From: a virus
DNA: 25,461 nucleotides
Strand: one strand, 5' to 3'
Virus record (IMG/VR): IMGVR_UViG_3300044971_001970
Location: 1 to 25,461 of that record
Shown here: one piece after another, positions 1-25,461 of the stretch
Position numbering within the stretch: the stretch's first letter is position 1
Layout: each line of letters opens with the position of its first letter
Notes under the pieces: model-generated
The model's input: only the letters and a program-made list of their open reading frames with translations
Told to the model about the DNA's origin: nothing
Database searches by the model: none
Program-made: the position numbers and the translations under genes

Positions 1-234
1 GATGAAGATATTATTAGTGATGATTTTGAAGGTTTTACAGAAGACATAATGCCTTTCTTAAGAATCTATGTTTCTGCAGGTAGAGAAGATCACGACTTGT
101 TAGAAGTTGATGAGATGGTAGATTTCTTAACAAGTGAAAAAAGAAGCATAAATGACACCATAAAAGATCTAATTGACAAAGGTATGGCAAATGTATACGT
201 TAGCTCTTTTAATAAAACTGTGAAGGTTTTTTAA
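1..234 (+). CDS. 3' end of an unknown phage protein (truncated by the window edge)
   Basis: The reading frame is open from the first base, so this is the C-terminal 77 residues of a longer gene. An ATG at 49 would give 61 residues, but it has no convincing ribosome binding site and the 16 codons before it are open and acidic (DEDIISDDFEGFTED), so I treat the gene as continuing from the left. The visible part is charged and probably helical, with no motif I recognise. It ends 2 bases before the next start, so it is probably co-transcribed with the HTH and sigma factor genes. Function unknown. Confidence 0.6.
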   Translation, partial: DEDIISDDFEGFTEDIMPFLRIYVSAGREDHDLLEVDEMVDFLTSEKRSINDTIKDLIDKGMANVYVSSFNKTVKVF

Positions 235-236
235 TT

Positions 237-443
237 ATGAAAAAGAAAGATCTCCTTGTAACTAATTTGACACAGGTAGAACTATCAAATCTTTTAGGTG
301 TAACTCAACCACTGGTATCAAAATGGTTCTCTGGAAAGGTAATTCCTAGACCTGAAACTATTATGAAGTTATCAAATGCAACAGGTACACCTTATAAGGA
401 ATTAGTAACTTATTTTTATGACAACTATAAGAACCTGGAATGA
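237..443 (+). CDS. Small Cro/CI-type helix-turn-helix DNA-binding protein
   Basis: This 68-residue protein is almost entirely one helix-turn-helix domain of the XRE (lambda Cro/CI) type. Residues 11-33 read LTQVELSNLLGVTQPLVSKW, then FSGK. The ALGVSxxxVSxW-like pattern is the turn and recognition helix, and PRPETIMKLSNATGTPYKEL (about 38-56) forms the following helices. There is no dimerisation or cleavage domain, so it resembles a minimal Cro-like regulator. It lies 2 bases after the previous stop and overlaps the sigma factor start by 26 bases, which couples two transcription regulators in one transcript. I infer a role in switching phage gene expression. Its operator is not identifiable here. 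Confidence 0.8.
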   Translation: MKKKDLLVTNLTQVELSNLLGVTQPLVSKWFSGKVIPRPETIMKLSNATGTPYKELVTYFYDNYKNLE

Positions 444-1185
444 ATACAAAAGAAGATATAAAGATAAAAAACATTTAGACTCTGATTCTGAACATTGGTT
501 GATTAGTAAAGTAAATACTAAAGACAGAGAAAAAGCTTTAGATGAGTTAATCAGATTTAATCTTAATACAGTTCATTATATTGTTAATAAATACAAGTGG
601 TGTAATATTTCTTACGAAGATCTGGTTCAATATGGAGTTTTAGGAATTATAGCTGCAGCTGATAATTTTGATCTTACAAAAAATACTAAGTTTAATACAT
701 TTGCATATCATTACATATTAGGCAGAGTTAGAAGAGCATTAGAGTTATATAACAACATTATCAGATTACCTGCTCATATTAATCTTTCAATGGGAAAAAT
801 ATCTCATTTGGATGCAGAAGAAAATATACCTACAGAAGAACTTCTTAAACTTACAGACGATAGATACAAACTAAATCATCTTGAACAAGCATTAGTTGCT
901 AAAAGACAAAAGATAATTGATCTTGATGAAATATTTGATGTTCCTTCAGAACCTGAAAACAAAGATAGAAAGATTGTTGTCAAAGAGTTCTTAAAAGTAT
1001 TCTCAGATAGAGAACAAAAAATATTAGAATTAAAATATGGTTTTGAAAGTGGAGTTCTACATACACACAGAGAAATTGATAAAATATTAAATCTTGATTC
1101 GGAACAAATTGTTTATCACGCTTTCAAAAGAATTAAAAGAGATTATGATGTTGAATATTTGTTGGATTTACTAAGAGATGAGTAA
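418..1185 (+). CDS. Phage-encoded RNA polymerase sigma factor (sigma70 family)
   Basis: The 255-residue protein has the two hallmark regions of a sigma70-family factor. Region 2 is at about residues 43-110: NLNTVHYIVNKY, then EDLVQYGVLGIIAAADNFD for core-polymerase binding, and KFNTFAYHYILGRVRRALE for -10 recognition and melting. A short region-3-like stretch follows (RLPAHINLSMGKISHL, about 116-131). Region 4 is at about 193-245 (SDREQKILELKYGF and a final HTH with YHAFKRIKRDY). Region 1.1 is absent, as expected for an alternative factor. The ATG at 418 is the only ATG that keeps region 2 intact. It overlaps the HTH gene by 26 bases and the terminase small subunit gene by 8. I infer that it redirects host RNA polymerase to late promoters, like T4 gp55 in role; the TCGTAAAATAA sites in this window are candidate targets. 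Confidence 0.88.
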   Translation: MTTIRTWNEYKRRYKDKKHLDSDSEHWLISKVNTKDREKALDELIRFNLNTVHYIVNKYKWCNISYEDLVQYGVLGIIAAADNFDLTKNTKFNTFAYHYILGRVRRALELYNNIIRLPAHINLSMGKISHLDAEENIPTEELLKLTDDRYKLNHLEQALVAKRQKIIDLDEIFDVPSEPENKDRKIVVKEFLKVFSDREQKILELKYGFESGVLHTHREIDKILNLDSEQIVYHAFKRIKRDYDVEYLLDLLRDE

Positions 1186-1594
1186 TTTATCAGAGCAGAA
1201 ACCTGAAGTTATAAATTTATTACTACAAGGTAAATCTATTACGTATATTGCGAAAGAATTAAACTTATCTAAACACTCTGTGTCAAGAATTAAAGATGAT
1301 TTAATAGCTGGAAAATACGAATCACAGTTGGTTAAGGTCCAAAACAATTTAGGAGAAATAATAGCTGAAAGTTTATCATTACATTTGCAAGCTTTAAATA
1401 AAATTGCGATTGTAGCAACTGATGAGAATTATTTATTAAATCAAGATGCAAAATCCATTGGCGAATTACATAAACACATTAGAGACTGGACCTTGGACAT
1501 TCTTACCGCAGGAAACAACATCAAAAGCGAAACATCTTCTTACATCGAAGCAGAACTCATCGATGAAAACTCAGGAGATGAAAAAAACATATAA
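1178..1594 (+). CDS. terS: Terminase small subunit
   Basis: Assigned from its place directly before the large terminase gene and from its architecture. An N-terminal helix-turn-helix (about residues 8-42, with KSITYIAKELNLSKHSVSRIKDD) would bind the packaging site. It is followed by a helical middle (about 50-115) of the kind that forms the TerS oligomer ring, and an acidic C-terminal tail (SYIEAELIDENSGDEKNI) suited to contacting TerL. The 138-residue length is normal for small terminase subunits. The start overlaps the end of the sigma factor gene by 8 bases, and the end overlaps the chosen TerL start by 17 bases. An A AAA AAC heptamer occurs near its end, but a -1 shift there gives only six extra residues before a stop. 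Confidence 0.8.
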   Translation: MSNLSEQKPEVINLLLQGKSITYIAKELNLSKHSVSRIKDDLIAGKYESQLVKVQNNLGEIIAESLSLHLQALNKIAIVATDENYLLNQDAKSIGELHKHIRDWTLDILTAGNNIKSETSSYIEAELIDENSGDEKNI

Positions 1595-2903
1595 AAATAA
1601 ATACTTGAAGTTTTTATGCGAAACTAGTCCAAGTTCTTATTCATTTGATTATAAACACATTCAATATATTTCAGATGTATTAATGAAAGTTTATCGTGGA
1701 GAAATTAAAAGATTAATTGTTAATCTTCCTCCAAGACACGCAAAGTCAGAAACAATTAGTATGAGATTTTCTGCTTTTTGGATGGAAAATAAACCAAATC
1801 AAAATGTATTGATTGCTGGATATAATCAAAATATTGGCAGAAGATTTAGTAGAAAAACAAGAAATATTATGCTTGAAAGAACTGGTTTAAATGAAAATCA
1901 TTGTTCAATCGATGAATGGAGTATTCCTAATAATTCTACTTATTATGTTGGTTCAGTAAATAATGCTAAAACTGGTATTGGATTTGACTTAATTATTTTA
2001 GATGACTTAATTAAATCGAGAGAAGAAGCTAATTCAGCTACAAATAGACAAAAACTGCAAGATTTCTACAGTGAGGATCTATATTCTCGATTGGAACCAA
2101 ATGGTACCATCATCATAGTTCAAACTAGATGGCATCAAGATGATGTGGTAAGTTATGCAATGTCAAAAGAACCAGACTCTTGGACTGTAATTAATCTTCC
2201 AAGTTTATGCGAAGATCAAAATACTGATTTACTAGGAAGAAAACTTGATGAGCCTTTATGGGAAGAACGTTTTGATCAGAAAACACTATACGATATTAGG
2301 AGTGTACTTGGAGACTATGCCTTTAATGCTCTCTACCAAGGCAGACCATCTTCAAAGGATGGTGATTTCTTTAAGCCAAATAATATTAGTGTTAAGAATA
2401 TTCCTGAAAATATTGTTAGAAAAGTGCGAGCATATGACACAGCATCTTCTGAAGGAAGAGGAGACTATACAGCTTCAGTTTTATTAGGTGTTGATCAAAA
2501 TGATCATTACTGGATTTTAGATCTTTGGAGAGCTCAGATTGGAACTAAAGAACGTGATGAAAAGATTTTACAAACAGCAATAAATGATGGCAATGACGTT
2601 CCAATAATACTTCCTAACGATCCAGCTGCGGGTAAGAGTATGACATTTTACTGGACAAAATTATTAGCTGGATATAATGTTACTTTTGAAAGACCAACTA
2701 AAAGTAAAGAAGAAAGAGCTACTGCATTAAGCGTTCAGATAAATAATGGTAATGTTTCTATGTTGAAAAACATATGGAACTATGATTTAATATCTGAAAT
2801 GAGAGCTTTTCCATCATCTCGTAATGATGACCAAATTGATGCTCTATCATCTGGTTTTAATAATCTTGTTTTATTCAAACGAAAGAAATGGTTCGCAGTG
2901 TAA
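1578..2903 (+). CDS. terL: Terminase large subunit (DNA-packaging ATPase and nuclease)
   Basis: This is the motor that pumps DNA into the prohead and cuts the concatemer. From the ATG at 1578 it has 441 residues. The N-terminal ATPase has a Walker A variant at 50-58 (LPPRHAKSE), a Walker B at 138-143 (LIILDD) and the TRWH motif at 183-186, typical of phage TerL proteins. The C-terminal RNase H-like nuclease shows acidic residues at AYDTAS (Asp287), PNDPA (Asp348) and DDQIDAL (Asp418, Asp421). The open frame extends back to an ATG at 1446, but that part lies over TerS in another frame and does not look like coding sequence. ATGs at 1563 and 1578 are both possible; AGGAG sits just before 1578, closer than normal. 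The next gene starts directly after the stop (TAAATG). Confidence 0.95.
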   Translation: MKKTYKNKYLKFLCETSPSSYSFDYKHIQYISDVLMKVYRGEIKRLIVNLPPRHAKSETISMRFSAFWMENKPNQNVLIAGYNQNIGRRFSRKTRNIMLERTGLNENHCSIDEWSIPNNSTYYVGSVNNAKTGIGFDLIILDDLIKSREEANSATNRQKLQDFYSEDLYSRLEPNGTIIIVQTRWHQDDVVSYAMSKEPDSWTVINLPSLCEDQNTDLLGRKLDEPLWEERFDQKTLYDIRSVLGDYAFNALYQGRPSSKDGDFFKPNNISVKNIPENIVRKVRAYDTASSEGRGDYTASVLLGVDQNDHYWILDLWRAQIGTKERDEKILQTAINDGNDVPIILPNDPAAGKSMTFYWTKLLAGYNVTFERPTKSKEERATALSVQINNGNVSMLKNIWNYDLISEMRAFPSSRNDDQIDALSSGFNNLVLFKRKKWFAV

Positions 2904-3398
2904 ATGGCAAAACGTGGATATAAAGCTACTGAACCAATATTAAGGTTCAATGAAAAATATATTGTTGATTCTGAAACTGGGTGCTGGCAATGGATAGCTT
3001 CAAAAAATGAGCAAGGATATGGTAAGTTTTCAATAACAAGATGCAAATGGGTTCACGCTCATAGATTTGCATATGAATATTATGTAGGTCAAATTAATGA
3101 TTTATATGTCTTACACAAATGTGATAATCCAGCTTGTTGTAATCCAAATCATTTATTTTTAGGAACTCAAAAAGATAATATGATTGATTGTAAAAACAAA
3201 AACAGAAATCATAAACCTATTGGCGAATTATGTGGAAGACATATTTTAAAAGAAAATGAAGTAATAGAAATAAAAAAAAGATTACAAAATTTTAAATATG
3301 GTGATTGTTTAAAAATCTCTAAAGAATATGGAGTTGATCCAAGAACTATTTCTAATATCAAATGTGGAATAAATTGGACTCATATTCATATCTCGTAA
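2904..3398 (+). CDS. HNH homing-type endonuclease (copy 1)
   Basis: A 164-residue free-standing HNH nuclease of the type often inserted between phage structural genes. The N-terminal part has DSETGCWQWIASKNEQGYGKF, common before HNH cores in this family, then AHRFAYE. The core is VLHKCDNPACCNPNHL (about 69-84) with His71, Asn80/82 and His83, plus cysteines that may hold zinc. The C-terminal 55 residues (KENEVIEIKKRL, EYGVDPRTISNIKCGINWTHI) look like a small helix-turn-helix that would help target DNA. It starts right after the terL stop with no clear ribosome binding site, so translation is probably coupled. Its stop lies inside a TCGTAAAATAA element. It is paralogous to the gene at 9682-10137. 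Likely a selfish element rather than a virion component. Confidence 0.88.
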   Translation: MAKRGYKATEPILRFNEKYIVDSETGCWQWIASKNEQGYGKFSITRCKWVHAHRFAYEYYVGQINDLYVLHKCDNPACCNPNHLFLGTQKDNMIDCKNKNRNHKPIGELCGRHILKENEVIEIKKRLQNFKYGDCLKISKEYGVDPRTISNIKCGINWTHIHIS

Positions 3399-3403
3399 AA
3401 TAA
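3393..3403 (+). promoter_or_regulatory. Candidate phage late promoter upstream of portal
   Basis: TCGTAAAATAA, identical to sites at 6841 and 10144. It starts 41 bases before the portal ATG and is followed by AAGGAA at 3418-3423 as ribosome binding site. It overlaps the last codon and stop of the HNH gene. The AT-rich core (GTAAAATA) recalls the -10-only late promoters of T4 (TATAAATA). I infer recognition by the phage sigma factor; nothing in the sequence proves transcription. Confidence 0.55.
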
Positions 3404-3433
3404 AATTAGAATACATCAAGGAATTTAAATACT

Positions 3434-5092
3434 ATGGGGATTTTCTCAAACTTGTTCGGTCGTAAACCAGAAACTAAAGTAACCAGTAATCCAACTACTT
3501 TATTACCTCTTCAAACTACGATGAGGACACAAGGTTACCTTACTGGTATTGGTTCTCAAGATCTTTATGCTTATTTATCAAGAAGATTACCTGGTAGTTT
3601 AAAAGACTGGACAGCTGTAACCCAAGATCTGATGCTCAACTCCATAGTAGCAATATCTATGGACTATTATATTAGAGCATTCTCTCAAGCTGTTCCTATG
3701 GTATTTCAATTATCAGAAAAAGATGATGAATATGAAAAAATACCAGATCATTCAATGCTTGCTCTTCTTGCTAATCCTCAATATGGCTTAGCTCCAACAA
3801 GATTCTGGTCTAATCTTATAATTGATTACAAACTTTATGGAAACTGTTATATTAGAAAGATTAGATCATCTACTAAAGGACCTGTTATCGGTCTTCAATA
3901 TTTACCAGCTCAAAGTATGCAACCATTTGGTGATGGCACTACTGCATTAACAAAATGGAGATATGTAAATGATGGTATTCCTTATGACATTTCATTAGAT
4001 GACATTATCCATATTGCATATGGCAGAGATCCTTTAGATTATCGTATTGGTAGATCTCCTCTAATGTCTACACTTAGAGAAATAGCAACAGATAACCAAG
4101 CTTCTTCAACTGCATATGGTTTGATGAAAAACAGTGGTCTTCCATCACTTCTTGTTAGTCCAGATGTAAACAACGATATTGTAGATGTAAATGATGATGA
4201 TCTTCGTACTATGAAGAAACGTTTAGAAGATTCATTTACAGGAGATAACAGTGGATCTATTGCTGTTATGTCAAGTCCTTTTAAGGTAGAAAAAGTATCA
4301 TTCTCTCCTGCAGATATGGCTCTTGATGTTATTAGACATACACCTGAAGAACGTATTACAGCAAGTCTTGGATTAAACTGCCTTGTATTAAATCTTTCTG
4401 CTGGATTACAAAACTCTACATATAACAATCTTCAAGAAGCAGAACAATCAGCCTGGAATCAAGGTGTTATTCCACTACTAACTGTATTTGCTGAAAGTAT
4501 TACTCAATCTTTGTTACCTGAGTTTCCAGAAACAAAAGATGGTGATTTCTTCAAATTCGATTTGCATAAAATCTTAGCATTGCAAGAAGATCAAGATTCA
4601 TTAATTAAAAGATCAGAAGTACTTTACAAGGCAGGAATTATAGATCGTGCCACTGCTAAAAGACTTATAGGATTTGAAACAGATCCTACTGATGAAATGG
4701 TTTATCATCCTGAAGGCACTCCTACTGTTATTCCAACACAACCAGTAAATCCTATGGGAGATGTTAAAAGTTTCAAATTCTATGCTACAAATGCTATGAA
4801 AGATGAAGTTAGAAGAGGTTTAGCTTGGAGAGAAGAGTTTGGACGTGGTGGTACTGAAGTTGGTATAGCAAGAGCTAAACAAATATCAGCAAGTGAAAAA
4901 CTATCAGAAGAAGACGTTCTTGATATGTATGCATTTTTCTCTAGACACGAAGTAGATAAAAAAGCTGAAGGTTTCTCTCCTGGGGAACAAGGATATCCTA
5001 GCAATGGACGTATTGCCTGGAGCCTGTGGTCTGGCGATGCTGGATATGAATGGTCTAAAAGAGAACGTGATAAGATAATGAAGGATCGATAA
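3434..5092 (+). CDS. Portal protein with an extra C-terminal domain
   Basis: The portal forms the dodecameric ring at one capsid vertex through which DNA enters and leaves, and it is the base for head-tail joining. Residues 1-430 fit an HK97-type portal: the MGIFSNLFGRK start, LNSIVAISMDYYIRAF (about 68-83), NPQYGLAPTRFWSNLIIDYKLYGNCYI (split here around 114-140), the RDPLDYRIGRSPL loop (about 198-210) and the long helix near 335-360. Residues about 455-545 form a separate module (MKDEVRRGLAWREEFGRGG, then RHEVDKKAEGFSPGEQGYPS and GRIAWSLWSGDAGYEW). I recall similar modules in other phage head proteins without a settled function. The last residues, KRERDKIMKDR, nearly repeat the end of the next gene's product. 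The start has AAGGAA 10 bases upstream. Confidence 0.92.
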   Translation: MGIFSNLFGRKPETKVTSNPTTLLPLQTTMRTQGYLTGIGSQDLYAYLSRRLPGSLKDWTAVTQDLMLNSIVAISMDYYIRAFSQAVPMVFQLSEKDDEYEKIPDHSMLALLANPQYGLAPTRFWSNLIIDYKLYGNCYIRKIRSSTKGPVIGLQYLPAQSMQPFGDGTTALTKWRYVNDGIPYDISLDDIIHIAYGRDPLDYRIGRSPLMSTLREIATDNQASSTAYGLMKNSGLPSLLVSPDVNNDIVDVNDDDLRTMKKRLEDSFTGDNSGSIAVMSSPFKVEKVSFSPADMALDVIRHTPEERITASLGLNCLVLNLSAGLQNSTYNNLQEAEQSAWNQGVIPLLTVFAESITQSLLPEFPETKDGDFFKFDLHKILALQEDQDSLIKRSEVLYKAGIIDRATAKRLIGFETDPTDEMVYHPEGTPTVIPTQPVNPMGDVKSFKFYATNAMKDEVRRGLAWREEFGRGGTEVGIARAKQISASEKLSEEDVLDMYAFFSRHEVDKKAEGFSPGEQGYPSNGRIAWSLWSGDAGYEWSKRERDKIMKDR

Positions 5093-5094
5093 AT

Positions 5095-5289
5095 ATGAGC
5101 TGGCTAAGCAAGTTATTAAAGAAAAAAACTAATATTCCAGAAGTAAAAATACCTTTTGGTGAAGCTCAAATTTTAAATCAGATCGCTGACAACTTAAACT
5201 TTATGAGTACATCTGACCTTGAAAAACTTAGAGACCTTACAATTTTTGTTATTGATAAACGTGAACGTCAAAAGATAATGAAAGACTAA
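5095..5289 (+). CDS. Small protein whose two ends resemble the portal's ends
   Basis: A 64-residue protein starting 2 bases after the portal stop and ending at a strong terminator, so it is the last gene of the portal unit. No known domain was recognised. It has a basic N-terminus (MSWLSKLLKKK) and a helical middle with NQIADNLNFMSTSDLEKLRDL. Its C-terminus, DKRERQKIMKD, nearly matches the portal's KRERDKIMKDR, and its start resembles the portal's MGIFSNLFGRK. It may be a remnant of a portal duplication with the middle lost, or a small head protein sharing a docking peptide. I cannot choose between these. Confidence 0.72.
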   Translation: MSWLSKLLKKKTNIPEVKIPFGEAQILNQIADNLNFMSTSDLEKLRDLTIFVIDKRERQKIMKD

Positions 5290-5323
5290 TAAAAAAGGGG
5301 AGCAAATGCTCCCCTTTTTTATT
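5288..5323. terminator. Strong bidirectional rho-independent terminator
   Basis: A perfect 17-base inverted repeat: AATAAAAAAGGGGAGCA at 5288-5304 pairs with TGCTCCCCTTTTTTATT at 5307-5323 around a tiny loop. The GC-rich part (GGGGAGC) is flanked by A6 on the left and T6 on the right, so it should end transcripts from both directions. It separates the rightward portal unit from the convergent leftward gene ending at 5322. Confidence 0.95.
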
Positions 5324-5567
5324 ACTTTGGAAAATATCCAAAAAAACTATATATAAATCTTGTTCCATCATTGTTGAAATCTGGATCATATTTGCTAAAT
5401 ATTATATACTTAGCATTCATCTTACCATTATCTTCAACCTTCCAAACATCTTTTATTTCTAAATTATTCTTGACCATTGCAAGATACAGTTCGTCTAAAT
5501 ACTCACTATCAATATTCTTTGGCAATCTTTTTGGATTGTCTAAACTATAACCATTTACTCTTATCAT
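5322..5567 (-). CDS. Hypothetical 81-residue protein, the only leftward gene
   Basis: On the minus strand an ATG at 5567 is preceded by AAGGAA (minus strand of 5575-5580), 7 bases away, and the frame ends inside the shared terminator, both good signs of a real gene. The product is polar with charged and aromatic residues: MIRVNGYSLDNPKRLPKN, then EYLDELYLAMVKNNLEIKDVW, and an aromatic C-terminus (FIYSFFGYFPK). It may form a small mixed alpha/beta fold; no family was recognised, and there is no signal peptide or membrane helix. It is transcribed away from the early cassette at 5682-6818, so it probably belongs to the same inserted block. Confidence 0.78.
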   Translation of the reverse strand: MIRVNGYSLDNPKRLPKNIDSEYLDELYLAMVKNNLEIKDVWKVEDNGKMNAKYIIFSKYDPDFNNDGTRFIYSFFGYFPK

Positions 5568-5591
5568 TATCTATTTCCTTCTTACTCCTAT

Positions 5592-5619
5592 ATATTATCA
5601 CCTTTAAGGTAGTATGCAA
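5592..5619 (-). promoter_or_regulatory. Candidate promoter for the leftward gene
   Basis: Reading the minus strand, TTGCAT (5619-5614) and TAATAT (5597-5592) are spaced 16 bases apart, a fair sigma70-type match. The predicted start of RNA would lie just ahead of the AAGGAA site for the gene ending at 5322. The match is weaker than the rightward promoter, and other pairings are possible. Confidence 0.4.
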
Positions 5620-5634
5620 GTGGAAAAACTCACA

Positions 5635-5663
5635 TTGACAATATAACCTAAACGGTGTATAAT
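5635..5663 (+). promoter_or_regulatory. Consensus sigma70 promoter of the inserted small-gene cassette
   Basis: TTGACA at 5635-5640, a 17-base spacer, and TATAAT at 5658-5663: both hexamers and the spacing are exact consensus. RNA should start near 5669-5671, so the GTG at 5655 cannot be the start of the first gene. GAGG at 5672-5675 then serves the GTG at 5682. A perfect host-type promoter in the middle of the late structural genes implies independent, probably early and strong, expression. Confidence 0.93.
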
Positions 5664-5681
5664 ATCTTTGTGAGGTTAACA

Positions 5682-5927
5682 GTGAAAGAGAAGTATAGGT
5701 TCAACTACGAAGAAGTTGATAAATGTTGCAAAGATGAAATGTTGTGGATATTCGATAACTTTGTTGTTGGTATAGGCAAAACAGGTGATCATTTTGTTCT
5801 AAATCATTACGGTAAAGATTTTGACAAAACCAACTATGTAAAGGTAGAGTTAGATTATTCTATAGACGATTACGATAGACAATATATGGAGTGGGTTTTT
5901 AGTGAAATGGAGCATTGGTACTTATGA
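5682..5927 (+). CDS. Hypothetical 81-residue acidic protein, first gene of the early cassette
   Basis: I start this gene at the GTG at 5682 (VKEKYRFNYEEVDKC). It has GAGG 6 bases upstream and is the first in-frame start lying well inside the predicted transcript; the in-frame GTGs at 5655 and 5670 fall before or at the expected RNA start. The product is rich in Asp, Glu, Tyr and Phe, with CC near residues 14-15, IFDNFVVGIGKTGDHFVLNHYG in the middle (split, about 23-44) and an aromatic C-terminus (MEWVFSEMEHWYL). No family was recognised. The stop overlaps the next ATG (ATGA). Small acidic early phage proteins often block host proteins, but that is only a general expectation here. Confidence 0.75.
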   Translation: MKEKYRFNYEEVDKCCKDEMLWIFDNFVVGIGKTGDHFVLNHYGKDFDKTNYVKVELDYSIDDYDRQYMEWVFSEMEHWYL

Positions 5928-6046
5928 CAGAACAAGAACATATCCTATCTTGGGTTAATATCTTTAGAGCACTTGGCGAAAAAGAAATGAATATTATATT
6001 AACAGCTATAGATATTTACAAAAAGGGAATGAACAATGCTAAATAA
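5924..6046 (+). CDS. Hypothetical 40-residue protein
   Basis: A short open frame with ATG at 5924 overlapping the previous stop (ATGA) and its own stop overlapping the next start by 11 bases, so it fills an otherwise empty 108-base gap between two genes. The product, MTEQEHILSWVNIFRALGEK and then EMNIILTAIDIYKKGMNNAK, should be helical and amphipathic. GGAG at 5909-5912 is 11 bases upstream. The tight fit between neighbours is the main support. Function unknown. Confidence 0.65.
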   Translation: MTEQEHILSWVNIFRALGEKEMNIILTAIDIYKKGMNNAK

Positions 6047-6332
6047 GAAATATATTACAAGAACAGACTTGAAGGTAGCTGGTTTTTCCAACCTTGAGTT
6101 CACCTTAAATCGTCTTGAAAACAAAGTACATTTAACTGCTGACTATACTATTGATATTGGCAAAGTTAAATACAAGATAAATTTTGAAGTAGAAACACAA
6201 CTAGAAAGAACATCGCAAAGGAGTATTGAAAAGCTTTGCAGAATGATGTTGGAAAAATTAGTATTGTTTCAAACCTTAAAATCAGGTGAACAAAAGAAAT
6301 TTGCATTAGAGAATGGATACGTTGTAGCTTAA
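6036..6332 (+). CDS. Hypothetical 98-residue protein
   Basis: The ATG at 6036 has AGGGA about 7 bases upstream. The product starts MLNKKYITRTDLKVAGFSNL. Residues 20-57 alternate charged and hydrophobic residues (FTLNRLENKVHLTADYTI, then KVKYKINFEVETQL), suggesting a beta-sheet, followed by a helix (RSIEKLCRMMLEKLVLFQTL). No family was recognised, and there is no membrane segment or signal peptide. Its stop shares one base with the next ATG (TAATG), so all members of this cassette are translationally coupled. Confidence 0.72.
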   Translation: MLNKKYITRTDLKVAGFSNLEFTLNRLENKVHLTADYTIDIGKVKYKINFEVETQLERTSQRSIEKLCRMMLEKLVLFQTLKSGEQKKFALENGYVVA

Positions 6333-6601
6333 TGTTTGATATAGTACTTGCTTTTGATAAGGATCACGGTTGTCAAAATTGTATGAATCAATACAAAAAG
6401 ACATTCTTGTTTAAAAGATTCTTAGATTTATCTTTTGTTCCTACCTTTTTTCTTGTGAAAGATATTTGTAAGAAGTTAGATCCTAGTAAATTTGATGTTA
6501 ATGTTCATATAAGCGAAGAGATGGTTCCTCTTTGTTATGAATGTTTTTACGATAAAAACAACTTAGTAAAAATCAAAAGGTTATTAAATGACAGATATTA
6601 A
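6332..6601 (+). CDS. Small protein with two CxxC pairs (possible zinc ribbon)
   Basis: An 89-residue protein with CQNC at residues 14-17 and CYEC at 68-71, the four-cysteine arrangement of zinc-ribbon or rubredoxin-like knuckles. The 50-residue gap between pairs is long, so the pairs may close a small globular fold. The segment between is hydrophobic and basic (TFLFKRFLDLSFVPTFFLVK). It starts at TAATG overlapping the previous gene and overlaps the next by 14 bases. Zinc knuckles in small early phage proteins can serve DNA, RNA or protein binding; I cannot tell which here. Confidence 0.72.
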   Translation: MFDIVLAFDKDHGCQNCMNQYKKTFLFKRFLDLSFVPTFFLVKDICKKLDPSKFDVNVHISEEMVPLCYECFYDKNNLVKIKRLLNDRY

Positions 6602-6818
6602 TTATGATTGCTACAAAAGTGTTTTACTTGATAATTACATTTTACGAGAAGAAATAAAAGATTTAAAAAAAGAATGTCAATTATGGAAAGATAAATATAT
6701 CCAAGAAAAGATGGATCACACTACTACCAAATGTAGAGCAGTATTTGCTAAAAAAATATTATCTGGTGAAAGAGATGAAAGAATTTTAGAGCATTTAGAT
6801 ATAACCTTAAATGGGTAA
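6588..6818 (+). CDS. Hypothetical 76-residue protein with a coiled-coil segment
   Basis: The last gene of the small-gene cassette. The ATG at 6588 overlaps the previous gene by 14 bases. The residues NYILREEIKDLKKECQLWKDKYIQEKM (about 16-42) have the heptad-like pattern of a short coiled coil, so it may dimerise. The rest is charged (FAKKILSGERDERILEHLDI). No family was recognised. It is followed by 63 non-coding bases carrying the TCGTAAAATAA element of the protease gene, and I see no terminator in that gap. Confidence 0.7.
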   Translation: MTDINYDCYKSVLLDNYILREEIKDLKKECQLWKDKYIQEKMDHTTTKCRAVFAKKILSGERDERILEHLDITLNG

Positions 6819-6840
6819 TAGTTTTAATTTATCTAATTTA

Positions 6841-6851
6841 TCGTAAAATAA
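6841..6851 (+). promoter_or_regulatory. Candidate phage late promoter upstream of protease and capsid genes
   Basis: TCGTAAAATAA, identical to 3393-3403 and 10144-10154, starting 41 bases before the protease ATG, exactly the portal spacing. AAGGA at 6870-6874 follows. It lies in a non-coding gap, so the match is not forced by coding. A weak alternative sigma70-like -10 (TATAAG, near 6855) is possible. In the late-promoter model this site restarts structural transcription after the terminator at 5288-5323. Confidence 0.6.
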
Positions 6852-6881
6852 TTTATAAGATACTGTTACAAGGATAATTTT

Positions 6882-8279
6882 ATGTTCAATCTTAAAGCAA
6901 AACCAGAAGATTTAAAAATGAATGATTACGTTGAGTGGAACGCCAGTGGCGGTAAAGCTCAAGGTAAAGTCGTCGATATTAGAAAAGATGGTGAAGTAAA
7001 TAGTAACATATCTGATTATACTTTAACTGGTACAGAAGATGATCCTGTCTATGTTATTAAACTAGTACAAAGAGATTCAGAAGGAAATGATATCCTTACA
7101 GAACAAACTGTTATCCACAGAGCAGATGCATTGCGTGTTATTCCAGATCCTATCAAAAGTGTTAAAGTATTTCAAGGTTCTAATATTAAAGCTACAGGTC
7201 GTGGAATGGTTGAAGGCTATCTTGTTCGTTTTGGGAGTCCTTCAGATACTGACTTGGAGCGTGATTATTTTACCAAGAGCACTGACTTTGGTATGGAATT
7301 TCTTGATGGATCTTCTCACAAGTTAGGTTTATATTACAATCACGGTATGGATCCAGTAGTCAAAACTAAAAAGATTGGCTATGGAACTATCAAAATGACT
7401 GATAATGGTCTTTGGTATGAAGCTCAATTAGATATGGCTGATGAATATGCCAAAATGATTTATGAACTTGCTAAAAAAGGTAAATTAGGTTTTTCCTCAG
7501 GTGCTGCAAGTCATATGGTTGATAGAGAACCTATGGGTAAATCTTATCAGATTAAAAGATGGAATCTTGCAGAAGCGTCATTAACACCACAACCAGCGGA
7601 GAGTAGAAATATGGCATCAGTAAAAAGATACTATGATGAGATGGGTAGATTCATTCCTTACACTAGAGAAGAATTATCTCGTATGGATAAAAAAGAATAT
7701 GATGCCTATATGGGAATGATGTTCGACAAAATGAACACTATGAAGAATGAAGGCTACGATGACGAATACGACGATATTGATGATATGGTCGAAGGTACTA
7801 TCGCTGTTGGTTCTAGTCCTTCTATGATTGCTGAAACTGTATTTGAAGACTCTAACCTTGATGTTTTCAAGTATGGTATGAAATGTTTGTTAATGAAACT
7901 TAAATATGCTATGGTAAGTGTATTAGAATATGGTACTGCAGAAGATGCAGATGCTATTCTTATGAAATTCCATATGTTAGCATTAGATTTGTTTAACAAA
8001 ATGAAAATGGATAGCATCGACAAAATGATGGTTGATGAATCTGTAATGATGATGGATGAAGCTATGAAGAACATTAAGCCTTCATCTATAAAAGAAGTGG
8101 AGAAAATCCTGCGTGATGCTGGAAATATTTCACGAAGTCAATCTAAAAGATTGGCAAATCTGGTTTGGAATGTTCAGCGTGATGTTGAACCATCTCAAGA
8201 ACCACAAATAAAAACAAATGATGAAGAAGCTGAATTGAGAAAAAGCTTACTCGAAAAGGCTAAATCATTCCATATCTAA
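6882..8279 (+). CDS. Prohead protease with N-terminal TUDOR-like and C-terminal scaffold-like parts
   Basis: Three parts are visible in 465 residues. Residues about 9-87 (LKMNDYVEWNASGGKAQGKV, then TEDDPVYVIK and HRADALRVI) resemble the small beta-barrel called DUF2945 or hypervirulence-associated TUDOR. Residues about 95-245 are an HK97-type S78 prohead protease: GYLVRFGSPSDTDLERDYF, LYYNHGMDP with likely catalytic His154, KLGFSSGA with the likely catalytic serine (205 or 206), then WNLAEASLTPQPAESRN. Residues 245-465 are acidic and methionine-rich and end in KEVEKILRDAGNISRSQSKR, which I recall from scaffold segments fused to such proteases. It would cut the scaffold and capsid delta domain during maturation. 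AAGGA lies 7 bases before the ATG, and the major capsid gene follows 26 bases later. Confidence 0.9.
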   Translation: MFNLKAKPEDLKMNDYVEWNASGGKAQGKVVDIRKDGEVNSNISDYTLTGTEDDPVYVIKLVQRDSEGNDILTEQTVIHRADALRVIPDPIKSVKVFQGSNIKATGRGMVEGYLVRFGSPSDTDLERDYFTKSTDFGMEFLDGSSHKLGLYYNHGMDPVVKTKKIGYGTIKMTDNGLWYEAQLDMADEYAKMIYELAKKGKLGFSSGAASHMVDREPMGKSYQIKRWNLAEASLTPQPAESRNMASVKRYYDEMGRFIPYTREELSRMDKKEYDAYMGMMFDKMNTMKNEGYDDEYDDIDDMVEGTIAVGSSPSMIAETVFEDSNLDVFKYGMKCLLMKLKYAMVSVLEYGTAEDADAILMKFHMLALDLFNKMKMDSIDKMMVDESVMMMDEAMKNIKPSSIKEVEKILRDAGNISRSQSKRLANLVWNVQRDVEPSQEPQIKTNDEEAELRKSLLEKAKSFHI

Positions 8280-8305
8280 AGTACACAGATATAAAAGGAA
8301 AAGAA

Positions 8306-9610
8306 ATGAATCTTGAAGAAATCCAAGCCAAGATTAGTGAAAATGCTATCAAGGCTACTGAAATATTGGAGCAAGAAGATAGTGATATCGAAGTTGCTCA
8401 AAAAATGATCTCTGAGAATGAAGAATTAGTTAAGAAAGCTAGTATGCTTAAAGCTATTTCTGAAATTCCTACTGCGAATACTGAGGTAAAAAAAGTGTCT
8501 GATATAATTATTCCAGGATCTTCATCCTACAAAAACGTTAAAGGATTCTCTCCTGAGACAAGAGCTGACAAAGAAAAGATGGGTTATGCTTTTGGTCAGA
8601 TGGCTAAAATGGTTGGTCGTAATGACAAGAAAGCTCATCAGTGGTTAGTTGAGAATGGCTATTACACTAAAGGTCAGAATGAAACTACTGATGCAGACGG
8701 TGGATATTTAGTTCCACAGATTCTTGCTCGTGAAATTATCTTCCTTCGTGATAAGTATGGTGTTATGAGACAAAATGCTCGTGTTATGGGTATGAGTTCT
8801 GATAACTTAAATGTACCTAAAAACAGTGCATCTACTACTGCATACTGGGTAGCTGAAAACACCAACATTACTGCATCACAAATTACCTTCTCTAATGTTC
8901 AAATTCTTGCAAAGAAACTTGCAATCCTTACACAGGTATCTTCAGAGTTGAATGAAGACTCCATTGTTGATGTTGGAGCAGCTCTTGCAGAAGATATGGC
9001 ATATGTAATGGCATATAATGAAGACCTTGCTACCTTCTTAGGTGATGGTACTTCAACTTATGGTGGTATTACTGGTGTTGTTCCACAGATTGCAGCTGTT
9101 AACGGTGGTGCTAACGCAGGTTGGATTTACACAGGTGCTGACGTAACTGGTGGTTGGAACGCAACAACTCTTGCTGACCTTCGTAAACTTACTGCTGCTA
9201 TTCCTGAGTATGCAGACCGTCCAGGTCAGTGTGCGTTCTATATGAACCGTGCATTCTTCCAACAGGTTGTTTGTAATGACCTTGATGCTCTTAGTGGTAA
9301 CGGTTTCTTTGATCTTACTGCAGCTCCAGGACCTAACCCAACATTGTTCGGTTATCCTGTCATCTATACTCAGGTTCTTTCACAAGATCCAACTCCTGCT
9401 GCTGACACTGCTCTTGCATTGTTTGGTAATATGAGTACTGGAGCTATTATGGGTTCAAGACGTGATCTTAGAATTCAAGTATCTGATCAGATTGGATTCA
9501 TTAGTGATTCCCTTTACTTCAGAGCTACTGAAAGATTTGGATTTAAATATCACGATCTTCCAACAGCATCTGTTTGTGGATCTGTTGCAGTACTTGTTGC
9601 TAACAACTAA
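8306..9610 (+). CDS. Major capsid protein (HK97 fold)
   Basis: A 434-residue HK97-type capsid subunit. Residues 1-60 are a helical, charged arm (MNLEEIQAKISENAIKATEI) like the delta/scaffold segment removed during maturation. GGYLVPQILAREIIFL (about 132-147) begins the mature core, with VYVxxG-type capsid landmarks afterwards (NASTTAYW-like NSASTTAYWVAEN, then KKLAILTQVSSELNEDS and the peptide FLGDGTSTYGGITGV). The C-terminal part has GYPVIYTQVL and FGNMSTGAIMGSRRDLRIQ, typical of the P/A-domain region. Codons such as CGT, AAC and CTT are used more than in neighbours, as in a highly expressed gene. AAGGAA lies 5 bases before the ATG, and a strong terminator follows. Confidence 0.95.
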   Translation: MNLEEIQAKISENAIKATEILEQEDSDIEVAQKMISENEELVKKASMLKAISEIPTANTEVKKVSDIIIPGSSSYKNVKGFSPETRADKEKMGYAFGQMAKMVGRNDKKAHQWLVENGYYTKGQNETTDADGGYLVPQILAREIIFLRDKYGVMRQNARVMGMSSDNLNVPKNSASTTAYWVAENTNITASQITFSNVQILAKKLAILTQVSSELNEDSIVDVGAALAEDMAYVMAYNEDLATFLGDGTSTYGGITGVVPQIAAVNGGANAGWIYTGADVTGGWNATTLADLRKLTAAIPEYADRPGQCAFYMNRAFFQQVVCNDLDALSGNGFFDLTAAPGPNPTLFGYPVIYTQVLSQDPTPAADTALALFGNMSTGAIMGSRRDLRIQVSDQIGFISDSLYFRATERFGFKYHDLPTASVCGSVAVLVANN

Positions 9611-9630
9611 TCCTGGGGAGGATTATAAAG

Positions 9631-9659
9631 AAGGAGGGGAGAAATCCTCTCCTTTTTTT
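9631..9659 (+). terminator. Rho-independent terminator after the major capsid gene
   Basis: AAGGAGGGGA (9631-9640) pairs with TCCTCTCCTT (9645-9654) with one G-U pair, around a GAAA tetraloop, followed by a T tract to 9659. A smaller inverted repeat (AATCC at 9609-9613, GGATT at 9620-9624) precedes it. It should stop most transcripts leaving the capsid gene, insulating the second HNH gene and the connector genes. Confidence 0.93.
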
Positions 9660-9667
9660 ATGCCTGA

Positions 9668-9676
9668 TGATATAAT
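9668..9676 (+). promoter_or_regulatory. Extended -10 promoter candidate for the second HNH gene
   Basis: TGATATAAT at 9668-9676 is a perfect extended -10 (TGnTATAAT). There is no clear -35, which extended -10 promoters can lack. RNA would start at about 9682-9683, the position of the HNH start codon itself, so the transcript may be leaderless. It directly follows the capsid terminator. Confidence 0.5.
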
Positions 9677-9681
9677 GACCT

Positions 9682-10137
9682 ATGCCTAAAAAAGAAGACC
9701 CGTTAATAAGATTTCATCGTAAATATGAAATTGATTCAGAAACTGGTTGTTGGTTATGGATAGGAAGTTTTTTTAATTCTGGTTATCCAAGATTTAAACT
9801 AAATAAAAAAGATTTATATTCTCACAGATTTTCATATGAGACTTTTGTTGGTTCTTTAAATCCAAAACTTGAGATATGTCATTGTTGCAATAATAAAGCT
9901 TGTGTAAATCCAAATCATCTACGTCAAGATACAAGCTCTTCAAATAGTATTGATAGAAGTTATGATTTTTCACAAAATGGTCAAAAACTTACATCACAAC
10001 AAGTAAAAGAAATTAAAATTGAATTACAAAATCCATATAGAGGATTAAATAAAATATTATCAATAAAATATGGAGTAGATTCTTCTACTATAACTGCTAT
10101 AAAAATAGGTAAATCTTGGTCTCATTTAAAAATCTAA
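9682..10137 (+). CDS. HNH homing-type endonuclease (copy 2)
   Basis: A 151-residue paralogue of the HNH protein at 2904-3398. They share IDSETGCWLWI near the N-terminus, HRFSYETFVG (about 48-57) and the core ICHCCNNKACVNPNHL (about 65-80) with His67, Asn77 and His79. The C-terminal half (TSQQVKEIKIELQNPYRGLN, then KYGVDSSTITAIKIGKSWSHL) is a helix-turn-helix like that of copy 1. It probably cleaves a specific site in related phages that lack it. The start has no ribosome binding site and coincides with a predicted transcription start, suggesting leaderless translation. It sits between the capsid terminator and the connector promoter element, so it is independent of the structural units. Confidence 0.87.
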   Translation: MPKKEDPLIRFHRKYEIDSETGCWLWIGSFFNSGYPRFKLNKKDLYSHRFSYETFVGSLNPKLEICHCCNNKACVNPNHLRQDTSSSNSIDRSYDFSQNGQKLTSQQVKEIKIELQNPYRGLNKILSIKYGVDSSTITAIKIGKSWSHLKI

Positions 10138-10143
10138 TCAATG

Positions 10144-10154
10144 TCGTAAAATAA
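10144..10154 (+). promoter_or_regulatory. Candidate phage late promoter upstream of the connector and tail genes
   Basis: TCGTAAAATAA, the third exact copy, starting 38 bases before the connector ATG. The downstream leader (CATCCAAGGAATTAAAA, about 10163-10179) also resembles the portal leader. It lies after the HNH stop, in a non-coding gap. Following the capsid terminator, it would start the long connector-to-tail transcription unit. Confidence 0.6.
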
Positions 10155-10181
10155 ATATAGAACATCCAAGGAATTAAAAGT

Positions 10182-10688
10182 ATGCCTCTATCTAGATTAC
10201 AAGCAATACAGCAATTAAGTGATATGTGTTCAGCGACTTTGTATCCTGAACTTTCAAATAATCAATTAGGCAATCTTATTGATCAACATAAGAAATTTAC
10301 TACTTGGCTACCTAATACTCCTTATGTTGTTGGACAAATGATAGTACCTACAATTCCTAACGGTAGAGTTTATCAATGCATTGTAGCAGGAACATCAACT
10401 ACCTCAGAACCAGCATTTCCTTCTATAGGTTATGCAGTTGGTCAATCCTTTTTTAATTATGTAGGTACTCCACCAAACTTTTATGGTTTGACTTTTCAAG
10501 ATAATGGTTTTATCACACAAGAAGTTTATGATGTTAGAGCAGCTGCAAAACAAGCTTGGTTATTAAAAGCATCTATAGCTGCTAACCTTGCAAACACTTC
10601 TGATGGTCAAATGAGAATAGATTTACATACTATTCAAGAAAACTGTTTACAAATGGCAGGGAAGTTTAGGAGCTTCTTTATATTATAA
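10182..10688 (+). CDS. Head-tail connector (adaptor) with an inserted carbohydrate-binding-like module
   Basis: Position after the major capsid gene and before a head-closure protein suggests the adaptor that docks on the portal ring. The outer parts (RLQAIQQLSDMCSATLYPEL at about 5-24, and YDVRAAAKQAWLLKASIAANL near 116-136) are helical, with the pattern of gp6/gp15-like connectors. Residues about 41-112 are different: TWLPNTPYVVGQMIVPTIPN, GRVYQCIVAGTSTTSEPAFP and similar resemble the small beta modules with Trp/Tyr, VGD and YxCxxAGTS found in phage surface and sugar-binding proteins. So the connector carries an exposed insertion. AAGGA lies 9 bases before the ATG, and the stop overlaps the next start (TAATG). 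Confidence 0.78.
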   Translation: MPLSRLQAIQQLSDMCSATLYPELSNNQLGNLIDQHKKFTTWLPNTPYVVGQMIVPTIPNGRVYQCIVAGTSTTSEPAFPSIGYAVGQSFFNYVGTPPNFYGLTFQDNGFITQEVYDVRAAAKQAWLLKASIAANLANTSDGQMRIDLHTIQENCLQMAGKFRSFFIL

Positions 10689-11065
10689 TGGGAGTACCTC
10701 CTTCACTTTTAAATACCTTGCGTGTAGTGAACGCTAACTATTTTTTAACCAACAAAGTAAATCTTTATCGTCAAGAAGCATTTACTGATGATTATGGTGG
10801 TACTTATTCTGAAAGTATTTTAGTAGGTACTTTTCCTGTTAGATTTGTTCATAAAACTTTTAAAGAACAATTAATCGGTGGTGGCATACAAGCTAGAGAT
10901 GAATATAGTTTTGTATTCGCATTTGATACTCCTGTAGAGTTTCAAGACAAGATAACAATAATTGGAGACAATCATCCTAACCGTTATTTTTTAGTAACAA
11001 GTGTTGATGACACTACTTCAGAAGGTATGTTTAACACTGCAAAATGTACGGAAAGTTATAATTAA
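10688..11065 (+). CDS. Head closure protein (head-tail stopper)
   Basis: A 125-residue protein in the position of the stopper that plugs the connector after DNA packaging. The sequence is mostly beta: NKVNLYRQEAFTDDYGGTYS, VGTFPVRFVHKTFKEQ, DEYSFVFAFDTPVEFQDKIT and RYFLVTSVDD. This pattern of a short barrel with a TPVxFxDKI-like edge fits head-tail joining proteins of the gp16/FII-like type. It overlaps the connector by one base and is followed by the lectin-like gene 11 bases later. The assignment rests on order, size and strand pattern rather than a diagnostic motif. Confidence 0.7.
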   Translation: MGVPPSLLNTLRVVNANYFLTNKVNLYRQEAFTDDYGGTYSESILVGTFPVRFVHKTFKEQLIGGGIQARDEYSFVFAFDTPVEFQDKITIIGDNHPNRYFLVTSVDDTTSEGMFNTAKCTESYN

Positions 11066-11076
11066 AGAGAGATATT

Positions 11077-12498
11077 ATGGCAATAGTAACAGCTAATTTA
11101 CAATGCAACTTAGATTCTACAAATCCTGCATCAAATACTGGAACAGGCAATACTTGGTTTGACTTATCTGCAAATAATCTTGATTTTACAGGTACTGGAA
11201 CAAGTAGAATATCATTTGCAGGTATAGATTGTTTTGATTTAGGATCTGGTAAATATTTTGATGGTCCTAATAACTTATCATCAGTAATTGATTGGGATGC
11301 TGATTGGACTGTAGAGTTATGGATTAATGTAGATGGAAGCCAAGCAAGTACTTATCATACTCCTTGGGGAACTGGTTCAAATACATCAGGAGCTGGTGGA
11401 TTTAATATTCAAACTAACGTTCCATTAGGAACAAGAGGATATTTCGAATATACTGGCGGTTCTTATGAAATAACTGTATATCCAGCCGCAACAGTTGATA
11501 TACCAAGAGACTCTACTACTATTCACCAGTTTGTAGTTAGAAAATCTGGAACTACTATACAATTTTTATTAGATGGTGTTCCTTCTTATTCAAGATCTGG
11601 TATTACAAATGCAATATCTTTAAATTCTGATGCATTTTATATTGGTTATCACTCATTTTATAGTGCAATGGTTGGTAAAGTAGCAGCCTTAAGAGCTTAC
11701 GATGTTGCTCTTACAAATGCTGAAGTATTGCAAAATTACTATTCAGGTCCTACTGCAACTGTTATCACAGAGTTTGACTTTTCAGATACAAACTCTTATT
11801 CAGGATCAGGTAACACTGTTTATGACATTAGCGGTTTTGGAAATTACGCTTTAATTACTGGAGCAACATTTGCAGGATCTGGAACAAGTAAGTATTTTGA
11901 GTTTACAGGTGCAAATGATAATATTTATTCTCCTGTAACATTGCTACCAAATGCATCAAATCCTGTATGGACTGAAAATATTTGGTTTCAAGCTGAACCT
12001 GTTTCTGATAGAATTGTTTATTGTTATGGAACAAATCCACCAACTTCAAACTCAGGGACAACAATATTAGCATATGGTTTTTCTGGAATACACGGTGGAA
12101 ACTTCTTTTATGAAGCTGGTTCTGGAGCAGACAGAATAAACTTAGGATTTGGTGCAACATCTGGTGTTTGGAATAACATTGTTTTGTCAGCATCTGGAAC
12201 TACTGTTTCTGCATATCTAAATGGAAGTTTTATTGCATCAGGAGCTCAAACTGAAAGTATATTAGTTCCAAAATATATGAATATTTCTGGATTATCACAA
12301 GGTGCATCTGCTCCTAGTGGATATATGTTTGATGGAAAAGTTGCAATATTTAGAGTTTACAATTATGCTCAAACAGCTGGAGAAATATCTGCTCAATTTA
12401 CAATTGATAATGCAAGATTTGCTGGTGGACCTCCTCCACCTTCTCCATATACAGGTCTTGTAGGTGGTAGAACATTCGGTCAAGGCTTTGCAGGATAA
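11077..12498 (+). CDS. Tandem lectin-like (concanavalin A/LamG fold) surface protein
   Basis: A 473-residue protein with two related jelly-roll halves. The first (about 1-225) has NTWFDLSANNLDF, YFDGPNNLSSVIDWDADWTV, ELWINVDG and FYIGYHSFYSAMVGKVAALR with YDVALTNAEVLQNY. The second (about 228-445) has NTVYDISGFGNYALITGATF, SPVTLLPNASNPVWTENIWF, NNIVLSASGTTVSAYLNGSF and GKVAIFRVYNYAQTAGEI. These are the repeating landmarks of LamG-like sugar-binding domains. The C-terminus is a proline and glycine tail (GGPPPPSPYTGLVGGRTFGQ), possibly an anchor. It sits between head-closure and neck genes, so I infer a head or neck decoration or fibre that touches host surface sugars. No catalytic residues were identified. 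Confidence 0.8.
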   Translation: MAIVTANLQCNLDSTNPASNTGTGNTWFDLSANNLDFTGTGTSRISFAGIDCFDLGSGKYFDGPNNLSSVIDWDADWTVELWINVDGSQASTYHTPWGTGSNTSGAGGFNIQTNVPLGTRGYFEYTGGSYEITVYPAATVDIPRDSTTIHQFVVRKSGTTIQFLLDGVPSYSRSGITNAISLNSDAFYIGYHSFYSAMVGKVAALRAYDVALTNAEVLQNYYSGPTATVITEFDFSDTNSYSGSGNTVYDISGFGNYALITGATFAGSGTSKYFEFTGANDNIYSPVTLLPNASNPVWTENIWFQAEPVSDRIVYCYGTNPPTSNSGTTILAYGFSGIHGGNFFYEAGSGADRINLGFGATSGVWNNIVLSASGTTVSAYLNGSFIASGAQTESILVPKYMNISGLSQGASAPSGYMFDGKVAIFRVYNYAQTAGEISAQFTIDNARFAGGPPPPSPYTGLVGGRTFGQGFAG

Positions 12499-12520
12499 TA
12501 AAAATATAGCATCTTAAGGA
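12496..12520 (+). promoter_or_regulatory. Possible degenerate late promoter and leader of the repeat-rich protein gene
   Basis: The gap before the ATG at 12531 carries ATAATAAAAATATAG and then CATCTTAAGGAATTATAAAAA, resembling the leaders at 3413 and 10163 (CATC, AAGGAATT, A-rich). The TCGTAAAATAA element itself is not intact, so this may be only a shared ribosome-binding leader (AAGGA at 12516-12520). Confidence 0.3.
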
Positions 12521-12530
12521 ATTATAAAAA

Positions 12531-15335
12531 ATGTTTTATGTATTACAAAATGATAGTACTGCAGCAAGAAGGAGAGTTCCTATTCTTCTTACAGATGCTG
12601 CTACTGGAACAACAGCTCAATCAGGAGTAGCCTTAACTACTATATTTCCATATGTAAACATTAATGGCGGAGCCTTTATTGGTGGAACAGGTAATCTTGG
12701 CGAAGCTGATTTTGGTCAATATTACTATGAAATGGAAGTAAATGAGACAGCTACTTTAGGATTAGCTGGTATTCATATTACTGCTGCTGGATGTAGAAAT
12801 TACGATGCTATAGCTCAAATATCTGCCTTTAATATGTATTCAAATACAGGTTTAGGTCTTACTGCTGGAGATGTTTGGTCTTATGTACTTTCAAATACAG
12901 ACTCTGCAGAAGTTAACCTTGTTGCTGCTGCAACAGGTGGAGCTGGTATTTCAGCTTATGATGTATGGTCATTTGATTATATTAATCCAGGTGTAGTTAT
13001 AAACTCTGCTGCTGAAAGACTTGAAGAAACAAGAACAGGAGCAATTAATGCTGATAACAATACAGTAAATATTTATTATCAAGTATGGAACACTGATCTT
13101 GCAGGTAGTAATGATCCAAGTGCAGGATTCACTCTTTATCAATTAGGTATTGGAGCTACTGGATTTACTCCTGCAGGTGGTGCTGGTCTTACTGCTGGAG
13201 ATGTTTCAGATGCAGTGTGGAATTCTCAAGTTGGGGATTACGCTATACCTGGATCATATGGATTTAATATTTTAAGATCAGATAATGCAGGATTTGCTGG
13301 TAGTGTAACAGTATGGTCTGGTGCATCATATACTGGTGTAATTGCTGATGCTTATAGAATCGATACAAGTTACGATGCAGCGACTTACTTAAAAAATATA
13401 CTTACAGGTGTTGGATCTACTATCACTGGAAACATTATTGGAGATCTTTCAGGAAGTGTTGGCAGTGTAACAGCTGATGTAAATGTTTCCACAACATCTA
13501 TGACTGGTATTGCTAATACAGTATGGTCAACACTTACTGCTCCATACACTGTTCACGGAACTTATGGACATCAAGTTTTACGTTCTGAAAATGCTGCGAC
13601 AATAGGTGAAGTTACATTACATCAATCTGGTGGAAGTAAAAGAGTTGATGCTGATGTTCACGCATTTGTAAATAATACAGCTTCAGCCACTGCAATGTTA
13701 AATATCCTAACTGGTATAGGAGCTTCCATCACTTCAAACATTACTGGAAACCTTAGTGGAAGTGTTGGTAGTGTAACAAATCCTGTATCTGTATCAACAG
13801 CTTCTATGACAGGTATTGCAGGAACTGTATGGAATACAGATGTATCTGCATTTACATCTCCTTCTGCTGGATATGATGTTCATAATGGAGCAGGAAGTGC
13901 AATATCTGCATATGATGTATGGAATTTTGATCCAACATCAATGACTGTTCCTCAAGCTGGAGCAATCTTAACTGATATTCAAACTGATACTAATCAAATC
14001 CAAACTGATATTAGCAACATTCCTAATAACGTATGGGTATCTGATGTTTCAGGTTACACGAATCCAGGAGAAGCTGGATTTGAATTAACTCAAGCAGCAT
14101 TAGGTGGTGGTGGTGTAACAGCTGGAGATATCTGGACTTATGCATCCAGAACAATTACTGGTGGTATTGCAGATACTGTTACCACTCTTACAGATAGATC
14201 AGGTTTTGCTATTACTGGTGGAACAATCACTACTGTATCTGATAAAACTGGTTACTCTCTATCTGGTACTCAGTCTTTCAATCTTACTGGTAATATCACT
14301 GGTAGCCTTTCTGGATCTGTTGGATCTGTAACTGGATCTGTAGGTAGTGTAGTATCTGCTGTATCTCTTTCATCTGGTACACAAGCTTCTATTGCTAACA
14401 GTGTATGGCTTACAGATGTTTCTTCTTATGTTTCTCCATCTGCTGGTGAAGATCTTGCTACAGCTGCAGTTGGTGGTATTTCACCTGCTGATGTTTGGAC
14501 TTATGCAACAAGAACAATTACAGGTGGTATTGCAGACACTGTCACTACTTTAACTAATAGAAGTGGATTTGCAATTACTGGTGGAACTATTACCACTGTA
14601 TCTGACAAAACTGGATATTCATTATCTGGTTCTCAAACATTCAATATGACTGGAAATATTACAGGTAATGTATCTGGAAGTGTAGGAAGTGTATCAGGAG
14701 CAGTTGGATCTGTAACTGGTGCTGTTGGATCTGTAACTGGAAATGTTGGTGGAAATATAGTTGGAAGTGTAGCATCTGTTACAAGTCCAGTTTCTATCAC
14801 TACTGCAGCTATGGGATCAATTGGTTCTACTGTGTGGAATTATATTTTATCAGACACTCAAACAGCAGATGCTAACCTTGTATCTGCAGGTGGTGGAGGT
14901 GTAGCAATTACAGCAGGTGATGTCTGGACTTATAATACAAGAACACTTACATCAGGTGCAGGTATTACTGTTATCGGAGCTGTTCAACTGGTAAATGGTC
15001 CTTACAGACTTACATCTAACCAAAATAACAGTGACGGTATTCTTGATATCTTACAAAACAGTGTTCAAGAAATCAACCTAAACCTTATAGATGGTAATGG
15101 ATCTCCTGCAAGTACTGCTGGTTATGCATCAATTATTAATATCTTTGATGTTGCAGGTGCAGCAGTCACTTCTTACACTCCAACAGTAGAATATGCTGAT
15201 GGTGGAATCCTAACCTTTGAACTTGATACTGATGTAACAGCAACTATTGGTAGATACAACTTGATAGTTGGTTTATCAGGAGCTGGATTCAATGTCAAAT
15301 ATGGACCATTACAAATCTTGGTGAGACCTCTCTAA
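12531..15335 (+). CDS. Large repeat-rich head/neck fibre-like protein
   Basis: A 934-residue low-complexity protein rich in Gly, Ser, Thr and Val. The N-terminus (1-100; FYVLQNDSTAARRRVPILLT) looks like an attachment domain. Then come recurrent motifs: a VW-x(2)-DVS-x-Y-x(2)-P-x-AG-x(2)-L unit (near 185, 229, 331, 433, 501 and 626), AYDVW or AGDVWTY units (near 113, 142, 460, 531, 653 and 796), and glycine-serine tracts such as GNITGNLSGSVGSVTNPV (near 300, 404, 588 and 709). A long unit at about 530-605 recurs at 652-725. The C-terminal ~110 residues are an Ig-like or BppU-like beta domain (PYRLTSNQNNSDGILDILQN). The repeats suggest a beta-helical shaft. I infer a fibre or whisker near the neck; host-binding function is not shown. 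Confidence 0.75.
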   Translation: MFYVLQNDSTAARRRVPILLTDAATGTTAQSGVALTTIFPYVNINGGAFIGGTGNLGEADFGQYYYEMEVNETATLGLAGIHITAAGCRNYDAIAQISAFNMYSNTGLGLTAGDVWSYVLSNTDSAEVNLVAAATGGAGISAYDVWSFDYINPGVVINSAAERLEETRTGAINADNNTVNIYYQVWNTDLAGSNDPSAGFTLYQLGIGATGFTPAGGAGLTAGDVSDAVWNSQVGDYAIPGSYGFNILRSDNAGFAGSVTVWSGASYTGVIADAYRIDTSYDAATYLKNILTGVGSTITGNIIGDLSGSVGSVTADVNVSTTSMTGIANTVWSTLTAPYTVHGTYGHQVLRSENAATIGEVTLHQSGGSKRVDADVHAFVNNTASATAMLNILTGIGASITSNITGNLSGSVGSVTNPVSVSTASMTGIAGTVWNTDVSAFTSPSAGYDVHNGAGSAISAYDVWNFDPTSMTVPQAGAILTDIQTDTNQIQTDISNIPNNVWVSDVSGYTNPGEAGFELTQAALGGGGVTAGDIWTYASRTITGGIADTVTTLTDRSGFAITGGTITTVSDKTGYSLSGTQSFNLTGNITGSLSGSVGSVTGSVGSVVSAVSLSSGTQASIANSVWLTDVSSYVSPSAGEDLATAAVGGISPADVWTYATRTITGGIADTVTTLTNRSGFAITGGTITTVSDKTGYSLSGSQTFNMTGNITGNVSGSVGSVSGAVGSVTGAVGSVTGNVGGNIVGSVASVTSPVSITTAAMGSIGSTVWNYILSDTQTADANLVSAGGGGVAITAGDVWTYNTRTLTSGAGITVIGAVQLVNGPYRLTSNQNNSDGILDILQNSVQEINLNLIDGNGSPASTAGYASIINIFDVAGAAVTSYTPTVEYADGGILTFELDTDVTATIGRYNLIVGLSGAGFNVKYGPLQILVRPL
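14118..14705 (+). repeat. Two diverged in-gene repeat units of about 75 codons
   Basis: Units at about 14118-14345 and 14484-14705 encode nearly the same segment (AGDIWTYASRTITGGIADTV versus PADVWTYATRTITGGIADTV, then FAITGGTITTVSDKTGYSLS in both). Many differences between the DNA copies are third-base changes, so the protein repeat has been kept while the DNA drifted. Short GSVGSV tracts follow each unit. Confidence 0.85.
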
Positions 15336-15718
15336 TGGTATCTGCTAAAGTTGAACTTAAAATAAATGAAGCAATGATAAGAGCATTATTTGATGATGCT
15401 GATAAAGTTATCAATGATTCAGCAGATAGTTTAGCTAAAGAAATGAAAAGAAGAATAAAAACTGGAGCAAAAAGTGGAAAGCAGTATGGTAATCATACTG
15501 CTTCTGCTCCTGGTCAATCTCCTGCTAACTGGACTGGTGATCTTGTAAATTCAATATCTGTTGAAGATAAAGGAAAAACAAGTGAAGTTATAATAGATTC
15601 ACCATATGCAGAGTTTTTGGAACTTGGTACTTCTAAAATGAGACCAAGACCTTTCATTCTTCCATCAATACAAAAAATCAAAAAACAGTTAGCTGAAAAA
15701 CTAAAGAGGACAAGATAA
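15335..15718 (+). CDS. Neck / tail completion protein of the HK97 gp10 family
   Basis: The 127-residue size and motif order match the HK97 gp10 family: an N-terminal helix with SADSLAKEMKRRIKTGAKSG, a middle with SAPGQSPANWTGDLVNSISV, then YAEFLELGTSKMRPRPFILP, whose GTSKMxxRPF pattern is diagnostic. These proteins act at the head-tail interface during tail completion. The start overlaps the previous stop (TAATG), and the stop overlaps the next start in the same way. A GGTGAG site upstream may help initiation. Confidence 0.88.
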   Translation: MVSAKVELKINEAMIRALFDDADKVINDSADSLAKEMKRRIKTGAKSGKQYGNHTASAPGQSPANWTGDLVNSISVEDKGKTSEVIIDSPYAEFLELGTSKMRPRPFILPSIQKIKKQLAEKLKRTR

Positions 15719-16194
15719 TGTCATTTGAACCACTTATAATTCAAAAATGGATATTTGACACTCTTGTTGGAGATCTAACACTGCAAACATTGTTAGCTAA
15801 TCCTACAGCTCCAAATTATCAAAGAGGAATTTACAGTGAAATAGCACCTGAAAAGGATCCAGTTTCACAAAAAGTACCACAACTTCCTTACGTTGTATTC
15901 TCTCGTTCAGGCAGTGATATTACTGATGAATTTGCATTGTGTGGGAGTAGATATCAAACTATTCCTGTTTATCGTATTACAGTTTGGGATAATAGTAATG
16001 GAACTATAAGTTATCAGCCTCTTTATAATATCATAAATCGTGTTGATACTTTATTGTCTGGACAAACTGTTACTGTTTCTGGTGTAACTTTTTATAGCCA
16101 GAGATTTGATACTGATCAGCCATACGAGATTGCAGGAGATGGCAGAGTCGATTACGGATTAACTCTACTATATAGATTTAATACTATAATATAA
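15718..16194 (+). CDS. Tail terminator / tail completion protein
   Basis: A 158-residue protein between the gp10-family protein and the tail tube, where siphophages encode the ring that caps the tail tube. It contains FEPLIIQKWIFDTLVGDLTL (helical start), GIYSEIAPEKDP, PYVVFSRSGSDITDEF and a beta-rich core (YRITVWDNSNG, then NRVDTLLSGQTVTVSG and YGLTLLYRF). This mixed fold with an IYxExAPxxxxxPYVVF-like entry is common in DUF3168-like and gpU-like terminators. Its start overlaps the previous stop by one base. The tail tube gene follows after 13 bases with its own AAGGAA site. Confidence 0.75.
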   Translation: MSFEPLIIQKWIFDTLVGDLTLQTLLANPTAPNYQRGIYSEIAPEKDPVSQKVPQLPYVVFSRSGSDITDEFALCGSRYQTIPVYRITVWDNSNGTISYQPLYNIINRVDTLLSGQTVTVSGVTFYSQRFDTDQPYEIAGDGRVDYGLTLLYRFNTII

Positions 16195-16207
16195 AAGGAA
16201 AATAATT

Positions 16208-16648
16208 ATGCCACAACCAGTTTTAGTTTCAGAAGCTCTTGTTGAAATCAGTTTTGGTGCTGATTCACAATCAGTTGGTGGAGCAGGAAGTATTCCTGCA
16301 GGTCCTACTCTTAATTACGAATGCCAAGCAAGATCTGTTAGAGCAACAGTTACTGCACGTCAACAAGATCTTACCACACTTTGTTCAACCACTGAAGCAA
16401 CCTTCACTACAGGTCTTACAGGTTCTCTTGAAATAGAATTGTATATCGATGATACTACAGGTCCTATTTTTGCATATAAAACAGGCTTCTTATGCAAAGT
16501 AAAGATTACTCCAGGTGGTGGTGGTTCTACTCTTACTTACCAAGGTCTTGTAACTGATAGTTCAGTAACGTATACTCCTGGTGAAGTTGAAATGGAAACA
16601 GCTACGCTCAAACTCGGTGCATTCGGATTTACAGAAGTTTATAATTAG
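16208..16648 (+). CDS. Major tail tube protein
   Basis: A 146-residue beta-rich protein (VLVSEALVEISFGADSQSVG; ECQARSVRATVTARQQDLTT; GLTGSLEIELYIDDTTGPIF; TYQGLVTDSSVTYTPGEVEM). The pattern of long strands with glycine turns, the size and the position just before the tail assembly chaperone fit the tail tube subunit of long-tailed phages. The segment GSLEIELYIDD matches the strand that often follows a loop in these proteins. AAGGAA lies 6 bases upstream of the ATG. Tube subunits are normally among the most abundant tail proteins. Confidence 0.75.
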   Translation: MPQPVLVSEALVEISFGADSQSVGGAGSIPAGPTLNYECQARSVRATVTARQQDLTTLCSTTEATFTTGLTGSLEIELYIDDTTGPIFAYKTGFLCKVKITPGGGGSTLTYQGLVTDSSVTYTPGEVEMETATLKLGAFGFTEVYN

Positions 16649-16659
16649 TAAGGAAAAAT

Positions 16660-17040
16660 ATGATTAAAGGTCTCTCTAAGATTAAAAAAGTTAGTCTTCG
16701 TCCATCTATTAAAATTGATTTAAGTGATTATGCTGAAGAAGAATGTTTTGTAGAATTGTCTGAACCAACAGCAGCAGCTTTGTTTCCAGATACTGCAACA
16801 TTGCAAAGTCTTAAAATCAAGTTTCCAACATTTCCAGAAGCAATGATTTATCAAATTGTTCTTATGGGTAAATGTTATGTTACACAGAAGGATGATCCTG
16901 ATTCAATTAATCCTATGATTGACTTTGCTAATATAGCTAAAAGCAATAAAGATTGTTTTTATTATATCCTTACTGAGTTCTTGAATGCATATCCAACTGC
17001 AGATTTTGATAGTAGAGTAACAGAAGCAAAAAACGGTTAA
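16660..17040 (+). CDS. Tail assembly chaperone, short form (gpG-like)
   Basis: A 126-residue, mostly helical and acidic protein between the tail tube and tape measure genes, the standard position of the gpG-type chaperone. It contains IKIDLSDYAEEECFVELSEP near the start, FPEAMIYQIVLMGKCYVTQK in the middle and SNKDCFYYILTEFLNAYPTA near the end. AAGGA lies shortly before the ATG at 16660. It ends in a TAA at 17038, four bases after an A AAA AAC slippery site, so most ribosomes should make this short form. It would coat the tape measure protein and recruit tube subunits. Confidence 0.85.
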   Translation: MIKGLSKIKKVSLRPSIKIDLSDYAEEECFVELSEPTAAALFPDTATLQSLKIKFPTFPEAMIYQIVLMGKCYVTQKDDPDSINPMIDFANIAKSNKDCFYYILTEFLNAYPTADFDSRVTEAKNG

Positions 17041-17219
17041 TCGGATGTTCTCCGCAAGTACTTTATTATTGTGTAAGGTATTTAAAGAGGCATCCGAGTG
17101 AAACCGACCTAACTCTTCATCAAATAGCAGAAGTAGCATATGTAGCAAGAGAAATTGAAAAGGCAGAAGCTGAACAGGCTAATGCTATTTTAAAAGCATT
17201 ATTAGGAAGTAGACTATGA
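16660..17219 (+). CDS. Tail assembly chaperone, long frameshifted form (gpGT-like)
   Basis: A -1 slip on A AAA AAC at 17028-17034 carries ribosomes past the TAA at 17038 and adds 61 residues, for a fused 186-residue protein. The extension (RLIGCSPQVLYYCVRYLKRH, then LTLHQIAEVAYVAREIEKAE and a helical end, AILKALLGSRL) has no good start codon of its own. It is well formed and ends exactly at the tape measure start (ATGA overlap), as expected for the T domain, which binds tube subunits in lambda. The CDS is joined across the shift: 16660-17034, then 17034-17219, reading base 17034 twice. Confidence 0.85.
17028..17106 (+). other. Programmed -1 frameshift element (slippery site plus stem)
   Basis: The heptamer A AAA AAC is in the correct frame at 17028-17034. 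Six bases later TCGGATG (17041-17047) pairs perfectly with CATCCGA (17091-17097). A further pairing of CGGTT (17034-17038) with AACCG (17102-17106) extends the same stem across a small internal loop. Inside the loop TACTTT (17059-17064) can pair with AAGGTA (17075-17080), with one G-U. The spacer and stem are typical of frameshift stimulators. Confidence 0.88.
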
Positions 17220-19225
17220 CATTTGCAGAATTAGTCATCAAGTTCTCAGCAACTGGTGATGGTCAAACTAAAAATCAAATAAGAGCAATTGAAGTAGAAC
17301 TTAAGAATGTTTCAAATGCTTCTGTTAATGCTGCTAATAAAATATCACAAAGTTTTCAAAAAATAAGTTCTTCTCGGGGATTATTATTTTTAGAATCTTT
17401 TGGTCAAAATGTAAGTAATCAATTTACTCAAGCTGCTGCATCAAGTGTACCATTTGGTAACAATATTCTTGATTTAGTTCAGTCATTTGCTTTATTAACA
17501 TTATCAGCTGAAAATGTCCAAAAAGGCATAGTAAAAATAACTGCTTCAAGTATTGCAAAAATGATTAGTCCTGTAAATGCTTTAGCATCAGGATTTGCTA
17601 ATGCATCTAATAAATTAGCTACATATCTTCAATACGATACTGAATTTGGCAAAATGGATCCTGGTGATATGAATAAATTTCAATATAAGATTTTTTCATC
17701 AGTCCAAGGATTAGAAGATTTATCAGATAAAACTAAAAAACTTTCTGATAATTTAAAAACGTTCATTTCAGGCGTTGGTGTTGAAGGATCTGCAATAGAA
17801 AACTTTGCTGCTAAACTAACAGTATTAGGTAGTAGATTTTTAAGTATTACTGGATTTATTGCTGGTGTTGTTGCAGCAATGGCAATTCTTACTGCTGCAA
17901 CAGTAGCTATGAACCTTGCTATTGCTAAATCAACAGTACAAGCTGCATTTAACTTTGAACAACTACAAGCAAGATTATCAGCCTTAAAAGGTCCAGCAAA
18001 AGCTAATGATATTTTGGAGTTTGTAAGAAGATTAGCTGAACCATCTAACTTTACTACAGAACAGTTATCAAACTCTGCTGTTCAACTTGAGGCATTTGGC
18101 TTAAATGCTAAACGTATTCTTCCTATCATTGCTCAATTAGGTATGGCATTTGGAGCTGATGAAGAAAAATTAAGATTACTTACAGATATGTTTGGAAGAT
18201 TAAGTCAAGGTCAACTTCCAGATGTTCAAGTAATGGCTCAATTTGGTCTTTCTAAATCTAAATTGATGAAAGAAGGAATTAAGTTTGATGCTCAAGGATC
18301 ATTACTATCTTCCACAAGAGAAGTAATGGTAGCTATGGAAAAGATTATCAATAGAGATTATGGAAAAATCTTTGAACAAATGGCTAATACTGGCAATGCT
18401 AAACTTGCATCTCTTACTGACGTATTTGAAAGATTAAAAATACAAGTTGGTAATCAGTTAGCTGATACTGCTAAAGTTGCTATATCAAGTTTTGCAAATA
18501 TATTAGGAGCTCTTGAAAGATCAGGAGTTCTTGAACAAGCTGCTAAAACAATGTTATATCCTTTTGAAGCCTTAGGAAAAGTATTAGGTTTGAATGGTGG
18601 AACTGGTGTATTCTCAAATGCTCAAATGGCAATGGCAAGTTTTACTGGAGCTTTAATTGCTGGATTTGAAGAATTAAATATACAAACATCTTTATTCGTA
18701 ACTCAACTTGGTAGAATATTTGAATTATTAGTAAATCCACAAGGACTTACTGGTATGGCATATCTTGATAATGTTGGTAAGTTGATAAAAGATATTGGCA
18801 AAGGTATTAGTGGTCAAATAGCTCCATCAAGAATGGCAAACAGAGGTACTGATATTGCTATGGCATTATTAGGAGAGTTACAAAATGCTCCAACAACTGA
18901 TATTAGTAAACTCTTAGATGAATCTAAAAAAACTGATTTTGGTAAGCTTGAAGATTTATTAAAAAATGATAAACTTAAACAAGTAAAAACATTAGAGAAA
19001 ATAGAACAAAATACTAAAACTCAAAACGAATTAACATTAAGAAATATGACTTATGGTGGTGGAGAATTAGCTGCTCAAGGTATATCTGCTGTTCAAATGG
19101 GTGGATTTAGAAGTGTATCAAGTCCACAAATAAATGCAAGTAATGATATTGTTCGTGGAGTAGAAAAGATTGTCAGAGGTTATTCTAATTCTAATAATCT
19201 CAACTTTAGTTTTAGGAGATCTTAA
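17216..19225 (+). CDS. Tape measure protein
   Basis: A 669-residue, helix-rich protein directly after the chaperone. The N-terminus (MTFAELVIKFSATGDGQTKN) and the following helices fit tape measure proteins. A hydrophobic stretch (about 208-237; LSITGFIAGVVAAMAILTAA) is a likely membrane segment. Residues about 245-430 hold the conserved domain (FNFEQLQARLSALKGPAKAN; LSNSAVQLEAFGLNAKRILP; LTDMFGRLSQGQLPDVQVMA; SLTDVFERLKIQVGNQLADT). It sets tail length, and 669 residues suggest a fairly short siphovirus tail (about 100 nm at the usual 0.15 nm per residue). AGGAAG lies 6 bases before the ATG, which overlaps the chaperone stop. The stop overlaps the next start (TAATG). Confidence 0.93.
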   Translation: MTFAELVIKFSATGDGQTKNQIRAIEVELKNVSNASVNAANKISQSFQKISSSRGLLFLESFGQNVSNQFTQAAASSVPFGNNILDLVQSFALLTLSAENVQKGIVKITASSIAKMISPVNALASGFANASNKLATYLQYDTEFGKMDPGDMNKFQYKIFSSVQGLEDLSDKTKKLSDNLKTFISGVGVEGSAIENFAAKLTVLGSRFLSITGFIAGVVAAMAILTAATVAMNLAIAKSTVQAAFNFEQLQARLSALKGPAKANDILEFVRRLAEPSNFTTEQLSNSAVQLEAFGLNAKRILPIIAQLGMAFGADEEKLRLLTDMFGRLSQGQLPDVQVMAQFGLSKSKLMKEGIKFDAQGSLLSSTREVMVAMEKIINRDYGKIFEQMANTGNAKLASLTDVFERLKIQVGNQLADTAKVAISSFANILGALERSGVLEQAAKTMLYPFEALGKVLGLNGGTGVFSNAQMAMASFTGALIAGFEELNIQTSLFVTQLGRIFELLVNPQGLTGMAYLDNVGKLIKDIGKGISGQIAPSRMANRGTDIAMALLGELQNAPTTDISKLLDESKKTDFGKLEDLLKNDKLKQVKTLEKIEQNTKTQNELTLRNMTYGGGELAAQGISAVQMGGFRSVSSPQINASNDIVRGVEKIVRGYSNSNNLNFSFRRS

Positions 19226-22200
19226 TGGCTCTTCCATCCGGTTTAGAAACACTTGATTTAAAAGTTTATGTTGATTATCCACAAGAGCGTAAGAACCGAT
19301 TAGGTCCTTACGTTTTTGCAACTGATGGAACACAAGTAGACTCTGGAACAAGAGATAATTGTATTATTGATCCTTGTACTCTTTCAGTATTTGGTAAACC
19401 ACTTCCAATGACTGCGGAATGGAATGATGCAACAACTCCTTGTACTGGCAACTATGCAAGATTTCAAATAGCTGACTTTACTTTTACTGGTACAGGTGGA
19501 TCTGCTAACTGGACTATAAATGATTACAAGAAAACAGGTAATACATATATAGTTTGCAAGTCTAACAGTGATGCAGTTATGTCTCAGGTTATTCAATTAA
19601 CTGCTGGCGTAAAAAGAAATGAACCATTATTCTTTTCATTCTCAAAATTAGAAAAGAAAAATACTAATGAAGAACCTTTAATTAAACTTTATTGGAGCAA
19701 TTCTTCTAACAATGACAAAGATATTCAGCTTCATTTCTCATCAGATGGATCTTGTAAGGTTTATCGTGGATATATAGCTTTATCAGGTGTTATTTCAACA
19801 TCAACATCTTCAGCAACTGTTACTGGTAATGGTACTAAATTCCTTACTGAAGTAGCAGTAAGTACATTAATTTATGATGTTTATGGAAGATTGCTTGGTA
19901 CTGTATCGGCTATTGCATCAAATACATCTTTAACTTTATCTGCAAATGCTAATAAACAAGTTACTAATGCTCAATATAATAAAAAACAACCAAACAATGT
20001 TCAAACTTATTCAAGAACAGAAAGTAATTATTCACAAGGTCGTCCAATATCAACAATTGCAAATCCTAATGATCAATTTAATGATGTTTATATCATACCT
20101 TGTAGAGGAAATACTCTTTTAGTATTAACATCTTTTGGACTAAACTTTGCTCATACATTTACTGACTTAAATGTACCAGATCCTCCTGCTAATTTTGGAA
20201 ATTATGATGATGTTAATGATTCTTCTACGCCAATAATTACACCTTCTGGAAGTTTTAGTATTCAAATATCTCAAGGTAAAGCTTCATTCCAGCTTGCTAA
20301 ATTATATTTTTTATCTAACTGGTCAATAAAATCTCAAAATATAAAAACAGAATCAGCTCCTCCTGCATATCCAACTTTTCTTACTGGTGATATTACGGGT
20401 AGTTTAGGATCAACAGCTGTAACTGGAACAGGAACATTATTTAATACAGAGCTTGGTATTGGAGATAAGGTTTATATCTATCCTGATTCACAACAGCCTG
20501 ATGGATTATTTATTGGTTATGTACAAACAATTACCAACGATACAAGTTTAGATTTATCTGCTGATAGTGAATATACATTTACAGCTAAAACCTTTTCTAA
20601 AGACACAGTAAAAACAGGTGATATAACTTTCACTGCTGGTAATGGAGCTATCTCTGGTACTGGTACTTTATTTACTACAGAAGTGAATCCTGATGATGCT
20701 TTATATGATAACCTTGGCAACTTTATAGGTGTTGTTGATAGTATTATTAGTGATACAAACCTTACAGTTACACCAGTTCCATCATTCTCAGGAGTATCAG
20801 AAACATTTTGGACTAATATAAATCTTTATATAAATAGATTTATAAATGCTCAGTCTGAACCATTTAAATGTTTACCTCCAGTCGCTACTGATCAAGTATT
20901 TTTACAATTTTATATTACTGACTTAGCTGGAAACTTAAATCCATTCAACAACTTTACATCTGATGTTGATAGACCTAATTCAGAGTTTAAAATTAAAATA
21001 TTCCAAACTAATCTTGATGATGCAGATCCTCTTGCATCAACTGATTATGGATATATGTTTTATAGTATTGATGATGTTTACACACTAAGAAATGAAAATA
21101 CATCAAACTCAACTGCAGATATTACAGCTGCATTAGAAGCTTTTAATATTACAAGATCAGAGCAAGGTGGTTTATCTTTAAGGCTTACTGGAAGAAAACA
21201 ACTTCTCGAAGATGCTGGTATGGTAAAACCAGACATAACTTCTAATAGATCTATCAAAGTACAATTAGAGCCAAGACCACCAGCATTACTATCTGGTTTA
21301 ATTAGTTTTAGTGATCCTATATCAGTATTTGGTCTAGACACTCTTTTTACTACTGAACTAAATCCAGGAGATACAATTTACACAAATGATGGAACAGCAA
21401 TTGGTATTGTTGATTATATCATTGATGATTTTGAACTGGCATTATTAGATAACTTTATTGGTGGAACAGAAGACGATATTGAGTATACAAACCTGCCAAA
21501 TTACAGTCCTTTAATCTTATTTGAAGGATATCTAATGCCACCTCAAATAAACTATATTTTAGGTGAAAACTACGATAAATATGCATTGTTAGAATACGAA
21601 GCTATAGATAAAAACAATCACTTAAATCTTGAATATTATAGTGAAGCTCCAAACTTTGACAATACTGATTTGGAAACTATATTTTCTACTAATATTATTT
21701 TTGGTGGATCTGGAAATAATGATCCTAACAAAATAGATTTATATGTATCTCCTACACTGTCAACATATCAAGTATCTCAAAATAGATCTAACTCATCAGG
21801 ACAATACAATTTTATAGCTAATCTTGGAGATAATGTTGGTGGATTTCTTGAGAAAATAAGAAGTGATTTTGCTCAAAACTTTACCTTTTTTAATAAAGGT
21901 ACTTGGTATCCATCCTTGTATGGTCAAAGCCAATATTTGCAATATAATCAATTTCAACTGTTAGACCTTGATTATGTTCCAGCTCAACCACCATTTGTGT
22001 CTATGTATCTTAATGAACAAACTGCTCAAACTGATGGTGGTATTCCTATATATGATTCTTACAAAAGAACCATCAGAAGTATGAGAAAAACCTATGAGAA
22101 ACCAGAAGCTAATAGAATATTTATTATTGGTTTAGACAAATCTACTGGTGATAGATTACAACTATTATTAGATGATAATATTTCTCAAAATCCATTACTT

Positions 22201-23112
22201 GCTCCAGCTTTGAGACCTAATAACTGGCTTGGAGATGTAAATCCTTTTGTTATGATAAATGACAAATTAAATACAAAGACAGATATATCTCAAGCAGCAA
22301 ATCAATTTTATGCAAAATTAACACCAGGTAGAGAGTTAATAGAATTTACTTGTGATCTTCAAACTTATTTTGACTTTACATCAAGATTTATTCCTAATAA
22401 CATTACACCTTTAACAGGAACTATAACTACAAGTTCATCTTCAATATCAGTGGCTGGATTTAGTACATTATTTACTACAGAATTAGCTGTTGGTGACACT
22501 TTATATGACTATCTTGGAAATAAATTAGGTATTGTTGCTGTTATTAATTCAGACACAAGTTTAGATTTAATTAGTAATGCAGAAATTGGATATCCTTCCG
22601 ATGTAGTATTTAATAATTTTACTGTTTATAAAAATCAATATGACTATTTAGATATTGGAGATATGATTTATCTAAATGATTTGGAAAGTGGATCTGAAAC
22701 ATATAGAATTATTGATTTCAATTGTGAATCAATACAAGAAACTACAGGATCTGAATATATAAATGTTAGAAGAGCTACATATAGAGCTAAAAAAATAGCT
22801 ATACCAGCAAATAATCCACCAATTATTGCATATGCATTCAATACTATTCCAGCTGCTAATGAATGGATTGTAACTCAAGGATATGAACTTATCTTTTCAG
22901 TAATTGCTCTTGTTGGACAATTTGAAAATGCAATATTCTCATTAGTTGATAATCCTGCAGGTATGGTAATTGATTCTGGAACAGGTGAAATAACTTGGAC
23001 ACCTACATCTGGACAGCAAAATAATATTTATAGTAATATTGGAGTTGTTGTATCAGATGGTACTTCTACAACAACATATAGATTTACTGTGAGAACATAT
23101 AGTACTTTATAA
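19225..23112 (+). CDS. Large tail-tip / baseplate protein with five inserted beta repeats
   Basis: A 1295-residue, beta-rich protein directly after the tape measure gene, where siphophages place distal tail and hub proteins. Parts at about 760-1060 and 1135-1190 look like a hub-type domain (LILFEGYLMPPQINYILGEN; RELIEFTCDLQTYFDFTSRF; YDYLDIGDMIYLNDLES; SEYINVRRATYRAKKIA). Five copies of a ~52-residue module with GTGTLFxTELxxGDxLYxxxGxxIG are placed at about 188-239, 388-446, 465-516, 690-742 and 1064-1116. The last interrupts the hub-like part. The C-terminal ~95 residues (PPIIAYAFNTIPAANEWIVT, then AGMVIDSGTGEITWTPTSGQ) match a putative-Ig or cadherin-like repeat. No enzyme motif was seen. 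It is likely a tail-tip structure with adhesion modules. Confidence 0.8.
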   Translation: MALPSGLETLDLKVYVDYPQERKNRLGPYVFATDGTQVDSGTRDNCIIDPCTLSVFGKPLPMTAEWNDATTPCTGNYARFQIADFTFTGTGGSANWTINDYKKTGNTYIVCKSNSDAVMSQVIQLTAGVKRNEPLFFSFSKLEKKNTNEEPLIKLYWSNSSNNDKDIQLHFSSDGSCKVYRGYIALSGVISTSTSSATVTGNGTKFLTEVAVSTLIYDVYGRLLGTVSAIASNTSLTLSANANKQVTNAQYNKKQPNNVQTYSRTESNYSQGRPISTIANPNDQFNDVYIIPCRGNTLLVLTSFGLNFAHTFTDLNVPDPPANFGNYDDVNDSSTPIITPSGSFSIQISQGKASFQLAKLYFLSNWSIKSQNIKTESAPPAYPTFLTGDITGSLGSTAVTGTGTLFNTELGIGDKVYIYPDSQQPDGLFIGYVQTITNDTSLDLSADSEYTFTAKTFSKDTVKTGDITFTAGNGAISGTGTLFTTEVNPDDALYDNLGNFIGVVDSIISDTNLTVTPVPSFSGVSETFWTNINLYINRFINAQSEPFKCLPPVATDQVFLQFYITDLAGNLNPFNNFTSDVDRPNSEFKIKIFQTNLDDADPLASTDYGYMFYSIDDVYTLRNENTSNSTADITAALEAFNITRSEQGGLSLRLTGRKQLLEDAGMVKPDITSNRSIKVQLEPRPPALLSGLISFSDPISVFGLDTLFTTELNPGDTIYTNDGTAIGIVDYIIDDFELALLDNFIGGTEDDIEYTNLPNYSPLILFEGYLMPPQINYILGENYDKYALLEYEAIDKNNHLNLEYYSEAPNFDNTDLETIFSTNIIFGGSGNNDPNKIDLYVSPTLSTYQVSQNRSNSSGQYNFIANLGDNVGGFLEKIRSDFAQNFTFFNKGTWYPSLYGQSQYLQYNQFQLLDLDYVPAQPPFVSMYLNEQTAQTDGGIPIYDSYKRTIRSMRKTYEKPEANRIFIIGLDKSTGDRLQLLLDDNISQNPLLAPALRPNNWLGDVNPFVMINDKLNTKTDISQAANQFYAKLTPGRELIEFTCDLQTYFDFTSRFIPNNITPLTGTITTSSSSISVAGFSTLFTTELAVGDTLYDYLGNKLGIVAVINSDTSLDLISNAEIGYPSDVVFNNFTVYKNQYDYLDIGDMIYLNDLESGSETYRIIDFNCESIQETTGSEYINVRRATYRAKKIAIPANNPPIIAYAFNTIPAANEWIVTQGYELIFSVIALVGQFENAIFSLVDNPAGMVIDSGTGEITWTPTSGQQNNIYSNIGVVVSDGTSTTTYRFTVRTYSTL
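19786..22572 (+). repeat. Five dispersed in-gene repeats of a beta module
   Basis: Copies lie at about 19786-19941, 20386-20562, 20617-20772, 21292-21450 and 22414-22572. Each encodes a start like GTITTSSSSISVAG, then TLFTTEL, GD, LYD, GN, IGIV and a SDTSL ending. Copies 2 and 3 are adjacent; copies 1, 4 and 5 are isolated in different parts of the protein. They are related at protein level and diverged at DNA level. Confidence 0.82.
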
Positions 23113-25461
23113 TGCCTACATATAAAGATTTAGATAGAACCAGTACTCAATCGTGTATTATTGCATATGATGTTAAAGCTAAACTTACTGACCAATCATT
23201 TGCTATACCACCAGGATATTACGAATTTGAAAGATATGCTGATTTCACGATTGGCGGTCACTTTGGCTGTTCTGCAAGTATTACCACTCAACTTGTTACT
23301 ACTGGTAGTTTTCCTACACCTCCTCCATTTGGGTTGGCTTGGAGTTGGAGTATTAATGCAATAGTTGTCGTAGATAATGGTCACGGAGTTTCCACAACAC
23401 AGACATTAGTATTACAATCAGGAACAAACTACGGTCCTTTTGATCCACTTTACACACCTTTTGAAATACACGATGTATCAGTTGCAGGTACATTTAACTT
23501 CTCCTGCAATTCTGAGATATTGTATGATATCACAGAAAGTCAGCCTGGTGGAGCATATTTGCATCCACCATATACTGTTTTAAATCAATATGAAAGAAGT
23601 TTAGTAGGTGGTACTGCAACTTGTACTGTTGTTTTAAATGGTCAAACAGTTACAGCTACTGGAGCTATATCATCTGCTCAAACAACTAATTATAATTTTG
23701 ATGCAGATATATTAGCTTGGAGTAGAGGATCTTTAGCAGGTAAAGAACAAGCTATTTTATCTTTGCCACTAATTAACTCAATACAAATACCTAACAATGG
23801 ATATTTATTTGCTCGTAACTCTGATCAGTTTGTAGAATCAACAGCTACTATCAAAGCAGTTACATTAGGAACAGATGATGCTTTTGGAGATCCTCTTTCA
23901 ACATCAGCAGAACTCTTATCATCAAATACTCTTGAAAGAAATATCAAAAATAAAGGTTGGGTAAATGCATATAATAACACCTATCCTAATTCTTTAAATG
24001 TAGATATCCTAAATTTTGATGGTGGAACAAGAACAGTAACATTCACTGGCTCTTATGATGAAACAGAAACATTTAAGAAATATGATTACAGTTCATCATT
24101 AGTACTAGTTAACACTCTTACTGACACTGATACTTTTGATGATATTCCTGCTGGTAATTTTAAGAATACAATTACATCAGCAAGTTTGATAGCTAATGGA
24201 GATTATCAATTTAACACCAGAGTTCCATTTAGGGGTTGGTCTTATGCTGGAGCTTCATTATATCACACCAAAGAATTAACATTATCTGGTAGTGGAAATA
24301 CATATACTTTTAATGATCCAAATCGTATCAATTTTAGCAGTTATAGATATCTTAGAGTAAACGCTCAATCAGGTACTGGAAGTCCAGTATCAGCTGATTT
24401 ATTTGTTAGATATGGTGGTAATGGTACTGAGATATTACAAGCTCCTTTAACAATACCAGTGACAGCGAGTAATCAAAATGTAGATCTTTGTTTTGCATAT
24501 GATTTACACGTTTCTCCTACAGACGATATCGTAACACAAGATAATCCTTATCCAAGAGCAAATCCTAATAGTTCTTATGACTGGAGTTCACAAAGATTAA
24601 TTAACAAAGATCTTTATGGTATTGGTCAAGTTGGACAGGTAAGACTTGATGGTTCCGTCACTGTAAATTCTTTTAAACTATATAGAGATGACAACACAGC
24701 AAAAGCAGATTTTATTGCTCCAATTTCAAATGCTGGTCTGGGATTTACTCAGGTATTCACAGGAACTGCAACTACTACATACAATGGCAGAAGATATTGG
24801 TCTCAAGATGTTCAAGGTAGAAATGATGAAGAATATGATCTTCTTCAGGTAATTGATGGTGGAACTACTTATGTACCTCAAACTATTGCTGGTTTTGTTG
24901 ATAATATTACTAACTTAATAGGATATCAAGGTGGTCGTGTACATCTTGGTTGGACTGGTAATTCTTCTACTCCTAATGATAGCTCTTCTAATCTTCGTGA
25001 TGGATACTTGAACGAAGATGGCTATATGAGCTGGTTAATGGGTTTTGGTATGGAATATATTGCTGGTAATCAAAAGTTCGGATTTGATAGGGATTTGAGC
25101 CAGGAAACTAATGATTATGATATTTTTGCTCAAACTATTTTTGATGAGCTTAATTGTGATTTTATACCTGATTATTATGATCCATTTGGAATTGAGACAC
25201 CGGGAGAAACATCATTAATTCTTTATGGATTTAATTGTCAAAGAGGACCAGTTCACGGTCTTGTTCAACTTCAACAGTTAGGACAAACAGTATTCCTTCA
25301 AGATGCAGGATTAGCTAATCGTGGATCTTCAGTTACTGATGTAAATGGAAGATATCAAACTGCTACTCCTTTTATGCAAGCTGAAACTGGAAATGATGTA
25401 TTTTGTGGAATTGCTAGCATAGGTACTACTGCAGTAACAGCTAAAAGAAACAGAGTAGCCT
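23112..25461 (+). CDS. Large tail fibre/tip protein (3' end outside the window)
   Basis: The ATG at 23112 overlaps the previous stop (TAATG), and the frame stays open to the right edge, giving at least 783 residues. The product starts MPTYKDLDRTSTQSCIIAYD and is beta-rich, with many Gly, Thr, Ser and aromatic residues, including GGHFGCSASITTQLVTTGSF and GNTYTFNDPNRINFSSYRYL. The visible C-terminal region has GPVHGLVQLQQLGQTVFLQD followed by SSVTDVNGRYQTATPF, which resembles carboxypeptidase-regulatory-like (transthyretin-type) beta domains common in fibre proteins. It most likely forms part of the tail tip or a fibre. No peptidoglycan hydrolase or depolymerase motif was recognised in the visible part. 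Confidence 0.8.
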   Translation, partial: MPTYKDLDRTSTQSCIIAYDVKAKLTDQSFAIPPGYYEFERYADFTIGGHFGCSASITTQLVTTGSFPTPPPFGLAWSWSINAIVVVDNGHGVSTTQTLVLQSGTNYGPFDPLYTPFEIHDVSVAGTFNFSCNSEILYDITESQPGGAYLHPPYTVLNQYERSLVGGTATCTVVLNGQTVTATGAISSAQTTNYNFDADILAWSRGSLAGKEQAILSLPLINSIQIPNNGYLFARNSDQFVESTATIKAVTLGTDDAFGDPLSTSAELLSSNTLERNIKNKGWVNAYNNTYPNSLNVDILNFDGGTRTVTFTGSYDETETFKKYDYSSSLVLVNTLTDTDTFDDIPAGNFKNTITSASLIANGDYQFNTRVPFRGWSYAGASLYHTKELTLSGSGNTYTFNDPNRINFSSYRYLRVNAQSGTGSPVSADLFVRYGGNGTEILQAPLTIPVTASNQNVDLCFAYDLHVSPTDDIVTQDNPYPRANPNSSYDWSSQRLINKDLYGIGQVGQVRLDGSVTVNSFKLYRDDNTAKADFIAPISNAGLGFTQVFTGTATTTYNGRRYWSQDVQGRNDEEYDLLQVIDGGTTYVPQTIAGFVDNITNLIGYQGGRVHLGWTGNSSTPNDSSSNLRDGYLNEDGYMSWLMGFGMEYIAGNQKFGFDRDLSQETNDYDIFAQTIFDELNCDFIPDYYDPFGIETPGETSLILYGFNCQRGPVHGLVQLQQLGQTVFLQDAGLANRGSSVTDVNGRYQTATPFMQAETGNDVFCGIASIGTTAVTAKRNRVA

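What the first reader, a model, noticed from the sequence alone, without database searches (positions are those of the whole stretch)
5322..6818. Host-promoter-driven cassette of six small unknown genes inside the head operon
Between portal and protease, which are usually adjacent, lies a block with a perfect TTGACA-N17-TATAAT promoter, a divergent leftward gene, five overlapping rightward genes, a bidirectional terminator on its left and the late element on its right. None of the proteins is recognisable. This is the layout of a moron or early-function island and is the best place in the window for an undescribed activity, for example host takeover or counter-defence.
Basis: partly seen in the sequence, partly recalled or inferred. 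Interest (0 to 1): 0.78.

Follow-up and report, generated by a model that had tools for sequence, protein, structure and literature searches.

The report
Accessory-gene locus between phage head genes
Between two head genes of an uncultivated group of bacterial viruses lies a fixed site where small unknown genes are swapped in and out behind shared early-type promoters, sometimes together with DNA-modifying enzymes, which makes it a good place to look for new ways in which phages defeat bacterial defences.

Summary
In detail: a perfect TTGACA-N17-TATAAT promoter (the only one in 25 kb), a bidirectional terminator, one leftward and five rightward small genes and a conserved late element lie between portal and protease. 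Relatives in IMG/VR show what it is: a conserved accessory locus, about 1.8-3.6 kb, not seen in the nearest isolated phages. It has two halves. The leftward half is a stack of single-gene morons (promoter-gene-terminator) behind one recognisable promoter; 27 units carry 11 protein families, and closely related phages differ in the genes while keeping the promoter/terminator seams. The window's cA is such a unit. The rightward half is an operon started by TATAAC-N8/9-GTATAAT, usually exactly 6 nt before the start codon (probably leaderless). Its core is cD (confident alpha-beta3-alpha-alpha model), cE (four invariant cysteines) and cF (coiled coil); relatives add DNA methyltransferases and HNH genes. 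The genes are under purifying selection. None of the six proteins matches a known family. Most likely an early counter-defence locus; timing and function are inferred from position, promoters and linked methyltransferases, not shown. New variant of a known kind (moron island / anti-defence regulon).

The parts
5287..5324 (.). Bidirectional terminator ending the portal/p64 transcript and the leftward cA unit
   Evidence: 17-pair stem with T-run on both strands; terminators at the same place in relatives
5322..5567 (-). cA, 81 aa, leftward single-gene moron
   Evidence: Homologues in L041 (68%), L017, L029 follow the shared cassette promoter; dN/dS 0.14-0.31
5575..5619 (-). cA promoter region, a diverged copy of the shared cassette promoter (TTGCAT..GATAATATATAGGAGTAAGAAGG)
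   Evidence: Local alignment to the cassette consensus scores 38; 0 of 500 shuffles reach it
5635..5663 (+). Perfect sigma-70-type promoter with the box TATAAC-N9-GTATAAT (5642-5663) in and behind the spacer
   Evidence: same box at the start of the rightward operon in relatives
5670..5927 (+). cB, up to 85 aa, acidic (pI 4.8); start GTG 5670 (leaderless) or GTG 5682
   Evidence: Homologues in L037 and L035; dN/dS 0.35
5924..6046 (+). cC, 40 aa
   Evidence: Homologues in L037 and L035 at the same place
6036..6332 (+). cD, 98 aa, core gene of the locus; predicted helix - three long strands - two helices
   Evidence: Family in 16 loci; AlphaFold2 mean pLDDT 92; dN/dS 0.09-0.29
6332..6601 (+). 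cE, 89 aa, CxxC...CxxC protein, zinc-ribbon-like (zinc binding inferred)
   Evidence: Four cysteines invariant in 12 family members; dN/dS 0.18-0.34
6588..6818 (+). cF, 76 aa, coiled-coil-like with conserved C-terminal EKxDHTxTKCRxxFAxxILxGxRDE
   Evidence: Family in 13 loci; dN/dS 0.18-0.31
6800..6820 (+). Element TATAAC-N8-GGTAATA overlapping the end of cF, conserved upstream of protease in relatives; role unknown
6839..6860 (+). Late element TATCGTAAAATAATTTATAAGA, right border of the block

Best explanation
The block is this phage's copy of a lineage-specific early accessory locus fixed between portal and protease. After DNA entry, host RNA polymerase would read two divergent transcripts from it: a leftward single-gene moron (cA), stopped by the terminator at 5287-5324, and a rightward operon cB-cC-cD-cE-cF started at 5635-5663. 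Later a phage sigma factor (gene 418-1185) would read the late elements before portal, protease and connector. The products most likely act as counter-defence: small proteins that block restriction or other immune systems, with cD, cE and cF as a kept core and the other genes as exchangeable cargo. Shown by computation: the anatomy, the conserved site and promoters, purifying selection, different leftward genes between close relatives joined at shared promoter/terminator seams, and DNA methyltransferases in relatives' copies. Inferred: early timing, use of host sigma-70, leaderless starts, the sigma-factor/late-box pairing, exchange by homologous recombination at the seams, and the counter-defence function.
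For: Variable small-gene block at one site in every relative that spans it, absent or a single gene in the nearest isolates. Same promoter box at the start of the rightward operon: 13 hits in 15 contigs, 0 in the reversed-pattern control. Leftward units: 27 units, 11 protein families, promoter block 66% identical and gene body 30% between families; 16 of the 18 stretches found with that promoter pattern among 2.9 million viral contigs are from this group. Gene replacement between seams: L017/L015 and L030/L038. N6/N4 and D12 DNA methyltransferases in relatives' islands. Purifying selection, dN/dS 0.09-0.35. GC lower than in neighbouring head genes.
Against: None of the six proteins matches a known anti-defence or other family, and the window's own copy carries no methyltransferase. 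cD is kept in almost all relatives, which is unusual for pure cargo. No expression data; host unknown; all contigs are fragments.
Confidence: 0.6

Rival explanations
1. Host-takeover core: cD, cE and cF are conserved early modifiers of host machinery (for example transcription or translation) needed for efficient infection, and only the leftward morons and the methyltransferases are accessory.
For: cD, the four-cysteine family and cF are kept in most relatives at this site; the same promoter box also precedes an early gene next to the Xre/sigma operon.
Against: L014 and L026 lack a recognisable cD and L017 a recognisable four-cysteine gene and full-length cF; no known host-targeting family is matched.
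Confidence: 0.25
2. Head-assembly accessories: the products are chaperones, scaffold or decoration proteins of the head made from an extra promoter.
For: Position between portal and protease; no terminator between cF and protease in this window.
Against: Own early-type promoter and left terminator, gene content that differs between relatives with similar head proteins, methyltransferases and HNH genes as neighbours, a terminator on the right in some relatives.
Confidence: 0.08
3. Lysogenic-conversion morons: the genes are expressed from a prophage to benefit the host.
For: Promoter-gene-terminator form is the classic moron form (PMC4378225); an Xre-like repressor gene is present.
Against: No relatives found in 84,980 bacterial and archaeal genomes with capsid or terminase probes; no integrase was noticed in the ORF lists of the contigs read, though these are incomplete.
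Confidence: 0.05

Closest known systems
Anti-defence gene regulons of archaeal viruses (SIRV2, SIFV2 and others; PMC11065993)
   Same: Many small, mostly unrelated accessory genes, most of them single-gene units, each behind a nearly identical early promoter with a conserved regulatory sequence
   Different: Archaeal promoters and hosts; there early expression and some functions were measured, here neither; here the units also share a terminator design and sit at one site inside the head operon
Morons of lambdoid and other phages
   Same: Gene with its own promoter and terminator inserted between two genes that are neighbours in related phages, with deviating base composition (definition in PMC4378225)
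   Different: Usually single and unrelated in their promoters; here tandem units share one promoter sequence, next to a conserved core operon
Anti-CRISPR accessory region of Pseudomonas Mu-like phages (RGP G, PMC4378225)
   Same: Variable low-GC accessory region at a fixed genome site holding small inhibitor genes
   Different: No sequence relation detected; no aca-like repressor gene recognised in the block; inhibitors there are proven
Start-associated sequences (SAS/ESAS) of Cluster K mycobacteriophages (PMC3203893)
   Same: Phage-group-specific repeated elements at the starts of many small genes
   Different: Different sequences, proposed to act in translation initiation; here the repeat is the promoter itself
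Boundary sequences proposed for phage mosaicism (PMC3029335)
   Same: Short shared sequences at module borders that allow homologous exchange
   Different: Here the shared border is the promoter/terminator seam itself

Membership tests
Moron | Inserted between two genes that are adjacent in related phages | tested here: met
   Portal and protease adjacent in Sinorhizobium phage Aussie and Microcystis phage Mwe-Yong1; one gene between in two others
Moron | Own promoter and terminator | tested here: met
   cA and 27 units of relatives; the rightward operon has its own promoter but no right terminator in this window
Moron | Present in some, absent or replaced in other closely related genomes | tested here: met
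   Met for the leftward units, methyltransferases, cB and cC; cD, cE and cF families are kept in most relatives
Moron | Deviating base composition | tested here: met
   GC 0.26-0.31 in the block against 0.34-0.43 in portal, protease and capsid
Anti-defence gene regulon | Several unrelated small genes behind a shared early promoter | tested here: met
   Shared promoter met; early timing not measured
Anti-defence gene regulon | Expression right after infection | not testable with these tools
   Needs RNA-seq in the unknown host
Anti-defence gene regulon | Products inhibit a defence system | not testable with these tools
   Only indirect: DNA methyltransferases in relatives' copies
Anti-CRISPR locus (acr-aca) | Known Acr or an HTH Aca gene in the operon | tested here: not met
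   No Pfam, PHROG, NCBIfam or PADLOC match for the six proteins
Prophage conversion genes | Carried by a temperate phage | tested here: inconclusive
   No prophage relatives found, but contigs are incomplete

The most novel reading that the evidence does not exclude
The locus is a counter-defence regulon of a bacterial phage built as an exchangeable array: unrelated inhibitor genes sit behind one diagnostic promoter and are swapped by homologous recombination at the promoter/terminator seams, so that the promoter sequence alone can be used to find new inhibitors; the TATAAC box is the site of a regulator of this phage group.
Probability: 0.35. Interest if true: 0.75.

Novelty: new variant of a known kind. 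Interest (0 to 1): 0.57.

Why it matters
It gives a fixed genome address and a promoter signature for at least 11 leftward and several rightward families of unknown small phage proteins, beside DNA methyltransferases, and a natural series of gene swaps showing how phages may exchange such genes without a recombinase of their own. Each family can be tested singly against cloned defence systems, and the promoter can be used to mine further genes.

Tried and rejected
Pfam, PHROGs, NCBIfam and PADLOC gave only weak matches for the six proteins; the aminotransferase matches of cB (about 35 residues, E about 1e-4 to 1e-2, far below cut-off) were set aside as a chance local match. tblastn of cB, cD and cE against 50,697 phage records found nothing beyond that. 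Fold search with the good cD model gave no significant match, only low-scoring small alpha-beta folds (RAD52, dsRBD-like), not used as evidence; profile search of the PDB likewise. The cB model is too poor to search (pLDDT 59). The cD family alignment was too diverse for a viral scan; single members found only loci already known or near copies. Bacterial and archaeal genomes searched for prophage relatives with capsid and terminase: none. No tRNA in the window and no Rfam element in the block. Promoter scan allowing mismatches is at chance level (22 found, 21.9 expected) and the TATAAC box with two mismatches is too, so only the perfect site and cross-genome conservation were used. Two of 18 stretches found with the cassette promoter pattern (L076, and L077 where it precedes a tRNA-like sequence) look unrelated and were left out.

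Full report
Setting. The window is a 25.5-kb virus record from IMG/VR. It reads: a 61-aa gene, an Xre-like repressor (PF01381), a sigma-70-family factor (PF04542; TIGR02937), small and large terminase, an HNH gene, portal (PF04860), a 64-aa protein, the block in question, protease (PF04586), capsid (PF05065), a second HNH gene and tail genes (terminases and HNH by comparison with relatives, and by eye).

The promoter at 5635-5663 is a perfect sigma-70 consensus and the only one in the window; 2 of 100 shuffles have one. The palindrome at 5287-5324 is terminator-like in both directions. All six genes score best in the annotated frame by the phage's own codon use. The late element TCGTAAAATAA occurs three times in the window, before portal, protease and the connector gene; no shuffle reaches that, and it stands before protease in all 27 relatives that reach so far. 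cB should start at GTG 5670 or GTG 5682; the mechanical start at 5655 lies in the promoter.

Relatives. Capsid, portal and cD probes found about 40 related IMG/VR contigs. One (L002) is 99.9% identical over 8.3 kb, cassette included. In the others portal and capsid can be over 90% identical while the interval between portal and protease holds a different set of small genes, 1.8-3.6 kb long where both ends are covered. In the nearest isolates portal and protease are adjacent (Sinorhizobium phage Aussie, Microcystis phage Mwe-Yong1) or have one gene between them (Synechococcus phage Sc-Yong805-2; a phage from Manatee Spring). The locus as such therefore belongs to this uncultivated group.

Leftward half. 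In many relatives it is a stack of one to three single-gene units, each of the form terminator - TTGCAnnnnnnTATAACnTATGCTATTATA - gene - terminator, the T-run of one terminator running straight into the next promoter. A scan of 2.9 million viral contigs with the promoter pattern returned 18 stretches, 16 of them from this group. The 27 units encode 11 protein families; between families the 70-nt promoter block is on average 66% identical and the gene body 30%. Close pairs show exchange: L017 and L015 have flanks 82-97% identical but different leftward genes, with a 72-nt promoter/terminator seam aligned between them; L030 and L038 (94-95% flanks) likewise with a 63-nt seam. cA belongs here: its homologues in L017, L029 and L041 follow this promoter, and its own upstream region is a diverged copy of it (0 of 500 shuffles as good).

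Rightward half. The operon starts at TATAAC-N8/9-GTATAAT in the relatives that reach that far; this pattern occurs 13 times in 15 contigs and its reversed control never. It also precedes an early gene near the Xre/sigma operon in other contigs of the group. In most copies, and in the promoter of the Xre/sigma operon, the -10 hexamer ends exactly 6 nt before the start codon, so the start codon should be the first base of the transcript: probably leaderless mRNAs, inferred from spacing only. Core genes are the families of cD (16 loci), of a CxxC...CxxC protein of which cE is a longer form (four cysteines invariant in 12 members), and of cF (13 loci). Relatives insert N6/N4-type or D12-type DNA methyltransferases, an FkbM-like methyltransferase reading leftward (weak), and HNH genes. 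cB and cC occur in three genomes. dN/dS of 0.09-0.35 shows that the genes make working proteins.

Structure. cD is predicted with confidence (mean pLDDT 92) as a helix, three long strands and two helices; no PDB or viral model matches significantly. cB could not be modelled well.

How it works. Early, host-polymerase-driven expression is inferred from the promoter type and from the contrast with the late element, which I assign, by inference, to the phage's own sigma factor. Counter-defence is inferred from the variable content, low GC, the DNA methyltransferases, and the analogy with archaeal viruses, in which a shared early promoter marks many single, unrelated anti-defence genes (PMC11065993), and with the anti-CRISPR region of Mu-like phages (PMC4378225). 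Exchange by homologous recombination at short shared boundaries has been proposed for phage mosaicism (PMC3029335); here such boundaries are visible.

Limits. All contigs are fragments, the host is unknown, no prophage relative was found, and there are no expression or activity data. The function is an inference; the anatomy, the conservation and the gene replacement are results.

Noticed in passing
window 16660-17215: A slippery A AAA AAC at about 17028-17034 just before the stop of the 126-aa gene, with an open -1 frame running to 17215: probable programmed frameshift of a tail assembly chaperone.
   Followed up: partly
window 418-1185 with 3393, 6841, 10144: A phage sigma factor gene and three copies of a late element conserved across the group: a likely phage sigma factor / late promoter pair that could be tested in vitro.
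   Followed up: partly
window 2904-3398 and 9682-10137; L009, L013, L021, L035: HNH genes inserted beside terminase, capsid or within the island in different relatives; the two in the window are each followed directly by a late element.
   Followed up: no
window 6800-6820 and the same place in relatives: TATAAC-N8-GTGTAATA-like element about 40 nt before the late element at the protease gene, conserved in most relatives; resembles the island promoter box with two bases missing; role unknown.
   Followed up: partly
L037 1211, L054 6097, L055 3237: Promoter of the Xre/sigma operon carries a palindrome ATAAC-N7-GTTAT between the -35 and -10 boxes, a possible Xre operator.
   Followed up: no
window 5627-5677: Imperfect inverted repeat AACTCACA...TGTGAGGTT flanks the island promoter; operator or chance.
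   Followed up: no

Follow-up and report, generated by a model that had tools for sequence, protein, structure and literature searches.

This locus raises two questions: how a short reading frame lying between a putative tail assembly chaperone gene and a presumed tape measure gene of an uncultured phage is expressed, and whether the RNA hairpin just past the end of the first gene takes part in this. The whole stretch of DNA that was analysed, called the window here, is a virus contig of 25,461 bases from IMG/VR. Its structural genes include those for a terminase, a portal (PF04860), a prohead protease (PF04586), an HK97-type capsid (PF05065), a head completion protein (PF05521), an HK97-gp10-like protein (PF04883), a putative tail tube, G and a putative tape measure; this gene set points to an HK97-type tailed phage, probably a long-tailed one. 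In the region of interest, a 146-aa gene on the + strand (16208-16648), presumed from its position only to encode the tail tube protein, is followed on the same strand by gene G (16660-17040), the zero-frame product of which is a putative tail assembly chaperone of 126 aa. The T domain follows in the -1 frame (17034-17219, 61 codons plus TGA), and after it comes a gene for a protein of 669 aa (17216-19225), presumed to be the tape measure. The neighbours of G and T are named by order and size, and neither the presumed tail tube protein nor the presumed tape measure protein gave a significant match in family searches.

As originally predicted, an in-frame A AAA AAC is located just ahead of the stop codon of G, at 17028-17034 on the + strand. 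The frame across it reads gcA AAA AAC GGT TAA, with the stop codon of G at 17038-17040, 3 bases (one codon) past the heptamer; the GGT and this stop form the 6-nt spacer (17035-17040) that precedes the hairpin. Over 61 codons (17034-17216) the -1 frame has no stop, and it ends, as had been claimed, at the start of the presumed tape measure gene, its TGA (17217-17219) overlapping the ATG at 17216 in the sequence ATGA. For tandem slippage, the proposed junction EAKN|RLIG is the correct one as deduced from the sequence, while EAKK|RLIG would be expected if the slip precedes decoding of AAC. The window contains 36 in-frame XXXYYYZ sites; of the other sites in which A, G or T is followed by A, the 13 that were listed lead into a -1 frame of at most 23 codons, compared with 61 at the G-T site. 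In-frame A AAA AAC is also present at 1582-1588, one codon ahead of the stop of an ORF (1178-1594) that lies before the terminase; the -1 frame is open there for just 6 codons.

With G as the query, 20 contigs were found, and both heptamer and -1 frame are preserved in each of them. Using the T domain, 57 loci were found, with identities as low as 43 %, and another search gave 58 loci, several of them new. After removal of identical stretches and of three weak matches (L140, L141 and L142), the comparison set consisted of 58 distinct 88-nt sequences, including that of the window. The three weak matches were excluded from the family on account of their E value (2e-4) and of a T in another frame relation: a T-like domain (FKYLKRHPSELDLTL) at 2411-2740 of L140, and in the same region of L141 and L142, is in the +1 (or -2) frame relative to an upstream ORF of 160-167 aa, and all three share TTT CCG, where a +1 slip could happen. 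No match to G or T was obtained in 50,697 phage records, nor to G in bacterial and archaeal genome contigs.

Each of the 58 sequences carries an in-frame slippery heptamer of the form X XXY YYZ at the same site at the G-T junction (A AAA AAC in 47, G GGA AAC in ten and A AAA AAA in one). On a tree built from G the heptamer has switched at least four times, each time into another X XXY YYZ motif. T is kept as a protein in the -1 frame across all 58 sequences, with changes mostly at third positions; in clade A, to which the window belongs, T codons 24-45 differ by 0.25, 0.10 and 0.44 per codon at positions 1, 2 and 3, respectively. By this comparison, selection acts on T as a -1-frame protein. 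In every sequence, a stem that is 7 bp long or longer begins 3-7 nt past the heptamer, mostly 5-6 nt; for bacterial -1 signals stimulated by a stem-loop, a distance of about 5-8 nt is expected. Homologues that retain the -1 frame and lack both the slip site and the stem, which the original prediction named as evidence that would speak against it, were looked for among the 58, and there are none.

The 7-bp stem that had been described, TCGGATG (17041-17047) paired with CATCCGA (17091-17097) after a spacer of 6 nt, is present in the window. In the minimum-energy fold it is lengthened by a U-G pair, followed by a segment of 3 bp and an upper stem of 11 bp. The resulting 57-nt hairpin on the + strand (17041-17097) is composed of 8 bp (17041-17048/17090-17097), 3 bp (17050-17052/17087-17089) and 11 bp (17056-17066/17073-17083) and is closed by a 6-nt loop; it folds with -23.4 kcal/mol (z -5.8 relative to dinucleotide shuffles). 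The picture of a two-tier stem around a small inner hairpin held for the core stem and had to be revised for the rest. The inner element is the 11-bp upper stem, larger than claimed, and as it is stacked on the 3 bp and the 8 bp, the stimulator forms a single long, imperfect hairpin. The outer stem, CGGTT (17034-17038) with AACCG (17102-17106), uses the last base of the heptamer; it exists in the window and is not conserved. Over the 20 members of clade A, 66 % of its cells pair, and in 13 of them 2 of the 4 pairs counted are missing. This 4- to 5-bp outer stem was not accepted as a conserved element and probably does not belong to the signal. When 5,081 segments of 57 nt were scanned over the window, only nine folded more stably than the hairpin, at two places, both at gene ends. 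These more stable folds start at 5271-5291 and 9601-9616 and are possibly terminators.

A hairpin inside a coding sequence might be an incidental by-product of conserved T codons, in which case the frameshift would be real and the heptamer and the nearby stop would suffice for it, as is commonly held for lambda. Part of the data agrees with this. When codons were permuted within T and only the contiguous lower stem was scored, the stem of the window was not unusual (p 0.115, or 11.5 %); over the 58 sequences the median p was 0.03, with 36 below 0.05. This stem-only test is weak because many T residues allow little codon choice and conserved residues supply part of the stem. Energy of the whole fold is the better test, and it speaks against a by-product: in shuffles that preserve the T protein and the codons, the fold of the window has a z of -3.8, with 1 of 300 shuffles as low, the mean z over 51 sequences is -3.0, and nearly all sequences beat their protein-preserving shuffles. 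Excess folding energy per nt was calculated as in PMC4066793. The window has 0.27, and none of the 56 sequences measured falls below 0.09, the lowest value among known IS3-family stimulators (PMC4066793).

Covariation in homologues, which had been suggested as a check, was observed for the core hairpin. In clade A, 91.8 % of the cells pair, and 15 compensatory cells were counted as opposed to 4.9 in shuffles; compensatory changes are seen in the hairpin of clade B, too. Clade C has no pair changed on both sides, which is in line with an incidental hairpin and makes pair counts uninformative there. Taken together, the sequences indicate that a stable structure 3-7 nt past the heptamer is under selection across the family.

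The clades differ in where the 3' arm of the stem is found. Positions are directly comparable, as the alignment of T in this stretch has no gaps apart from an extra codon that three sequences have. The 5' arm finds its partner in T codons 19-22 (the RHP codons) in the 20 sequences of clade A, and in T codons 11-14, encoding YYSV and variants, across a loop of 16-18 nt in the 18 sequences of clade B. The partner consists of T codons 16-20 (YLHRH) in clade C (16 sequences), of T codons 17-19, with the extra codon counted, in clade D (3 sequences), and of T codons 20-22 in the single sequence L084. Mean scores of arm pairing within the own clade are 19.0 for A, 17.5 for B and 27.6 for C, and they drop to 9.2-12.7 when arms are swapped between clades. 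In clade B, one pair occurs as A-U, C-G and U-A, and the T residue it touches varies between Ser, Ala and Thr. On the tree of G, clades A, C and D each form one group and B is scattered over several branches; the register of the stem has changed at least four times. Register B would plausibly be the older state, a reading limited by the long branches and the midpoint root of this tree.

These data make it likely that the stimulator evolves by partner exchange: slip site, spacer and 5' arm would keep their places, while the 3' arm would have moved among coding sites of T at least four times, and the sequences of the arms, and even amino acids of T, would have changed to match. If so, what selection maintains is the stability of a stem and its distance from the heptamer, not one particular RNA structure, and the strong hairpin keeps AAC-type heptamers of low efficiency in use. 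A literature search of partial coverage returned no report of partner exchange in such a stimulator. For an incidental hairpin, neither pairing that is good only within the own clade nor a distance between stem and heptamer that stays constant while the partner changes would be expected, and together with the fold energies and the compensatory changes this makes that explanation improbable, although the unremarkable lower stem of the window and the invariant pairs of clade C leave it some weight.

A selected hairpin at a fixed distance also bears on the nature of the frame change, which might be brought about by RNA polymerase slipping on the A run and not by the ribosome. The homopolymer at the heptamer is six A long in the window (17028-17033) and seven in L041, as such slippage would want it. 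Six A is, however, short for bacterial transcriptional slippage, ten relatives have G GGA AAC at the same site and thus no long homopolymer, and polymerase slippage has no need for a downstream hairpin at a fixed distance; we regard it as very unlikely.

Less probable still, T might have a start codon of its own and be an independent gene, not part of a fusion. Some relatives do have GTG or TTG inside T, and L041 has ATG. Yet the T frame of the window contains no ATG, GTG or TTG codon, several relatives likewise lack all three in this stretch, and any such codon in the others is at T codon 10 or further on, past the conserved RLxG with which T begins; an own start would also leave the conserved heptamer unexplained. 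That the hairpin acts between G and the gene after it as a transcription terminator or in mRNA processing, as the strong folds at the gene ends near 5271 and 9601 may be, is equally hard to credit, since it sits inside a coding sequence and its stem begins 3-7 nt past the heptamer in all relatives, whichever 3' partner is used. No terminator-like site was found within 16600-17300, and Rfam gave no match.

The identity of G was approached through sequence families and structure. G and T gave no convincing family in Pfam and PHROG, and G gave no match to PDB sequences. When a structure model of G made from 18 members (pLDDT 87.9) was compared with solved structures, the best matches over the full length were to YqbN (3klu, Z 6.6) and to the tail assembly chaperone of HK97 (2ob9, Z 6.0, Foldseek E 0.076). 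These resemblances are not significant alone: they rank somewhat above the unrelated rows beneath them, at just 8-17 % identity, and with Z below 8 a shared chaperone fold is likely and unproven. With the gene order and the frameshift added to the fold matches, a role of G as a tail assembly chaperone is likely.

With these elements in place, we are highly confident that the locus is a tail assembly chaperone gene of the gpG/gpGT type that is expressed through programmed -1 ribosomal frameshifting. We infer that most ribosomes would translate G and terminate at 17038-17040, and that a minority would pause with the hairpin 17041-17097 at the mRNA entry channel, AAA in the P site and AAC in the A site. 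Both tRNAs would then slip back onto AAA AAA and the -1 frame would be read through T, giving a G-T fusion that ends where the presumed tape measure gene begins. In lambda, the tape measure protein is bound by both gpG and gpGT, and the tail tube protein by the T part (PMC5009743). By analogy, G would serve as a coat for the tape measure protein, and recruitment of the tail tube protein would fall to the scarcer G-T.

The locus resembles the lambda system (PMC5009743, PMC7618472) in having a pair of overlapping genes, here between a presumed tail tube gene and a presumed tape measure gene, in the X XXY YYZ motif near the end of the first gene and in the -1 fusion product, which is a predicted one here. 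Unlike lambda, where the heptamer is G GGA AAG, the family uses A AAA AAC or G GGA AAC, and neither G nor T has detectable sequence similarity to its lambda counterpart. A strong stimulator hairpin is not known for lambda gpG/gpGT, whereas the family described here has a conserved strong one. The HK97 tail assembly chaperone is a second, possible point of likeness, through the weak fold match of the G model (2ob9) and the HK97-type capsid and gp10-like genes of the window. With the -1 signals of IS911, IS3 and dnaX the locus shares an X XXY YYZ heptamer, a short spacer and a downstream RNA structure, and the fold energy per nt of IS3-family hairpins is similar to that found here (PMC4066793). 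It differs from them in its genes and products and in a 3' partner of the stem that varies by clade; moreover, the IS3 structure is a pseudoknot, and IS911 has an upstream Shine-Dalgarno-like stimulator as well (PMC4066793).

Both A AAA AAC and G GGA AAC work with low efficiency as slippery heptamers in E. coli (PMC4066793). The efficiency of a heptamer depends on the tRNA-Lys and tRNA-Asn of the host and may differ in the host of this phage. For the frameshift in the window, the low efficiency of A AAA AAC is a point against; it is also compatible with a dependence of the frameshift on the stimulator. If the host resembles E. coli, it may be the reason why a strong hairpin is always found next to these heptamers in the family.

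Frameshifting in tail assembly chaperone genes is widespread, but a stimulator that is demonstrably selected has rarely been shown there; in a survey of enterobacterial genes, predicted hairpins were judged relevant in just one phage cluster (PMC4066793). A gpG/gpGT frameshift with a stem-loop stimulator is of a known kind, and what is added here is evidence for a stimulator selected across a family of uncultured phages, the 3' partner of which has been exchanged several times. More than 50 natural variants, in which the slip site and the spacer are near-constant and the hairpin partner, loop size and stability vary, offer a ready test of whether a stimulator is required for its position, its stability or its shape.

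Several other features of the window were recorded. A 255-aa protein encoded ahead of the terminase genes (418-1185) has a sigma-70 region 2 domain (PF04542, E 8.5e-11), and two HNH_3 endonuclease genes (2904-3398 and 9682-10137) lie among the structural genes. The prohead protease (6882-8279) carries an additional N-terminal Hva1_TUDOR domain (PF11160, E 2.8e-7). A concanavalin-like lectin protein of 473 aa, with two stretches of Laminin_G_3, is encoded at 11077-12498, between the genes for head completion and those for the tail.
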